A program made the position numbers and the translations under genes. From the NCBI GenBank assembly GCA_028287235.1, contig JAQBQB010000030.1:310001-374000 (forward strand): 64,000 nucleotides of DNA. Reading direction: 5' to 3'. The notes beneath the pieces are model-generated. The model worked only from the letters and a program-made list of their open reading frames with translations. It was not told the origin of the DNA and did not search any database. The DNA is from Gemmatimonadota bacterium. Lineage in GTDB: Bacteria; Gemmatimonadota; Gemmatimonadetes; Gemmatimonadales; Gemmatimonadaceae. Shown piece after piece: positions 1 to 64,000 of the stretch; the stretch's first letter is position 1; each line of letters begins with the position of its first letter.

Positions 1-188
1 ACGCTGGCGACGTAGAAGCGCCCCGTTCGCGAATCGAAGTCCATGCCTTCGGGCCAGAAGGTGGAGTCTGGAAGCGTGGCGCGAACGTGGCTGTGCACCT
101 GCGGCTCGCGGGTGAGCGCGTCGAGGGCCGTTGCGGTGGCGATCATTAGCGCCGCGCGTCGAATCGATGCTCCGAACAGGGCTCTCAT
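1..188 (-). CDS. Secreted SMP-30/beta-propeller-like protein, N-terminal part (cut by window edge)
   Basis: Only the first 62 or so codons are present; the rest lies left of the window. ATG at 188 is followed by an arginine-containing, alanine-rich N-terminus that looks like an export signal. After it comes WPEGMDFDSRTGRFYVAS, the pattern that opens the first blade in SMP-30/gluconolactonase/LRE-like and NHL-type propellers (an E-G-x-x-[FY]-D-x-x-T-G-x-[FL]-Y-V-[GS]-S signature). This suggests a periplasmic or secreted lactonase-like or sensor propeller. The substrate cannot be inferred. It is divergent from the TonB-type gene at 358. Confidence 0.65.
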   Translation of the reverse strand, partial: MRALFGASIRRAALMIATATALDALTREPQVHSHVRATLPDSTFWPEGMDFDSRTGRFYVAS

Positions 189-228
189 GCCTGCACGGTG
201 CGACCGCGTCCAAGCACCGACCACGACT

Positions 229-292
229 CGGTGACGAAGCGCGCGATCCCGCGGGGCGGCGGTGCCGCCCTCGGGACGAGACGATTCGTCAC
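229..292. repeat. Nested inverted repeat in the divergent promoter region
   Basis: CGGTGACGAA (229-238) is the perfect reverse complement of TTCGTCACCG (283-292). Inside it GGGCGGC (252-258) and GCCGCCC (262-268) form a second hairpin. The element fills the gap between the divergent genes starting at 188 (minus) and 358 (plus), so it could be an operator pair, a 5-prime-UTR structure or a terminator-like insulator. Function is not determined. Confidence 0.4.
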
Positions 293-357
293 CGGCTTTG
301 AACGTCTCGCACCTCCGCTCTGGATGCGCCACGCTCCGCGTGCGATCGTTGCGGCGT

Positions 358-1065
358 ATGATGAGACTCTGGATGACCTCGTACGCGCGGCGGTCGCCGC
401 TGTGGAATGCCGGAGTGGTGAGCGTTGCCGCTCACGCGCTCCTGATCGGCGGGGCGGTCGTTGGAACCGCGCCTCCGCCGTCGATGTCGCGGGAGAGTTT
501 TGCCAACCGTGTCTACTACTTGCCGCCGCCCGATCGTCCGCAGGTGGCGCGCGGCTCGCGCGAAGCGGTGCACTACATCACGCTGGCCGAGGGGCTCGGC
601 ACTGGTCCGGGACCAGCGGCGATCGACGCACGCCGCGCCATTGGACTCACGGAGCATTCTCGCGACGCGGGTCAGAAAGCCGTCGATTCCGTGACCGCGC
701 CGCCGCTCGTCGGCGAAGAGCACGGCGACTCCGTGTTCACCGTGCTCGAGGTGGACAGCGCCGTCGTACGCACGCAGTCGAGCGCCGCGCCCGCGTATCC
801 GCTCGACCTGCTCACGAAGCACGTCGAGGGCGCGGTGACGGCGCGTTACATCGTCGACACTACCGGCTTCGCCGATCCCGAGTCGTTCGTCGTCCTCAAA
901 TCGACGAACGACGGCTTCGTCCGCGCCGTGCAGGCCGCCCTCCCGTACATGCGCTTCTCACCGGCGAAAATCGGAACGACGCGCGTGCGGCAGCTGGTGG
1001 AACAGATCTTCACCTTCCGGATCAACTCGGGCGACTCGGCGCCGGTGGCCGGCCCCAAGCCATAA
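358..1065 (+). CDS. TonB family energy-transducer-like protein
   Basis: The 235-residue product has a short basic N-terminus, one membrane segment (about residues 15-35, VSVAAHALLIGGAVV), a proline-containing linker with PPPDRP, and a C-terminal region typical of TonB C-terminal domains: PAYPLDL, EGAVTARYIVDTTGFADPESF and a final MRFSPAKI...VRQLVEQIFTFRI. TonB proteins span the inner membrane and pass proton-motive energy to outer-membrane receptors. Short stand-alone homologs without ExbBD nearby, as here, may instead serve peptidoglycan- or regulation-linked roles. ATG at 358 was chosen because it just precedes the membrane helix; an ATG follows at 361 and an upstream in-frame ATG at 262 would add a non-hydrophobic arginine-rich leader. 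Confidence 0.75.
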   Translation: MMRLWMTSYARRSPLWNAGVVSVAAHALLIGGAVVGTAPPPSMSRESFANRVYYLPPPDRPQVARGSREAVHYITLAEGLGTGPGPAAIDARRAIGLTEHSRDAGQKAVDSVTAPPLVGEEHGDSVFTVLEVDSAVVRTQSSAAPAYPLDLLTKHVEGAVTARYIVDTTGFADPESFVVLKSTNDGFVRAVQAALPYMRFSPAKIGTTRVRQLVEQIFTFRINSGDSAPVAGPKP

Positions 1066-1068
1066 AGG

Positions 1069-1095
1069 GGGCATCCCTCCCCGCGCGGAGTGCCC
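1069..1095 (+). terminator. Hairpin after the TonB-type gene
   Basis: GGGCA (1069-1073) pairs with TGCCC (1091-1095), with an inner CTCC/GGAG pairing. It begins 4 nt after the stop codon of the TonB-type gene. No T-run follows, so it may be only a weak or factor-assisted terminator. Confidence 0.35.
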
Positions 1096-1151
1096 GTGTG
1101 CATTATGTGGGTGTTCACACAGCTCTCCGTCTCAGCAGAGGAACACCCCGC

Positions 1152-1544
1152 ATGCTGTATGCTCTCGTCTGTTACAATTCCGAGGACACCGTCTTCTCTT
1201 GGACGAAAGAGGAAGACGACGCGGTCATGGCCAAGCTCGCGGTGGCGCACGAGAAGCTCGCCAGCAAGGGCAAGCTCGGGCCGGCGCTTCGGCTTGGCCC
1301 GTCGAAGACGGCGACGACCCTGCGGAAAAATCAGAACCCGCCCCTGATCACCGACGGCCCGTACGCCGAGACGAAGGAAGCGCTGCTCGGCTTTTACGTG
1401 ATCGACTGCGACTCGCAAGACGAAGCCCTCGACTTCGCGCGCGACCTGGCGAAGGCGAATCCGGGCGGCGCGTACGAGATTCGGCCGATCAGGTTCTTTC
1501 AGCCGGGGAGCCCTATGCCGGCGACTACCGCGGTTACGGCGTAG
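1152..1544 (+). CDS. YCII-domain (YciI-like) protein
   Basis: A 130-residue protein starting MLYALVCYNSE and carrying the YCII/DGPF hallmark ITDGPYAETKEALLGFYVIDC, followed by the alpha-beta ferredoxin-like region ending in EIRPIRFF. YCII proteins are small dimeric alpha-beta barrel proteins, often encoded beside ECF41-type sigma factors and of unclear biochemical role. No sigma factor adjoins this copy. The start follows an AGAGG ribosome-binding site about 10 nt upstream. Its 3-prime end overlaps the 3-prime end of the convergent LytTR regulator by 11 bp, so the two mRNAs are antisense there. Confidence 0.85.
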   Translation: MLYALVCYNSEDTVFSWTKEEDDAVMAKLAVAHEKLASKGKLGPALRLGPSKTATTLRKNQNPPLITDGPYAETKEALLGFYVIDCDSQDEALDFARDLAKANPGGAYEIRPIRFFQPGSPMPATTAVTA

Positions 1545-2340
1545 CCGTCTCCACGGCCTCCGTTCGCGCGCCGAGGCGCGCATGGAGCCGCTCGCGGTAG
1601 GTGCGTGAGAGCCGGAGCTTCGCGCCGTTGCGCAGCACGATGATCGCGTCGCCGGCGAACCAGGGCTGCACCTCGACGATGCGGTCGACGTTCACGATGT
1701 ACCGCCGGTGGATGCGAATGAAGGCGCGCGGGTCGAGTTGCGGCTCGATGCTCGCCGCGGTCATGCGAATGAGATGGCTCGCGCCGGCGACGTGCAGCCG
1801 AATGTAGTTGCCGTCGGTCTCCCACCAGTCCACGTCGGCGGTGCGGATGATCTTGAGCACGCCGTCGACTTTCACGGCCACGCGGTCGAGCGCCGGCTTC
1901 GCGCTCTGCTGCTGCGTCGCGGCCGCATAGTCCGACAGCAGCGCGCGAATGCGCTCGGCGTCGCCGCCGGCACGCGCGACGTGCACGCGTTCCTTCGCGC
2001 GCGCGAACGCCTCGCGAAAGCGTGCGGTGTCGAACGGCTTGAGCAGATAGTCCACCGCGTGCACGTCGAAGGCGCGTACGGCGTACTGGTCGAACGCCGT
2101 CACGAACACCGTTGCCGGCGCCGCCTCGCCGTCGAGCGCGGAGAGCACGCCGAAGCCGTCGAGATCGGGCATCTGTACGTCGAGAAAGAGCATCTGCGGC
2201 TGAAGCGCCGTGACCTGCTCCACGGCCTCCCGGCCTCCGGCACACGCGGCGACGACTTCCGCTTCGCCCGTCTCTTCGATGAGGCGCACCAAACGGCGGC
2301 GCGCGATTTTTTCGTCGTCGGCAACGATGACGGTCAGCAT
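1534..2340 (-). CDS. LytTR-family response regulator
   Basis: Residues 1-120 form a receiver domain: acidic pocket VADDEK, phosphoacceptor LFLDVQMPDLDGFG (Asp about 54), switch Thr in VFVTAFD and Lys in LLKPFD. Residues about 160-260 form a LytTR DNA-binding domain (VKVDGVLKIIRTADVDWWETDGNYIRLH; RIHRRYIVNVDRI). Such regulators bind imperfect direct repeats and often control surface or quorum functions. The ATG lies one base after the TGA of the upstream kinase (TGACATG arrangement), so the two are translationally coupled and almost certainly form one two-component system. No target repeat was identified. Confidence 0.93.
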   Translation of the reverse strand: MLTVIVADDEKIARRRLVRLIEETGEAEVVAACAGGREAVEQVTALQPQMLFLDVQMPDLDGFGVLSALDGEAAPATVFVTAFDQYAVRAFDVHAVDYLLKPFDTARFREAFARAKERVHVARAGGDAERIRALLSDYAAATQQQSAKPALDRVAVKVDGVLKIIRTADVDWWETDGNYIRLHVAGASHLIRMTAASIEPQLDPRAFIRIHRRYIVNVDRIVEVQPWFAGDAIIVLRNGAKLRLSRTYRERLHARLGARTEAVETATP

Positions 2341-2341
2341 G

Positions 2342-4321
2342 TCAGCTCGTGAGTGTGAGGTCGGGTGAATAGGCGCCGCTCTCTCGCAGGGCGGCGACGG
2401 CGGACGCGAGCGCGTGCTCTCGCTCGAGCGTCATTCCGCGCTCGTCGGTCGACTCGAGCGCTACGCGGAGATAGTCGCCCAGCCTGGTGAGCTGTCGCTC
2501 GGTCAACGCGGCATCGCGGCGCACGGTCTCGGCGATTCCGTCGAGCGCGTGCAACAGCACCTGTGGAATACCCTGCAGCTTGGTGGCTCGCGCCTGCGCC
2601 GCCGTGAGCTCGGCGGTGAGCGCCGTCGTGGCCATCTCGCGCGTGCGCAGCCACTCCCGCAGCACACGCCGGTGGCCGATGGCGACGAGAATCCAGAAGA
2701 TCACGAAGTCCACGACGAACGTCATGTGCCACACGGGCGACGACACCGGCAACGCCGGCTGCGTCAGTGTGTGCAACAGGGCGACGTGCAGGAGCGGAGC
2801 CGCGATGCAACCCACGACGTAGACGACAGTGGTGCGGCCGAGCGAGTCGCGCTGCATCGGCAGGCGCCGCGAGAGTGCGAGGATCGCCGGCGTCAGCACG
2901 GCCCAGATGAACGCCGACGTCATGTCGGTGCGGATCATCTCGAGCCACGACTCCTGGGCGCGGTGGCGCAACATGTTGTACATCACGCTCTGCTGCGTCC
3001 AGAGAAGCCCGCAACAGAACCAGATTATCGGAATCGTCATCCACGGGCGGCGCAGCATCGACGGCACGTGAATGCCGCGCAGCTCGGTGGCCTCGATCGG
3101 AGTCACGACGGCGCCGTCAGCCGCCGATTCGACGTCGGGCTGGGCAGGTCGACGGCGCGCGGGAATCGTCAACTCGGCGATCGCGCCGCCGGAGGTGTTG
3201 CTCGTGAGCCGCAAGCGGTCGTCGTCGCCATAGAGGATCGCCAGCCGGTCGCGCACGTTGGCGAGGCCGATCCCACGCCCTACGGCGAACGATCCGGCAT
3301 CGAGCCCCACGCCGTTGTCGGCCACTCGCACGAGGAGCGAGCTCCGCTCGATCGTCGCCGAGATGTCGATCTTGCCGGCGGCGCGGCGTCCGCTCAGCCC
3401 GTGACGAATCGCGTTCTCGACCAGTGGTTGGAGTACGAAGCGCGGCAGCAGGCAATCGACGGCTGCGTCGTCGACGCGGTAGTCGATCGTCAGCCAGTCG
3501 GCGAAGCGAATCCGCTGAATCTCGAGATATGGCTCGATGCCGACGATCTCTTCACCGAGTGTGACCTCGTCGCCCTTTCTCGCGAGCGCCGTCTTGAAGA
3601 TGGCGGTGAGCTGCCGGAGCACGCGGCCCGCGGCGGCCGGTGCGTCGTAGGCGAGCTCGGAGACCGCGCCGAGCGAGTTGAAGAGAAAGTGCGGTTGGAG
3701 CTGCGCCTCGAGGTAGTCGAGCCGCGCACGGCTCAACGACGCCTCGAGGCGCTTGGCCAACCGCTGGCGCTCGAGCAACGCGCTGCGCACGAGAAGCGTT
3801 TCGGCTACAGCGACCACGGCGATATACGCGACGACGTCGAAGTCGGCGTAATAGACGACGGACGCGAGGAAAGGGACGAGCTGTTTGGCACCCGTGAGCT
3901 CCACCTGCGCGATACGCGAGACGACCGTGTCGATCCACGCCGCGACGGCGAGCATGGGCACGTGAAGGGCGACGAGCGACAGCAGGTTGCGCGCGATCGA
4001 CCGAACGTACCGGTGCCACAGCGCGATGCCCGCGCTGAGCGCCGCCCACAGCACGGCGAGGACGAAGTCCTCCTCGAGGAGAGGTGCGCGACTCAGGGAT
4101 TGCTGGGCGAGCGCGATCGACATCGCGGCCTGGAGCCAGAAAAAGGCGAGCCAGGCCGCGAACAAGAGCGCGCTGCCGCGGAGCGTACGAAGCGAGCGAA
4201 GCGTGGCGTTGTCTCCTTTCACGTCGATAACTTGTGTGCGGGACCGTTGACGAGTGTCGCCGAAGTGCTCGGACGTGCTCGGCGCGGGACGAGCCGTTGA
4301 AAACGGCCTCCGAGTCGACAT
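2342..4321 (-). CDS. Bimodular LytS/YpdA-type sensor histidine kinase with a degenerate second kinase module
   Basis: The first half (about residues 50-390) is a complete LytS-type kinase: several hydrophobic helices, the phosphoacceptor QPHFLFNSLG (about residue 210), an N-box PLVENAIRHGL and the ATP-lid motifs VADNGVGLD and GRGIGLANVRDRL. The second half starts again with membrane helices (MTIPIIWFCCGLLW, about 426; further helices to about 550) and a His_kinase-like coiled segment. There the PHFLFN motif reads PQVLLH and no ATPase domain follows, so this half cannot autophosphorylate. It probably signals to LytTR at 2340. Start choice is uncertain: ATG 4321 has a GGAAAA-like site, but an ideal AAAGGAG (4213-4219) lies 8 nt before an in-frame ACG at 4204. 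An ATG at 4399 would overlap the divergent gene. Confidence 0.88.
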   Translation of the reverse strand: MSTRRPFSTARPAPSTSEHFGDTRQRSRTQVIDVKGDNATLRSLRTLRGSALLFAAWLAFFWLQAAMSIALAQQSLSRAPLLEEDFVLAVLWAALSAGIALWHRYVRSIARNLLSLVALHVPMLAVAAWIDTVVSRIAQVELTGAKQLVPFLASVVYYADFDVVAYIAVVAVAETLLVRSALLERQRLAKRLEASLSRARLDYLEAQLQPHFLFNSLGAVSELAYDAPAAAGRVLRQLTAIFKTALARKGDEVTLGEEIVGIEPYLEIQRIRFADWLTIDYRVDDAAVDCLLPRFVLQPLVENAIRHGLSGRRAAGKIDISATIERSSLLVRVADNGVGLDAGSFAVGRGIGLANVRDRLAILYGDDDRLRLTSNTSGGAIAELTIPARRRPAQPDVESAADGAVVTPIEATELRGIHVPSMLRRPWMTIPIIWFCCGLLWTQQSVMYNMLRHRAQESWLEMIRTDMTSAFIWAVLTPAILALSRRLPMQRDSLGRTTVVYVVGCIAAPLLHVALLHTLTQPALPVSSPVWHMTFVVDFVIFWILVAIGHRRVLREWLRTREMATTALTAELTAAQARATKLQGIPQVLLHALDGIAETVRRDAALTERQLTRLGDYLRVALESTDERGMTLEREHALASAVAALRESGAYSPDLTLTS

Positions 4322-4383
4322 CGATTTTCCGTGATCCATACCATCGTGGCACCAACGCCTCGACAGCTCAAGCTCCGGAACGC

Positions 4384-5994
4384 ATGGATGGGGAAGCAAG
4401 CCCGCACGGCATAGCGATCGTCAACACGCGCATCTGGACGGGCGACCCAACGCGCCGCTGGGTCGACGCGCTGCTCACGGACGGCGAGCGGATCTCCGTG
4501 ATCGGCTCGAGCGCGGAAGTGATGAAGCGCGTCACGCCCAAGACGCGGGTGATCGACGCCCGCGGCCTTTTCGTCTGCCCCGGGTTCATAGACTCCCACA
4601 TTCACTTCCTGCAGGGCGGATTCGGCCTCGCATCGGTTCAGCTTCGCGACGCGTCGACGCGCGCCGAGTTCAGGAAGCGTGTTGCCGAAGCGGCGGCGGC
4701 GAGGCCGCCGCACACCTGGCTTCGCAACGGCGACTGGGACCACGAGCTCTGGGGCGGCGAGCTTCCGCGAAAGGAATGGATCGACGACGTCACGCCGAAT
4801 CATCCGGTGTGGGTGAACCGGCTCGACGTGCACATGTCGTTGGCGAACAGCGCCGCGATGCGTGCCGCGGGCATCACGCGCGACACGCCGGACGTCGCCG
4901 GCGGCACGATCGTGCGCGACGAGAACGGCGAGCCGACCGGAATCTTCAAGGACAACGCGCAGGCGCTGATCGATCGTGTGGCGCCGGTTCCGACGGATGC
5001 GGAGCACGATGCCGCATTGGACGCGGCGATGCGCTACGTCGCAAGCCAGGGCGTGACGTCGGTCCATCACATGGGCACCTGGAACGATCTCGGCGTCTTC
5101 GAGCGTGCGCACGCGGCGGGACGGCTGGCCACGCGGCTCTACGCCGCCGTGCCCATCGACACCTGGGAGCGGCTTCGCGATCGCGTGGCTGCCACCGGCC
5201 GCGGCGACGACTGGCTGCGCATCGGCGCGTTGAAAGGTTTCGTCGACGGCTCGCTCGGCTCGCACACCGCGGCGATGCTCGAGCCGTTCACCGACGCGCC
5301 GGACGATCGCGGACTGTTCGTGAACGCACCTGAGGACCTCTATCGCTGGACGCGCGACGCCGACGCCGCGGGCTTGCACATGATCGTGCACGCGATCGGC
5401 GATCTGGCGATTCGCACGCAGCTCGACGTCTATGAGAAAGTGGCCATTGAAAATGGCGCCCGGGATCGCCGGTTCCGCATCGAGCACGCGCAGCACCTCG
5501 ATTGGCGCGACGTGGCGCGTTTCGCGAAGCTTCGCGTGATCGCCAGCGTGCAGCCCTATCACGCGATCGACGACGGCCGCTGGGCCGAGCGGGTGATCGG
5601 CCCTGAGCGCGCGAAGCTGACGTACGCCTTTCGATCGCTGCTCGACACTGGCGCGCGTCTCGCGCTCGGCAGCGATTGGCCGGTTGCGCCACCGACGCCG
5701 CTCGAGGGCATCTACGCTGCCGCGACGCGACGGACGCTGGATTGTCGCAATCCAAGTGGGTGGATTCCGGAGCAGCGCATCACGGTGGAAGAGGCGTTGC
5801 GCGGTTATACGGCGGACGCGGCCTTCGCGTCGTTCGAGGAGGGTGTGAAGGGGACGCTGGCGCGCGGCAAGCTCGCCGACTTCGTGTTGATCGATCGCGA
5901 CATCACGCGAATTCCGCCGGACGAGGTCGCCGGGGCACGAGTCGTGATGACTGTGGCGGGTGGACGCGTCGTGCACGAGGTGCGCGGCGCGTGA
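4384..5994 (+). CDS. YtcJ-like amidohydrolase (Amidohydro_3 family)
   Basis: The 536-residue product has the N-terminal beta strip (AIVNTRIWTG), then the metal-binding strand GFIDSHIHF, a later IEHAQH histidine strand and the GSDWPVAPPTPLEGIYAA strand with the catalytic aspartate. It ends in the second half of the beta sandwich (GKLADFVLIDRDITRIP). These are the metal ligands of the amidohydrolase superfamily, YtcJ subgroup, whose members hydrolyse N-acylated or cyclic amide-type substrates with one or two divalent metals. No signal peptide, so cytoplasmic. The ATG at 4384 begins MDGEASPHGIAIVNTR just before the conserved strand. It is divergent from the sensor kinase. Substrate is unknown. 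Confidence 0.9.
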   Translation: MDGEASPHGIAIVNTRIWTGDPTRRWVDALLTDGERISVIGSSAEVMKRVTPKTRVIDARGLFVCPGFIDSHIHFLQGGFGLASVQLRDASTRAEFRKRVAEAAAARPPHTWLRNGDWDHELWGGELPRKEWIDDVTPNHPVWVNRLDVHMSLANSAAMRAAGITRDTPDVAGGTIVRDENGEPTGIFKDNAQALIDRVAPVPTDAEHDAALDAAMRYVASQGVTSVHHMGTWNDLGVFERAHAAGRLATRLYAAVPIDTWERLRDRVAATGRGDDWLRIGALKGFVDGSLGSHTAAMLEPFTDAPDDRGLFVNAPEDLYRWTRDADAAGLHMIVHAIGDLAIRTQLDVYEKVAIENGARDRRFRIEHAQHLDWRDVARFAKLRVIASVQPYHAIDDGRWAERVIGPERAKLTYAFRSLLDTGARLALGSDWPVAPPTPLEGIYAAATRRTLDCRNPSGWIPEQRITVEEALRGYTADAAFASFEEGVKGTLARGKLADFVLIDRDITRIPPDEVAGARVVMTVAGGRVVHEVRGA

Positions 5995-6024
5995 CCTGAC
6001 GTCTTTCTCGTTCCTGCATCGACG

Positions 6025-6966
6025 ATGTTCGGGCACACCATCCGGATTCCGCGGGCCGCGGTTGTTCTCGGAGCTCTAGTATCTCTGGTCGCGCTCGGTG
6101 CACCCGCTGCGGGTGCGCAGTTCCCGCAGCGCGCGCGCCCGCTGAGCGGCGTGGCATATACCATCCACGTGGGCGGCGCGCCGCACGCGGGAAGCGGTAT
6201 GGCGGCCGCGATGGCGAGCCCGTCGCCGACCTACACGGCGAGCGCCATCTTCGCCGCGGGGCGCGGCCGTCTCGACATCCTGGAGGGCGGCGTGGAGTCG
6301 CTGTTCGCCAAGGGCGACTACGTGCTGTTCGACAGCACCGATCTCGTGATCGTGCATCCCGCCACGCGCGAGTTCGTGCCGCTGCCGCGCGACGCGGCGG
6401 ACAAGCAGCTGACACAAATCGAGGCGATGGGCCTCAAGCTGACGATTGCCGACGTGAAGGTGACGATCGACAGCGTGCCGGGGAGCGATACCGTCGCCGG
6501 CCGCGCCACGCGCCACTTCCGGATGACGACGGCATTCACGATGGCGATCGACGCCGGGGCGATGCAGCAGCGGCTGGCCACGGAGAGTACCACGGACTAT
6601 TGGGTGGCGTCGATCCCCGGCATGCCGGGCAACCCGCTGCTGCAGGCGAACGGCTTCGCGTCGACGCCGGTGTCGACGGGCATGTTCAAAGAACTCTCAT
6701 CGCGCGTCGATTCGGCCGCGGCGCGCATGGGGTCGGCGGTGGCGCTCAAGACCGCGACGTTCAGCCGCCTGATTCAGGGGCCGGGGTCGATCGTGCAGAT
6801 GCAGCAGACGTCGGAGGTGTCCGGCCTCAAGCAGCGCGATGTCGATGAGAGTATGCTCATTCTGCCAGCGGGCTACAAGCAGGGCGTGCTCCCCGGAACG
6901 GAGGGAGCGCCGATAGGGGACACCGGCGCGAAGTGGCGGACGTTGCCGGCGCGACGCTTTCCCTAA
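6025..6966 (+). CDS. Exported protein resembling DUF4412 proteins
   Basis: A 313-residue protein with a clear signal peptide (hydrophobic LGALVSLVALGAPAAGAQ, cleavage probably after AGA). The body reads as a periplasmic beta-rich protein: it contains a short statement-like repeat of measured-value strands (YVLFDSTDLVIVHP, DTVAGRATRHFRMTTAF) and ends LILPAGYKQGVLPG, a pattern shared with DUF4412-type periplasmic proteins. I cannot name a function. It sits 30 bp after the amidohydrolase and may share its transcript. A 13-bp hairpin follows the stop. Confidence 0.7.
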   Translation: MFGHTIRIPRAAVVLGALVSLVALGAPAAGAQFPQRARPLSGVAYTIHVGGAPHAGSGMAAAMASPSPTYTASAIFAAGRGRLDILEGGVESLFAKGDYVLFDSTDLVIVHPATREFVPLPRDAADKQLTQIEAMGLKLTIADVKVTIDSVPGSDTVAGRATRHFRMTTAFTMAIDAGAMQQRLATESTTDYWVASIPGMPGNPLLQANGFASTPVSTGMFKELSSRVDSAAARMGSAVALKTATFSRLIQGPGSIVQMQQTSEVSGLKQRDVDESMLILPAGYKQGVLPGTEGAPIGDTGAKWRTLPARRFP

Positions 6967-6968
6967 GC

Positions 6969-6999
6969 TGTCATCCCGAGCCGCTCGCTCGGGATGACA
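6969..6999. terminator. Perfect 13-bp hairpin between convergent genes
   Basis: TGTCATCCCGAGC (6969-6981) pairs exactly with GCTCGGGATGACA (6987-6999) around a 5-nt loop. It lies between the plus-strand gene ending at 6966 and the minus-strand gene ending at 7016 and so could stop transcription in both directions, though no T-tract follows either way. The GTCATCCCGAGC arm belongs to a widespread intergenic repeat type; a related copy is at 21521-21555. Confidence 0.6.
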
Positions 7000-7015
7000 A
7001 TTGACGGTCGGACGT

Positions 7016-10000
7016 TCAGGGAAGGGTGCTGCCGAGTCGTCCTGGGGTGCAGCTCGTCATGTTGAACCCGCCCACGAGCAGGCTGTTGGGCAGGCCGGCA
7101 ATTATCGACCCGAGTTGGCACGTGCCCCGAACGGTCAGTGTTCCCGTCCCGGTCGTCGTCGATCCATTGTAGAAGTTGACTGGCTGGAGGTCCAGCGTTC
7201 CAGTCACGGTTGTCGTCGCGCCGTTTTGGAACTCCGACAACCCGTCGACGGTCAGGGTTCTTGCGGACCCGACCGACAGCGTCCCCTTCTGTTCGAGTGC
7301 GCCGGTGACGTGGACGCCCGTCGATATTTGCACACCGGACGACGACGTATTGAGGATGTCGAGGTTCGCGAAACGCGAGCTCGCCGATCCGTCGTGGTCA
7401 AATCTCACGTCCTGGCCGGACGTACCGTTCAGCTGCACGAGGAATCCGCTCGTCGGTGCAAACGAAGTCGTCGCCGACCCTTCCTCGATGAAGTCGCCAG
7501 CGACCTTCAGCGTGCCGGCCTGAAGGTGTCCAGCCAACGACCCGCCTCGGAAGCGCGCAAGGTCGCCCACGATGAGCTGGCCACTCGAGCTCGACATGTC
7601 CAAAGTTCCGTCGACTACGAGACTGTCAAGGAGCGTCAGCGTGCGAGTTCCGATGGTGAGGGAGGCACCGCTTGCGATGGCCAGACCGCCGCTCACGGTC
7701 GGGCTCGAGCTGAGTGTGACGTTGGTGCCCGACAGCTTCGTGAGGTTCGGCGCCTTGCCGGCCGTGGTGTTGGCCAGGTTGGGGAAGGTGTTGCTCGTGA
7801 CCTCGAGCGTGTCCAGGCCGCCGAGGTCGGTCGTGCCGAACGCCGTCACGGTTCCGTCGACGATCAGCCGCTTACGGCTTCCGGTGAACGTCGCGCTCGT
7901 CCCGCTCGTCCCGAGCACGAAATTGTTCTTCACCTCGACGACCGACGCGATCGCTGTTCCGTCGGTGGAGCGGTTCGTGACGGTCAGATCGTAGAAGTGC
8001 GAGGTCGTTGGATTGGCGAAGGTCACGGTTTGCGCGGCTGCGCCCGTCAGCGTCGTGATGTGCGACCCGCTCGCCACGAACGCGCTCGAGCTCACCGTGC
8101 TGGCCTGCGTGAAGTCGCCGCCGATGTCGAGCGTTCCGGCCGATAGCGTGCTCGCCGGCAGGTCCGTCGCCGCGCCGCTGAACGACGCGGATCCCGTTAC
8201 CGTGACTCTGCTCGACGAGCTTTGCATCACCAGCCGCCCGTTCGTGCCGGTCACGGTCAGGTTCCGGCCCACGGTCAACGTCTGAGTGCTCACGTCGACG
8301 TTGCAATTGGAAATCGACACGTTGCCGCTCGTCGCCGGCGTCGACTTCACCACATTCACCGATCCGTTGAGCGTGTAGGAGCACGTATTCGTACCATCGC
8401 CGAACGTGAGTGCCACGGACGAGAACGTGCCTCGAACCGTGCCGGTCGTGCCAGTCGCCTTGACCGTGCCGTTGCTCACGGTTCCCGCGTCCACCGTTCC
8501 AGCCACGGTGAGCGTGTTCGAGCTTCCGACGTCGAACGACCCGCCGGACTCCATGGTAAAGCTGGCGACTGTCTTGTCGCTCCGCATCTCCGGCGAGTTG
8601 AGCATGAACCGCGGAATGAAAACCGCGCTGCTCGACAAGGGCGCGCTTCCGCCGATCCAGTTGGTCCCCGTCGCGAAGTCATCGTTGGTGATACCCGACC
8701 ACACTACCGCGCCCGACGGCGCGGCCACGACTCGGAAATCGAATGGCGATCCTGTCAGTGACCCCGACGCCACGGCGTGAATCACACACGATCCCGCGGA
8801 CGAGGGAAGAGTGAGCGTGGTGGCGGACAGCGTCGCGGCGCCGTTGGCGTCGATCGACACCGGTTGACCCGATACGCCGCAGGAGCCGCTTGTCACGCTG
8901 AACGTCACCGTGTTCGTCGCATTCGGCACAATGTTGCTCGAGGCATCCCGAACGCGAACGCTTGGGTAGTTGCTGCTCAAGGCATTCCCCACGGTCGCGC
9001 TCACCGCCAGCGCCGACGCCGCCTCGGCTGTCGTGGCCGAGCTCACGCCGAGCGTGATGTCGCGCGTTATGGCCGTGATCGTGTTCGCAGTGGTCGAAGT
9101 CACGGCGAAGGTGAGCCGTGCGGCCAGGCCGGCGGTGCCGCTCACGGCAAGGTTCGTGAACGTCGCCAGCCCGTTTCCATCCGTGGTCGCCGTGGCGGTT
9201 CCGCTGAACGACGCGCCGGTGACGCCCGGCGCCGGAGCGACGGTGGCCGTTATCACGACGCCGGACCGCTTCACCGCGTGCGAGCTTGCGTCGAGCAGCT
9301 GAATTGCCGGCTGGGGCGACAGTGCGATGCCGCTTGTCTGCGACGATGAAGGAGTCGCCGAGAACGTCATGCTGTGCGCGTCGGCGGCGGTCGCCGTGAA
9401 GGTCACAGTCCGTTCAGTGCCGTTGATCGTGGCCTTCGCGACCAGGGAGTTCGCCCCTTCGGTCGATCCGAGCGTCCACGTAGCGTCGATGTAGCCATTC
9501 GCGTTCGTCGTCGCCGCCGCCGGAACTACGGATCCTGCGCCCGGCGACGCCGTGAAGGTGATCGAGACGCCGGATGTCGCCACATCATTACCCGAGGTGT
9601 CTGCCAGCTGAGCACGAGCCGCAGTCGGCAGGGCTGCGCTGATAGCTCCGGTCTGACCATCACCAGCTCCGATCTTGAGCGCATAGGCTGTCCCCGCCGT
9701 GAGGCTGACGTCCGATGTGCTGACGCTGACGCTCGAGCTATTGTCCGCAAAACGCAGCGCAAAGCTCTGAACGGTTCCCACCGCGCGCATGCCGCTGAAC
9801 GTGGCGACGCCGGCGGAATTCGTCGTTGCCGTGATCGAGGTGTTCGTTCCAACGAGCAGCGCCGGGACGCTCGTCCCGTTCGATCCATGCACCGCCGTCG
9901 CCGTGATCACGACGCCGGCGCGCTGGACGTTCGTCGCTCCACTCCTCAACTGGACCGTGACGTCGGGGATGACGGAATTATTCTGAAGTGTCGTCGGCGC

Positions 10001-13000
10001 ATTCGAGAGGAGCAGTGCGTCGAACGACGACGAGCTTCCGACCACGATCGTTCCGTTCACCGACCGATAGCTCGGATGCGCCGAGCTCGAGGCGCTCACC
10101 GTGTACGTGCCCGCCGCGCTGAACAAGAGCGACGTGAACGACGCGAGCCCGGTGCCGCTTACGACGGTCCCCGTGCCGCCCGTCAGCGTTCCGCCAGTGG
10201 GGCCCGACACCACGGCGAGCGTGATCGGATCCGTGCCCCCGGTGACGATGTTGCCGATCGAATCGGTGACCGCAACGGTCGCGGTGGTATTGGCCCCGGC
10301 CAGTGCCGTGGTCGGAACGCTGACGAACCGCAGCTGCTCCGCCGGCGCCGGGGCGACGACCAGCGTGGCGGTGCGCGGCGAGCCGGCAAGGGCCGGATTG
10401 GTCGTGGCCGTAATCGTATACGTTCCCGCTGTCCGCACCGTCCCGACGAGCGCGATCAACCCCAGCGATCCGCTGCCGGGCGTGATGGTAAACGGCACCG
10501 GGCCGGTCGCCGCCAAGGTCACCGACACGCCCGACACCGGAAGCCCGTTCGCGTCCGTTATCTTGATGAACGGTGCTGCCACCGCCGGAATGCCCGCCGT
10601 CGCGTTCACGACGATGCTCTGGCTCGTCGGAATCACCGTCGTCGCGTCGTTGGCGACAATCGTCATCGTCGTCGCCGTGCCCTGCGCCACGGCGATCGCC
10701 GTCGACACCACATCCGTGACACCGGTGGTCGACGAGGTGAAGTCGAGCGTGATGTTGCCCGTCCCCGTCACCGCCAGACCGGAGAACGTCGCTACGCCCG
10801 TCGTCGCATTGACCGCCGCCGTGTTGAGTGACGCGGACCCCGAGCTCGGAGTCGCCGTGATCGTCATCGCACTCGTCGGCGCGGCATTTCCGAACTGGTC
10901 TTGAACCTGAATCACCGGCTGCCGCGGCAGCGCGCTACCGCTCGTTCCCGCCTCGGCCGGTTGCGTCGTGATGCCAAGTTTGGCCGCGGCCCCAGCCAGC
11001 GCTGTCGCGTGAATCGTCACGCTTCCAATCCCCGTCGACGATGCGACGATCGACTGCGCTCCCGTCGTCGTGCCCAGCGTCCATGACGTCAGCCGCGCGA
11101 TGCCTTGCACGTCGGTCGTCACTGCGCTTGCCGGAGCGATTGTTCCACTCCCGGTCGCGGGCGTGAACGTCACCGACAACCCGGCGATCGGGTTGTTGTT
11201 CGCATCGACGATCTTGACCGACGGTACGATTGCCACCGCCGTATTGACTGTCGCGGTCTGGTTGTCGCCTGTGACGGACACAGTCGCAGCGACGCCCGCG
11301 CTCACCGCAAACGCCGCGCTGCTGAACGTCGACGTGATACCCGTCGTGCTTGCGACGAGCGTGTAGCCTGTCCCCGCCCTGTCGATCTTGAGATCATCGA
11401 ACGTAACGATGCCACCCACGGCTGCCTTCGTCTTCGTGCCGGAGAGGACCGCACCCGTCGCACCTCCCGCCAGCGCCACAGTGAGTTGATTGGTGCTCGA
11501 CACGACGTTGCCGTTCGCGTCAACGAGCGCCATCTGTACCGGGGCGATGGCGCTCGCCGCCACGGAGCTCGTCGGTTGGATTCTCCACACGATCGCCGCC
11601 ACCGCGCCGGCCTGCGCCGTCGCATGAATCGTTACGCTGGCGATTCCGGTCGACGACACCACGAGCGACTGCGCCCCGGCCACCGTGCCCAACGTCCACG
11701 AGGTCAACGCCGCCACACCCTGAGCGTCCGTCGTCACGGCGCCAGTCGGCGCAACACTTCCGCTGCCGCTCGCCGGAGCGAACGTCACCGAGAGCCCGGC
11801 GATCGGATTGTTGTTCGCGTCGACGATCTTGACTTGCGGCGCGACCGCTACCGCGGTGCCGGCCGTCGCGGTTTGATTGTCGCCGGTGACGGACACGTTC
11901 GCCGCCGCGCCGGCGGTCACGGCAAACGCGGTGCTCGCGTACGTCGTCGTAATCCCAGCCGTACTCGCGACGAGCGTGTAGCCTGTCCCCGCTCTGTCGA
12001 TCTTGAGATCGTCGAAGGTTGCAATGCCGCCGACGGACGCTTTCGCCTTCGTGCCGGAGAGCACGGCACCGGTCGCGCCACCCGCGAGCGCCACCGTGAT
12101 CTGGTTGCCCACCGAAACAACGTTGTTGTTCACGTCGACGATCGAGACCTGCGCGGCCGGCGTCATCGTGCTCGCGGCAACGCTGTTCGTCGGCTGCACG
12201 CGCCAGATGAGCGCCGCCGCGGTTCCAGGCAACGCCGTCGCGGCGAAGCTCACCGAGCGTCCACCGGTTATCGCTGCCGACACTGACGCTGAACCGGCGA
12301 CGCGCCCAAGCGTGAGTGAGTTCGAGGAGTTGCCGCTCGCGTCGCTGGTGGTTGTCGCCGATGCCACGCTTCCGCCTACCGCCACCCACGTCACCGTCGC
12401 GCCGGGCGCGGGATTGCCCGCGTCGTCGGTCACCTTCACGACGAGCGGCGCGGCGAGCGCCGCACCGGCCGTTCCGGTCTGTCCTCCACCCGACACGACC
12501 GCAATGATGCTCGGCGAACCGGCGATGGCGTTGAGCGGGAAGCTCGCCACGCTGGTCACACCGCTGACCGACGCCGACACGCCTTCCGGTCCCACGACCG
12601 AACCGAGCGTGTAGCTCACGCTCGCCGTACCGTCGGTGCCGGTGACGGTACTCGTTGCACCGAGGCTGCCGGTTCCCGCCGTTCTCACCCAGCTCACGGC
12701 GACGCCCGCCACCGGATTGCCCAGCGCGTCGGCGACTTTCGCGACGAGCGGCGTGCGCAGCGCGTGGCGCACGGTGTCGCTCTGTCCCGCGCCCGACACC
12801 GCGGTGATCGCCGCCGGATCGCCGGCCGTCGCGGTGGCGGGGATCGCGACGCTGAACGCGCCAGACGACGCGACGAAGCTCTGCGGCCCGACGACCGTGC
12901 CCAGCTTGAGCGTCGTCGCTGCGTTGCCCGAGCCATCGGTCGTCACGCTCGAGGCGCCGACGGAGCCGCCGGTCGGCGCACCGAAGTTCACCGTCGCTCC

Positions 13001-13843
13001 AGGTACGCCGAGGCCGTCGGAGGCGACGAGCCGCACCACGGCGGATGCGGCGAGGGAGGTGGTCACCTTTCCCGTCTGACCGCCACCGCTCACGAGACTC
13101 ATGCTCGCCGCGGGGAGCGAGATCGTCGCCGAGGCATTGTCGGTGACGTTGCCCGGCGTGACGGCGGTGACGGTGACCGAACCGCGCCGACCCGTGGGTT
13201 GCAGCGCGCCCGTGGGGGAGATCGTCGCGATCGATGGATCGGACGTCGACCAGGCCACCGGCACGGTGGGAACCACAGCGCCCGACGCGTCGAAGGCGGT
13301 GTAACCGAACGTCCCGCCGTTCGGCGCGATGAGCCCCATCACTTTCGGCACCACCGCGATGCGTGTGACGTTGGAGCCAGGGCCGACGTAGTCGATGGTG
13401 ATCGGCTGCGGCGGCGGCGCCGGTTGATTGGGGGCGTGCGCCTGCACTCTGCCCTCGCCGTGGAACACGCGGCCCGTGGGATTCGTGTAGTCGATGGCCG
13501 TGTTGAACGTCTCCGTCTCTGCGTGCACGTCGACCGTGAGGTCGAGGGAGACGTCGGACGATCCGGGCGCGAACACGATCGTCGTGTCCTTCACCGTATC
13601 GGCCACCGGCCGCACGATGACGACGCGGACGTGGTCGAAGTTCAAGTTGGGGAATACCGTGCGCTGCGCGAAGGTGGCGAGCGCCGACTTCGAGAACACC
13701 GGCTCGAACGCGACGCGTCCGCGCGCGCCGTTGGACGGCGCCTCCGCGGTCGAATGGCGCAGCGGACCCGTCGGCGCGTCAGAGCACGTGGCGACGCCGA
13801 CAGCCAGGACGAGCGTCGCAACGGAGCGATACGGGATGCGCAT
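7016..13843 (-). CDS. Giant secreted lipoprotein with bacterial Ig-like (Big_1/invasin-type) repeats
   Basis: A 2275-residue protein, very rich in Ser, Thr, Ala, Gly and Val and almost free of Cys and Trp. The N-terminus (MRIPYRSVATLVLAVGVATC) resembles a lipoprotein signal with Cys at 20, though Thr at position -1 is atypical. Residues about 150-1700 are a chain of Ig-like modules of the intimin/invasin type, each with a VSGGGQTG/VTGDNQTA start, a DANGNPVAG strand and a SWTLGTVAGAQS strand. From about residue 1714 (VVWSGITNDDFATGTNW) the fold changes to repetitive short strands like a beta-helix passenger. No autotransporter barrel or LPXTG anchor is visible at the C-terminus. A role in adhesion or cell-surface structure is inference. 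Confidence 0.85.
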   Translation of the reverse strand: MRIPYRSVATLVLAVGVATCSDAPTGPLRHSTAEAPSNGARGRVAFEPVFSKSALATFAQRTVFPNLNFDHVRVVIVRPVADTVKDTTIVFAPGSSDVSLDLTVDVHAETETFNTAIDYTNPTGRVFHGEGRVQAHAPNQPAPPPQPITIDYVGPGSNVTRIAVVPKVMGLIAPNGGTFGYTAFDASGAVVPTVPVAWSTSDPSIATISPTGALQPTGRRGSVTVTAVTPGNVTDNASATISLPAASMSLVSGGGQTGKVTTSLAASAVVRLVASDGLGVPGATVNFGAPTGGSVGASSVTTDGSGNAATTLKLGTVVGPQSFVASSGAFSVAIPATATAGDPAAITAVSGAGQSDTVRHALRTPLVAKVADALGNPVAGVAVSWVRTAGTGSLGATSTVTGTDGTASVSYTLGSVVGPEGVSASVSGVTSVASFPLNAIAGSPSIIAVVSGGGQTGTAGAALAAPLVVKVTDDAGNPAPGATVTWVAVGGSVASATTTSDASGNSSNSLTLGRVAGSASVSAAITGGRSVSFAATALPGTAAALIWRVQPTNSVAASTMTPAAQVSIVDVNNNVVSVGNQITVALAGGATGAVLSGTKAKASVGGIATFDDLKIDRAGTGYTLVASTAGITTTYASTAFAVTAGAAANVSVTGDNQTATAGTAVAVAPQVKIVDANNNPIAGLSVTFAPASGSGSVAPTGAVTTDAQGVAALTSWTLGTVAGAQSLVVSSTGIASVTIHATAQAGAVAAIVWRIQPTSSVAASAIAPVQMALVDANGNVVSSTNQLTVALAGGATGAVLSGTKTKAAVGGIVTFDDLKIDRAGTGYTLVASTTGITSTFSSAAFAVSAGVAATVSVTGDNQTATVNTAVAIVPSVKIVDANNNPIAGLSVTFTPATGSGTIAPASAVTTDVQGIARLTSWTLGTTTGAQSIVASSTGIGSVTIHATALAGAAAKLGITTQPAEAGTSGSALPRQPVIQVQDQFGNAAPTSAMTITATPSSGSASLNTAAVNATTGVATFSGLAVTGTGNITLDFTSSTTGVTDVVSTAIAVAQGTATTMTIVANDATTVIPTSQSIVVNATAGIPAVAAPFIKITDANGLPVSGVSVTLAATGPVPFTITPGSGSLGLIALVGTVRTAGTYTITATTNPALAGSPRTATLVVAPAPAEQLRFVSVPTTALAGANTTATVAVTDSIGNIVTGGTDPITLAVVSGPTGGTLTGGTGTVVSGTGLASFTSLLFSAAGTYTVSASSSAHPSYRSVNGTIVVGSSSSFDALLLSNAPTTLQNNSVIPDVTVQLRSGATNVQRAGVVITATAVHGSNGTSVPALLVGTNTSITATTNSAGVATFSGMRAVGTVQSFALRFADNSSSVSVSTSDVSLTAGTAYALKIGAGDGQTGAISAALPTAARAQLADTSGNDVATSGVSITFTASPGAGSVVPAAATTNANGYIDATWTLGSTEGANSLVAKATINGTERTVTFTATAADAHSMTFSATPSSSQTSGIALSPQPAIQLLDASSHAVKRSGVVITATVAPAPGVTGASFSGTATATTDGNGLATFTNLAVSGTAGLAARLTFAVTSTTANTITAITRDITLGVSSATTAEAASALAVSATVGNALSSNYPSVRVRDASSNIVPNATNTVTFSVTSGSCGVSGQPVSIDANGAATLSATTLTLPSSAGSCVIHAVASGSLTGSPFDFRVVAAPSGAVVWSGITNDDFATGTNWIGGSAPLSSSAVFIPRFMLNSPEMRSDKTVASFTMESGGSFDVGSSNTLTVAGTVDAGTVSNGTVKATGTTGTVRGTFSSVALTFGDGTNTCSYTLNGSVNVVKSTPATSGNVSISNCNVDVSTQTLTVGRNLTVTGTNGRLVMQSSSSRVTVTGSASFSGAATDLPASTLSAGTLDIGGDFTQASTVSSSAFVASGSHITTLTGAAAQTVTFANPTTSHFYDLTVTNRSTDGTAIASVVEVKNNFVLGTSGTSATFTGSRKRLIVDGTVTAFGTTDLGGLDTLEVTSNTFPNLANTTAGKAPNLTKLSGTNVTLSSSPTVSGGLAIASGASLTIGTRTLTLLDSLVVDGTLDMSSSSGQLIVGDLARFRGGSLAGHLQAGTLKVAGDFIEEGSATTSFAPTSGFLVQLNGTSGQDVRFDHDGSASSRFANLDILNTSSSGVQISTGVHVTGALEQKGTLSVGSARTLTVDGLSEFQNGATTTVTGTLDLQPVNFYNGSTTTGTGTLTVRGTCQLGSIIAGLPNSLLVGGFNMTSCTPGRLGSTLP
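10993..12222 (-). repeat. Two near-identical 615-bp tandem units inside the Ig-repeat gene
   Basis: Two adjacent units of exactly 615 bp (205 codons; about residues 541-745 and 746-950) share long stretches, for example ATGAVLSGTK and FDDLKIDRAGTGYTLVAS in both. Corresponding landmarks lie at 11352 and 11967, and at 11572 and 12187. Neighbouring Ig modules are much more diverged, so this duplication is recent relative to the rest of the gene. Confidence 0.8.
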
Positions 13844-13889
13844 TCAGACGGCGTGGAAGGCGTGCGGCGATCTCGCGGGACGCCTCACC

Positions 13890-13980
13890 CCGGTAGCCGG
13901 TGAAACGTTTGTTTCAGAGTTTCTGGGGCGGGTGATATTGTGCGCTCCGGCACCCGGTGTGTCAACGGTCCGGCTACCGG
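13890..13980. promoter_or_regulatory. Inverted repeat bracketing the promoter (candidate operator pair)
   Basis: CCGGTAGCCGG at 13890-13900 and CCGGCTACCGG at 13970-13980 are perfect reverse complements, one downstream and one upstream of the promoter, 69 bp apart. A smaller palindrome GAAAC-GTTT-GTTTC lies at 13902-13915 just downstream of the predicted start point. The geometry fits a repressor binding at two sites. No regulator gene is identified. Confidence 0.4.
13937..13965 (-). promoter_or_regulatory. Sigma-70-type promoter for the Ig-repeat gene
   Basis: On the minus strand a perfect -35 TTGACA (13960-13965) is separated by exactly 17 bp from a -10-like CACAAT (13937-13942). Transcription would start near 13930, giving an untranslated leader of about 87 nt before the ATG at 13843. 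Confidence 0.6.
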
Positions 13981-14117
13981 AGCGCGAGGGATTCGCCCGA
14001 TAAAAGGGTCAGTCCAGGCTGACAGTTTGTGCGCGAAGTCGTCATTGGGTCAACCAACTGGATCACAACAACCATGTGACCGGCGTCACAAGACGATTCG
14101 GCCATCCATAAGACACT

Positions 14118-14145
14118 GCGGGCCCAGCAGTTACGCTGGGCCCGC
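14118..14145 (-). terminator. Terminator hairpin of the E1 dehydrogenase gene
   Basis: GCGGGCCCAGC (14118-14128) pairs perfectly with GCTGGGCCCGC (14135-14145) around a 6-nt loop, 25 bp after the stop of the minus-strand dehydrogenase gene. The minus strand past the stem reads AGTGTCTTATGG, with only a weak T content. Confidence 0.65.
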
Positions 14146-14169
14146 CATGTCACAAACGTTTGAATCGGT

Positions 14170-16278
14170 CTAGAACCGGACGATCTCCTCGCATGCCCGC
14201 TTGATGTCGTCGATCTGCGGCAGGATCGCATCCTCCAGGCGGGGCGCATATCCGACGAACGTGTCGGTCGACGCCACCCGTTTCACCGGGGCGTCCAGCC
14301 ACGCGAAGCAGTCGTCGGCGATACGCGCCGCGATCTCGGCGCCGTAGCCCCACGACATCGAATCCTCGTACAGCACGATCGCGCGGTTGGTCTTCTTCAC
14401 CGACTCGTACACCGCGTCCTGATCCCAGGGCGACAGCGTGCGCAGGTCGATGACCTCCGCCGAGAGCCCGGTTTCGGCGAGCTGGTTGGCCGCCGCGAAC
14501 GCACGCTGCACCGTGGCGCCGTAGGTCACGATCGTCACGTCCGTGCCCTCGCGCACCACCTTCGCCTTGCCGAACGGAATCATGAAGTTCGGCCCCGGAT
14601 ACGCCGCCTTGTTGTAGGTCTGGCGGTAGAGGTGCTTGTGCTCGAGGAAGATCACCGGATCCTCGCAGCGAATGGCCGTGCGGAGCAGCCCGTTCGCGTC
14701 GAGCGCCGTAGCCGGGCAGACCACGCGCAGTCCCGGCGTGTGCGTGAACAGCGACGCGCCCGTCTGCGAGTGATAGATCGCGCCGCGGATGTAACCGCCG
14801 TACGTGACGCGAATGACCACCGGCGACGCGAAGTCGCCGTTCGAGCGCCAGCGCATGGTCGCGAGCTCGTCGCGAATCTGCATGTACGCGGGCCAGATGT
14901 AGTCGAAGAACTGAATTTCGACGACCGGCTTGAAGCCGCGCAGCGCGAGTCCGATCGCACGGCCGGCGATCGTCGCCTCGGCGAGCGGCGTGTTGAATAC
15001 GCGATTGCCGCCGAACTCCTTCTGGAGGCCCCAGGTGACCTTGAACACGCCGCCCTTGCCCTTGACCTTGGGCAGATTCTCCTCGCGGCTCGCGTCGGCC
15101 ACGTCTTCACCGAACACGAGGATTTTCTGATCGCGCCGCATCTCGTCCTTCATGCAGGCGTTGATCAGATCGACCATGGTCGTTTCGTTGCCCGAGAACT
15201 GCGGGTCGTCTTCCGTGTCGAACTGTTCGCTCGTGGGATCGACGTCGGGCGAATAGACGTTGTCATAGATCGTCTCGGGCCCCGGCTGCTCGGCCGCGAG
15301 CGCGACGTCGGTGGCGGCGATGAGCTCGGCCTCCACGTCTTCCTGGATCTTCGCGAGCTCCGCGTCGGTCGCGTAGCCCTCGGCCACGAGCCACTCCGGG
15401 AACTGCGTGATCGGATCGCGCGCCGCGTCGGCGGCGAGCTCCTCGGGCGGACGGTAGTGCGCCTCCGTGTCCGACAGCGAGTGCGAGTACGGACGAATGA
15501 CGTGCGCGTGCACGAGCGCCGGACCCTTGCGCTTGCGCGCATGGTCGACCGCGCGCTGCATGGCGCCGTAGCTCGCGATCAGGTCGCAGCCGTCGACTTC
15601 TTCGATGTAGAGATTCGGGAAGGACGCGACGAGCTTGGAGATGCTGCCGCCCGCCGTGTTCACCTCGACCGGCACCGAGATCGCGTAGCCGTTGTCCTCG
15701 ACGAGATAGACGACCGGCGTCTTGAGGTTGCAGGCGTTGTTCAACGATTCCCAGAACTCGCCTTCACTCGTGGTGCCGTCGCCCGTGGAGCAGAACACGA
15801 CTTCATCTTTCTCGAAGCCGTCTGATATGCCCAGGAGCTTGGCGCGCAACGACGCCTCCGCCGAGCCGACCGCTTGCAGGAACTGCGTTCCCGTGGGCGA
15901 CGACGACGAGACGATGTTGAGCTTTTTGTGTCCCCAGTGGCTCGGCATCTGCCGACCGCCGGAGTTCGGATCGTCGGCGGCGCCGACCGCGGAGAGGAGC
16001 ATCTCCTCGGCGGTCATACCCAGCGAGAGGCACAGCGCCCGATCGCGATAGTAGGAGTAGAACCAATCGTACGCCGGCTTCAACACGAAGCCGGCGGCGG
16101 TCAGAATTGCTTCGTGCCCGGCGCCCGAGATCTGGAAGAAGATCTTGTTCTGCGCCTTGAGCTGGATTTCCTTGTCGTCCACGCGGCGTGAAAGCAGCAT
16201 GGTACGGTATGCGCCAACGAGCTGTTCACGAGTAAGCCCAGCGGCATTCTTCCGCTCGGCACGTGTGGTAGTCGCCAT
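14170..16278 (-). CDS. 2-oxoacid dehydrogenase E1, alpha and beta subunits fused
   Basis: The 702-residue protein is a branched-chain/pyruvate-type dehydrogenase E1 with both subunits in one chain. Residues 1-340 are the E1-alpha thiamine-diphosphate half, with SGAGHEA and the cofactor motif [10 protein letters not shown]...[22 protein letters not shown] (from about residue 166). Residues about 370-702 are the E1-beta half ([58 protein letters not shown]). It decarboxylates a 2-oxoacid and passes the acyl group to E2 lipoamide. Fused forms are known for 2-oxoisovalerate-type enzymes. No E2 or E3 gene adjoins it; the transhydrogenase at 49567 is not E3. A GGAG site 6 nt before the ATG supports the start. 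Which oxoacid is used cannot be read from sequence. Confidence 0.93.
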
Positions 16279-16293
16279 GAGTCTCCGCGTGTG

Positions 16294-18087
16294 TTAGGCC
16301 ACGACGCGAAAGTTAACTCCTGACTCCTCGAGCTGCGATGCACCAAATTGAGTGCTGGGTAGGGGGGTAACGCCGTACCGCCGGCCTCCGCTGGCCTTGG
16401 CCGCGTACATGGCCGTGTCTGCCGCGTGGAGCAGCTCCGTTGCCGTGAGAGGCCGGTCGCTCGGGTCGGGCGAGTCCGAGCCGGTTTCGCCCATGCGGCT
16501 GTCGGCAATGCCGATGCTCGCGCCCACCGAGAGCTCGTACCCGTCGTAGAGGAACGGGCGCTTGAGCGAGTGGAGAATCCGCTCGGCCACGGCGTTCACC
16601 TCGTCGTGATCGCGGACTTCGACCAGCACCGCGAACTCGTCGCCGCCGAAGCGGGCGATGACGTCGGTGCCGCGCGTGGACTCGCGCAGCCGCGACGCGA
16701 CGCCAATGAGCACCGCGTCTCCGGCGGCATGGCCGTACCGGTCGTTGACCGGCTTGAAGCCGTCCAGGTCGATGAACAGCACGGCGACGTGCTGCTGCGG
16801 TGCGGAGCGTGGAGCGCGCTCGCGCGCGTCGAGCAGATCGTTCAGGCGAACCTCGAAGCGTGCCCGGTTCACGAGCCCGGTGAGCGAGTCGTGCTCGGCG
16901 CGGTGGGCGAGCGCGGCCTCGCGAACGCGGCGGTCGGTCACGTCGCGAATCATGTACTGGCGTCCATCGGTCGCGCGGCCCGAGGCCGTGATCTCGGCGA
17001 CTTCCACTTGCAGCTCGGTGCCGTCGACGCGCCGCCACTTGGCGGGACGCAGCGAACCCGGCACCTGCTCGCCCGCGCGCATCGGCTCGAACTGAAGGAA
17101 TTTTTCGATCGGGCTGCCGATCACGTCGTACCGGTTGCGCACACCGGCCAGCGCGAGCGCCGCCGAGTTGGCGAACTTGATCCCGGTGGTCGAGCACATG
17201 AGCACCCCGTCGGGCGCGAGCTCCACGAGGCGGCGATACCGTTCGTCGCTCGACTTCTGTTCCTCGAGCGTCGTATGGATGTACGTCGCCACTGCCTCGG
17301 CCAGCTCGCTGAGCTCCTTGCCGTCGATCTCGAGCTTCTCGCTTTCCTCGCCCACGCTTCCGGCGCGCACCTGGCGGGTGATCGCGTCGATGCGGTGACC
17401 CAACGAGCTGTTGAGTTGCTGCCACGAGCTCCAGCCGACGATGAGCAGCAAGGAGTACGCGATCGCCAGCAGCGTCCACGCGGTACGAGTCGCCTGGACC
17501 GCCAGGAATTCCGCGTCCACACCAACGACGACGACGGCGTCCTTGGACGTGGCGGCGTCGCGAAGCGGCTCGGCGATGAGCAGCACCGACCGGTCCCCGA
17601 CCGACGCGATCGAGAGACCGCCCGCGTCCGACGGCCAGACCTGCGTCAGCCGAGCCTTGAGCGGCGTCGTCCTATCGTCGCTGCTGAGCAGACACTCGGA
17701 GCGGCACGCGGCCGATCCGACCGCCACGAATCGGACGGTAGGGTACTTGGCGCGAAAGAGGGTGAGGCCGAGCGGAGCGTTCGGGCCGGAAAGGCCGAGC
17801 GGCATCTGCTCCAACTCGCGCGCCAGGGTGCGGACGGCGGGGAGGTGGCGTTCGCGAAGCTCTCGGAGTCCCGTTCGGACGACGGAGATTGTGGCCACGC
17901 CGGCGAGCAGGGCGAATCCAAGGCTCAGAAGCACTACAGTCCGAAGGGCCAGTACTGTCGCGATTCCACGAGCACGACGTCGCGATAATGGCGCAACGAC
18001 CGCCAGGAGCACCAGAGGAGCCAGCGCGGCAAGTCCGAGCGGGATCCAGGTTTGGAGCGGTAGCGGGAGTTGGGTCGACAGATTCAT
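16294..18087 (-). CDS. Membrane-bound PAS-GGDEF diguanylate cyclase
   Basis: A 597-residue sensor. Two N-terminal membrane helices (about residues 13-31 and 44-66), an extracytoplasmic stretch with a CRSEC cysteine pair, and a third helix (about 203-222) frame a periplasmic sensor. A HAMP-like linker, a PAS domain (RYRRLVELAPDGVLMCSTTGIKFAN) and a GGDEF domain follow. The active site is intact (RFGGDEFAVL), and an RxxD inhibitory I-site (RGTD) stands exactly five residues before GGDEF, so the enzyme should make c-di-GMP and be inhibited by it. No EAL domain. Starts with ATG at 18087 (a TTG precedes it). Separated from the dehydrogenase start by 15 bp, so possibly co-transcribed with it. Confidence 0.92.
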   Translation of the reverse strand: MNLSTQLPLPLQTWIPLGLAALAPLVLLAVVAPLSRRRARGIATVLALRTVVLLSLGFALLAGVATISVVRTGLRELRERHLPAVRTLARELEQMPLGLSGPNAPLGLTLFRAKYPTVRFVAVGSAACRSECLLSSDDRTTPLKARLTQVWPSDAGGLSIASVGDRSVLLIAEPLRDAATSKDAVVVVGVDAEFLAVQATRTAWTLLAIAYSLLLIVGWSSWQQLNSSLGHRIDAITRQVRAGSVGEESEKLEIDGKELSELAEAVATYIHTTLEEQKSSDERYRRLVELAPDGVLMCSTTGIKFANSAALALAGVRNRYDVIGSPIEKFLQFEPMRAGEQVPGSLRPAKWRRVDGTELQVEVAEITASGRATDGRQYMIRDVTDRRVREAALAHRAEHDSLTGLVNRARFEVRLNDLLDARERAPRSAPQQHVAVLFIDLDGFKPVNDRYGHAAGDAVLIGVASRLRESTRGTDVIARFGGDEFAVLVEVRDHDEVNAVAERILHSLKRPFLYDGYELSVGASIGIADSRMGETGSDSPDPSDRPLTATELLHAADTAMYAAKASGGRRYGVTPLPSTQFGASQLEESGVNFRVVA

Positions 18088-18164
18088 CAACAGGAGTTTC
18101 GGCCGTTGGGGTGATTGGCTGAAGCCGCCTGGTACATGGCATCCTCTGTGCGTTTTCCTTGGGT

Positions 18165-18848
18165 ATGGAAACCCGCAAAGCCGACCACCAAGCCCCGTGC
18201 ACCTTTTGCGAGCTGATCCACGGCTCGGCCGAGGTGTCGATCTGTCACGAGGACGCTGACGCCATCGCGTTCATGGACATCCAGCCGGTGAACAACGGCC
18301 ACGTGCTCGTGGTGCCGCGCGAGCATCACGAGTCGCTGCTCGAGGTTCCCGAAGAGTTGGGAATGCACCTCTTCAAGATCACGATGCGGCTGGCGAACGC
18401 GATTCGCGCGGTGACCGGCTGCGACGACTTGAACATCGTGGTCAACAGCGGGAAGGCCGCGGGGCAGGACGAGCCGCACTACCATGTGCACATCATTCCG
18501 CGGCGCGAAGGCGACGGCTTCGACATTCCGCTTCCGTTCAACGGCTCCGAGATGCCCGACCGCACGGTGCTCGACGCCTACGCGGTGCGAATCATCTCGG
18601 CGCTGCGCGATCCTGTGCGCGGAGGCGGCGCACACGGCTCATACGGCGCGCATCACGGGCACGACGAGTCCGAAGCGCCGGCTGGTGTCGTCGCGTCGGC
18701 GCCGCGCGAGCGGAAGACGAAGGCGTGGCGCGCCGAACGTCCGGTGGAGGTGGAGGTGTTCAGCGAGGTGTCGCACGCGGTGCTGGAAGAAGGCGCGCAC
18801 GGTGAGCTGCGTCGCGATCCACAAGACGAGCTTCGCGACTCCGCGTAG
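18165..18848 (+). CDS. HIT-family (histidine triad) hydrolase with C-terminal extension
   Basis: Residues 1-145 are a HIT domain: zinc-type CTFCELI near the N-terminus, NNGHVLVVPREHHESL, NIVVNSGKAAGQDEPHYHVHIIPRR. The HxHxH triad (HYHVHI) is intact. HIT proteins hydrolyse or transfer nucleoside monophosphates (Ap4A, AMP-lysine or similar). After the usual end (about residue 150) there is a histidine-rich stretch (HGSYGAHHGHDE) and about 60 charged residues that I do not recognise. ATG at 18165 is preferred to the TTG at 18159. Divergent from the GGDEF gene. Confidence 0.88.
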   Translation: METRKADHQAPCTFCELIHGSAEVSICHEDADAIAFMDIQPVNNGHVLVVPREHHESLLEVPEELGMHLFKITMRLANAIRAVTGCDDLNIVVNSGKAAGQDEPHYHVHIIPRREGDGFDIPLPFNGSEMPDRTVLDAYAVRIISALRDPVRGGGAHGSYGAHHGHDESEAPAGVVASAPRERKTKAWRAERPVEVEVFSEVSHAVLEEGAHGELRRDPQDELRDSA

Positions 18849-18889
18849 CGAAATTGTGACGTCTGCCTCTTGCGCGAGGAAAGTAGTCA

Positions 18890-19089
18890 ACGCATTTGTA
18901 TGGAGCGCACGGAAAGAGACCGTGCAATACCGGAGGCGAATGAGCCCACTCGTCCGACATCGAGCACCATGTCGAGCGCCGCGATCATCGAAGCGGCGCG
19001 CTGCGCGAGTCTCCGGAGTCACCGAATCTTCACTGATCGGCGCGACACCCTGCCACGGGAATCTTCCCGTCGCGGGGTGTTTCCTTTTT
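18890..19089 (+). ncRNA. Candidate structured RNA or long leader ahead of the HNH gene
   Basis: The 250 bp between the HIT and HNH genes contain ordered complementarity: a GCACGG/CCGTGC hairpin (about 18907-18925), CCGGAG near 18931 complementary to CTCCGG near 19011, and a strong terminator with a T-run at 19045-19089, ending 11 bp before the HNH start. No convincing reading frame lies inside. This could be a small RNA, or an attenuator-type leader of the HNH gene. It matches no riboswitch consensus I know. Confidence 0.3.
19045..19089 (+). terminator. Rho-independent terminator just before the HNH gene
   Basis: ACACCCTGCC (from 19045) pairs with CGCGGGGTGT (ending 19080), with an inner ACGGGAA/TTCCCGT stem, followed by TTCCTTTTT. 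It could end HIT-gene transcripts, or act as an attenuator for the HNH gene starting at 19101. Confidence 0.75.
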
Positions 19090-19100
19090 AGCGAGGTGAC

Positions 19101-19499
19101 ATGTCCCGTCGTCGGCACTTTCACCGTGTCTCTCTCCCCCGCACCCCGCGCGCTCCTCGCCGGGCCAAGCCAATCCCCGCCGGATCTCACAAGCGTGCGA
19201 TAAAGCACGCCGCGATGCGCGACTGCGGCAGACGCTGCGTCTACTGCGCCGCCGCTCTGGAGTTCGACTTCGCGACGCTCGACCACGTCCATCCCCTGTC
19301 GCACGGCGGCGCGCACGCGCCGGGCAACGTGGTCCTCGCCTGCGGCCGCTGCAATCGCCTCAAGGGCGACCTGCTCCCCAACGAGTTCTTCATACGATTC
19401 CCGTGGGCCGGCGCGAACTTCATTCGCTACGCACACGCGGCCCATCGCGCGCACAAGCGATGCGCGAGGCGGGCGGTGAGCCTGGCGTACGCGGCTTAG
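19101..19499 (+). CDS. HNH endonuclease-like protein
   Basis: A 132-residue basic protein with a complete HNH zinc-finger module: CxxC (RRCVYCA), LDHVHPLSHGG, PGNVVLACGRCNRLKGD. The pattern is that of stand-alone HNH proteins (McrA-like/YajD-like). It is preceded by a basic R/H/P-rich tail of about 30 residues. Nuclease activity on DNA is likely from the family; the cellular role is unknown. No terminase, restriction or transposon genes adjoin it. GAGGTG precedes the ATG as ribosome-binding site. Confidence 0.88.
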   Translation: MSRRRHFHRVSLPRTPRAPRRAKPIPAGSHKRAIKHAAMRDCGRRCVYCAAALEFDFATLDHVHPLSHGGAHAPGNVVLACGRCNRLKGDLLPNEFFIRFPWAGANFIRYAHAAHRAHKRCARRAVSLAYAA

Positions 19500-19505
19500 C
19501 GCGGG

Positions 19506-19567
19506 GCGTTGGGCGTTGGGCGAAGTTGCGCAGCTACGCCCCACGCCCCACGCCTAACGCCCAACGC
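19506..19567. repeat. GCGTTGGGC-type inverted repeat between convergent genes
   Basis: GCGTTGGGCGTTGGGCG (19506-19522) pairs with CGCCTAACGCCCAACGC (19551-19567) with one mismatch, forming a long hairpin between the ends of the HNH and NAD synthetase genes; the right arm touches the stop codon at 19567. The same 17-mer recurs at 42590-42606. It probably acts as a terminator and belongs to a dispersed intergenic family. Confidence 0.55.
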
Positions 19568-21408
19568 TAGTAGTCCACCGGCCTCAAATAACTCTCGCCT
19601 ATCGCGGTGGAGCTCAGCATCGCCACCGTGGGCAAGCGTCGCTTCCAGTGCGTGCTCTCGACGCGCTTTTTCACGATCGCGACTTCCTTCTCGTCGAAAC
19701 CGCGGGTGCAGAGCTCGTGCGCGCTGTAGCCGTTGAGGAGCCAGTTCAGGATCTCGTCGGCCTTCGCGTAGCTGATCCCGAAGTCGCTCTCGTCGGTTTG
19801 GCCCACGATGAGATCGGCCGTCGGCGGCTTGCTCACGACCACGCTGGGCACGCCGAGATGGCGCGCGAGATCCCACACCTGCGTCTTGAACAGATCGCCG
19901 AGCGGGTTGATGGGCGGGGAGTCGTCGGCGTGCCAGGTGAAGTAGCCAAACAGCCGCTCGGTCTTGTTACCGGTGCCGAGCGGTACGCCGCGATGCTTGG
20001 CGGCGAGGTCGAACAGTGTGATCATCCGCATCCGGGCCATGACGTTGCCGCGGCGTCCGCCTTCGGCGTCGGGCTCATTCGCGAGATAGCCGTCGACCGC
20101 GGCGCTGATGTCGATCGTGCGCGACTGAATGCCCAGCGCGTCGATCACGAGCTGCGCGTGATCGAGGCTCTCCGTGCTCGACGCGCGATAGGGCAGCCGC
20201 ACTCCGAGCACGTTCTCGGGACCGAGCGCCTTCGCCGCCAGGTACGCGGTGACGGCCGAGTCCACACCGCCCGAGATGCCGATGACCGCGCAGTTGAAGC
20301 CGCGCCGCGTCATCTCGTCGCGAATGAAGTGGACGAGCCATTGCTCCGTGAGCACCGGGTCGATCGCGAGTGGGGAGGCGGGCGTCTCCCTCGATGCCGA
20401 CGCATGTACGACGGGAAGCTGGCCGTGCTGCGGCGAGGCGTCGTCGCGCGGCATGATGCCGCCGCCGCGCGGTTCCGCGGTCGCGTCGTCGTAGTCGAGC
20501 GTCGGCGGCACACCCGCCATGACGTCGTCGATGCTGGCGCGGAGGTGTGGAATCATCGTCTCGAGATCGGCGATGAGCGGCATGTCGGCGCGCGCGCGCG
20601 TGACGTCGGCCAGGTCGAGCGACACGGCGAGAATGGCGTCGTCCCAAAGCGGTGCGCGCCCGCGCACGTCGCCCTTGGGTCCCGCCACCAGGGACGCGCC
20701 TGGAAAGGTCTTGCCCCCTTCGCTGCCCACGAGATTGGTGAGCGTGACGTAGACGCCGTGCTCGTCGGCCATGTCGCGAATCAGCCGGTCCCACCGGCTC
20801 ACGCTCGCCGGACCGGGGACGCCGTCGGACTTGGGCGCTACGCCCCGCGCCGGCGGCGCGGCACAGACGAAGATGACCTGCGCGCCGTCGAGCGCGGCAA
20901 TCGTGCCGGTCATGCTGTGCCAGACGTCTTCGCAGACGAGCATGGCCGCGCGTCCCCATGGCGTATCGAACGCCCGCACCTCGCGGCCGCGCTCGACGAA
21001 CCGCTCCTCGTCGAACAGCCCGTAGGTGGGGAGAAACACCTTGCGGTGGACGTGATGAATCTCGGGCTCGCCGCTGCCGAGCGTCACGTACATGGCGCTG
21101 TTGTACAACTTGTTATTCCAGATTTCGTAGAACCCGATCGTCACGTCGAGCGTGGACGGCGACGTGACGGCGTCGCGATAAGTCGCGTCGAGATCCCGCG
21201 CCAACGCGCCCGCGGTCAACGCATTGTCGCGCGTGCCGCCCTCCAGGAAGTAGCCGGTCAGCGCGCTCTCGGCGAGCGCGAGCACGGTGGGCCGAGGCTG
21301 GAGCTGGTCGACCTGGGCGAACACCGCCCCGAGCCGGCGCAGGTTGCCGGCGTAGTCGGCCTTGCGCGGGGCGAGCTGGGCCAGGGCGACGTGGACGAGA
21401 GGGGGCAT
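19567..21408 (-). CDS. nadE: Glutamine-dependent NAD(+) synthetase
   Basis: The 613-residue enzyme has an N-terminal nitrilase-type glutaminase domain with the E-K-C triad visible (LALAESALTGY, Glu47; HRKVFLPTYGLFDE; MLVCEDVWHS). Its C-terminal synthetase domain carries the PP-loop GISGGVDSA and the conserved LGTGNKTERLFGYFTWHADD and KPPTADL segments. It amidates nicotinic acid adenine dinucleotide to NAD+ using glutamine and ATP, the last step of NAD biosynthesis. ATG at 21408 has no good ribosome-binding site, so a leaderless mRNA is possible. Confidence 0.95.
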   Translation of the reverse strand: MPPLVHVALAQLAPRKADYAGNLRRLGAVFAQVDQLQPRPTVLALAESALTGYFLEGGTRDNALTAGALARDLDATYRDAVTSPSTLDVTIGFYEIWNNKLYNSAMYVTLGSGEPEIHHVHRKVFLPTYGLFDEERFVERGREVRAFDTPWGRAAMLVCEDVWHSMTGTIAALDGAQVIFVCAAPPARGVAPKSDGVPGPASVSRWDRLIRDMADEHGVYVTLTNLVGSEGGKTFPGASLVAGPKGDVRGRAPLWDDAILAVSLDLADVTRARADMPLIADLETMIPHLRASIDDVMAGVPPTLDYDDATAEPRGGGIMPRDDASPQHGQLPVVHASASRETPASPLAIDPVLTEQWLVHFIRDEMTRRGFNCAVIGISGGVDSAVTAYLAAKALGPENVLGVRLPYRASSTESLDHAQLVIDALGIQSRTIDISAAVDGYLANEPDAEGGRRGNVMARMRMITLFDLAAKHRGVPLGTGNKTERLFGYFTWHADDSPPINPLGDLFKTQVWDLARHLGVPSVVVSKPPTADLIVGQTDESDFGISYAKADEILNWLLNGYSAHELCTRGFDEKEVAIVKKRVESTHWKRRLPTVAMLSSTAIGESYLRPVDY

Positions 21409-21520
21409 GTCTATAAGAGTAAGGCGGACGCGTGAATGCGTGGAGGGGTGAACCCTGAACGCCCCCCGATCGTCCTAGAACTGGCGATATCTTGTTGGGT
21501 ATCAACGATAGGGGCGCGTG

Positions 21521-21555
21521 GGGGGAGATCCCTCGACCGCGCTCGGCATGACAAC
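21521..21555 (-). repeat. GTCATGCCGAGC-type intergenic repeat
   Basis: On the minus strand the block reads TTGTCATGCCGAGCGCGG followed by TCGAGGGATCTCCCC. This short element is of a kind scattered in intergenic regions of many GC-rich environmental bacteria. A related arm forms the hairpin at 6969-6999. Here it lies upstream of the penicillin-binding protein gene. Confidence 0.5.
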
Positions 21556-21584
21556 GCTCAGATTTCCACCGGAGTCCGTACGTG

Positions 21585-23654
21585 ATGGTTCGTGTTACCG
21601 GGTTCAGCACTCTGCTCGTCCTTTTGGCCGCCGGCGCGAGCGCGCAGCAGCCCGCGGCGTCCACGGGGGAAGCGTGGCAGATCGTGCAGCTTCCCCAATC
21701 GTCGCTCGTCTATGCGCGCGACGGCTCGCTCATCGGCGAGATTGGGCGCGAGATGCGCACGAGCGTGTCGCTCAAGTCGCTGCCCGGATACGTGGGCAAA
21801 GCGTTCGTGGCGGTGGAAGACCAGCGCTTCTACCAGCACGACGGCGTGGACATGATCGGCGTGCTCGGCGCGATCAAGGGCAAGGTGCTGGGCGAGAACC
21901 GCGGCGGCGCGAGCACGATCACGCAGCAGCTCGTCGGCTACATGCATCCCGACCTGATCGACCGGCGGGACATCAGCTACACGCGCAAGCTTCACGAGCA
22001 GCAGGCGGCGCGCGAGATGGAGAAGCACTACAGCAAGGACGACATTCTCCAGGCGTATCTCAACCAGATCAACCTCGGTCGCGGCTGGTACGGCATCGAG
22101 GCGGGGTCGCGCCATTACTTCGGCCACCCGGCCTCGCGGCTCACCCTGGCCGAGGCGGCAACGCTCGCCGGCCTGCCCAAGTCGCAGCCGCAATACGATC
22201 CCATCGTGCACCCCCAAGTGGCGCTCGAGCGCCGCAACCTGATTCTGGCGAAGATGGTGGAGCAGGGATACATCCCGCCGTCCGTCGCCGAGAAGGCGAA
22301 GGCCGAGCCGATGGTCACCGCGCCGAACGCGGGAATGTCTGCCGCCTCGGGCTACTTCGTGGACGCCGTGCGGCAGCAGGCCGAGCGCGCGAACATTCCC
22401 GTGATGAACGGCGGCTACAAGATCTACACGACGCTCGATCCTGTATTGCAGCGCAGTGCGGTGACGGCGATCATCGACGGCACGAACAAGATCGAGGCGC
22501 AGAAGGGTTACAAGCATCTCACTCAGGCCTTGGCGAAGGGCCCGCAGAGCGACTACCTGCAGGCGATGGCCGTCGCGATCGATCCGTTCACGGGCGACGT
22601 TCGCGCGCTCGTGGGTGGACGCAACTACGCGCGCGCTCCGTTGAATCGCGCGGTCATCGCGCGCCGCCAGCCCGGGTCGTCGATCAAGCCGTTCGTCTAC
22701 GCGAAGGCGATCGAGGACAGCATTCCGGCGAACGCGATCATTCCCGACAGCGCGCTGCACATTCCGCTGCCGACTGGCGAGGTCTACGAGCCCACCGAGA
22801 TCGACGGAAAGTTCTGGGGGAACAACGTGTACCGCGACGGCCGGCCGACCGACGTGCTCATGACCATGCGCGAAGGGCTCATCCACTCGCGCAACATGGT
22901 GGCGATCCAGCTCGGCCAGCGCGCGGGAATGGATTCAGTCGCGGCGCTGTCGCAGCGGCTCGGCATCAGCCCGCCGATGGTGCCCGTTCCGGCGAGCGCG
23001 ATCGGCGCGTCGGAGGTGCATCCGATCGATCTGGTGGCGGCGTACACGGTGTTCGCGAACAACGGCGCTGTCGTGCAGCCGCGCTTCATCACGCGCATCG
23101 ACGACCTGTCGAACCGCGCCGTCTTCTCCCGTCCGCCGTCGACGCCGCAGCAGGTGCTCGACCCGCGCGTCGCGTTCATCGTGCGCGACATGCTGCGCGA
23201 CAACACCGAACGCGGAAGCGGACGCCAGGCGCGCGACGCCGTACCCGACGAAGTTCCGATGGCGGGCAAGACCGGCACGACCAACGACAACCGTGACGTC
23301 TGGTTCGTGGGCGTGACGCCGGAGCTGGCGGTGGGCGTGTGGCTCGGCTTCGATCGTCCGAAGACGATCACCTCCGCCGCGGTGGGCGGCACGCTCGCCG
23401 CGCCGATCTGGGGCCAGATGGTCGGCCGTTCGTACGCGGGCCGCACGAGCGCCGGCTGGTCGCCGCCGCCGGAGGGTTTGGTCTACGCCGAGCTCGATCG
23501 CACCACCGGCGATGTCGCCACTCCGGCGACGCCGCCGGACAAGCGGTACGTAGAGTACTTCCTGCCCGGAACGGAGCCGGCATCGCTGCGGAACAATCCG
23601 TGGAAGGTTCCGCAGTGGGGACCGTTGTTCGTCGCGCCGAAGACGCCGAAGTAG
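21585..23654 (+). CDS. Bifunctional penicillin-binding protein, PBP1A-like
   Basis: The 689-residue protein has a GT51 transglycosylase domain (VEDQRFYQHDG, catalytic Glu about 78; GGASTITQQL; LNQINLGRGWYGIEA) and a transpeptidase domain with SxxK (QPGSSIKPFVY, about 365), SxN (HSRNM) and KTGTT. It should polymerise and crosslink peptidoglycan. Unlike usual class A PBPs it has no cytoplasmic tail plus transmembrane anchor: its N-terminus looks like a cleavable signal peptide (LLVLLAAGASAQQ, an ASA site). A GGAG site precedes the ATG at 21585 (GTG alternative at 21582). Confidence 0.92.
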   Translation: MVRVTGFSTLLVLLAAGASAQQPAASTGEAWQIVQLPQSSLVYARDGSLIGEIGREMRTSVSLKSLPGYVGKAFVAVEDQRFYQHDGVDMIGVLGAIKGKVLGENRGGASTITQQLVGYMHPDLIDRRDISYTRKLHEQQAAREMEKHYSKDDILQAYLNQINLGRGWYGIEAGSRHYFGHPASRLTLAEAATLAGLPKSQPQYDPIVHPQVALERRNLILAKMVEQGYIPPSVAEKAKAEPMVTAPNAGMSAASGYFVDAVRQQAERANIPVMNGGYKIYTTLDPVLQRSAVTAIIDGTNKIEAQKGYKHLTQALAKGPQSDYLQAMAVAIDPFTGDVRALVGGRNYARAPLNRAVIARRQPGSSIKPFVYAKAIEDSIPANAIIPDSALHIPLPTGEVYEPTEIDGKFWGNNVYRDGRPTDVLMTMREGLIHSRNMVAIQLGQRAGMDSVAALSQRLGISPPMVPVPASAIGASEVHPIDLVAAYTVFANNGAVVQPRFITRIDDLSNRAVFSRPPSTPQQVLDPRVAFIVRDMLRDNTERGSGRQARDAVPDEVPMAGKTGTTNDNRDVWFVGVTPELAVGVWLGFDRPKTITSAAVGGTLAAPIWGQMVGRSYAGRTSAGWSPPPEGLVYAELDRTTGDVATPATPPDKRYVEYFLPGTEPASLRNNPWKVPQWGPLFVAPKTPK

Positions 23655-23678
23655 CCGTCCGGCCGGGCCAAATCGCTG

Positions 23679-24329
23679 CTACTGCTCGAAGTCGAGGTTT
23701 GTCGGCGCCTTGGGCCTCGTCGCGTAGAACGCGCTCGGGTCCGAATCGATCGGCGTGTTCCCGGACAGCAAGTTCGTCGTCTGGCCCGAGGCCGGAATGA
23801 CTTCGAACTTCATGTCGTCAACGGAAAATTGGCCGCTGCCGCTCATCAGGGCGCCGAACGCGATGCCCACCGCGTCGTTCGGGATGTCGAGAATGATCTC
23901 CACTTGTTGCCAGCCGGTGGTTCCGAGAAGTGGGCGCGTCGAGAAGTTGTCGAAGCCTTCCGTCACGCCCACCCCGTCGACGCGCATCCACAATCCGATG
24001 TCGGCTCCCTGCGCGTTCGTGACGCGTACGAACGCCGAGAATCGAATGCGCTTACCGAGGTAGTTGGCCGCGCTGAGAAATTGGCCGACGCCGATGAAGC
24101 GGGCGCGATTCGTGTCGCTCCCCGCCATCGACAGCGCGGCGTGTCCCCCGTGCACGGTGGCGTTGTCGAGCCCGAGCACGTACGTGAGAGTGTTCGTGCC
24201 GACGGCCGACCAGCCGGTGGGAAGTCCGGGGTGAATGTTCTGGATCGATGGCGCGGTCGTTGAGTCGCTCGAGCAGCCTGCGGCGGCAACAGCGGTGGCG
24301 GCGATGAGCGCGAACCTGGAGATACGCAT
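23679..24329 (-). CDS. Lipoprotein with a galactose-binding-like jelly-roll domain
   Basis: A 216-residue product starting MRISRFALIAATAVAAAGCSSD, a good lipoprotein signal with Cys 20. The mature part (about 130-160 residues) reads as one beta-sandwich: WSAVGTNTLTYVLGLDNATVHGG, IRFSAFVRV, LWMRVDG, GWQQVEIILDIP, IAFGALMSGSGQFSVDDMKFEV. This architecture is found in carbohydrate-binding-like modules and in sensor parts attached to other proteins. The ATG at 24329 has a GGAGGG site. It converges with the PBP gene, 24 bp apart. Ligand unknown. Confidence 0.8.
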   Translation of the reverse strand: MRISRFALIAATAVAAAGCSSDSTTAPSIQNIHPGLPTGWSAVGTNTLTYVLGLDNATVHGGHAALSMAGSDTNRARFIGVGQFLSAANYLGKRIRFSAFVRVTNAQGADIGLWMRVDGVGVTEGFDNFSTRPLLGTTGWQQVEIILDIPNDAVGIAFGALMSGSGQFSVDDMKFEVIPASGQTTNLLSGNTPIDSDPSAFYATRPKAPTNLDFEQ

Positions 24330-24406
24330 GCGCGGACCCTCCACGAGGGAAGCCAGCGAAATACCGAATTGCATACAATAAGATCCGGCGTGGCCGTCGC
24401 AAGAGC

Positions 24407-24440
24407 GCAAAACGCCCGCGCATTCGCGCGGGCGTTTTGC
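24407..24440 (-). terminator. Strong terminator after lon
   Basis: GCAAAACGCCCGCG (24407-24420) pairs perfectly with CGCGGGCGTTTTGC (24427-24440) around a 6-nt loop. The AAAA/TTTT ends lie inside the stem, giving a T-run on either strand, as in bidirectional intrinsic terminators. It lies 34 bp past the lon stop codon. Confidence 0.85.
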
Positions 24441-24473
24441 CGTCCAAGAGGAGCTCGACAGGAGCGCAGCGAC

Positions 24474-27068
<2,595 letters not shown>

Positions 27069-27369
27069 GGGATTTCCAAGAAAGAGAACGCGCAGCGGTA
27101 GTGCTTCCGCCCGTCGCACACTTTATTCCACCGTTGGCCGTGACCGCCTAACTGCTGTCCGACATGAAGTTACGACCACATGGGTGTTAGGGGGAGCGAG
27201 AGCGCATATCGCGGGCTCACCCAAATGCGTCACGCTGGCAGCAATCTCGGGCACGCTTCGGCGCGGATGTCGGTGACACTGCCGCTCCGGCGTGCGTCCT
27301 TTCCGTAGCATTCGACGTATGCTAAAATGCGTCATCCCCGCCTTCCCGCCATGAACCCGAGCTAATCGC
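27069..27369. other. Divergent intergenic region between lon and the kinase pair
   Basis: These 301 bp hold no supported gene. The kinase side has a TAAAAT -10-like box (27323-27328) with only a weak TTTCCG at the -35 position, and a 4-codon ATG...TAA mini-ORF (27351-27365) ending 4 bp before the kinase TTG start. No heat-shock operator was found on the lon side. Confidence 0.5.
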
Positions 27370-29325
27370 TTGTCGGATTCCGTCGCACCATCTTCGGATT
27401 CGGAGCTGCGCACGCATGTCGAGCGCGTTCTCAGCCCGCTGTACGAGCTGGACTGCGAGATCGGTCGTGGGGGCATGGGCGTGGTCTATCGCGCCAAAGA
27501 TCGGCGACTGAAGCGGATCGTCGCCATCAAGGTGCTGCCGCCGGAGCTCGCGTTCCGCAGCGAGATCAAGACGCGCTTTCTGCGCGAGGCCGAGACCGCG
27601 GCGCAGTTGAATCATCCGAACATCGTGGACATCTACGCCGTGGACGAGACGGAGAACATCGTCTACTTCGTGATGGCGTACATCACGGGCGACAATCTCG
27701 CCAAGCGGGTGCACGACCACGGGTCGCTCTCGGTGGACGAAACGCGCCGCACGCTGCGCGACGTGGCCGACGCACTCGCCTACGCGCACGAGCGCGGCGT
27801 CATCCACCGCGACATCAAGCCGGACAACATCCTCATCGACCAGCAGAGCGGCCGGCCGATGGTCACGGACTTCGGCATCGCGCGCGCGATCAGCGAAGGC
27901 GACTCGCGGCTCACGGCCACGGGCATCGCCATCGGCACGCCCACGTACATGAGCCCCGAGCAGGCGGCAGGCGAGCGCACGATCGACGGACGCAGCGACT
28001 TGTACTCGCTCGGCATCCTCGGCTACCAGATGCTCACGGGCGAGCCGCCGTTCATCGCCAACAGCACGCCGGCGATTCTCGTCAAGCACATCTCCGAGCG
28101 CCCCACGCCGGTGGAGCAGCGCCGCGCCGACGTGCCGCAGGATCTCGCGCGCGTCATCATGACGCTGCTCGAGAAAGATCCGGCGAACCGTTTTCCCACG
28201 GCAACGGCGGTGGTGACGGCGCTCGATACCGGGCGCATGCCGCACATCGAGCGCGCGCCGTCGTCGTACCCGGCGGACAATCTGCCGGCGGAGCCGCCGC
28301 GCCGTTCGTCGTCGACGCCATACGCGGCGGCGCGCACGGAAGATCTCTATCCGGCCACGGGACCCACGCCGGAAGAGTGGCGGAGGTGGGAAGCGGTGCC
28401 GGTGGTGAAGTTCCGCCGGAAGCTGGCGCCCTATCTCTTCGTGAACGGCGTGATCGTCATCGCGTCGACCGTCGGCTCCACCGATTTCTTCGGCGTGACG
28501 GTGCTCTGGAGCATCTTTCTCGCGTTCCGCTACGCGAAGCTCTGGGCCGACGGCTACGACTGGCGCGACGTCTTCCGCCAGCCGCGCGATCGCGACCTGA
28601 TCGACGTGGCCGACGATTTCCTGACGTACATGCGCGCGGTGATGAACCGCGATCAGCGCAAGGCGATGCGCGAGCAGCGCCGTGCGCGGCTCGGCCGCAC
28701 CGGCAACAATCGCACGGCGCTGCCGCCGATCTCCGGCGGCTCGTCGAGCGACGACGTCGTGCGAGTGGCCGGCAACTACGGCGACCGTATCCGCCGCGCC
28801 GAGGCCGATCGCGACGAGATCCTCCGGCTGCTCGAGCGTATGCCGTCGGCCGAGCGTTCGCGTATTCCCGACGTCGGCCGTTCGGCGGACAAGCTCGCGG
28901 AAAAGGTGAAGTATCTGGCGATCGCGCTGTCCGATCTCGAGCGCAGCGTGGCGCCGGGCGGAGCCGAGGCAGTCGAGTCGGAGATCTCCCGTCTCGAAGG
29001 CGCGGCGAACCCGCTCGACGAATCGGGAAGCGACGAGCGGGTGCGGCGTCTCGCATTTCTCAAGCGGCAACGCCGCGCGCTGGCCGACGTTGCCGGCCGG
29101 CGCGACGCGGTGGCGGCGAAGCTCGACACCTGCGTGGTCGCGCTTCAGAACGTGAAGCTCGATCTCATCCGGCTGAATGCCGGATCGCAGACGCCGCAAC
29201 ACATCACGTCCCTGGCGATGGACGCGCTCAATCTCGCCGACAGCGTGGACAGCGCGCTGTACGTGGGCGACGAGATGGGGCGCAATACCGGCACGCGACC
29301 GGCGAGTCGACCGGCCGCGCGGTAG
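27370..29325 (+). CDS. Hanks-type serine/threonine protein kinase (first of pair)
   Basis: The 651-residue protein opens with a complete kinase domain: GRGGMGVVYRAKD, VAIKVLPP, HRDIKPDN (about residue 148), DFGIARA and GTPTYMSPEQ. The kinase is active by motif. After a proline-rich linker comes a stretch with two membrane helices (YLFVNGVIVIAS, FFGVTVLWSIFLAF) followed by W-D-G-Y, like the 2TM module found in Gemmatimonadota kinases. The remaining 250 residues are charged and largely coiled coil. TTG at 27370 is taken as the start since it precedes the domain closely. Likely a membrane signalling kinase; substrates unknown. Confidence 0.9.
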   Translation: MSDSVAPSSDSELRTHVERVLSPLYELDCEIGRGGMGVVYRAKDRRLKRIVAIKVLPPELAFRSEIKTRFLREAETAAQLNHPNIVDIYAVDETENIVYFVMAYITGDNLAKRVHDHGSLSVDETRRTLRDVADALAYAHERGVIHRDIKPDNILIDQQSGRPMVTDFGIARAISEGDSRLTATGIAIGTPTYMSPEQAAGERTIDGRSDLYSLGILGYQMLTGEPPFIANSTPAILVKHISERPTPVEQRRADVPQDLARVIMTLLEKDPANRFPTATAVVTALDTGRMPHIERAPSSYPADNLPAEPPRRSSSTPYAAARTEDLYPATGPTPEEWRRWEAVPVVKFRRKLAPYLFVNGVIVIASTVGSTDFFGVTVLWSIFLAFRYAKLWADGYDWRDVFRQPRDRDLIDVADDFLTYMRAVMNRDQRKAMREQRRARLGRTGNNRTALPPISGGSSSDDVVRVAGNYGDRIRRAEADRDEILRLLERMPSAERSRIPDVGRSADKLAEKVKYLAIALSDLERSVAPGGAEAVESEISRLEGAANPLDESGSDERVRRLAFLKRQRRALADVAGRRDAVAAKLDTCVVALQNVKLDLIRLNAGSQTPQHITSLAMDALNLADSVDSALYVGDEMGRNTGTRPASRPAAR

Positions 29326-29349
29326 CGCGTTGGTGAGCGCGGCGTCACG

Positions 29350-31317
29350 GTGAACGACTACCTGCGCGACCGCGTCACGGTGGCCGTCGGCGACCAGTAT
29401 CTCGTCGAGCACGAGATCGGTCGCGGCGGAATGGCGGTGGTGTACCGGGCGATGGATCTCCGGCTGCACCGGCCGGTCGCGATCAAGGTGCTGCCCCCCG
29501 ACCTCGCCTTCAACGGCGACGTGCGGACGCGGTTCATCCGCGAGGCGCAGACGGCGGCGCAGCTCAACCATCCGAACATCGTGCCGATCTACAGCGTCGA
29601 CGACAGCGACGGCGGCGCGCTCACCTATTTCGTGATGGCGTTCGTCGACGGCGAAAGCCTCGGCGTGCGGCTGGCGCGCGAGGGCGCGTGGCCGGTCGAC
29701 AAGACGGTGCGTGTGCTGCGGGACGTCGCCGACGCATTAGCGTATGCTCATGCGCGCGGCGTCGTGCACCGCGACATCAAGCCGGACAACATCCTGATCG
29801 ACCGAGCGAGCGGGCGTCCCCTCGTCACCGACTTCGGGATCGCCCGTGCGGCGGCGGGGGAAACGCGGCTCACCGTGACCGGCGTGGCGGTGGGCACGCC
29901 GGCGTACATGTCGCCGGAGCAGGCGCTGGGCGAGCGCGAAATCGATGGGCGCAGTGACTTGTACTCGCTGGCCGTTGTCGGCTATCACATGCTCGCCGGC
30001 GACACGCCGTTCAAGGCCGGCAACACGCCGGCAATGCTGGTGAAGCACGTGTCGGAGCGGCCGCGTCCCATTCGCGAGCGTCGCCCGGAAACGCCGGCGT
30101 ACCTCGCCGTGGCGATCGATCGCGCCTTGGCCAAGCGGCCGGAGGATCGCTGGTCGGATGCCGCGGAGTTTCGCGACGCAATCGACGGCGCGCAGCAATC
30201 GTCGCGCAACCGGCGCTCCGAGCCGCCGTCACCTCCGCCGGCGGTGCGGCCGGTGATTCACCCGATTCAACCGATCCAACCAATGCCGCCGCTCCCGGCG
30301 TTGGGCGTCGAGCGCTACGCGCAGCCCGCGTCGTCGCCGGCGCCATTTCCCGCGCCGCCGCCAGGCTTGAGCCGAAAGGAGCTCAAGCGATGGTACCGCG
30401 CGCAACGCCGATGGGGCGCGGAGCAGATGGTGATCGGGCTGCGCATTCCGCATGGCTACGACGAGCGTCCGATCGAAGATCGGGTGATTGCCTTTCGGCG
30501 AAGTGTGGTCACGTTCGCGGTAATCACGCCGATGTTGTTGGCGATCAACGCGGGAATTGGCGGCGCTCCGTGGTTCTTCTTTCCCGCTGGAATCATGTTC
30601 CTGAGCATGCTCAGGAAGGGCGGCTCGATCTGGTCCGACGGCATCGGCCCGCTGGAGGCGTTCTCGAAAGGAATTCGCACGAAGCTGCGCGCCCAGCGCG
30701 GCGCTGCGCCGCTGGGCAGCGGCGCACAGCCTGCACCGCCGCTTGTGCTGCAAGCGTCGCGGTCGCCCGAGCAGCTCGCGGGTGAGTTGGCGGCGCGCGA
30801 GATCCTTGCCGGTCCGCACGGCGAGGCGGTGCGCCGCGCCGCGGCCGATCGCGCCATGATGCGCGACATCGTGGCGGCGCTGCGTCCGGTGGAGCGGGAG
30901 ATGATTCCCGACATCGAGCCCACGGTGAACGCGCTCACGGAGCGCGTCGGCGCCCTGGCCACGACGCTCCACCGCCTCGACGCCGACGTGTCCGGTGCCA
31001 CGCTCGGCGCGCTCGACGGCCGCATCGCGTCGCTGGGCACGGAGCCGGACACGGCGGAACGCGAGCGGCGCATGTCGCTGCTGCAGCGCCAGCGGTCGTC
31101 GCTCCACGACCTGCTCGAGCGCCGCCGCTCGCTGGCGAATCAGCTCGAGAGCGCCGGGCTGATGTTACAGAACTTGAAGCTGGATTTGCTCAAGCTGCGC
31201 TCATCGGGAATCGGCTCGGCGATCGAGGATGTGACGAGCGCGACGCAGGAGGCGCGAGCGCTGTCGAGGGACATCGGGAATCTGGTGGAGGCGTCGGAGG
31301 AGCTGAAAAAGCTGTAG
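29350..31317 (+). CDS. Hanks-type serine/threonine protein kinase (second of pair)
   Basis: Paralog of the preceding gene with the same architecture over 655 residues: kinase domain (GRGGMAVVYRAMD, VAIKVLPPDLAF, HRDIKPDN, DFGIARA, GTPAYMSPEQ), a longer P-rich linker (residues about 285-350), a two-helix membrane module (FRRSVVTFAVITPMLLAINAG; WFFFPAGIMFLSML) and a long coiled-coil tail ending NLVEASEELKKL. Both C-terminal tails share an order of short motifs (RADREM...PDI/V...; LERRRSLA/LQNLKLDL), suggesting tandem duplication and heterodimerisation through the tails. GTG start, 24 bp after the first kinase, so one transcript. Confidence 0.9.
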   Translation: MNDYLRDRVTVAVGDQYLVEHEIGRGGMAVVYRAMDLRLHRPVAIKVLPPDLAFNGDVRTRFIREAQTAAQLNHPNIVPIYSVDDSDGGALTYFVMAFVDGESLGVRLAREGAWPVDKTVRVLRDVADALAYAHARGVVHRDIKPDNILIDRASGRPLVTDFGIARAAAGETRLTVTGVAVGTPAYMSPEQALGEREIDGRSDLYSLAVVGYHMLAGDTPFKAGNTPAMLVKHVSERPRPIRERRPETPAYLAVAIDRALAKRPEDRWSDAAEFRDAIDGAQQSSRNRRSEPPSPPPAVRPVIHPIQPIQPMPPLPALGVERYAQPASSPAPFPAPPPGLSRKELKRWYRAQRRWGAEQMVIGLRIPHGYDERPIEDRVIAFRRSVVTFAVITPMLLAINAGIGGAPWFFFPAGIMFLSMLRKGGSIWSDGIGPLEAFSKGIRTKLRAQRGAAPLGSGAQPAPPLVLQASRSPEQLAGELAAREILAGPHGEAVRRAAADRAMMRDIVAALRPVEREMIPDIEPTVNALTERVGALATTLHRLDADVSGATLGALDGRIASLGTEPDTAERERRMSLLQRQRSSLHDLLERRRSLANQLESAGLMLQNLKLDLLKLRSSGIGSAIEDVTSATQEARALSRDIGNLVEASEELKKL

Positions 31318-31371
31318 GCTCGCTGTGCTCGCAACTCGCGCTTCAACAGCGCCCACGCGAGCTAGCGAGCC
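31317..31371. terminator. Nested inverted repeat between convergent genes
   Basis: GGCTCGCT (31317-31324) pairs with AGCGAGCC (31364-31371), and CTCGCG (31335-31340) with CGCGAG (31356-31361). It spans the stop of the kinase gene and the stop of the convergent hydrolase gene and may terminate both transcripts. No T-run. Confidence 0.45.
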
Positions 31372-32183
31372 AACAGCCCGGCGATCACATCCGCCACCTG
31401 CCGCGGCGCCTCTTCCGGCGTGAAGTGCTTCATCCCCGGCAGCACCTCGAGCGTCGCCTTGGGAATCGCCTGCTGCAGCCGCCGCGCGATGGAGATCGGA
31501 ATGACGCGATCGTTCTGCCCCCAGACGATTGCCGTGGGGGCTCTCACGCTCGCGAGGTCGACCGCGATGTCCGTGGTCTCGCCGCTCGTGAGCGCACGGA
31601 TGTGCGCGACGAGCGCGTCGCGTCCGTCGGGCCCGGCGAAGGGACGGAGATAGAGATCGAGCGAATGCGCGGCGCGGGCGGGATCGGAGTAGCCGCGAAG
31701 GAGATCGCGCCGCAGTACCGCGACGAGCGCTTCGACCGGAAGGAATTGCGCGAGGGGAAGCGCCGCGCGGGCGATGCGGGCTTCGAAGGTGGGCCAACGA
31801 TCGAAGCCCACGCTGTCGACGAGACAGAGCCGCGACACACGCTTGGGCTGGCGCACGGCGAGCGACTGCGCGATTCCCCCGCCGATACCGTGTCCCACGA
31901 TGCAGGCGCGCTCGATCTGCAGCTCGTCGAGCAGATGCACGACGCGGCCGGCGTGCGCGAGCAGATCGACGCGACGGCCCAAGGGACGATCGCTGCGCCC
32001 ATAGCCGAGGAGGTCGAGCACGACCACGCGATGGCCGGCCGGTATGAGCGGCACGACGTCGCTCCACAGGTGGCTCGAGGTCGGAAACCCGTGGAGGAAT
32101 ACGACGGGCTCGCCGGCGCCACGGGTGCCGGCGGCATAGTAGTACAGGCGCGTGCCGTTCAGGTCGAGGAACTCACCGCGCAC
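31362..32183 (-). CDS. Alpha/beta hydrolase fold protein lacking the nucleophile
   Basis: A 273-residue alpha/beta hydrolase: oxyanion strand VVFLHGFPTSSHLW, GYGRSDRP, acid residue in VWGQNDRVIP and catalytic His in GMKHFTPEEAP. The nucleophile elbow reads VGHGIGGG, where active relatives have GHSxGG or GHDIGG, so Ser/Asp is replaced by Gly. One base change from GAT (Asp) to GGT would produce this. The rest is well kept, so the protein may be an inactive binding protein or recently inactivated. GTG at 32183 is the preferred start (RGEFLDLNG follows); upstream lies a 9-bp tandem repeat (CGCTTGGCT, 32196-32219). Confidence 0.85.
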   Translation of the reverse strand: MRGEFLDLNGTRLYYYAAGTRGAGEPVVFLHGFPTSSHLWSDVVPLIPAGHRVVVLDLLGYGRSDRPLGRRVDLLAHAGRVVHLLDELQIERACIVGHGIGGGIAQSLAVRQPKRVSRLCLVDSVGFDRWPTFEARIARAALPLAQFLPVEALVAVLRRDLLRGYSDPARAAHSLDLYLRPFAGPDGRDALVAHIRALTSGETTDIAVDLASVRAPTAIVWGQNDRVIPISIARRLQQAIPKATLEVLPGMKHFTPEEAPRQVADVIAGLLAR

Positions 32184-32262
32184 GCGTGATCCGGTCGCTT
32201 GGCTCGCTTGGCTCGCTTTGCATGGGCGCCGCAAGATGTGGCCGCCCGGGCCGCAACGCAAC

Positions 32263-32290
32263 GCGGGCCGCCACGATGGTGGCGGCCCGC
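32263..32290 (-). terminator. Hairpin after the Spy-like gene
   Basis: GCGGGCCGCCAC (32263-32274) pairs perfectly with GTGGCGGCCCGC (32279-32290) around a 4-nt loop. It lies 66 bp downstream of the minus-strand gene ending at 32356. No T-tract, so possibly a bidirectional or rho-assisted stop. Confidence 0.5.
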
Positions 32291-32355
32291 GAAGAATTGC
32301 TGCTGAACTGCGGAGCTACGGTCGAACCCGGATCAGCTTGTAAGCTGTGGAACGC

Positions 32356-32739
32356 TTAGAGGCTGACGGGGGGACGGCCACGGCCCTGCGGCATGGCGGC
32401 AACGTTGGCGTCGAACTGCTTCTTCTGTTCGTCGGTCAGCACGGCCTTGATCGCGTCCGTGCGGGCCTTGTTGTTCTCGGTCATCTTCGTGCGCGCGTCG
32501 GCGTCACCACCGCGAGCGGCTTCCATCAACGGCGCGTTCTTGTCGGCGAACGCCTTCGTGATCGAATCGACCTTCGCCTTCTGGGCGTCGGAAAGCGTGA
32601 TGTCCTTCATCATGGCAGCCATGCCGCCGCCGCCGCCACGACGACCACCCTGCTGCTGCGCGTCCTGCGCCTTGGCAACCGTGGTCACGACCGTGAACAT
32701 CGCGGCCGCCATCATCGCCATCTTGATCATTTTCTTCAT
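32356..32739 (-). CDS. Secreted Spy/LTXXQ-like protein
   Basis: A 127-residue protein with a methionine-rich signal peptide (MKKMIKMAMMAAAMFTVVTTVAKAQ) and a helical mature part. This carries the LTXXQ-like theme ITLSDAQKAKVDSITKAF near its start and a second AVLTDEQKKQFDAN helix, the layout of Spy/CpxP-type periplasmic chaperones, and ends in a short G/R/P tail. Gly-rich spacers (GGRRGGGGG) lie before the first helix. A role in envelope stress is inferred from the family and not proven. An ATG at 32739 fits the signal; TTG 15 bp upstream is the alternative. Confidence 0.72.
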   Translation of the reverse strand: MKKMIKMAMMAAAMFTVVTTVAKAQDAQQQGGRRGGGGGMAAMMKDITLSDAQKAKVDSITKAFADKNAPLMEAARGGDADARTKMTENNKARTDAIKAVLTDEQKKQFDANVAAMPQGRGRPPVSL

Positions 32740-32875
32740 TGCTTGTGCCCCCAAAGGAGTGTGGAGTTATCCGTCGTGCGCACATCAGACGCGTGCCTGG
32801 GCACCATTACCGCAGGACTGCGACATCAGCTACGGGTGCGCCAAGACCCGCGCAACGACAAGCTTTGCGGGCGCA

Positions 32876-32888
32876 ACAACTTAGTTGT
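32876..32888. promoter_or_regulatory. Palindrome in the divergent gap (candidate operator or hairpin)
   Basis: ACAACTTAGTTGT is a 13-bp palindrome (arms ACAACT/AGTTGT), flanked by GGGCG and CGCCC that can extend the pairing with a two-base bulge. It lies between the divergent genes starting at 32739 and 32998. It may be an operator or a terminator hairpin. I see no nearby regulator. Confidence 0.35.
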
Positions 32889-32997
32889 CGCCCTCTAGCG
32901 CAAAGAATCAAAAGAGCTATCCTTACCCGCGTTTCAACTGGACGGCTTCAGCGGTGACAGACCCGTCCCGTAACTCAGGCCCGCAAAGAGCGACTTA

Positions 32998-34152
32998 GTG
33001 ACCCTGCCGCCCTCGCCTTCGAGCCCCATAGCTCCCGTTCAGCCACCGACCCCGGTCGCGGCGCTGCCGTCACTGCCGATCACCTTTCCGCTATCCTGGC
33101 TCATGGATCACGCGGCGGCACCGATCAAGTACCGCGCGATCACCGATGTGGCCAGGCTTCCGAGTTCGATCAACGAACGGGTCGCATCTCTTCCCTTTAC
33201 GCATCGCCCCGCGCTGACGTTGGCGATGACGCAGCAACCGGACGGGACATGGAATCACTCCATGCTCTCGCTCCCGTCCGCTCGCGCGGAGTACTTCGAG
33301 GGAATTGGAACAATCAACGCCGCGCGGCGCTTGCTCGAGTACGGATGGGACAAAGACACCCCGCCGCTCACCCACGCGCGCCGTATGCTGTTCCGGCTTC
33401 TCGCCGAAGATCAGGATCCCGACTATCTGTTCGAGCTGGGCGGCAAGAACGCTGCGGACGACGACATGGCCCGGCGCGCCCGTGCGATTCTGCGCGAAGC
33501 CGCCGCGGCGACGCTCGCACAGGCAGGCTACGAAGGTGATCCGCGGTTGCGCGGCGCAGCGCGCCGCATCATCGAGCGCGTCGCCGGATATCTGCGCTCG
33601 CCGCTCGCGCAAAAGCCGTTCGTGCGCCTGGGGAATCAGCACGTGCTGCCGCAGGAAGCGGCGCCGCCGTCGGTGTACGCGCTGCACATGCTCGCGTACA
33701 TGCCGTTGTTCCGAAACGAGCATCACGACGCGATGGCCGTGTTGTATCACCATCTGTCGCAGCCCGTGCCGCGCCAGGAGCCGATGCAACTGTGCGGCAA
33801 GAGGGTCATCGCGCAGCCGCACCTCGTGCTCGGCGACTTGCTTCCCAATCGCAACGCCGCCGACGCCGACGTGGTGCTCTCGGTCGCCTGGTTGGAGCTC
33901 ATGGCGCGGTTGGGCTTTCTGCGCAAGAACGACAACTGGAGTAAGCTGTACGAGCGCTTTCTCGACGATCGCGACGCGCAGGGGGTTTGGCATCCGCACA
34001 AAGGACTCAGTGCGGCGCGCAGCGCGAACCCGTTCCTCTGGCCGATGTACCCGCTCGAGGATCATCACACGGGCGACGAGCGCTGGACCGACGTGACGTT
34101 CCGGCTCGGATTGATCGGACGGTTGAGCGGGCGGACGATCGACGTCGTCTGA
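32998..34152 (+). CDS. Conserved hypothetical protein, possibly alpha-helical toroid
   Basis: A 384-residue soluble protein I do not recognise with certainty. It has a P-rich N-terminus, then repeated helical segments (SINAARRLLEYGWD-type helices, ADDDMARRARAILREAAAATLAQAGYEG, LRGAARRIIERVAGYLRSP, MLAYMPLF) and a conserved-looking PNRNAADADVVLSVAWLELMARLGFLRKN and WHPHKGL. The helical-pair rhythm resembles the alpha/alpha toroids of prenyltransferase/squalene-cyclase-like or glycosidase-like domains. That is a weak inference. GTG at 32998 has an AAAGAG site. The next gene starts 21 bp later, so they may be co-transcribed. Confidence 0.6.
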   Translation: MTLPPSPSSPIAPVQPPTPVAALPSLPITFPLSWLMDHAAAPIKYRAITDVARLPSSINERVASLPFTHRPALTLAMTQQPDGTWNHSMLSLPSARAEYFEGIGTINAARRLLEYGWDKDTPPLTHARRMLFRLLAEDQDPDYLFELGGKNAADDDMARRARAILREAAAATLAQAGYEGDPRLRGAARRIIERVAGYLRSPLAQKPFVRLGNQHVLPQEAAPPSVYALHMLAYMPLFRNEHHDAMAVLYHHLSQPVPRQEPMQLCGKRVIAQPHLVLGDLLPNRNAADADVVLSVAWLELMARLGFLRKNDNWSKLYERFLDDRDAQGVWHPHKGLSAARSANPFLWPMYPLEDHHTGDERWTDVTFRLGLIGRLSGRTIDVV

Positions 34153-34172
34153 GGGCGCGCCGGCACCTCAGT

Positions 34173-35039
34173 ATGCGTCGTCCTCTCGCCACGTCCGAGC
34201 TGTTTCCCGCTGGGAACCCGGACATCTCCGCGCGCTTCGTCGAGCTGTCGACCGGCGTGCGGGTGCGCGTTGCCGAGAGCGGGCCGCGCGACGGAAAGCC
34301 GCTGGTGATGCTGCATGGATGGGGCGGGTCGCTGTACATGTTTCGTCATGGCCTCACGCTGCTGCCGCCCCTCGGTATTCGCGCGATCGCGGTGGACCTG
34401 CGCGGCTATGGGCTCTCGGACAAGCCGCACGCGCGCGGCGCGTACACGCTCGACGCGTACCTCGCGGACCTCGACGCGTTGCTCGACGCGCTGGAGCTTC
34501 CGCGCACGGCTCTGATGGGGCAGTCGATGGGCGGCGCGGTGGCGCTGCACTACGCGTTGCGCCATCCCGCGCGCGTCACGCGCCTGGTGTTGGTCAATCC
34601 CGCGGCGCTCGTGCCGATCGTCTATCCGACGTTGTTGCGCGCCACGCCGCGCGGAATCGCGCGCTTGGTGCGCGAGCGCTTCGTTCCACGATCTCTCATT
34701 GGTCTCATCATGCGCCGGATCGCCTACGGCGACGCCTCGCGCGTCACCGAGCGCGACATCGACGAATACTGGGCGCCGGCGAAGCTCGCGGGCTACGTGA
34801 ATGCGGCGCACGCGGCGCTGCACGAGTTCGACTGGCGACCCGTGACCGGCGAACAGGCCGCGTCGTTGGCGGTCTCGACTTTAGTCGTCTTGGGCATGCG
34901 TGACCGCCTCATTCGGCGTGCACGCGCGAGCGCCGAACGGCTGCGCGGAAGTCGCGTTTACGAGATGGATGGCGGACACTGCGTGAACGAAGAGCACCCC
35001 GGCGAGTTCTACCGCGTGGTGGGTGGCTTCGTTCGGTAG
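34173..35039 (+). CDS. Alpha/beta hydrolase
   Basis: A 288-residue alpha/beta hydrolase with an intact site: VMLHGWGGS (oxyanion hole), nucleophile elbow MGQSMGGAVAL, acid in VLGMRDRLI and His in MDGGHCVNEEHP. GYGLSDKP precedes, typical of the epoxide hydrolase/esterase/haloperoxidase-like group. Cytoplasmic, no signal. ATG at 34173 gives MRRPLATSELF; an upstream in-frame ATG at 33987 would only overlap the previous gene. In contrast to the protein at 31362 this one should be catalytically active. Substrate unknown. Confidence 0.85.
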   Translation: MRRPLATSELFPAGNPDISARFVELSTGVRVRVAESGPRDGKPLVMLHGWGGSLYMFRHGLTLLPPLGIRAIAVDLRGYGLSDKPHARGAYTLDAYLADLDALLDALELPRTALMGQSMGGAVALHYALRHPARVTRLVLVNPAALVPIVYPTLLRATPRGIARLVRERFVPRSLIGLIMRRIAYGDASRVTERDIDEYWAPAKLAGYVNAAHAALHEFDWRPVTGEQAASLAVSTLVVLGMRDRLIRRARASAERLRGSRVYEMDGGHCVNEEHPGEFYRVVGGFVR

Positions 35040-35300
35040 CTTTAAGCGCCACAACGAGTTAAATTCAAGGTTGCATGCCGCGGCAGGGGGCGCCAATTGG
35101 GCGAACCGCCGGTACCGTCGCGGACACGGGGGACGACGCGCAGTGATGCGCGGGCCGCAACGCCCCTTCGTGCAGCGGAGCCAGCACGCAACGGGCTTCG
35201 CGAGATCGCCGGGCGCGCCCTCTGCTCGCCGGGCACATTTCGAAGGCACTGGTCCTGGGGTGGTCCCAGGTCGCGGCCCCGGTGCGCAGCGATGGGGATC

Positions 35301-36485
35301 ATGGCGACAGAGTCAACTGAAGTAGAACAGGCCGCGGACGTCGAGCAGCGCACGTTCGCGGAGATGGGCCTCCACTCGACGGTCCTCCAGGCAGTGCGGG
35401 ACGCGGGATACGAAACGCCGACGCCGATCCAGGCACAGGCCATCCCGCTCGTGATGAAAGGGCGCGACGTGATGGGCCTCGCGCAAACGGGAACGGGCAA
35501 GACCGCCGCCTTCACGCTTCCCATCGTCGACCGTCTGGTCGACGGCCCGCGACGCACGCGGGCGCTCGTGCTCACGCCGACGCGCGAGCTGTGCGTGCAG
35601 GTGGAGGAGAGCGTGCAGAAGTACGCCAAGCACTCCGAGCTCAGCGTGCTCTCGGTGTACGGCGGCGTTCCGCTCGACCCGCAGGAGAAGCGGCTCCGCG
35701 CCGGCGTCGACATCGTGGTGGCCACGCCGGGACGGCTGATCGACCACCTCGAGCGGCAGAATGTGGTGTTCGACGATCTCGAGGTGCTCGTGCTCGATGA
35801 AGCCGACCGCATGCTCGACATGGGCTTCGCGCCGCAGATCAACCGCATCATCGCCGACGTGCCCAGCTACCGGCAGACGCTGTTGTTCAGCGCGACGATG
35901 CCGCCGGAAGTGGAGGCGCTCGCCCGTAAGTATTTACGAAAGCCGGTGGTGGTGCAGGTAGGACGCCGCTCGTCGGCGGCGAGCACGGTGACGCACGCGG
36001 TCTATCCGGTGCCGCGCGATCGCAAGAGCGCGCTGCTCGCGCAGCTGCTGAAGGCGGAGGCGCTCGACTCGGTGCTCGTCTTCACGCGCACCAAGCACGG
36101 CGCCGACCGCGTGGTGCGGCATCTCGAGAAGGAAAACATCGAGTCGACGGCGATGCACGCCGACAAGACGCAGCCACAGCGCACGCGCGCCCTCCAGGAC
36201 TTCAAGAGCGGCAAGGTCCGCGTGCTCGTGGCGACCGACATCGCTCAGCGCGGGCTCGACATCTCGGGCATCACCCACGTTGTGAACTACGACGTGCCGC
36301 AACAAGCCGAGGACTACGTCCACCGCATCGGCCGCACCGGCCGCGCGGCCAAGGAAGGCGACGCCTTCACGTTCATGGCGCCCGACGAGATCGCGATGGT
36401 GCGCCAGATCGAGCGGGTGATCGGGCAACCGATTCCGAGAATTTCGGTTCCGGGGTACGATTTCGGGACGGTTGCAGCGGACTAA
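35301..36485 (+). CDS. DEAD-box RNA helicase, RhlE-like
   Basis: The 394-residue protein carries the full motif set: Q motif (FAEMGLH...YETPTPIQAQ), Walker A AQTGTGKTAA, PTRELCVQ, TPGRLIDH, DEADRMLD, SAT in LFSATMPPE, and the C-terminal VLVATDIAQRGLDI and HRIGRTGR. There is no RGG/basic extension. It should unwind RNA with ATP, in ribosome assembly or RNA turnover. ATG at 35301 follows GATGGGGATC; ATG 35292 is an alternative. The 261-bp upstream leader contains a CTGGTCC...GGTCCCAG hairpin near 35250-35275, as seen in cold-inducible helicase leaders, but cold regulation is not shown. Confidence 0.94.
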   Translation: MATESTEVEQAADVEQRTFAEMGLHSTVLQAVRDAGYETPTPIQAQAIPLVMKGRDVMGLAQTGTGKTAAFTLPIVDRLVDGPRRTRALVLTPTRELCVQVEESVQKYAKHSELSVLSVYGGVPLDPQEKRLRAGVDIVVATPGRLIDHLERQNVVFDDLEVLVLDEADRMLDMGFAPQINRIIADVPSYRQTLLFSATMPPEVEALARKYLRKPVVVQVGRRSSAASTVTHAVYPVPRDRKSALLAQLLKAEALDSVLVFTRTKHGADRVVRHLEKENIESTAMHADKTQPQRTRALQDFKSGKVRVLVATDIAQRGLDISGITHVVNYDVPQQAEDYVHRIGRTGRAAKEGDAFTFMAPDEIAMVRQIERVIGQPIPRISVPGYDFGTVAAD

Positions 36486-36517
36486 CTAACTGCGGCTAAC
36501 GCCGGCAACAAACGACA

Positions 36518-36569
36518 AGCGCGGACCTAGTGCGAGAATCTCTCTCGCTAGGTCCGCGCTGTCTTTTTT
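36518..36569 (+). terminator. Rho-independent terminator of the helicase gene
   Basis: AGCGCGGACCTAG (36518-36530) pairs perfectly with CTAGGTCCGCGCT (36548-36560), with an inner GCGAG/CTCGC pairing, followed by GTCTTTTTT (36561-36569). It stands 32 bp after the helicase stop and before the convergent operon ending at 36590. Confidence 0.92.
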
Positions 36570-36589
36570 GTGTCCGCGTTTGTGCAGTT

Positions 36590-37876
36590 CTAATGCGCGC
36601 TCTTATCAGGCGGCGCCACGACGATCAGGCCGACGTCGCCGTTGAAGCTGTCGTGCATCGTTGGCGTGCCCGGCGGGGCCATCCACGGGCCGCCGTCGAC
36701 GCGGACGTTGATCTGGTGCATGCCGTAGGAGAGGGGCACCGACAGCTCCCACAGATCGCGCCCGCGGCGCACGAGAGTGAGCGGGCTCCAGTCGCTGAAG
36801 TCGCCCATCACGTCGACCGTTTCGACGCCCCCCACGTGGATGATCAACTTGTGCATGCCCGTGGGCAGCGCATGCATCTCGAAGCCCTTCACGAGCGTGG
36901 CGCGCGGCAGTGAGACGGGTACGCCGCCCTTGTTGATCGGCCAGTAGGCGAGCTCGATACCCGCCATGCCGTAGCTTCGCGCGGGAATACCGCGAAGAGG
37001 CAAGGCCGGCTGGCGCCCGCCGCCGCCGACGAGGGCGATGCGGTCGTTGAGCCAAATCGTTGCCGTGCCGGACGTCCAGCGCTTGGAGTCCGGGGTGACG
37101 TCGTACGAGTCGCCGAAGCGGTAACCCGTTGCGGCCGTGAGCTCGAGCGCGCCGAGCTCCCAGCGAATCGAGCCTTCGAGATCGTTGAAGCGCGATTGGC
37201 GCTCGCACGCACCCGTGCCCGGCGTCTCCGTGAAGAGGGCGCGCACGGCGATGTTCGCCGCGGGCGCCACCGGCGATGCGCAGGACAGCGAGGCGCTGCC
37301 CGTGTCGTTCACCGACGCGATCTTCGTGAATGAGAAGTTCGTGAACGTCGCCGTCATGGTGGCGGTGCCGAACTTCGCGAGCGCGTCGCCGAGCTTGGCC
37401 CACGCGCCGGCGTCGGTCACGCTCGCTTGCGACGCCACGGCCACGCGCCACGGCCGGGCCACACCGCCGCCCAGCCACACGCCGCCATGCTCGTGGAAGA
37501 GCACGTGCACGCGCGTCTGGACGTCCACCTGGTCGGTACCGAGCGAGCGGTCGTCGATCGCGCGGCTGGCGTTGCCGATCATCTCCGCGCGCACGCCGTA
37601 CACGGTGGGCGACGTGAAGGTGCCGGTGACGATACCGTCGGCGAGTTGGAGATTTTGTTCGGAGATCAGCGCCGATCCGCGCGCGCGAAGCGTGGCGTGC
37701 GGCAGCTCGAACTGGACAGTGGGCGCGAGGCGAATCGCGCTGAAGGGAAGCGCGCCATCAGACACCGTGTACTGTCCCGCCTCGATCTTGGAGACGAGTT
37801 GCGCTGCAAGTACCCGCGGAACGGGAACCAGCAGCGCCACAGCAAACAAAAAGACAGCGACCTTCCGCTCGTTCAT
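36590..37876 (-). CDS. Exported protein with C-terminal CBM48 (glycogen-binding-type) domain
   Basis: A 428-residue protein with a signal peptide (MNERKVAVFLFAVALLVPVPRVLAA). Residues about 30-330 are amphipathic, alternating strands (AGQYTVSDG, RVHVLFHEHGGVWLGGG, SGTATIWLND), plausible as a small beta-barrel or beta-solenoid. The C-terminal 95 residues are a CBM48/AMPK-beta-like domain: VDVMGDFSDWSPLTLVRRG, LWELSVPLSYGMHQINVRVDGGPW. Such domains bind alpha-glucans or related sugars. It is the last gene of a four-gene operon led by an ECF sigma factor (39677); its ATG lies one base after the preceding stop (TGACATG). An outer-membrane sensing or assembly role is inference. Confidence 0.8.
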   Translation of the reverse strand: MNERKVAVFLFAVALLVPVPRVLAAQLVSKIEAGQYTVSDGALPFSAIRLAPTVQFELPHATLRARGSALISEQNLQLADGIVTGTFTSPTVYGVRAEMIGNASRAIDDRSLGTDQVDVQTRVHVLFHEHGGVWLGGGVARPWRVAVASQASVTDAGAWAKLGDALAKFGTATMTATFTNFSFTKIASVNDTGSASLSCASPVAPAANIAVRALFTETPGTGACERQSRFNDLEGSIRWELGALELTAATGYRFGDSYDVTPDSKRWTSGTATIWLNDRIALVGGGGRQPALPLRGIPARSYGMAGIELAYWPINKGGVPVSLPRATLVKGFEMHALPTGMHKLIIHVGGVETVDVMGDFSDWSPLTLVRRGRDLWELSVPLSYGMHQINVRVDGGPWMAPPGTPTMHDSFNGDVGLIVVAPPDKSAH

Positions 37877-37877
37877 G

Positions 37878-38552
37878 TCACCTCGAGCTTTGGTTCTCCT
37901 GCCCTTCGGGCGGCGTGACCTTGTTGGCTGTCGGCCGACCGGGGGTCTCCCGGATCCGGTTCTGGAACGCAGCACCCGGATTCAACCCTTTGAGTATGTC
38001 GGATTGAACGTTGTTCCACAACCCATAGAAGGTGGCATCGTCGGCGCCGTCCTGCCAGAGCTTGGTGATGGCTGAGGACGCTTCCTCGCTCGGAACACCG
38101 CGCGTGATCAGGTCGGCCCAGATCGTAAATGCCTCGAGATCGTTCCGGTTCTGCTGGCGCGCCTTGAACGGAGCGAGCTGGTTCGGCTTGGCGCCGGCGT
38201 AGAGCACCGAGGCCCCGGCCTTGAGCTCCTCGCCGCCGACCGATCCCAGAATGGCGTGCGCCGTCTTGAGCAGATTGAACTTTTTCCGGCATTCGACCAC
38301 GATCCGCTTGCCGTCGACCTTCAGCGCGATTCCCTGCAGCGCGGTGGACCGCAGATAGTCCGAGGGGAGCCCGAGCGTGTTCGCCGAGTCGATCAAGAGC
38401 TCGACGGCGAACTTGCTACTGGGGTCGAGCTTGGAGAGTGGATCGGGATCCTGGGCGACGGCGGGCAACGCGCCGGACAGGACGAGCGCGACGGCTCCCC
38501 AAAGCAGCGAGAGCGACGGGCGACGGGACGCACCACGGGAAACACAGGTCAC
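37878..38552 (-). CDS. Exported hypothetical protein of the CBM48 operon
   Basis: A 224-residue protein with a signal peptide (SLLWGAVALVLSGALPAVAQ). The mature part is mostly helical: DPSSKFAVELLIDSANTLGLPSDYLRSTALQGIALK, VECRKKFNLLKTAHAILGSVGG, EEASSAITKLWQDGADD. I recognise no family. It begins with a GTG overlapping the TGA of the anti-sigma gene (GTGA) and ends one base before the next ATG, so it is translationally coupled on both sides and belongs to the same envelope system. Confidence 0.75.
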   Translation of the reverse strand: MTCVSRGASRRPSLSLLWGAVALVLSGALPAVAQDPDPLSKLDPSSKFAVELLIDSANTLGLPSDYLRSTALQGIALKVDGKRIVVECRKKFNLLKTAHAILGSVGGEELKAGASVLYAGAKPNQLAPFKARQQNRNDLEAFTIWADLITRGVPSEEASSAITKLWQDGADDATFYGLWNNVQSDILKGLNPGAAFQNRIRETPGRPTANKVTPPEGQENQSSR

Positions 38553-39145
38553 AGCGCGGATCCTCTGCGAACAAGCTTGACGGAATTGGCATGGCCGAAC
38601 CCGTCATCGGGTGCTAATGGTGCGCTTGGATCGGCACTCCAGGATCCGTCAACGACGAACGAGTACAAATGCCGGCCCGCCGAGAGCGGCAGCTCCACGG
38701 TCCAAACGGCGCCGTTCGGCGCGCGGACCAGCGGCGTCTTCGTCGAGTCCCATCCGTTGAAATCGCCAACCACCGAGACTTTCCCAGCCTGCGGCGCAAC
38801 GAACACGAACTTGACGACGGTGTCAGAAACCGGGAGCTGCGTTTGCGGCACAACAGCTATCGGAGATAGCCCGACGGGCAAGCCGCCGTCCCGGTTATGT
38901 ACGAAGCCGCCGGCGAGCACACCGATGCCGACGAGGCCGGCCGCGATCAACGCGCTGCCGGCGGGAGATAGGCGGAACGCGCGCGGCTCGAGCACCCGCT
39001 CCCAGAGACGCGGCCGGCGTTGCGGCAGCGGCTCGGCGCGGACGGACGCCATGATGCGATCGCGCGCCGCCTGGTCGGTGACGACCGGGCGCCGCGCCTC
39101 GCGGGCGATCCATTCCACGTATGGGTCCAATTCCGAGTCAATCAT
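38549..39145 (-). CDS. Anti-sigma-like membrane protein with periplasmic CBM48 domain
   Basis: A 198-residue protein: a cytoplasmic N-terminus of about 60 residues (DSELDPYVEWIAREARR, then an RPRLWERVLEP segment), one membrane helix (about 60-80, AGSALIAAGLVGIGVLAGGFV) and an exported CBM48/AMPK-beta-like domain, KVSVVGDFNGWDSTKTPLV, VWTVELPLSAGRHLYSFVVDG, AL. It overlaps the ECF sigma gene by 8 bp, which together with the topology suggests it holds or releases the sigma factor in response to an outside signal. It lacks the HxxxCxxC zinc motif of ZAS-type anti-sigmas, so the mode of sigma binding is unknown. ATG at 39145. Confidence 0.75.
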   Translation of the reverse strand: MIDSELDPYVEWIAREARRPVVTDQAARDRIMASVRAEPLPQRRPRLWERVLEPRAFRLSPAGSALIAAGLVGIGVLAGGFVHNRDGGLPVGLSPIAVVPQTQLPVSDTVVKFVFVAPQAGKVSVVGDFNGWDSTKTPLVRAPNGAVWTVELPLSAGRHLYSFVVDGSWSADPSAPLAPDDGFGHANSVKLVRRGSAL

Positions 39146-39677
39146 TCTTGATCCGCTCCCAGCGTTCACGCAGCCGGTCACACGCGCGCTTCACCCTCAT
39201 CTTCAACGCGGACACGCCAACGCCGGTGAGGGCGGACATCTCCTCGTAACTCATCTCTTCGATGTGCTTCAGCAAGAACGCTTCCCGCAACAACGGGTCC
39301 AATTCGTTCAACACCCGCTGGACAAACTCCTCATCTTCGCCCGACCAATTCGGCGTGCGATCCGGCGCATTCAGCAGCAGCGCTTCTTCCCGCACAAACA
39401 CCCGCTCACGATGCGATCGGCGCGCGGCCACACTCCGGCACTGGTTGACCAGAATCCGGTAGAGCCACGCGCTGAATCGATCACGTTCCTGGTATCGGTT
39501 GAGTGCCCGATACGCGCGAAGAAACGTCGCTTGCAACGCATCTTCCGCGTCGTCGCGGTTTCCCAACATCCGAATCGCGAACCGCGCACAGCGATCGTAG
39601 TACCGATCGACCAGCGCGGCGTAAGCGTCAACGTCGCCCGCCAGCACGCGTTGAACGTCGGCGGCATCGTCGCTCAT
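39138..39677 (-). CDS. ECF (sigma-24-type) RNA polymerase sigma factor
   Basis: The 179-residue protein has region 2 (YAALVDRYYDRCARFAIRMLGNRDDAEDALQATFLRAYRAL, with the DAEDALQ signature) and region 4 with the helix-turn-helix EEMSYEEMSALTGVGVSALKMRVKRA. It has no region 1 or 3. It should direct polymerase to the promoter of its own operon and perhaps others. ATG 39677 follows AAGGAC. The downstream gene is its likely anti-sigma, overlapping by ATGATTGA. Confidence 0.93.
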   Translation of the reverse strand: MSDDAADVQRVLAGDVDAYAALVDRYYDRCARFAIRMLGNRDDAEDALQATFLRAYRALNRYQERDRFSAWLYRILVNQCRSVAARRSHRERVFVREEALLLNAPDRTPNWSGEDEEFVQRVLNELDPLLREAFLLKHIEEMSYEEMSALTGVGVSALKMRVKRACDRLRERWERIKND

Positions 39678-39711
39678 GTCCTTAGCTATAACCCACCCCC
39701 CTCGCGCGAGC

Positions 39712-39738
39712 GTCACATTGAGCTGTGACTCGTGTCAC
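39712..39738. promoter_or_regulatory. Cluster of GTGAC/GTCAC half-sites upstream of the sigma operon
   Basis: GTCACA (39712-39717) and TGTGAC (39724-39729) form one palindrome; GTGAC (39725-39729) and GTCAC (39734-39738) form a second that shares the middle half-site. They lie 35-62 bp upstream of the sigma ATG at 39677. A TTATAG box lies between them and the start. The layout fits a CRP/FNR-like or other dimeric operator, or the autoregulated ECF promoter. The regulator is not identified. Confidence 0.4.
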
Positions 39739-39850
39739 TCCCGGAAGGTATTTAGGCGCGCGAGCCGCGGCCATCGGCGACGGCCCAATCCGCTCAACCG
39801 AAGTGAATTGAACGGGTTAAGCCGAACGGCTCACCGCCGCCCGCCGCCGC

Positions 39851-40273
39851 TCACCACCGCACTCGGCCCATCCGCGACATAGTGAGCGTGTCGGCCAGCG
39901 CACCGCGCCGCACCGTCACGCTCAGATTCGACACGCCGTAGCCGAGTCCGCGAGCATCGTACACCGCGGAATCGCGGTTGGCTCCCAGGGCGATCCCATA
40001 CATCGAGCGAAGGGCGCGGCGCCACACCGTGTGCCCCGCCGATCGCACCTCCAGCGTGCCGCCACTCGTGTCGAACACGATCGCCACCGTGGTGCGCCGC
40101 GCGATCGCCGCTTGGCGCGCCATCGAAAATGCCGCACCGATCTCCGCCACCGCGCCGCGGACGGACGCGCCGTCGCGCAGCGCCGCGAAGCGCGGCGCGA
40201 CCAGCGCGAGCGACAGCGCGGCGATCGTCGTCACGACCATGAGCTCGAGAAGCGTGTAGCCGGCGCGGCGCAT
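39851..40273 (-). CDS. Type II/IV pseudopilin, GspH/FimT-like
   Basis: The 140-residue product starts MRRAGYTLLELMVVTTIAALSLALVAP, a class III prepilin signal: cleavage after Gly before the aromatic, Glu+5-type residue and a hydrophobic helix. The following MARQAAIARRTTVAIVFD is the GspH/FimT motif. Minor pseudopilins of this group prime type II secretion or type IV pilus assembly. No other pilus genes are in the window, so it is either an orphan or served from elsewhere. ATG at 40273 chosen over 40300 because it directly precedes the prepilin signal. Confidence 0.85.
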   Translation of the reverse strand: MRRAGYTLLELMVVTTIAALSLALVAPRFAALRDGASVRGAVAEIGAAFSMARQAAIARRTTVAIVFDTSGGTLEVRSAGHTVWRRALRSMYGIALGANRDSAVYDARGLGYGVSNLSVTVRRGALADTLTMSRMGRVRW

Positions 40274-40353
40274 GCCGCAATTCACGCTCGACGCGCGCAC
40301 GCTGCGTCATCATTTTGCGTTGGATCGCAACGTTCACCCTCAGCTCTCCGGCC

Positions 40354-40614
40354 ATGCGCCTGTTTTCCACGCGCCTACTCGCAATCGTTTGCGCAACCAT
40401 TTGCGCCACCGCGTTCGCCTCCGCCTGCGCCAATCCTCGCGCCGAGGCCAACACCGTGGCGGCGTTGAACGACGCGGCGAACGAGATCGGCGGTCTGAAG
40501 AACGACCTCGCCGCGCTCCAGACCGAGCTCGACTCGCTGCGCACCGTGGTGGCCAAGCAGGACACGACCATCGGCCACCTCGCCGCGGTCGCCAACGTGC
40601 CGATCACGAAGTAG
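40354..40614 (+). CDS. Small coiled-coil lipoprotein
   Basis: An 86-residue protein with a lipoprotein signal (MRLFSTRLLAIVCATICATAFASAC; lipobox ASAC) and a mature part that is a single helix with heptads: ANTVAALNDAANEIGGLKNDLAALQTELDSLRTVVAKQ. This is the design of small Lpp-like or SlyX-like envelope spacers. No family could be named. It is divergent from the pseudopilin gene. Confidence 0.6.
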   Translation: MRLFSTRLLAIVCATICATAFASACANPRAEANTVAALNDAANEIGGLKNDLAALQTELDSLRTVVAKQDTTIGHLAAVANVPITK

Positions 40615-40665
40615 CTGCGGGGCCGTCGCTATCTTTCGGGCACACTCATTTGCGCCCGACATACC

Positions 40666-40896
40666 ATGACCATCACGATCGAATACTGCACGATGTGAAA
40701 CTACGAGCCTCGCGCCGTCAGTTTGGCGGCGGAGATTCGTGCGCGATTTCCCGAGGCGGACGTGAGCCTGATTCCGTCCAAGGGCGGCCGGTTCGAAGTG
40801 CTGTCGAGCGGTCTGCCCATATTCGAGAAATCGAAACTCGGCCGGAAGCCCAAGCCGGGCGAGGTCGTGCAACTGCTCGAAGCCACGCGCCGGTAG
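40666..40896 (+). CDS. selW: SelW/Rdx-family selenoprotein (in-frame TGA read as selenocysteine)
   Basis: Reading from ATG 40666 gives MTITIEYCTM, then TGA at 40696-40698, and the same frame continues without further stops to TAG at 40894. The product is 76 residues if TGA is selenocysteine (position 11). This creates the redox motif C8-x-x-U11, exactly where SelW/SelT/SelH (Rdx) proteins have CxxC or CxxU. The rest also matches: LAAEIRARFPEADVSLIPSKGGRFEVLSSG, LPIFEKSKLGRKPKPGEVVQLL. These are small thioredoxin-like oxidoreductases. A SECIS-like hairpin starts 10 nt after the TGA. No other sel gene is in the window. Alternative: a decayed CxxC gene with a nonsense mutation. No strong ribosome-binding site precedes the ATG. 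Confidence 0.82.
40709..40734 (+). promoter_or_regulatory. SECIS-like hairpin for selenocysteine insertion
   Basis: CTC-GC-GCC (40709-40716) pairs with GGC-GC-GAG (within 40725-40734), the right arm carrying two bulged G residues, closed by the loop GTCAGTTT. It begins 10 nt after the TGA; the well-studied E. coli fdhF element begins 11 nt after its UGA and also has a GU in its loop. The arms are coding, as in bacterial SECIS elements. Confidence 0.55.
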
Positions 40897-40920
40897 TCCT
40901 CAGCCAGCACTCGACACCAC

Positions 40921-42000
40921 ATGCGAATCGCGATCTCCACCGGTGGGGGTGACGCCCCCGGACTCAACGCCGTCATCCGCGCCGCGGTACTCTCCGCGAT
41001 CAATCGCGGATGGGAAGTCCTCGGCATCAAGCGCGGATTCGCTGGCCTCATGGGGGAAGACGAAGTCGTTCGTCTCACCAAGGACTCCGTGCGCGGCATC
41101 GCTCACCTGGGCGGAACGATCCTGCGCACCACGAGCCGCGGCAATCCGTTTCACTATCCGCGCAAGCAGGACGACGGCAGCATCGTCGAGGAAGATCGCT
41201 CCGACGAGCTGATCGCCAAGGCGAAAGAGCTGGGCATCGACGCGCTCATCTCCATCGGCGGCGACGGCTCGCTGACGATCGCGAAGCTACTGTGCGACAA
41301 GGGCATGAACATCGTGGGCGTGCCGAAGACGATCGACAACGACGTGAGCGGCACGATCACCACGTTCGGCTTCGACACGGCCGTCAACACGGCGCTCGAG
41401 GCGATCGACAAGCTGCACACCACCGCGGAGTCGCACGACCGCGTGATCGTCATGGAAGTGATGGGGCGTGACTCCGGGTTCATCGCGCTCCACTCCGGGC
41501 TCGCCGGCACCGCCGACGTGATCCTGATTCCAGAGATTCCCTACGACATCGAGAAGGTCGCCGAGAAGATCATGTCGCGCGACCGCGCGGGACGGCACTT
41601 CTCGATCGTCGTGGTGGCGGAGGGTGCATATCCCAAGGGTGGCACGGTGTCGTTGATCGGCGACTCGCTGCCTGGTGAAGCGCGCCGGCTAGGCGGTCTC
41701 TGCGAGCCGATCGCGCGCGAGATCCAGGAGATCACCGGCAAGGAGACGCGCTCGCTCGTCCTCGGCCATCTGCAGCGCGGTGGGCAGCCGACGGGCTATG
41801 ATCGCCTGCTTGCCACGCGGTTCGGCGGGGCGGCGGTGCAGGCTATCGCGGACAAGAAGTGGGGCTATATGGTTGCGCTGCAGTCTCCGCACATCGTGGC
41901 CATCCCGATCGAGGAGGCGCTTCGCGAGCCCAAGCGTGTGGACCCCTCGCACGACGTCGTCATGACGGCCCGAGCGACGGGCATCAGCTTCGGCGACTGA
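40921..42000 (+). CDS. pfkA: 6-phosphofructokinase
   Basis: The 359-residue enzyme has the PFK signatures STGGGDAPGLNAVIRA, GIDALISIGGDGS, PKTIDNDVSGT (active-site Asp), MGRDSGFIALHSGLA and LGHLQRGGQPTGYDR. It phosphorylates fructose 6-phosphate, the committing step of glycolysis. The donor can be judged from two positions: GGDGS (Gly where PPi enzymes have Asp) argues for ATP, while Lys in PKTIDND is the group shared with PPi-type enzymes; such Gly/Lys enzymes of the mixed clade are ATP-dependent where tested. The gene follows the selenoprotein by 24 bp and may be co-transcribed. Confidence 0.94.
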   Translation: MRIAISTGGGDAPGLNAVIRAAVLSAINRGWEVLGIKRGFAGLMGEDEVVRLTKDSVRGIAHLGGTILRTTSRGNPFHYPRKQDDGSIVEEDRSDELIAKAKELGIDALISIGGDGSLTIAKLLCDKGMNIVGVPKTIDNDVSGTITTFGFDTAVNTALEAIDKLHTTAESHDRVIVMEVMGRDSGFIALHSGLAGTADVILIPEIPYDIEKVAEKIMSRDRAGRHFSIVVVAEGAYPKGGTVSLIGDSLPGEARRLGGLCEPIAREIQEITGKETRSLVLGHLQRGGQPTGYDRLLATRFGGAAVQAIADKKWGYMVALQSPHIVAIPIEEALREPKRVDPSHDVVMTARATGISFGD

Positions 42001-42065
42001 CCTTTTCCATTTGTGATCCGGGGCGCCGAGGCGTCTCCCTGAAAGGACACCCCATTCCGCGGCCA

Positions 42066-42094
42066 CGGACACCGAAAGGCTGGCAATGTATACA
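42066..42094 (+). promoter_or_regulatory. Candidate promoter for the exported protein gene at 42222
   Basis: CGGACA (42066-42071) and TATACA (42089-42094) are separated by 17 bp and fit a sigma-70-type promoter. The start point would be near 42101, giving a leader of about 120 nt. The rest of the 42001-42221 gap holds no supported gene. Confidence 0.45.
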
Positions 42095-42221
42095 GTGTTT
42101 CCTCTAAGTGGTTGGAATCGTTAGTCTTCCGACTGCGCCACCGACGGCGGAGGATGGCATTGGCCCTGCCTTGTACGGTATGCGTCGCCCGGTGTCCGGG
42201 GGGGCCGTAGATGGAGGTGTG

Positions 42222-42590
42222 ATGAAGCTGCTCAACGTACTGCTGACATTCGGATTCGTCGTCGCCGCTGCCGCGCCCGCCATGGCGCAGGCAGGCGTGA
42301 CGCAGAAGGATACCGCGAAGAAGACAGCCGTTCCGGCCGACGCCCGTCCGCCGAAGGGCATGTGCCGCATCTGGATCGACGGCGTACCCGCCGCGCAGCA
42401 GCCGGCCGCGACCGATTGTCCCACGGCGGTGAAGAATCGTCCGGCCAATGGCCGCGTGATCTTCGGCGACGATTACTCTGACTCGTCCAAGTCCAAGACC
42501 ACCGAGAAGTCCAAGCTGCCGCCCGACGTGAAAGGGTTCACCGGCGTGAAGCCGCAGACGCCGCTGCTGCCGAAGCGACCGCCCTTGTAG
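42222..42590 (+). CDS. Small exported hypothetical protein
   Basis: A 122-residue protein with a signal peptide (MKLLNVLLTFGFVVAAAAPAMAQ) and a mature part containing PKGMCRIWIDGVPAAQQPAATDC, two cysteines framing an IWIDGVP-type segment, which is a pattern recurring in small exported proteins of environmental Gram-negatives; its function is not known to me. The C-terminus is K/P-rich. The ribosome-binding site GGAGGTGTG directly before the ATG is unusually good. The stop is followed at once by the GCGTTGGGC repeat. Confidence 0.72.
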   Translation: MKLLNVLLTFGFVVAAAAPAMAQAGVTQKDTAKKTAVPADARPPKGMCRIWIDGVPAAQQPAATDCPTAVKNRPANGRVIFGDDYSDSSKSKTTEKSKLPPDVKGFTGVKPQTPLLPKRPPL

Positions 42591-42615
42591 CGTTGGGCGT
42601 TGGGCGTGGGGCGGT
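42590..42615 (+). repeat. Second copy of the GCGTTGGGC-type repeat
   Basis: GCGTTGGGCGTTGGGCG (42590-42606) is identical to the left arm of the element at 19506-19522 and is followed by TGGGGCGG. Here no right arm is seen close by, so this is a half-element lying between the exported-protein gene and the helicase gene. Confidence 0.6.
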
Positions 42616-42646
42616 CCAGTTCCGGACGTCTGGGTAGTTTGTAGGG

Positions 42647-45421
42647 GTGAACTCTTCAAAGTCTGGCGGCTCGTCAAACGGCCCACGCCTCACACCGCCG
42701 CCCACACCGCCGCCCACACCACGCGCTCCGCGGACCGTTCGCGATCCGTATCTTCCCGATCACGAGTCCTTCATTCGCGCCGAGCCGCCTAGCGGTCGCG
42801 TGATCGTGATCGCGCCGACGCGCGCGGCGTGCGAGACGATCGAGCTCGCGGTGCAGCTCCACATCGAGACGTACCTCGAAAAGCACCACGGAGAACGCGT
42901 GCGCGAGCTCGCGCGCTCGGGCCGCGGCTTCGGGATCGTCGCCGGCACCGGCACGGGGAAGACGCTCGCCATTCGTCCGATCGCCGAGGAGATTCTCGGA
43001 ACCAAGGAACTGAAGGTCGGCGTCGTGAACCGCGAGCGCGAGGCGACGCCCGAGACGCCGACGTGGAACGTCATCGTCGTCACCACCGGCATTGCGCGCC
43101 GGTGGTTCGAAGAAGGCGACATTCTCCCGACGGACACCATCGTCGTGGACGAGATCCACCAGACTTCGGCCGAGCTCGAGCTCTGTCTCGCGCTCGGCAA
43201 GCGAGTAGGCGCGCGCTACGTGTGGCTGTCGGCCACGGTGAATCCCGACTTCTACGCGAAGTATCTCAACTCCGCCGACGTGCTCGAGGTCTACGACTTC
43301 GATCCCGAGAAAGCCGCGGACGTGCGCGTGATCCGCAAACAGCCGCCGCAGTTTCTCGACGAGGCGTTTCTGCGCCAGCTCGTGAAGCAGAAGCGCGGCG
43401 TGGCGCTGTTCGTCCCCACGCGCCGCGGCGTGGAAGACGCGGCCGAGCACGTGCGACGCATGGCGCCGCGCGTGAACACCGCGTTCTATCACGGCGGCGA
43501 GCCGATCCGAATTCTGCGCCCCTTTCTCGAGGGCGGGGAGCAGAAGCCGTACTTTCTGGCGATGACCGCCGCGGGCCAGAGCGCGCTCAACGTGCGCGGG
43601 CTCGACACCGTGGTGATCGACGACAAGAAATTTTTCAACGCGATCGATCGCGGCCGCAACGTGCTCTCGCAGGAGCACCTCGGCGCGAACGAGATTCTGC
43701 AAATGGCGGGGCGCGTACACGGGCGCGTGGCCGGCGGCCGCGTGTTCATCCTCTCCGACCGCGACATCGAGTTCAGCGCGCTCAAGCCGACGGAGCCGGA
43801 GTTCCAGCTCGCCGGCGACTCGGAGCGCGTGGCAATGACCTGCGCCGCGCTCGGCGTGCGCGCGGACGAGCTCGAGCTGCCGGTGCCGCTCGACAAGCTG
43901 TCGTACCGCAAGGCGGTGGGGCTGCTCGAGGAGCGCGGCATCGTCGAGAACGGCCGGCTCACCGGGTACGGGCGGGCCGTGGAAGCGATGCCCGTGGACC
44001 GCGCCTGGGCGGAGCTGTTAGTAAACGCTGATGACGACCTGATGCCGTATCTCGCCGTCATGAGCTCCGTGGAGTCGCTGCACCGCATGACGCGCGAGGA
44101 ACGCGACCTCGACGGCCTGGTCATTCCCGGCAGCGATCATCTCACGGCGTACAATCTCTACGCCGAGGCGTACGCGGTCGCCGGACACATGGGAAGCGTG
44201 TACGGCCTCCCGCGCCATCTGTTCGACGAGGAGAAGATCGAGCGATGGGCCGAGCGCCGCGGCGCGTTGGTGAAGTCGATCGAGGACACCGCGCTCGGAA
44301 TGGCGAGCATCTATCGCTCGGTCGGGATCGCGCTACCCAATCGCATGCCGCTGGCGCGCGAGGACACGCTGCGGAGCTTCCAGCAACTGCTCGCGCAGTA
44401 CATGCCGTTCGCGCTGGTGATCGACGAGCAGACAGCGTCGGGCGACGAGGCGCGCGTATCGAAGACGAGCGTGGCCGGGAGCTGGGGGCCGATCACCGGA
44501 ACGATTCGCTACTTCGCCGACAAATTCGGGAATCCGCGGGCGTCGATCGAAGGCACGCAGATTCCGTACGATCTGCTGCGGCCGTACGCGTCCGTGACCG
44601 AAGGCGAGTTGATCTACAATCCCGACAGCCGGCGTGCGCCGCTCGTGCTGCGCCGGCGCGTGGAGTATCACGGCTTCGAGCTCGAAAGAGAGATCGAGCC
44701 CATCGATGAATTTCCGCCCGAGCTCGCAGCCCGAGCGAGGCGTGCATTGGCCGAGGCGCTGGCGCGCGGCGAGGCGCGTCACGCCGGTGCGCAGAAGAAT
44801 CAGGCGGCGATCGACGCGATCCGTGAGACGTATCGCCGCTCGGGCGGCCAGACGCCGCGCTTCGGATTTCCGGAGCTCACGGCGGTGTACGAGCAACAGC
44901 TCGCGAACGTCAACTCGGCGACCGAGTTCCGGCACACGCCGGTATACGTGAATGCCGACGACGTCGTGCCGCGCGAGGTGCGCGAGCGGTACGCGTCGCT
45001 GCCGTCGAGCGTCGAGCTGCGCGGCAAGGACGTGGAAATTCACTACGACGTCGAAGAATCGCCGGAGGGCAATACGGGCGTGGCGCGGTTGCGCCTTCCC
45101 GAAAAGGTCGCGCGCACGCTTTCCGAAGCGGAGCTGCCGTCGCTCGACCGTCCGCTGCGCTTCATCGTCACGCGCGGCGCGCGCGGTGCGGCGCGAGGCG
45201 CGACGCTCGCCGAGCTGCAGGCGGAGCTCGATCGGCCGTTCACCGAGAAGGAGCTCGCGGAGCTCGATCGCGATTCGGATGAGCGCCGCCGCGACCGTCA
45301 CGAGCGGAAGCGGGGCGGGAACAGGAAGCCGCAGGGCGAAAGCAAGCCGAAGGGCGAGGGCGACGGTCGCAGCCGCTTTCACGGACACGGCACGAAGAAG
45401 CGCGGCCGCAAGCGACGCTAG
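42647..45421 (+). CDS. DEAH-box ATP-dependent helicase, HrpA/HrpB-like
   Basis: A 924-residue protein. Motif I is VAGTGTGKTLAI (about residue 102), motif II is VVDEIHQ (about 168; DEIH), motif III SATVN, then a C-terminal core with FYHGG, SALNVRGLDTVVIDD and QMAGRVHGRV (motif VI). Residues about 400-540 resemble the ratchet region of DEAH RNA helicases (VPLDKLSYRKAVGLLEERGI, LTGYGRAVEAMPVDRAWAELL). The last 55 residues are very basic (KRGGNRKPQG, KKRGRKRR), suiting RNA binding. The N-terminus carries a 12-bp tandem repeat (CACACCGCCGCC, 42691-42714) giving TPPP repeats. GTG start at 42647. RNA or ribosome remodelling is inferred from family. Confidence 0.85.
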   Translation: MNSSKSGGSSNGPRLTPPPTPPPTPRAPRTVRDPYLPDHESFIRAEPPSGRVIVIAPTRAACETIELAVQLHIETYLEKHHGERVRELARSGRGFGIVAGTGTGKTLAIRPIAEEILGTKELKVGVVNREREATPETPTWNVIVVTTGIARRWFEEGDILPTDTIVVDEIHQTSAELELCLALGKRVGARYVWLSATVNPDFYAKYLNSADVLEVYDFDPEKAADVRVIRKQPPQFLDEAFLRQLVKQKRGVALFVPTRRGVEDAAEHVRRMAPRVNTAFYHGGEPIRILRPFLEGGEQKPYFLAMTAAGQSALNVRGLDTVVIDDKKFFNAIDRGRNVLSQEHLGANEILQMAGRVHGRVAGGRVFILSDRDIEFSALKPTEPEFQLAGDSERVAMTCAALGVRADELELPVPLDKLSYRKAVGLLEERGIVENGRLTGYGRAVEAMPVDRAWAELLVNADDDLMPYLAVMSSVESLHRMTREERDLDGLVIPGSDHLTAYNLYAEAYAVAGHMGSVYGLPRHLFDEEKIERWAERRGALVKSIEDTALGMASIYRSVGIALPNRMPLAREDTLRSFQQLLAQYMPFALVIDEQTASGDEARVSKTSVAGSWGPITGTIRYFADKFGNPRASIEGTQIPYDLLRPYASVTEGELIYNPDSRRAPLVLRRRVEYHGFELEREIEPIDEFPPELAARARRALAEALARGEARHAGAQKNQAAIDAIRETYRRSGGQTPRFGFPELTAVYEQQLANVNSATEFRHTPVYVNADDVVPREVRERYASLPSSVELRGKDVEIHYDVEESPEGNTGVARLRLPEKVARTLSEAELPSLDRPLRFIVTRGARGAARGATLAELQAELDRPFTEKELAELDRDSDERRRDRHERKRGGNRKPQGESKPKGEGDGRSRFHGHGTKKRGRKRR

Positions 45422-45460
45422 CGGCCACATACCCTAACTGTTCAACAAGGAGCCCAACAC

Positions 45461-45886
45461 ATGTCGATCTTCGAGCCCGCTCCGTCGCCCTGGCCCGGCC
45501 GTATGTTGAGCGTGCTGCGCATCGTCATGGGGCTCGTCTTCGTGACGACCGGGACGATGAAGGTGTTCAATGTGCCGCCCCTTCCCGCCGGCATGCCGCC
45601 GATCCTGCTCACCTCGCAGATGGGGATCGGCGGATTGCTCGAGGTGGTGGGCGGCACGTTGATCATCATCGGCCTGTTCACGCGGCCCGTGTCATTCGTG
45701 CTCGCCGGAGAGATGGCCGTGGCGTACTTTCAATTCCACTTTCCGCAGTCGTTCTGGCCGCAGGTCAACATGGGCATTCCAGCCATCCTCGACTGTTTCA
45801 TCTTCTTGTACTTCGTGGCGGCCGGCGCCGGAGTGTGGAGCGTGGACGCCATGATCGCCCGCTCGAGGGTTCGCGGCCCGCATTGA
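45461..45886 (+). CDS. DoxX-family membrane protein
   Basis: A 141-residue protein with four hydrophobic helices: SVLRIVMGLVFVTTGTMKV, IGGLLEVVGGTLIIIGLFTRP, FVLAGEMAVAYFQFH, AILDCFIFLYFVAAGAGVWS. The first helix with FVTTGTMKVF and GLFTRP in the second are DoxX-family features. DoxX-like proteins are linked to quinol or disulfide metabolism, but the role of this subgroup is open. A GGAG site 9 nt before the ATG supports the start. The TGA overlaps the TTG start of the MATE gene (TTGA). Confidence 0.88.
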   Translation: MSIFEPAPSPWPGRMLSVLRIVMGLVFVTTGTMKVFNVPPLPAGMPPILLTSQMGIGGLLEVVGGTLIIIGLFTRPVSFVLAGEMAVAYFQFHFPQSFWPQVNMGIPAILDCFIFLYFVAAGAGVWSVDAMIARSRVRGPH

Positions 45887-47355
45887 CCGACGTCTCCGTA
45901 TCGCGTTCCGCTGCCGCCGTCGACGTTCCGCCGGCATCCTCCCCGCCCATCCCGGCGGTTGCTCGGCGCTACGACCGATCGATCGTGGAGGGCCCGCTGT
46001 TCTCGGCGGTGTGGAAGATCGCGTGGCCCACGATGCTGGCGAACATCATCGGGGGGCTGCAGGGAATCGTCGACAACGTCATGGTGGGCCGCCTCGTCGG
46101 CTACAAAGGCAACGCCGCGATCGGCGTGTCGTGGCAGATATTCATCGTCGTCATCGTCTTCATCACTTCGCTGTTCACGGGCATGAGCGTGCTCGTGGCG
46201 CGCTTCGCGGGAGCGGGTGAGCCGGAGAAGGTCGACCGCACGGTGTATCAGGCGTTCCTGACGGCCATCGGCATCTCGGTGTTCATCATGGCGCCGGTGG
46301 GGTATTTCGCGTCGCCGTATCTACTGGACTTCGTGAATGCGACACCCGGGGTGAAGGCGGAAGCGCTGCCGTTTCTGCGGATCATGTTCATGTTCAGCAG
46401 CGGCATGATGGTCTTCTTCATGCTCGGTGGCGCGCTGCGCTCGGCGGGCGACGCGCGCACGCCAATGGTGCTCGGCATCGCGACGACACTGCTGAACATC
46501 GCGCTCAACGTGGTGCTGATCCGCGGGCTGGGGCCGATTCCCGCGTATGGTACGCGCGGTGCCGCGATGGGCACGTGCATCTCGTCGGGGCTCGTGTCGG
46601 TGTACGCGCTCGTGAAGCTCGTGAACGGCGGATGGGTGGTGTCATTTCCTCGCGGCGCTGGCTACGGTCCGGACTGGACGATCATCAAGTCGCTGTTCCG
46701 CTACGGGTTGCCCACGGGCATCCAGGGCATCGCGATGAACATCGGCGGCGTGTTCATGATGGCGTTCATCGGCTCGCTCGCGCAGAGCGCCGCGGCGCAG
46801 GCGGCGTTCGCGGTGTCGTACTCGCAGCTCTTCTCCTTCGTCACATGGACGTCGGTGGGCCTCATGGGCGCGGCGGCGACCGTCGCCGGCCAGAATCTCG
46901 GGGCGGGGAAGCCGGAGCGTTCTACGGCGGCGGTGCACACCGCGGCGCGCATCGGGCTCATGAGCGCGGCGTTCCTCGGAATCTTCTACTTCTTCTTCCC
47001 GCGGCAGCTTCTCGCCGTGTTCGGCATGAACGAGCCGGCGGTGGTGGAGATCGGCACGCAGCTGCTGCGCGTGCTGAGCGTATCGGGGTTGTTCATCGCC
47101 GTGGCGCTGACGTACACCGGCGGCTTGCAGGGCACGGGAGACACCAAGAGCCCACTCTATATCTCGATCGTGTCACAGGTCGTGGTGCCGCTCGGGATCT
47201 GCTTCGTGATCAAGCACACGGGAACGCTGCAGCCGATTCACATCTGGGTTGCGATTCTCGTGGGCCATGTGACGCGGTGCGCGTTGAGCATGCTGCGGTT
47301 CCGGCAGGGAAAGTGGAGAGGCATCACGGTGGAGATCGGGCCTGTCGCGCACTAG
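45883..47355 (+). CDS. MATE-family efflux transporter
   Basis: The 490-residue protein has 12 hydrophobic helices in two homologous halves and MATE signatures: AWPTMLANIIGGLQGIVDNVMVGRLVG, LLNIALNVVLIRGLG, SLFRYGLPTGIQGIAMNIGG, AATVAGQNLGAGKPER, TYTGGLQGTGDTKSPLYISI. It exports toxic or signalling organic cations in exchange for Na+ or H+. No MATE transport specificity can be read. Its TTG start (45883) overlaps the stop of the DoxX gene, so translation is coupled. A longer ORF beginning at 45835 is antisense to DoxX coding and not preferred. Confidence 0.92.
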   Translation: MTDVSVSRSAAAVDVPPASSPPIPAVARRYDRSIVEGPLFSAVWKIAWPTMLANIIGGLQGIVDNVMVGRLVGYKGNAAIGVSWQIFIVVIVFITSLFTGMSVLVARFAGAGEPEKVDRTVYQAFLTAIGISVFIMAPVGYFASPYLLDFVNATPGVKAEALPFLRIMFMFSSGMMVFFMLGGALRSAGDARTPMVLGIATTLLNIALNVVLIRGLGPIPAYGTRGAAMGTCISSGLVSVYALVKLVNGGWVVSFPRGAGYGPDWTIIKSLFRYGLPTGIQGIAMNIGGVFMMAFIGSLAQSAAAQAAFAVSYSQLFSFVTWTSVGLMGAAATVAGQNLGAGKPERSTAAVHTAARIGLMSAAFLGIFYFFFPRQLLAVFGMNEPAVVEIGTQLLRVLSVSGLFIAVALTYTGGLQGTGDTKSPLYISIVSQVVVPLGICFVIKHTGTLQPIHIWVAILVGHVTRCALSMLRFRQGKWRGITVEIGPVAH

Positions 47356-47366
47356 CCGCATGACCG

Positions 47367-47882
47367 CTACGGCAACTGCATCACGTACGTCTCCTGCTTC
47401 ACCACCTCGAACCCTCTCGCCCTGTAGTTCGGCAGCGCGTGCGGCGAATCGAGCGTGCAGGTGTGCAGCCAGACGCGCGACGGGCCGAGGGCCCACGCTT
47501 CTTCCGCCGCGCGTGTGAGCATGGCCTTGCCGAGTCCGCGCCCGATGAACGGGGCCGCAAGTCCGAAGTAGACGACTTCCACCGATCCGTCTTCGCTGCG
47601 CGCGAGCTCGAAGTAGCCGGCGCTCTCGTTGCCCACGAGACATTCCCACAGGTACACGTTCGGCGACGCGAAGTAGGATGTGATTCGCTCGTCCGGCCAC
47701 GCGTTGCGATCGTGCCAATGCCACTGGTCGCCCACGGCGCGATAGAGACGCCGGTACTGTTCGACGCCGACGCTCTCGCGGCGCACGAAGCGAACGTGTG
47801 GATCGGTGGTGCGCGCCGCGCGAAGCTGCTCCGGCGAGCGGAGCTCCAGATACGTGCGAACGACTTCGACGACCGGGCTCAA
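47367..47882 (-). CDS. GNAT-family N-acetyltransferase
   Basis: A 171-residue protein with the GNAT acetyl-CoA core: YFELARSEDGSVEVVYFGLAAPFIGRGLGKAMLTRAAEEAW (the R/Q-x-x-G-x-G/A pattern IGRGLGKA) and a C-terminal strand VWLHTCTLDSPHALPNYRARGFEVV. It transfers an acetyl group to an unknown amine. The TTG start at 47882 overlaps the TGA of the upstream gene (TTGA), a coupling also used at 45883. Confidence 0.88.
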   Translation of the reverse strand: MSPVVEVVRTYLELRSPEQLRAARTTDPHVRFVRRESVGVEQYRRLYRAVGDQWHWHDRNAWPDERITSYFASPNVYLWECLVGNESAGYFELARSEDGSVEVVYFGLAAPFIGRGLGKAMLTRAAEEAWALGPSRVWLHTCTLDSPHALPNYRARGFEVVKQETYVMQLP

Positions 47883-48559
47883 TGCGACCTGAGCTTCTCC
47901 CGGTGGCGGGCGGCCTTCGCGCGGTTTCCGCAAGTCGCCATGTCGCACCACCGGCGGCGTCCGTTCTTCGTGTTGTCGTAGAACACGCGCTGGCAGCGCT
48001 GGTCGGCGCAGCGTCGCACCCGCGAGAGCTCGCCGAGGATCAAAGCGTCGGCGGCGGATTCCACGACTGGAATGACGAGGCCGGCGAACGCGTCGCCCAC
48101 CGGCACGAACGACCGGATGAAGGTGCCGTCGCCGCGGAGATCGACGCGGCGCGTTCCGGCGCTGCGTCCCAGCACGCGGTTGATCTCGGCGAGTCCCTCG
48201 GTGCGAATGCGCTCGCTCATCGGGCCGCGCTCGGCGAGCGAGCGGAGCGCGCCACGTACACGCCGTGCGTCGACGAGTGCGGCGGCGGCGCCCGCGGGCT
48301 GCTGCTGCGCGCGGCGCCGAATGCCACCGCCGCGTTCGGCGTCGAGCACCGAAGCGGCCTCGAGCCAGCGCACCATCGTCTCGAAGTCCCGCAGCGAGTC
48401 GAAGCGACGCAGGCCGTGCTCGCAGTTCACGAAGTCCAACCAGAGCCGCTCGCCCACGAACACGAAAGGCGAGCGCTCGCTGCTGCTCGCACGCGGTTGC
48501 GCGAAGGCGCTGACCGTGGCGGAGTCGGAAGATGGAGTGAGTGAGAGCATGGTCGGCAT
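47879..48559 (-). CDS. ABATE-type protein with CGNR zinc finger
   Basis: The 226-residue protein has a putative ligand/RNA-binding ABATE region (FVFVGERLWLDFVNCEHGLRRFDSLRDFETMVRWLE; a helix-rich middle) and a C-terminal CGNR zinc-finger: RRCADQRCQRVFYDN, RRRWCDMATCGNRAKAARHREK. Such proteins are thought to be transcription- or translation-associated regulators. ATG 48559 was chosen over the TTG at 48562 and ATG 48547. It is followed by the coupled GNAT gene, so they probably act together, for instance on a modified protein or small molecule. Confidence 0.85.
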   Translation of the reverse strand: MPTMLSLTPSSDSATVSAFAQPRASSSERSPFVFVGERLWLDFVNCEHGLRRFDSLRDFETMVRWLEAASVLDAERGGGIRRRAQQQPAGAAAALVDARRVRGALRSLAERGPMSERIRTEGLAEINRVLGRSAGTRRVDLRGDGTFIRSFVPVGDAFAGLVIPVVESAADALILGELSRVRRCADQRCQRVFYDNTKNGRRRWCDMATCGNRAKAARHREKLRSH

Positions 48560-48677
48560 CAAGGGACGACAAGCATATCCCGCCGCGCAGCGCGCAGCAA
48601 GCGAACACCATCGGCGGCCTCAGGTCTAACGACGCGGCGCGGCGCTGTGTACATTTGCCACGCTTCGTCAGCGATTA

Positions 48678-49268
48678 TTGAACGAAACGATACTTATTCC
48701 CGTGCCTGCTGAACCTCCCGCTTCACGACTGGTGGCCATCACGTCCATCGCGGTCGGGTCTACCAATCCCGTCAAGATCGGCGCCGTGTGCGCCGTGATC
48801 GGCATGCTCGCGCCGGCGGCGCGCGTGGACGGTGTCGCTGTCGCGTCGACGGTTGCCGATCAACCGTTCGGCGACGAGGAGACGATCCGCGGCGCGCTGG
48901 CCCGCGCGAGTGCCGCGCGTGAAGCGCTCGGCGCGGAGCTTGGCGTCGGCATCGAAGGCGGCGTCGTCGAGCAGCCAGACGGCTCGATGCGCACCTGCGC
49001 GTGGGCGGCGATCGTCGACGCGCACGGACGGTCGGGCGTTGGCGGCTCGCTGGCGATGCCGCTTCCGCAGAGCGTGGCCGCGATGATTCGCGGCGGCGTG
49101 GAGCTCGGCCATGCGATGGACCGTCTCGTCGGCGAGCACGACACCAAGCGCGGAAAGGGCGCCGTGGGGATTCTCACCGCGGGGCTCGTCGACCGGCAGG
49201 GTGCGTACGAGGTGCTCGTCAGCTACGCACTGGCGCCGTTTCTCACCGCCGAGCTGTACGGCGTGTGA
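48678..49268 (+). CDS. yjjX: Inosine/xanthosine triphosphatase, YjjX-like (DUF84)
   Basis: The 196-residue protein has the DUF84/YjjX signatures VGSTNPVKIGAVCAVI, QPFGDEETIRGALARASAA, GVGIEGGV and LVGEHDTKRGKGAVGILT. Family members hydrolyse non-canonical (deaminated) purine NTPs. TTG at 48678 gives the longest product; GTG at 48702 would remove eight residues and leave the domain intact. Followed directly by the membrane protein at 49268 with overlapping TGATG. Confidence 0.85.
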   Translation: MNETILIPVPAEPPASRLVAITSIAVGSTNPVKIGAVCAVIGMLAPAARVDGVAVASTVADQPFGDEETIRGALARASAAREALGAELGVGIEGGVVEQPDGSMRTCAWAAIVDAHGRSGVGGSLAMPLPQSVAAMIRGGVELGHAMDRLVGEHDTKRGKGAVGILTAGLVDRQGAYEVLVSYALAPFLTAELYGV

Positions 49269-49552
49269 TGCGAAGCGACGGCAAGCGGAGAACCCGCGTG
49301 ATCGTCGGACTCGCGATTCCGCTCGGCTTGATCGTCGGCGGGGCCCTGCAGGACATCGCGCGCATCGTGCTGCCCTACAGCGCCACGAAGGTGTTCTTCA
49401 CCAGCGGGCTCACGTGGCAGTCGGGACCGATGGTGCACCTCAACCTCATCATCGGATCGCTCGGGCTCGGCCCGGTGGCGATCGACATCTCGTTGCTCGG
49501 CGTCGTGGGCGCGGTTGCGACCGTGCGCATCCTGCTCACGCTGTTCGAGTAG
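49268..49552 (+). CDS. DUF4321-type small membrane protein
   Basis: A 94-residue protein with a basic N-terminus (MRSDGKRRTR), a first membrane helix (VIVGLAIPLGLIVGGALQ), an extracytoplasmic loop and a second C-terminal helix (IDISLLGVVGAVATVRILLTLF). Layout and length fit DUF4321 proteins, which are of unknown function. The ATG overlaps the TGA of yjjX. Confidence 0.75.
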   Translation: MRSDGKRRTRVIVGLAIPLGLIVGGALQDIARIVLPYSATKVFFTSGLTWQSGPMVHLNLIIGSLGLGPVAIDISLLGVVGAVATVRILLTLFE

Positions 49553-49566
49553 CGCCAAGCGTAGCG

Positions 49567-51018
49567 TTACGACGGCACCGACCTGTACGAGCCGCTCGGC
49601 GGTAAGCTCGAGTGCTTCGCGTGTCGCTTCGCCAGCGCCTGGAGCCCGTCGTACGCCGCGTACTTGTACGCGTCGGATAGCGACGGGTAGTTGAAGACGC
49701 TCTGAATGAAGAAGTCGATCGTGCCGCCATACGTGAGGCACGCCATGCCGATGTGAATCAGCTCGGCGGCGCCCTCGCCGACGATCGACACACCGAGCAG
49801 GCGCTGGTCGGCGGGGCTGAACAGCAGCTTCACGAAACCCTCGACGTCGCCGATGATCTGACCGCGCGCGTTTCCCCGAAAGGATGCGCGGCCGATCTCG
49901 AAGTCGATGCGCTTGTAGGCAAGCTGCTCTTCCGTCATGCCGACGGTGGCGACTTCGGGAATCGTGTAGACGCCGTACGGGATGACGTTCGCCACGGCCT
50001 GCTTGTAGCGCAGGTCGAAGGCGTGACAGATCGCGACGCGCGCCTGCTCCATCGACGTCGAGGCGAGCGCGGGAAAGCCGATCACGTCGCCGGCCGCGTA
50101 GATCCAGGGAATGTCGGTCCGGTAGTGCTGGTCCACGACCACGAAGCCGCGCGAGTTCGTACGCACGCCGATGGTGTCGAGCCCGAGCCCCGCCGATGCG
50201 CCGATTCGCCCCGCGCAGTAAAGCGCGCAGTCGGCGCTCAGCTCGTCGCCGCTGCCGAGGCGCACGACGGCCCGGCTGCTCTCCACGGCGATACTCGCGA
50301 CGTCGGTATCGAGCAGCACGCTCACGCCGAGCCGGCCTGTCATCTGCTGGCGGAGTGCGTCGCAGACGTCGGCGTCGAGGTGCGCGAGCAGTCGCGCGCG
50401 CGACGTCACGATCGTCACCCGCACGCCGAGCGCCGCGAAGATGCACGCGTACTCGCAACCCACCACGCCGCCGCCGACGACGATCATCGACGCCGGGATC
50501 CTGTCGAGGGTGAGCAGCGTGTCGCTGTCGACGATCACGGAGCCGTCCACCGCGACGCCGCTGGGCTGCTGCGGGTGCGAGCCGGTGGCGACGAGGAACG
50601 CGCCGCCTGTGATGCGGCGCGGCTTCTCGCCGTACCGCGTGACTTCGACCGTCCGTGCGTCGACGAACGTTGCCGCGCCCTGATACTGTGTGACGTCGTG
50701 CCGCTTGAAGTTGTCGTCGATCAACTTCCACTCGGCGTCGACTACGGCGCGCTCGCGGAACATGAAATCGGCGATCGTGATGTCGGGCTTCACGTGGTAG
50801 TCGACGCCGTACAGGCCGCGCTGGCGAAGGCCGGAGAAGTAGAGCGCGGTCTCGCGCAGCGTCTTCGACGGCACGGTGCCGGTGTTGATCGCGGCGCCGC
50901 CCGGCCGCGGCGCGCGCTCGATGACGCAGACGCGCTTGCCGAAGTACGCGGCCTGCGCCGCGCCCTTTTCGCCGGCGGGCCCCGCGCCGATCACGACGAG
51001 ATCGAAATGCTCACTCAT
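49567..51018 (-). CDS. sthA: Soluble (Si-specific) NAD(P)+ transhydrogenase
   Basis: The 483-residue flavoprotein has GAGPAGEKGA (FAD), the SthA-specific redox-inactive segment GGAAINTGTVPSKTLRE (Thr where lipoamide dehydrogenase has catalytic Cys), GGGVVGCEYACIFAALG (NAD(P) site) and the interface domain with IPEVATVGMTEEQL. It equilibrates NADPH with NAD+. The gene lies minus-strand after the LD-carboxypeptidase gene, whose stop overlaps its start by 8 bp (ATGAGTGA), so the two are translationally coupled. Confidence 0.94.
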   Translation of the reverse strand: MSEHFDLVVIGAGPAGEKGAAQAAYFGKRVCVIERAPRPGGAAINTGTVPSKTLRETALYFSGLRQRGLYGVDYHVKPDITIADFMFRERAVVDAEWKLIDDNFKRHDVTQYQGAATFVDARTVEVTRYGEKPRRITGGAFLVATGSHPQQPSGVAVDGSVIVDSDTLLTLDRIPASMIVVGGGVVGCEYACIFAALGVRVTIVTSRARLLAHLDADVCDALRQQMTGRLGVSVLLDTDVASIAVESSRAVVRLGSGDELSADCALYCAGRIGASAGLGLDTIGVRTNSRGFVVVDQHYRTDIPWIYAAGDVIGFPALASTSMEQARVAICHAFDLRYKQAVANVIPYGVYTIPEVATVGMTEEQLAYKRIDFEIGRASFRGNARGQIIGDVEGFVKLLFSPADQRLLGVSIVGEGAAELIHIGMACLTYGGTIDFFIQSVFNYPSLSDAYKYAAYDGLQALAKRHAKHSSLPPSGSYRSVPS

Positions 51019-51985
51019 GGTGGTCGGGCGGCGGCGTGAGCGCGTCTTCGCGGTACGTGATCCATCCGCGAGTCTCTTCGACCACGAGTTCCACCTCGGT
51101 GCCGAGCGGTATGGTCAAATTGGGGTTGTCATGTCCGGCCGGAAAGTCCATGAGCACGGGAACGTCGAGGTCGGAGATGAGGTCGAGCAGAAAATCCTCG
51201 AACTCGTCTTCCTCCGAGCGGTCGAGTGAGAGCTGGCCGAAGACGATGCCGGCCACGCCCTCGAGCAGTCCCGCGGCGCGCATGTGCACGAGCCGCTCGT
51301 CGACGAACGACATCGGGTCGCGCGTCTCCTCGACGAAGAGAATCGCGCCCTGGAGATCGATCTGGTAGTTGGTGCCGATCGTCTGCTGCACGAGCGCGAG
51401 ATTGCCGCCCACGAGCCGGCCCACGGCGCGGCCGGGCACCACGGCTCGCGACAGCTCGCGTCCGATCGGCTTGGACGGACAGGGTGTGGTGAGCGCGGTG
51501 ATCAGCGACGCCATGGTCGGATCGCGCAGGCTCGGTACGAGATCGTCGACCGTGGGCCCGTGAAAGGTGCGGAGGTTCGCGCGGCGCATCAGCCAGAGGT
51601 GCAGTGCGGTGATGTCCGAGTAGCCGACGAGCGATTTTGGATTGTTGCGAAAGACCGCCGGCTCGAGATGCGGCAGGAGGCGCACCGCGCCGTAGCCGCC
51701 GGTGCTTGCGATGATCGCCTTCACCTTGGGGTCGAGCCACATGCCCATGAGATTTTCGGCGCGCCGCTCGTCTTCGGCGCGTGTGAAGCGCGGCGCGATC
51801 TCGATCTCGGGGTCGAGCAGCACGTTGAAGCCCGCGCGCTCGAGCGCGCGCACGCCGCGCTGGAGCCACGCGGTCTTCGGTGCGTATGACGGTGAGACGA
51901 CACCGATGGTGTCGCCTTTGACGATCGCGGCCGGACGCAGGAGCGGAGGGCGCGCCGCGTCGGACTTCTTGTCGTTGGGTGTCAC
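51011..51985 (-). CDS. ldcA: LD-carboxypeptidase (S66 peptidase, MccF/LdcA-like)
   Basis: The 324-residue protein has the S66 features: DTIGVVSPSYAP, GGYGAVRLLPHL, the nucleophile serine in VGYSDITALHLW, a glutamate in LFVEETRDP and the histidine in FPAGHDNPNLTIPLG. Family members cleave the L-Lys/DAP-D-Ala bond of murein tetrapeptides in recycling, or inactivate microcin C-like compounds. No signal peptide, so cytoplasmic recycling fits best. GTG at 51985. It is coupled to sthA, an unexpected partner. Confidence 0.9.
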   Translation of the reverse strand: MTPNDKKSDAARPPLLRPAAIVKGDTIGVVSPSYAPKTAWLQRGVRALERAGFNVLLDPEIEIAPRFTRAEDERRAENLMGMWLDPKVKAIIASTGGYGAVRLLPHLEPAVFRNNPKSLVGYSDITALHLWLMRRANLRTFHGPTVDDLVPSLRDPTMASLITALTTPCPSKPIGRELSRAVVPGRAVGRLVGGNLALVQQTIGTNYQIDLQGAILFVEETRDPMSFVDERLVHMRAAGLLEGVAGIVFGQLSLDRSEEDEFEDFLLDLISDLDVPVLMDFPAGHDNPNLTIPLGTEVELVVEETRGWITYREDALTPPPDHHE

Positions 51986-52057
51986 GGCGTGGGCATGGGT
52001 GCGCCGGGGGGCGGCGTCATGGCGCTATCCTACGAGGGGTCTACTAGATTTACAACC

Positions 52058-53272
52058 ATGACGTCGCCGAGTGATGCATCCACTTATTTCCGAAAGGGTT
52101 TCGGGCTCAAATCCGAGGTCCTGGAGGAGCTGGCGGCGGACTACGACGGCCGAATCGTCGACTTTCTACGGTCGAACGAATACACGCTGACGGTCGAGGA
52201 CGTCACGATTCGCTTGGCGCGTGAGTTCGGCTTCTGCTACGGCGTGGAGCGTGCGGTCGAGTACGCTTACCAGGCAAGACGGAAGTTTCCGGATCGGCGG
52301 ATCTACCTGGTCGGCGAGATCATCCACAATCCGCACGTGAACGACCGCCTGCGTGAGATGGGGATCGTGATTCTCGTGCGCCCCGAGCCCACCGGCGCGT
52401 TCGACTTCGGCGCGATCCAAACCGACGACGTCGTAATCATGCCCGCGTTCGGCGTCACGATCGACGACTTCGCCGCGCTGCGCGCCGTGGGCTGCATCCT
52501 CGTCGACACGACTTGTGGATCGGTGCTCAACGTATGGAAGCGCGTCGACGCGTACGCGCGCGACGGGTTCACCGCGCTCATCCACGGCAAGTACTACCAC
52601 GAGGAGACGCGCGCCACGGCGTCGCAGGCGCGCAAGCACGACGGCCACTATCTGATCGTGCGCAACATGGACGAGGCGCGGCTCGTTTGCGATTACATCG
52701 AGGGCCGGTTGTCGCCGGAGTCGTTGATGACGACGTTCGCCGAGGCGGTGTCGCCGGGGTTCGACCCCGAGCGGGATTTGCAGCGCATCGGCGTGGCGAA
52801 CCAGACGACGATGCTGGCGCGCGAGTCGCTGGCGATCGGCGAAGAGGTGGGCGCGGCGATGGCGCGCGCGCGCGGCGACGAGGCGCGGGCGACGAGCTTC
52901 CGCAGCTTCGACACGATCTGCAGCGCGACTCAGGAGCGGCAAGACGCCGTGAGCGAGCTGCTCGCCGAGGGAGTCGACGTGATGGTGGTGATCGGCGGAT
53001 TCAACTCGAGCAACACCATCTCGCTCGCGGCGCTGTGCGCCGACCGGGTGCCGACGTACCACATCGAAACGTCGTCGGCCATCGAGCCCGAGGTGCAGAC
53101 GATCCACTTTCGTCCGGCGCTGATCAAGCACACCGAAGCCGATCGTTCGGACTGGCTGCCCGCCGGTCCGCTGCGCGTCGGCGTGACCGCGGGCGCGAGC
53201 ACGCCGAACAACAAGATCGGCGACGTCGTGGCGCGGATCCTCGCAACGCGCGGCTTGCGCGCTCCGGTGTGA
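52058..53272 (+). CDS. ispH: 4-hydroxy-3-methylbut-2-enyl diphosphate reductase
   Basis: A 404-residue protein with the three conserved cysteines that bind the [4Fe-4S] cluster: FGFCYGVERAV (about residue 60), VDTTCGSV, and CSATQERQDA, plus HGKYYHEET, ANQTTML and VTAGASTPN. It carries out the last step of the MEP pathway to IPP and DMAPP. It is of the longer type (about 400 residues, extended N-terminus and insertions) found in some Bacteroidetes/Gemmatimonadota rather than the 310-residue E. coli type. ATG 52058 begins MTSPSDASTYFRKG; ATG at 52019, behind a G-rich stretch, is a possible alternative. Confidence 0.93.
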   Translation: MTSPSDASTYFRKGFGLKSEVLEELAADYDGRIVDFLRSNEYTLTVEDVTIRLAREFGFCYGVERAVEYAYQARRKFPDRRIYLVGEIIHNPHVNDRLREMGIVILVRPEPTGAFDFGAIQTDDVVIMPAFGVTIDDFAALRAVGCILVDTTCGSVLNVWKRVDAYARDGFTALIHGKYYHEETRATASQARKHDGHYLIVRNMDEARLVCDYIEGRLSPESLMTTFAEAVSPGFDPERDLQRIGVANQTTMLARESLAIGEEVGAAMARARGDEARATSFRSFDTICSATQERQDAVSELLAEGVDVMVVIGGFNSSNTISLAALCADRVPTYHIETSSAIEPEVQTIHFRPALIKHTEADRSDWLPAGPLRVGVTAGASTPNNKIGDVVARILATRGLRAPV

Positions 53273-53289
53273 CGCCTCCTCCGCTGCGG

Positions 53290-53667
53290 ATGATGCTCGC
53301 CGTGGCGGCGGGCGGTGCAGTGGGATCGGTGGCGCGCTACGTCGTGGCGACGTTGGCGCAGCAGAGCGGGTTGTCGAGCAGCGGATTCCCCTGGTGGACT
53401 CTGGGCATCAACGTCACCGGCTCGTTCGCGCTTGGGCTGTTTGCGCGCTACTTCGTGACGTCGGCCGTCTCGCCGGCGTTGTTTGCCGCGCTCACGCTGG
53501 GACTGTGCGGCGGATATACCACCTTCTCGACGTTCAGCTACGAGCTGCTCGACATGAGCGACCGCGGGCTCGGTGGCCGGGCAGTCGCCTACGCGGTGGC
53601 GAGCGTGGCGCTCAGCTTCATCGCCGTGGCGATTGGAGCCGGGTTGGGGCGGAGCTTGCGGACGTAG
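53290..53667 (+). CDS. crcB: Fluoride ion channel, CrcB/Fluc-like
   Basis: A 125-residue four-helix membrane protein with the Fluc motifs: GGAVGSVARY, WWTLGINVTGSFALGLF (the N in helix 2) and GLCGGYTTFSTFSYE. Dimers export fluoride. ATG at 53290 matches the typical start (MxLAVAAGG); a GTG at 53269 overlapping the ispH stop (GTGTGA) is the alternative, and the two genes are surely co-transcribed. Confidence 0.9.
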   Translation: MMLAVAAGGAVGSVARYVVATLAQQSGLSSSGFPWWTLGINVTGSFALGLFARYFVTSAVSPALFAALTLGLCGGYTTFSTFSYELLDMSDRGLGGRAVAYAVASVALSFIAVAIGAGLGRSLRT

Positions 53668-53716
53668 CTCGAGGCCGTCGCGCGTGTCATGCTTTTCCCC
53701 GCGCTAACTTTCCTCC

Positions 53717-54490
53717 GTGACTGACTTCATTCGCTACATCGCCCTCGGCGACTCCATGTCGATCGACCTGTATCCCGCGCTCGACGCCGGGGAGATCGAC
53801 GTTGCCGTCGCGCTCGAGCGCGTGCCGACCGCGGGGCGCGTCGCGCCACTCGGCGCGGCGTCGCTCTTTTATCAGAACTCTGAAGACTATTGGCCCGATG
53901 ACGCGGGCGACGACCTGTCGTCGCTCTATCCCGGCATTGCGTTCGACAACCTCGCCACCGACGGCGCCACGATCGGCGAAGTGTTCGGCGAGCAGCTCAC
54001 CCAGGTCGAGGACAGCGACGAGCCCACGCTCGTCACGCTCACGATTGGCGCGAACGATCTGTTGAGCGCCCTCGGCAACCGTCCGAAACGGGAGCTGCTG
54101 GAGCGCATCGTCAGCGACATCGTCGAGGCCTACGACTTTCTCGTCGACACGTTGCGCGGCCGGTTCCCGAATGGAACGCTCATCCTGACCACCGTGTTCG
54201 ATCCGTCGGACAAAACGGGAAAGATTCCAGGCGTGTACGACGACCGTGGACTGCTGCCACTCGAGGTGCTGGAGCGGTTGAACCAGCACATCCGGCGGCT
54301 CGCGTCGGGGACGCCGAACGTGGTCGTCGCCGACGCGTACGAGCATTTCATGGGGCACGGCGTCACGGCGACGGACGAGGACGAGCGCTGGTACTGGAAG
54401 CGGTCGTTGATCGAGCCGAACAAGCGCGGCGCGAGCGAGCTCCGGCGGTTGTGGCTCGACGCGCTCCGCGCCGTGGACACGGGCGGTTGA
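53717..54490 (+). CDS. SGNH/GDSL-type hydrolase
   Basis: A 257-residue protein starting with YIALGDSMSID (block I with the catalytic Ser), DGATIGEVF-type block II, TIGANDLL (block III, Asn) and a terminal SLIEPNKRGASELRRLW carrying the E-P-N-x-x-G-A pattern of SGNH hydrolases, though the usual D-x-x-H is replaced in sequence by an E-P-N segment so the His role is unclear. No signal peptide. It may be an esterase or lipase acting on small substrates. GTG at 53717, about 40 bp upstream of the XdhC gene. Confidence 0.85.
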   Translation: MTDFIRYIALGDSMSIDLYPALDAGEIDVAVALERVPTAGRVAPLGAASLFYQNSEDYWPDDAGDDLSSLYPGIAFDNLATDGATIGEVFGEQLTQVEDSDEPTLVTLTIGANDLLSALGNRPKRELLERIVSDIVEAYDFLVDTLRGRFPNGTLILTTVFDPSDKTGKIPGVYDDRGLLPLEVLERLNQHIRRLASGTPNVVVADAYEHFMGHGVTATDEDERWYWKRSLIEPNKRGASELRRLWLDALRAVDTGG

Positions 54491-54532
54491 ACGACCTCGC
54501 CCATTCGGCTGCCGGGGCAGTACAATACGAGC

Positions 54533-55582
54533 ATGGCTGACTACGGGCTGCTCGATCCCCTCGATCCACATCTCGCCAGCGAGCCGGCGGTCGTTCTCGC
54601 CACGCTGGTGTCGGCCACCGGCAGCTCGTCGAAGAAGATCGGCGCGAAGATGATCGTCGGCGAGAGCGGCCAGCTCCTCGGCGGCGTGACGATCGGCGGC
54701 TGCGTCGACGCGCAGGTCATCGAAGCCGCCGACACGCTCGTGTCGAAGGGCGGGCGCGAGACGCTGGCGATCTCGCTCGACGACGATCAGGCCTGGGAGA
54801 TCGGGTTGACCTGCGGCGGGACGATCGAAGTGGCGATCGAGCGCATCGAGCCGCAAGGCATCGCGGACGTCGTGATCGCCGCGCACCAGGCGGCGCGGCG
54901 CGCGTTGGAGAACGACGAAGCCGTCGTCATCGTCTCCCCGCTCGACGGTGCGGCGGCGGCGCTCGTCGTCGGCGAGTCGGGATCGCGTCACGGATCGCTC
55001 GGTGACGCGGCGAGCGACGAGGCCGCGACCGCGATCGCCGCGGAGGTGCAGCGAAACGGCTCGCGCGTCGACTCGATCGGCGAGCGCCGTCTCTTCTTCG
55101 ACCGGCACGCGCCGCCCTCGACGCTCGTGATCGTGGGCGCGGGGCAGATCGCGATCTCGCTCTCGCGTATGGCCCGCGAGCTGGAGATGCGGACGATCAT
55201 CGTCGATGGGCGCGAGCGGTACGCCACCCGCGAGCGTTTCCCCGATGCCGACGAAGTGCGAGTCGGCATGCCATCCGAGATCGTCGGGGCGATTGCGCCG
55301 TCGAAGCGCGTCGCGGTGGTGCTCGTCGCGCACGACTACAAATACGAGCTACCCATCCTTCGACTGTTGCTGCGCGCGCCGGTGGGATACATCGGGATGC
55401 TCGGAAGCAAGAAGCGCGGTGCCGCGGTGCGCGACATGCTCCGCGACGAAGGGTTTTCCGACGCCGAGCTGGCGCGAATCCACACGCCGATCGGCCTCGA
55501 GCTCGGCGGAAAGAGCTCGCCCGAGGTGGCGCTGGCGATCCTCGCCGAGGTGGTGGCGGTTCGCAGCGGGAAGCGTGAGTGA
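54533..55582 (+). CDS. xdhC: XdhC/CoxF-type molybdenum hydroxylase maturation protein
   Basis: The 349-residue protein has the N-terminal XdhC/CoxI region (LVSATGSSSKKIGAKMIVGESGQLLGGVTIGGCVDAQVI, with the GGCV cysteine, and a second LTCGGTIEVAIE) and the C-terminal Rossmann region (VIVGAGQIAISLSRMARELEM, VGYIGMLGSKKRGAAVRDML). XdhC binds and sulfurates the molybdenum cofactor for insertion into xanthine-dehydrogenase-type enzymes. It leads a cluster in which the next genes overlap. No structural hydroxylase gene lies in the window. Confidence 0.92.
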   Translation: MADYGLLDPLDPHLASEPAVVLATLVSATGSSSKKIGAKMIVGESGQLLGGVTIGGCVDAQVIEAADTLVSKGGRETLAISLDDDQAWEIGLTCGGTIEVAIERIEPQGIADVVIAAHQAARRALENDEAVVIVSPLDGAAAALVVGESGSRHGSLGDAASDEAATAIAAEVQRNGSRVDSIGERRLFFDRHAPPSTLVIVGAGQIAISLSRMARELEMRTIIVDGRERYATRERFPDADEVRVGMPSEIVGAIAPSKRVAVVLVAHDYKYELPILRLLLRAPVGYIGMLGSKKRGAAVRDMLRDEGFSDAELARIHTPIGLELGGKSSPEVALAILAEVVAVRSGKRE

Positions 55583-55956
55583 CGGCGTTCCGCGCGGTGG
55601 TGTTGGAGCACTTTCGTCATCCGCGAAATCGCGCACCGCTGGATGAGCCGAGTGTGTCCGTCGAAGGCGCAAACCCACTCTGCGGCGACCGGATTCGACT
55701 CGAGCTGCGCGTAGACGCCGGCGCCATCGTTGCCGCCGGCTTCACGGCCGATGCGTGCGCCATCTGCATCGCCTCGGCCTCGGTGCTCACCGACCACGTG
55801 CGCGGTATGGCCGTCGCCGAGGCCGCGTCGGTCGACGCGCGGTGGATCGACACGGCACTCGAGGGCGAGCCGCCGGCCGGCCGCGCGAAGTGCGCACTGC
55901 TGCCGCTCGATACGCTGCGCCGGGCGCTCGACGAGCTCGAATTGCGCACGAGATGA
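55579..55956 (+). CDS. IscU/NifU-like Fe-S cluster scaffold protein
   Basis: A 125-residue protein with the U-type scaffold features: HFRHPRNRAPLDEP, the first cysteine in GANPLCGDRIRLEL, the second in ADACAICIASASVLTDHV, the third in GRAKCALLPL. All three cysteine positions needed to assemble a [2Fe-2S] or [4Fe-4S] cluster are present. The GTG at 55579 overlaps the TGA of xdhC (GTGA). Most likely supplies clusters for the hydroxylase matured by XdhC, but general Fe-S assembly cannot be excluded. Confidence 0.88.
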   Translation: MTAFRAVVLEHFRHPRNRAPLDEPSVSVEGANPLCGDRIRLELRVDAGAIVAAGFTADACAICIASASVLTDHVRGMAVAEAASVDARWIDTALEGEPPAGRAKCALLPLDTLRRALDELELRTR

Positions 55957-56531
55957 TCGCCGGACTGCTGCTCGCCGCAGGCGGAGCGACTCGGTTCGGG
56001 TCCCAGAAGCTCATCGCGCCCTTCAATGGCACGCCGCTGGTGCGCCAGGCCGCCGACGCGCTCGCGCGCGCGACCGACGCGGTGATCGTCGTCGTGGGCA
56101 ACGACGCGACCGCAGTGCGAGACGCGCTGCGCGATTCACAGGCGCGCTTCGTCGAGAATTCCGATTGGGCGACCGGACTCGCGAGCTCGCTGCGCTGCGG
56201 CGTCGCGGCGCTCGGGCCCGAAGTCGAAGCGGTCGTCGTCGCGCTCGGCGACCAGCCGGGGATCGATTCGGCGGTGATTCGCGAGGTCGTCGAGATCTGG
56301 CGCAAGGCACAATCGCCGATCGTCGCGACGCGTTATGCCGGCGTGCGCGGGCATCCCGTGTTGTTCGACCGCGCGGTGTTCGGAGAGCTCGCCGGGCTGA
56401 CGGGCGACGTGGGCGCAAAGCCGATCCTGGATCGGTCGCTCGATCGCGTGGCCTATCTCGATCTCGCGGTCGCCGTGCCGCGCGACGTCGACACTCGGCG
56501 CGACCTGGACGTCTTGAACTCCGGCGCATGA
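55953..56531 (+). CDS. mocA: MobA/MocA-like molybdenum cofactor nucleotidyltransferase
   Basis: A 192-residue protein starting MIAGLLLAAGGATRFGSQKL, the GxxLAAGxxxRxGxxK nucleotide-binding loop of NTP-transferase-3 proteins, with VVALGDQPGID (metal-binding Asp) and GVRGHPVLFDR. It should attach CMP or GMP to molybdopterin, like MocA/MobA, fitting the XdhC neighbour. ATG overlaps the IscU-like stop (ATGA), and its stop TGA overlaps the next in-frame ATG (56528). Confidence 0.9.
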   Translation: MIAGLLLAAGGATRFGSQKLIAPFNGTPLVRQAADALARATDAVIVVVGNDATAVRDALRDSQARFVENSDWATGLASSLRCGVAALGPEVEAVVVALGDQPGIDSAVIREVVEIWRKAQSPIVATRYAGVRGHPVLFDRAVFGELAGLTGDVGAKPILDRSLDRVAYLDLAVAVPRDVDTRRDLDVLNSGA

Positions 56532-56623
56532 CGCCGAAGCAGGGCGCCGCCTCTCCCTTCGCTGCCGTCTCTGCGGTATCGTTGGAGGGTTCTCCCACCT
56601 CGCCGCCGCCAGGAGCCGCGCGC

Positions 56624-58246
56624 ATGCACGGTCTGATGATGGATTTTCAGCTCACGATCCCGGCCATCGCGCGCCGGGCGGAGCAACTGTACGCCGGCCG
56701 CTCGGTCGTTAGCCGTCTTCCGGACAAGCGGATCCATCGGACCACGTTCGGCGAGACGCTGCAGCGCGCGCGGCGGCTCTCCGGCGCGCTCCGCGAGCTG
56801 GGTGTGCGCCCCGACGACCGCGTCGCGACGCTCTGCTGGAACCATCATCAGCACCTCGAGGCGTACTTCGGCATTCCGTCGATGGGCGCCGTGCTGCACA
56901 CGCTGAACATTCGGCTGCACGCCGACGAGCTGGCGTACATCGCCGCCCACGCGGCGGACAAGGTCGTGATCGTCGATCGATCGCTGCTGCCGCTGGTCGA
57001 GCGCTTTCGCGACCGTACGGCGATCGAGCACGTGATCGTCGTCGGCGGCGGAGCCGACACGCCGCCGGGCATGCACGATTATGAAACGCTCATCAACGCG
57101 GCAGCCGAGCTCCCCTTCAGCGAGACGCTCGACGAGCGGCAGGCCGCGGCGTTGTGCTATACGTCTGGCACCACCGGACGGCCAAAAGGCGTGCTGTACA
57201 CGCATCGTTCCACGGTCATGCATTCGCTCGGGTGCGCGATGTGGGACCAGGAGCTGGTGCGAGAGCGCGACGTGATCATGCCCATCGTGCCGATGTTTCA
57301 CGCCAACGCGTGGGGTTATCCGTATACCTGTATGCTCGTGGGCGCGGGCCTCGCGTTTCCGGGGCCGCACCTCGATCCGGAGAGCGTGCTCTCACTCATT
57401 GCCGGCGAGCGCGTCTCGGTTGGGGCGGGCGTGCCCACGGTGTGGCACGCCGTGCTGCAGGCGCTCGACGCGCAGCCGCACACGTACGATCTGTCGACCG
57501 TGCGCGTGCTCATGTCAGGCGGCGCGTCCGTGCCGGAGGTGATGATCCGTGCATTCAAGGAACGACACGGCATCGACATGGTGCAGGGCTGGGGAATGAC
57601 GGAGACGTCGCCGGTGGCGACACTCGCCAGGCTCGCGGCCGCGCTCGAAGCCGCGGACATGGACACGAAGTATCGCGTCGCCGCGAAGGCGGGGCGCCCG
57701 CTGGTGTTCATCGAGACGCGCGTGCGCAGCGCCGACGGCATCGCCCCATGGGACGACGAAACGATGGGTGAGCTCGAGGTGCGCGGGCCGTGGGTCTCGA
57801 GCGCGTACTATGACTCGCCGGAGTCCGCCGACCGGTTCACCGACGACGGGTGGTTCAGGACGGGCGACATCGCGACGATCGACGCGCGCGGCTACGTCAC
57901 GATTCGGGACCGGGAGAAAGACGTCATCAAGTCGGGGGGCGAGTGGATCAGCTCCGTGGCGCTCGAGAACGCGCTGATGAAACATCCCGCCGTGAGCGAA
58001 GCGGCGGTGGTCGGCCTCCGCCATCCGACCTGGGACGAGCGGCCGCTGGCGCTCGTCGTTCGTCGGCCGGGAATGGACTGCACGCCCGACGAGTTGGCGG
58101 CGCTTCTCGCCTGCGACTTCCAGAAGTTCTGGATTCCAAACGCCTTCGAGTTCATCGAGGCCATTCCGCGAACGAGCGTTGGCAAGGTGCACAAGCTCGC
58201 GCTGCGCAATCAGTATCGCGAGTATTTCATGCCGCTCAACTCATAG
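56624..58246 (+). CDS. Acyl-CoA synthetase (fatty-acid--CoA ligase)
   Basis: A 540-residue adenylate-forming ligase with the AMP-binding motifs CYTSGTTGRPKGVLYTHRS, MSGGASVPE, WGMTETSPVAT, DGWFRTGDIATIDARGY, DREKDVIKSGGEWISSVALE and a C-terminal lysine in RTSVGKVHKLALR. It activates a carboxylic acid to acyl-CoA. The N-terminus starting MHGLMMDFQLTI fits medium/long-chain ligases. ATG at 56624 follows AGGAG by 8 nt. A longer in-frame start (56528) overlaps mocA (ATGA), so both could be used. Confidence 0.92.
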   Translation: MHGLMMDFQLTIPAIARRAEQLYAGRSVVSRLPDKRIHRTTFGETLQRARRLSGALRELGVRPDDRVATLCWNHHQHLEAYFGIPSMGAVLHTLNIRLHADELAYIAAHAADKVVIVDRSLLPLVERFRDRTAIEHVIVVGGGADTPPGMHDYETLINAAAELPFSETLDERQAAALCYTSGTTGRPKGVLYTHRSTVMHSLGCAMWDQELVRERDVIMPIVPMFHANAWGYPYTCMLVGAGLAFPGPHLDPESVLSLIAGERVSVGAGVPTVWHAVLQALDAQPHTYDLSTVRVLMSGGASVPEVMIRAFKERHGIDMVQGWGMTETSPVATLARLAAALEAADMDTKYRVAAKAGRPLVFIETRVRSADGIAPWDDETMGELEVRGPWVSSAYYDSPESADRFTDDGWFRTGDIATIDARGYVTIRDREKDVIKSGGEWISSVALENALMKHPAVSEAAVVGLRHPTWDERPLALVVRRPGMDCTPDELAALLACDFQKFWIPNAFEFIEAIPRTSVGKVHKLALRNQYREYFMPLNS

Positions 58247-58263
58247 ATCCGGAGACGGAAATC

Positions 58264-59958
58264 ATGATGTCGTGTTCGTTCGCGCGCCGACGCTTCTTCA
58301 CGCTTGGACTCCTGCTTTCCGCGCCATCGCCGCTGGTCGCGCAGCATGTGGCTACGGTTGCGGGCCGGTCTCCGGTGTACGCGCCGAACGGTGTCGCCGC
58401 CACGAGCCAGCCGCTCGCGACGAGCGCAGCCCTCGACGTGTTGCAGCACGGCGGCAACGCCATCGACGCCGCGGTCACGGCGGCAGCGGTGCTCGGCGTC
58501 GTGGAGCCGATGATGACCGGCGTAGGTGGCGACATGTTCGCACTCGTCTGGGTGGCGAAAGAGCATCGTCTCGTGGCGCTCAACGCGAGCGGACGCGCGG
58601 GGGCCCTGATGACGCGCGAGGAGCTCGTGAGGCGCGGACGGACGCGCATCGTGCGCGGCATCGAGACGGTCACGGTGCCCGGTGCGTTGGCGGGATGGGA
58701 CGCGCTGCTCACGAAGTACGGCACGATGACCATCGCACAGGCGGTGCAGCCGGCGATCAAGTACGCGGAGAATGGGTTTCCGGTCACGCCGGTGATTGCC
58801 GGAGACTGGGCAGGGCAGCAGCGCATTCTCGCGATGGACGAAGGCGCGAAGGCAACGTTCCTTCCCAACGGCGCGCCGCCGAAAGCCGGCGAGTGGTTTC
58901 GGAATCCCGACCTCGCGGCGACGCTGCGGCAAATTGCGAAAGAAGGATCAGGGACGCTGTACGGCGGCGCGCTCGGACAGAAGCTCGTGGCGCGCATTCA
59001 GAAGCTCGGCGGCTTTCTCACGATCGACGACTTGAAGAAGAATCAGCCGACGTGGGTCACGCCGATCTCCACGACGTTCAAAGGCTACCGCGTGTGGGAG
59101 CTTCCGCCGAACAACCAGGGCATCGCCACACTCGAGATGCTTCGCATTCTCGATCCGTACGACCTCAAGTCGATGGGCCACAACTCGGCGCCCTATCTCC
59201 ACCATCTCATCGAGGCGAAGAAGCTCGCCTACGCCGATCTGGCGAAGTACGTGGGCGACGCCGACCATCTGACGATTCCGCCGAGCCGCATGTTGTCCGA
59301 CGAGTTCATCGCCGAGCGGCGGAGCCACATCGATGCGACGAAGGCGCAGGTGCGCACGGAGCCGGGCCCGGAGCGCACGGCGAGTGAGACGATCTATCTC
59401 ACCGTCGCCGACAAGGACGGGAACATGGTGTCGTTCATCAACAGCCTGTTCGACGAGTTCGGCTCGGGGATCGTGGTGCCCGGCACCGGCTTCGCGCTGC
59501 ACGATCGCGGGCTCGGCTTCACGATGGACCTGGGCCTGCCGAACACCGTGGCGCCCGGGAAGCGTCCGTTCCATACGCTCATTCCCGCATTCGTTACCAA
59601 GCCAGGCGCGACGAGCGCCGCCGACGGAACGGGCGACGAGCCGTACATGAGCTTCGGCTTGATGGGCGGCGGCATGCAGGCCCAGGGGCACGCGCAGTTC
59701 ATCATCAACATGCTGGTGTTCGGGATGAACATTCAGGAGGCGATGGACGTGGGCCGGTTCCGGCATGAGAGCGGAACGCGCGTCATAGTCGAGTCCGTGA
59801 TTCCGGACAGCGTGATCGCACAGCTCAAGGCGCTCGGGCACGATGTGTCGGTGGCGAAGGCGTCGCAGTTCGGCGGGAGCCAGGCGATCATCAAGCTGGC
59901 CAAAGGCTATGTGGCGGGGTCGGACCCCCGCAAAGACGGGCACGCAGCGGGGTACTGA
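58264..59958 (+). CDS. ggt: Gamma-glutamyltransferase
   Basis: The 564-residue protein has a signal-like N-terminus (RRRFFTLGLLLSAPSPLVAQ) and the GGT landmarks: VLQHGGNAIDAAVTAAAVLGVVEP, MTGVGGDMF, NASGRAGALM, the autoprocessing threonine in SETIYLTVADKDGNMVSF (Thr about 376), INSLF and a conserved GGMQAQGHAQFIINML. The precursor cleaves itself before this Thr into two subunits. It transfers or hydrolyses gamma-glutamyl groups from glutathione in the periplasm. A GGAGACGG site precedes the ATG. It starts 17 bp after the acyl-CoA ligase. Confidence 0.93.
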   Translation: MMSCSFARRRFFTLGLLLSAPSPLVAQHVATVAGRSPVYAPNGVAATSQPLATSAALDVLQHGGNAIDAAVTAAAVLGVVEPMMTGVGGDMFALVWVAKEHRLVALNASGRAGALMTREELVRRGRTRIVRGIETVTVPGALAGWDALLTKYGTMTIAQAVQPAIKYAENGFPVTPVIAGDWAGQQRILAMDEGAKATFLPNGAPPKAGEWFRNPDLAATLRQIAKEGSGTLYGGALGQKLVARIQKLGGFLTIDDLKKNQPTWVTPISTTFKGYRVWELPPNNQGIATLEMLRILDPYDLKSMGHNSAPYLHHLIEAKKLAYADLAKYVGDADHLTIPPSRMLSDEFIAERRSHIDATKAQVRTEPGPERTASETIYLTVADKDGNMVSFINSLFDEFGSGIVVPGTGFALHDRGLGFTMDLGLPNTVAPGKRPFHTLIPAFVTKPGATSAADGTGDEPYMSFGLMGGGMQAQGHAQFIINMLVFGMNIQEAMDVGRFRHESGTRVIVESVIPDSVIAQLKALGHDVSVAKASQFGGSQAIIKLAKGYVAGSDPRKDGHAAGY

Positions 59959-59983
59959 GACGGCAGGATCGAGGGTTTCGGAA

Positions 59984-60138
59984 TAGGGTCTAGGATTTGG
60001 GGTATAGGGTCTAGGGAAGGTGTGCGGGCGCGCCGTGGGCGCGCCCGCTTTTTGTTAGAACTTGGCTCGGTCCACCCATCAAGTCGCGCCGCAAGCGCGC
60101 GTACCTCCCCTAAACCCTAAACCCGATCCCCTAAACCC
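59984..60138. repeat. TAGGGTCTAGG / CCCTAAACCC repeat block flanking a terminator
   Basis: G-rich units of the type TAGGGTCTAGG (59984-59994; again near 60005-60015) stand to the left, and C-rich CCCCTAAACCC units (60107-60123, 60128-60138) to the right, of the terminator at 60024-60053. Left and right are roughly complementary, so a large outer hairpin could form. The G-runs could also form a G-quadruplex. The origin is unknown. Confidence 0.5.
60024..60053 (+). terminator. Rho-independent terminator after ggt
   Basis: GCGGGCGCGCC (60024-60034) pairs perfectly with GGCGCGCCCGC (60038-60048), loop GTG, followed by TTTTT (60049-60053). It lies 66 bp downstream of the gamma-glutamyltransferase stop and ends that transcript. 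Confidence 0.92.
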
Positions 60139-60174
60139 TGCTTTGATGGAACAGTCGGTGCATTGAGTGCCGGT

Positions 60175-60972
60175 ATGCAGTGTCTCAAAACGACCATCAA
60201 GCTCGCGTCCCTCGCGCTGATTCTTCCGCTCGCCTCCGCCGTGTCGCAGTCCCTCCGCGGCTCGCGCTCCAGCGTCGACCTGATGTACACGACCGCACAT
60301 TCGCACGACCTCGCTTTTCTGAAGACGCGCGAGGACATCTACGCGGCGACCACGTCGGGCGCGCTCGAATTGATCTCGATCACCGAAGATCTCACGCTCG
60401 ACAAGGTGACCTTTCCCTTCGTGCTGCCGAACACGCATCGGTTCGCCGATTCGCTCGCGGCGGAGTATCACGCGGGCTGTGGCGAGCGCCTCGAGGTGAC
60501 GAGCGGCGCGCGGCCGATCGACGAGCAGCCGCGCAACGCGTCGCCGGAATCCGTGCATCCCACCGGCATGGCCGTCGATTTTCACAAGCCGGGCGGGAAG
60601 TGTCTCACCTGGTTGCGGACGAACCTCCTTGCGCTAGAAAAGCGCGGCGTCATCGAAGCGACCGAAGAAAAGCATCCGCCGCACTTCCACGTTGCCGTGT
60701 TGAGCCAACTGCGTGAGCCGCCGATCAAGCTCCTGGCTGCGTCCACGCCGGCGTCGACGCGTACCGCCACGGCGTCGGGCAAAGTGGCTACCGCGGCCGG
60801 CGACGTGTCGCTGCCCCAAGGATCGACCAAAGCGCTGACTTATACCGTGCGCGCGGGCGACAACCTCTGGACCATCGCCGAGCGGCACAGTACGACGACA
60901 CAAGAGTTGCAAACGCTCAACAACCTCCGTTCGACGCGCCTCAAGGTGGGACAGGAGCTCAAGCTGCGGTAA
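60175..60972 (+). CDS. M15/VanY-like DUF5715 protein with a C-terminal LysM domain
   Basis: The 265-residue product has a signal peptide (MQCLKTTIKLASLALILPLASAVSQ). The core carries TSGARPID, SVHPTGMAVDFHKPGGKC and HPPHFHVAV, the H-x6-D and HxH zinc-ligand arrangement of M15 D,D-carboxypeptidases in the DUF5715 group. The C-terminal 45 residues are a complete LysM domain (YTVRAGDNLWTIAERHSTTTQELQTLNNL, LKVGQELKLR), binding peptidoglycan. It probably trims peptidoglycan in the periplasm. ATG 60175 is chosen over the TTG at 60163. Confidence 0.82.
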   Translation: MQCLKTTIKLASLALILPLASAVSQSLRGSRSSVDLMYTTAHSHDLAFLKTREDIYAATTSGALELISITEDLTLDKVTFPFVLPNTHRFADSLAAEYHAGCGERLEVTSGARPIDEQPRNASPESVHPTGMAVDFHKPGGKCLTWLRTNLLALEKRGVIEATEEKHPPHFHVAVLSQLREPPIKLLAASTPASTRTATASGKVATAAGDVSLPQGSTKALTYTVRAGDNLWTIAERHSTTTQELQTLNNLRSTRLKVGQELKLR

Positions 60973-61053
60973 CAAGCGTAACACGCGGTAGCGACCTTTC
61001 CATCGCGGCAGCATATTCCCTCGTCTACCCCCCAAGTCCCCCGAGGGAAACAC

Positions 61054-61779
61054 ATGCGTACAACACTGGTCGCGCTGGCCGCACTGGCGATCTCCACGCC
61101 ACTGGCCGCGCAGGCGAACGGAATGGCAGGAATGAACATGGATCCCACCAAGGCGATCCATGGCACGGGTGTGCTGCCCACGGGCTGGATGATGCGCTTC
61201 GATCCGCCGCGTCGCGGCCCCGCGCCGACGCCCGATCAGATCATGTTCGTGACGATGGGCTCGGGCTACCACTTCACCACCGGGCCCGCCGCGGTCTACT
61301 ACAATCCGAAAGACATGGCGAGCGGCGAGTACCTGGTGAGCGCCACCTTCTCGCAGCGGAAGAGCATGGGCCACGAGGCCTACGGCATCTTCATCGGCGG
61401 CAAGAATCTCCAGGACTCCACGCAGTCGTACACGTACCTCGTCATCAAGCCGTGCCGCTCCTCGGGCGACTGCAAGGAGCCCGGCGCGACACTCGGCGAA
61501 GTGCTGATCAGCCAACGGACCAGCGACGGCCGCCCCGCCGCGCTCCTGCCGATCGGGCACAGCGACGCGGTGAACGTCGACGACCCGACGGACGGTCACG
61601 CGACCAACAAACTGTCGATCCATGTGGCGAAGGACAGCGTGCACTTCCTGGTCAACGACAAGCTGGTGAAGGCGTTCGCCAAGTCGCAGCTCAACGGGTT
61701 GTCGACCGACGGCCAAGCGGGCATTCGCGTCAATCACAACAGCGACCTGCACGTCGATTGGAAGGGGGTGACCAAGTGA
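61054..61779 (+). CDS. Exported protein, concanavalin-like fold (first of tandem pair)
   Basis: A 241-residue protein with a signal peptide (TTLVALAALAISTPLAAQ) and a mature part typical of DUF1080/3-keto-disaccharide hydrolase-like beta-sandwiches: FVTMGSGYHFTTGPAAVYYNP, YLVSATFSQRKSMGHEAYGIFIGGKNLQ, YTYLVIKP, VHFLVNDKLVKAF, GIRVNHNSDLHVDWKGV. Such folds bind or hydrolyse sugars; no catalytic residues could be assigned. It is coupled to a paralog by overlapping TGATG. ATG follows a GAGGGAAAC site. Confidence 0.7.
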   Translation: MRTTLVALAALAISTPLAAQANGMAGMNMDPTKAIHGTGVLPTGWMMRFDPPRRGPAPTPDQIMFVTMGSGYHFTTGPAAVYYNPKDMASGEYLVSATFSQRKSMGHEAYGIFIGGKNLQDSTQSYTYLVIKPCRSSGDCKEPGATLGEVLISQRTSDGRPAALLPIGHSDAVNVDDPTDGHATNKLSIHVAKDSVHFLVNDKLVKAFAKSQLNGLSTDGQAGIRVNHNSDLHVDWKGVTK

Positions 61780-62429
61780 TGCGCGCCACGTGCGTAGTAG
61801 TCGCGTCGCTCGCGATCGCTTCGTCCGCCGCGGCGCAGGCGAAGGACCCGACGACGGCGGTCGCCGCCGCGCCGGTGCCGGCCGGTTGGTCGGTCCGCAT
61901 GGACGACAAGGACGCGTCGAAGCCGGCCAAGTTCGTGACGATGGGTCCGGGCTATCACGTGACGTCGGGCGGCGCAGGCATCTATTACGCTCCCGCCAAC
62001 GCGCAGAAGGACAACTTCACCGTCTCCGCGAACTTCCGGCAGACCACGAAGAACGTGGGACACGGCGACCACGGCGAAGCGTTCGGACTCTTCGCCGGCG
62101 GGCGCAATCTCGATGACCCCGCGAAGCAGACGTACTTCTACTTCCTCGTGCGTCAGGACGGGATGTATCTGATCAACCACCGCGCCGGTCCGGACGTCCA
62201 CAAGATCGTGGATTGGACGGCGAGTCCGGCGATCCACAAGTTCGACGACATGCCGAACGCGAAGAACGATCTCGCGATCAAGGTCGCCGCGGATTCGGTG
62301 CGCTTCCTGGTGAACGGCATCGAGGTGCACGCGATCTCGCGCAAGGAGATCACCGACGCGAGCGGCCAGGCCGGCTTCCGCGTCAATCACAACCTCGACG
62401 TGCACATCGCGAGCTTCTCAGTGAAGTAG
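61779..62429 (+). CDS. Exported protein, concanavalin-like fold (second of tandem pair)
   Basis: A 216-residue paralog of the previous gene: signal peptide (CVVVASLAIASSAAAQ), then FVTMGPGYHVTSGGAGIYYAP, FTVSANFRQTTKNVGHGDHGEAFGLFAGGRNLDD, YFYFLVRQDG, VRFLVNGIEVHAI, GFRVNHNLDVHIASF. The shared order of motifs shows duplication, and divergence is strong enough for separate ligands. The ATG overlaps the TGA of the first gene, so expression is linked. Both face the periplasm. Confidence 0.7.
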   Translation: MRATCVVVASLAIASSAAAQAKDPTTAVAAAPVPAGWSVRMDDKDASKPAKFVTMGPGYHVTSGGAGIYYAPANAQKDNFTVSANFRQTTKNVGHGDHGEAFGLFAGGRNLDDPAKQTYFYFLVRQDGMYLINHRAGPDVHKIVDWTASPAIHKFDDMPNAKNDLAIKVAADSVRFLVNGIEVHAISRKEITDASGQAGFRVNHNLDVHIASFSVK

Positions 62430-62431
62430 AG

Positions 62432-62546
62432 CGAAGGGGAAGCGGGAAGAGGAAGGGGGAGAACCCGCGCGCGGTCGGCTTGGCGCGGCGTTCCCGCTTC
62501 CCTCTTGCTCTTCCCCCGTCCCGCTTCCTCCCTTCCCCTTCCCTCC
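62432..62546. repeat. Polypurine/polypyrimidine imperfect inverted repeat
   Basis: A near-pure purine run (62433-62463, one C) is followed by a 56-base near-pure pyrimidine run (62491-62546, few G). AAGCGGGAA (62440-62448) is the reverse complement of TTCCCGCTT (62491-62499). The strand asymmetry allows long hairpins or triplex structures between the two genes. The right arm runs up to the GTG start of the MFS gene, so that gene has no purine-rich ribosome-binding site. Confidence 0.5.
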
Positions 62547-62548
62547 AA

Positions 62549-63754
62549 GTGTCCGCAAATACTTCCACAGGCGGCAACGGCCACCGGGCCGCGGTCACCG
62601 CCAGTTTTCTCGGCTGGACGCTCGACGCGTTCGATTTCTTTCTCGTTCCCTTCGCGCTGACGGCGATCGCCAAGGATTTCGGGAAGCCCGTGCAGGCGGT
62701 GGCGCTGTCGATCACGATCACGCTGATCTTCCGGCCCGTCGGCGCGATCATCTTCGGGCTGATGGCCGACCGGTACGGGCGGCGCATTCCGCTGATGATC
62801 GACTTGGTGTTCTTCTCGATCATCGAAGTCGCCACCGGCTTCGCGCATAGCTTCACGACGTTTCTCGTGTTGCGTGCCTTGTTCGGCATTGGAATGGGCG
62901 GCGAGTGGGGCGTGGGCGCGTCGCTGGCGATGGAGAAGGCGCCGACGAATCGGCGCGGCATCATGTCCGGGCTGCTGCAGGAGGGCTACGCCTGCGGCAA
63001 TCTGCTCGCGGCCATCTGCTTCCTGTTCATCTATCCGCGGTGGGGCTGGCGGCCGATGTTCTTCATCGGCGGACTGCCGGCGCTTCTGGCGATCTATGTT
63101 CGCTTCCAGGTGAAGGAGTCGGAAGTCTGGGAGCAGCGCACGCGCAAGTCGTGGAGCGAGTACGGTCGCGAGATCGCGTCGAACTGGAAGCTGTTCCTGT
63201 ATCTCGTGCTTTTCCTCACGATGATGAACTTCGTGTCGCACGGAACGCAGGACATGTATCCGACGTTCCTCGAGCGTGACTGGCACTTTACGCCACAGAA
63301 GCGCGCGCTCGTCACGATGTTCGCGAACGTCGGAGCGATCATCGGCGGCATCGTCTTCGGCCACTTCTCCGACCAGTGGGGCCGGCGAAAGACGATCGTG
63401 CTGGCGCTCATCCTGGCGATGCTCTCGATTCCGCTTTGGGCATTCTCACCGATCCTGCCGCTGCTCATGGCCGGCTCGTTCCTCATGCAGTTCATGGTGC
63501 AGGGCGCGTGGGGCGTGGTGCCCGTGCACATCAACGAGCTGACGCCGGATCCGGTGCGCGGCTTTCTGCCGGGATTCGCGTATCAATGCGGCGTGATGTT
63601 CGCCAGCGGCGTGGCGTACATCGAGGCGGTGTTCGGCGAGCGGACCAGCTACGCGAACGCCATGGCGTTGACGGCGGTGACCGTGTTCAGCCTGGCGGCG
63701 ATCGTGGCGTGGTTCGGGCGGGAGAAGCACGGCGTGCAGTTCGGGAGCTCGTAG
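62549..63754 (+). CDS. MFS transporter, SHS-type
   Basis: The 401-residue protein has 12 hydrophobic helices and the MFS motif A MADRYGRRIPLM. The signature GGEWGVGASLAMEKAPTNRRGIMSGLLQEGYACGNLLAA is that of the sialate:H+ symporter (SHS) family, whose members carry lactate, pyruvate or sialic acid. Proton symport of a monocarboxylate or sugar acid is the best guess. GTG 62549 is the most plausible start (MSANTSTGGNGHRAAV before helix 1), but its upstream sequence is all pyrimidine. Confidence 0.88.
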   Translation: MSANTSTGGNGHRAAVTASFLGWTLDAFDFFLVPFALTAIAKDFGKPVQAVALSITITLIFRPVGAIIFGLMADRYGRRIPLMIDLVFFSIIEVATGFAHSFTTFLVLRALFGIGMGGEWGVGASLAMEKAPTNRRGIMSGLLQEGYACGNLLAAICFLFIYPRWGWRPMFFIGGLPALLAIYVRFQVKESEVWEQRTRKSWSEYGREIASNWKLFLYLVLFLTMMNFVSHGTQDMYPTFLERDWHFTPQKRALVTMFANVGAIIGGIVFGHFSDQWGRRKTIVLALILAMLSIPLWAFSPILPLLMAGSFLMQFMVQGAWGVVPVHINELTPDPVRGFLPGFAYQCGVMFASGVAYIEAVFGERTSYANAMALTAVTVFSLAAIVAWFGREKHGVQFGSS

Positions 63755-63790
63755 GGCGTAGACTCATGTCATCATGGTCCCACGCGACAA

Positions 63791-64000
63791 TCAATCCGCT
63801 CGCAGCGCCACCATCGGATCGACGCGGCTGGCGCGGCGCGCGGGTAAATAGCAGGCGAGCATCGCGACGAGACCGAGCAGCACCGTTACGATCGAGAAGG
63901 TGAGTACGTCAGCCGGCCCCACTCCGAAGAGCTGACTGCGCAGTAGTTGCGCGGCTGCGAATGAGCCGGCGAGCCCGATCGCGATGGCTACGCCGACGAT
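63791..64000 (-). CDS. ABC transporter permease C-terminus, MacB/ADOP-like (cut by window edge)
   Basis: Only the last 69 codons lie in the window. They read IVGVAIAIGLAGSFAAAQLL, then LFGVGPADVLTFSIVTVLLGLVAML and end ARRASRVDPMVALRAD, the C-terminal signature of FtsX/MacB-type and ADOP permeases. Two membrane helices are visible. These proteins power efflux or outer-membrane protein/lipid export, and ADOP copies are numerous in soil Gemmatimonadota and Acidobacteria. Stop TGA at 63791-63793. Confidence 0.85.
   Translation of the reverse strand: MVGVAIAIGLAGSFAAAQLLRSQLFGVGPADVLTFSIVTVLLGLVAMLACYLPARRASRVDPMVALRAD

Follow-up and report, generated by a model that had tools for sequence, protein, structure and literature searches.

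A selW gene that continues through an in-frame TGA at codon 11 was found in the stretch of DNA analysed here (64,000 nucleotides, referred to as the window), which comes from a soil-type bacterium of the phylum Gemmatimonadota. The gene, its family, the conserved TGA, the coding constraint past the TGA, the full selenocysteine (Sec) machinery of the genome and a conserved hairpin were all observed; from these sequences we infer that UGA codon 11 is decoded as Sec and that the product is a thiol/selenol redox protein. Taking the explanation as a whole, we are nearly certain that this is a genuine SelW/Rdx-type selenoprotein gene with SelB-directed Sec at codon 11, encoding a CxxU redox protein. 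SelB together with Sec-tRNA-Sec would bind the hairpin located immediately 3' of UGA codon 11, Sec would be inserted at this codon, and the resulting small protein would be thioredoxin-like, with CxxU as its redox centre. The coordinates of the features are collected in Table 1.

Table 1. Position of selW, its sequence elements and the neighbouring pfkA in the window
Feature	Position	Strand	Description
selW-like selenoprotein gene	40666..40896	+	ATG (40666-40668) to TAG (40894-40896), 76 aa, Sec predicted at residue 11
CxxU redox motif	40687..40698	+	Cys8 (TGC 40687-40689), Thr, Met, predicted Sec11 (TGA 40696-40698)
In-frame TGA, probable Sec codon	40696..40698	+	Codon 11; conserved in 106 homologues, Cys in G203
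Putative bacterial SECIS hairpin	40702..40741	+	Stem 40713-40720 with 40724-40731; loop GTT 40721-40723
pfkA (6-phosphofructokinase)	40921..42000	+	ORF; PF00365 353.2 bits; 24 nt after selW

The selW frame, its family and the constraint past the TGA

The initial annotation had proposed a SelW/Rdx-type gene in which the TGA stands at the second cysteine position of a CxxC motif, and both the frame and the family matches agree with this. When the TGA is read as U, the product is MTITIEYCTMUNYEPRAVSLAAEIRARFPEADVSLIPSKGGRFEVLSSGLPIFEKSKLGRKPKPGEVVQLLEATRR. Its translation passed the curated cut-offs over the full domain for the Pfam Rdx profile (PF10262, 69.8 bits, cut-off 22.6), for TIGR02174 (54.6 bits, cut-off 34.2) and for NF041051 (89.4 bits, cut-off 88), and the N-terminal motif is C8-T-M-U11. 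When all six frames of the genome were searched with PF10262, the selW place was the sole match, with one TGA within it. Two solved chains are homologous by sequence, namely 2fa8 (Agrobacterium Atu0228; E 5.6e-10, residues 3-70) and 2p0g, which is named selenoprotein W-related; the selW product is predicted to be thioredoxin-like. Both structures are Cys-containing Rdx proteins that resemble the window selW in sequence, but 2fa8 has Cys where the window selW has the predicted Sec. The rhizobial-type Rdx subfamily differs from the window gene in its surroundings as well, since no pfkA neighbour was present in the loci examined (L127-L130). Plasmid records gave only distant matches of this rhizobial type, 38-44% identical to selW; in the one such record that was inspected the stretch carries no annotation.

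Named relatives assign the window to Gemmatimonadota, the closest of them being a MAG of the Gemmatimonadetes (73% identity). All 90 homologues of the listed set, which span Gemmatimonadota, Planctomycetota, Acidobacteria, Calditrichaeota, Chloroflexi, Deltaproteobacteria and others, carry TGC or TGT as codon 8 and TGA as codon 11, and the TGA was found at codon 11 in each of the 106 TGA-bearing homologues that were checked codon by codon. A selW match of at least 70 bits was obtained in 127 of 295 genomes of the class, and 126 of these 127 matches read through one TGA, its position within the match being verified in the fetched loci only. Homologues with Cys at the selenocysteine position were found as well (L126 to L130). 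In one locus (L140, genome G225) codons 8 and 11 are both TGA, giving UxxU; the same genome also has an ordinary CxxU copy.

The coding constraint past the TGA was measured over codons 12-72. The pN/pS of the window selW was 0.28-0.47 against eleven TGA-containing relatives and 0.63 against the Cys form L126, while the shifted frames gave 1.4-2.8 against four relatives. The true frame beyond the TGA is under purifying selection, and the dN/dS check that had been suggested for the codons after position 11 thus came out well below 1. These data bear directly on the possibility that translation ends at the TGA and that the remainder is a pseudogene in decay or a frame left open by chance. Long open stretches are frequent in this GC-rich window (67% GC): 65 open codons follow the TGA of selW, and the same holds for 338 of the 1487 TGA triplets (23%). 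The statement of the initial annotation that only Sec explains the open frame past the TGA is therefore a weak argument when taken alone. The full-length family match, the purifying selection past the TGA and the recurrence of this TGA across many independent genomes speak against a stop, however, and we consider it very improbable. What lifts selW far above chance is its homology and conservation, together with a genome that has the Sec machinery. As had been expected from the initial annotation, ordinary ORF calling misses selW, a small gene that is intact and conserved through the phylum.

The selenocysteine machinery and the putative SECIS

In order to decode UGA as Sec a bacterium is expected to have SelA, SelB, SelD and tRNA-Sec, and the search for selA, selB, selC and selD found all four in the genome that carries selW (G000; 5.73 Mb, 31 contigs, completeness 100). 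In the profile search SelA was located on contig C11 (531 bits), SelB on C21 (312 bits, or 345 once the C-terminal part of its 706-codon frame is included) and SelD also on C21 (378 bits). The tRNA-Sec follows selD on C21 at about 100 nt (73.7 bits); its Rfam match spans the full length and ARAGORN assigned the anticodon TCA. A tRNA-Sec above the Rfam cut-off was present in 230 of the 295 genomes sampled from the class, which together with selW points to selenium use in the phylum.

Just 3' of the UGA the minimum-energy fold gives an 8-bp upper stem and a small apical loop, GUU, with its G 23 nt after the UGA. The z-score of the folding energy is modest for the window hairpin alone (-1.77). 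The apical G stands at the same offset in 106 of 106 homologues, and is followed by U in 97 of the 106. Among 99 distinct sequences 89.6% of the stem cells are in standard pairs, whereas 500 shuffles of the columns gave 84.4% on average and never more than 86.1%, and sliding the 3' side gave 20-52%. Since the stem overlaps conserved codons, part of the pairing can be attributed to coding constraint. The strongest indication is the biased codon usage at residue 19, the source of the G-U: Ser19 is encoded by AGT in 70 of 73 genes, as against 15 of 335 later serines of the same genes (p about 1e-59, the sequences not being independent), and where the residue is Gly the codon is GGT in the 26 commonest cases, which again gives G-U. 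The Cys form L126, a single sequence, has GCG as codon 19 and has lost the loop. The fixed apical G-U and the AGT bias at Ser19 make a bacterial SECIS well supported, and the hairpin would be the element recognised by SelB.

The cysteine form and the identity of the decoded residue

The one strong exception to the TGA is found in G203, a genome in one contig with completeness 100, where locus L126 has Cys at codon 11 and keeps Cys8. The searches of this genome gave neither a SelA match nor a tRNA-Sec over the cut-off. The comparison with relatives that had been recommended at the outset thus yielded both genes that share the codon-11 TGA and one with Cys in its place, the latter in a genome without SelA or a clear tRNA-Sec.

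A clear tRNA-Sec was present in 118 of the 126 genomes with a TGA-containing selW, versus 112 of the 169 genomes without one (Fisher p 5e-9, shared ancestry being ignored). The association is not exclusive, since those 112 genomes have tRNA-Sec but no selW, as expected if other selenoproteins exist. In the eight genomes that have a TGA-containing selW and no tRNA-Sec over the cut-off, SelA is present in seven; the eighth, G087, has no SelA over the cut-off. In case of G040 (contig C1, locus L024), a single-contig assembly with a TGA-containing selW and SelA, the tRNA-Sec remained undetected at E values up to 1e-6, for which either a divergent tRNA-Sec or an assembly gap may be responsible.

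The UGA might be read as Trp or Cys instead of Sec, by a change of the code or by a suppressor, and it is sequence evidence that bears on the decoded residue here. In 43 of the 59 loci with a pfkA neighbour, however, selW itself ends at an ordinary TGA stop, the genome has the complete Sec machinery, a SECIS-like constraint follows the TGA immediately, and Cys is substituted where SelA and tRNA-Sec have been lost; hence we give such a reassignment hardly any credence. Least credible of all is a sequencing or assembly error for TGC or TGT, for even though one base would suffice and the genome is split into 31 contigs, the TGA occupies the same codon in 106 homologues, including those of the same-genus genomes G221 and G251, and this recurrence in many independent genomes excludes the misreading that the initial annotation had asked to be checked. 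A chance frame, a pseudogene, a sequencing error and a codon reassignment were thus rejected, and the decoding of UGA codon 11 as Sec is the preferred reading.

The pfkA neighbourhood and the known SelW-like proteins

The pfkA gene downstream of selW is the single PF00365 match in the genome. In 59 fetched loci selW is followed on its own strand by a PfkA homologue, and all of the selW-pfkA loci with a known genome come from the window's own order. The neighbour was absent from the loci examined from other families of the class, and also from three loci of the same order (L027, L029, L036). A 4-nt overlap between the selW stop and the start of pfkA, as placed by alignment to the PfkA of the window, is predicted for 22 of the 59 loci. 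The selW-pfkA order is retained in G203 (L126) after the change from Sec to Cys, thus the maintenance of the pair does not need Sec.

The stable place upstream of pfkA suggests co-expression or a functional tie to glycolysis. It is a rather unlikely extension that selW and the sole pfkA are translationally coupled in the order, with the Sec supply tuning PfkA synthesis by controlling whether ribosomes get past UGA codon 11, or that SelW would regulate PfkA by redox; if this were true, the selenium status would feed into glycolysis. The position of selW directly upstream of the sole pfkA seems unreported: our literature search gave no paper joining selenoprotein W, phosphofructokinase and operon, but its coverage was limited, which makes this a weak indication of novelty.

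The SelW family is known from many bacteria and animals, and its Sec-containing bacterial members have been well described before (PMC1088965, PMC2398784); the window gene adds one to them. They were the most abundant selenoproteins of the Sargasso Sea set, with a function described as unclear (PMC1088965), and 427 Sec-containing members versus 56 Cys homologues were counted in GOS (PMC2398784). Both CxxU and TxxU are among the motifs reported for bacterial selenoproteins (PMC1088965, PMC2398784), and the loss of SelW in sister species is on record (PMC1794560). The window selW shares with the bacterial SelW-like selenoproteins its length, the N-terminal CxxU, the sequence over the whole protein and a TGA with a hairpin behind it whose small apical loop contains G; it differs in the host phylum, as Gemmatimonadota are unmentioned in PMC2398784, and in the conserved pfkA neighbour. 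The selW genes of Epsilonproteobacteria, overlooked by annotation (PMC4607533), are likewise Sec-encoding and were found by homology when the TGA was read through, but they belong to another phylum and phosphofructokinase is unmentioned there. A literature search for selenoproteins in Gemmatimonadetes or Gemmatimonadota returned no title on the selenoproteins of this phylum, which is weak evidence in view of the limited coverage.

The importance of the gene is twofold. A small gene that is invisible to ordinary ORF calling proves to be intact and conserved across a large, mostly uncultured phylum, and its conserved pfkA neighbour is a concrete lead on the unclear function of the bacterial SelW-like proteins (PMC1088965). 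We regard the pfkA setting as the part worth following.

Two further families were searched in the genome of the window, and each gave one TGA-containing match. A peroxiredoxin-like frame on contig C12 (L146:668) has an in-frame TGA in the motif TKGU, of the TxxU type, and is a candidate second selenoprotein; an AhpD/CMD-like frame on contig C28 (L147:804) has an in-frame TGA in CLFU, of the CxxU type, and is a candidate third.
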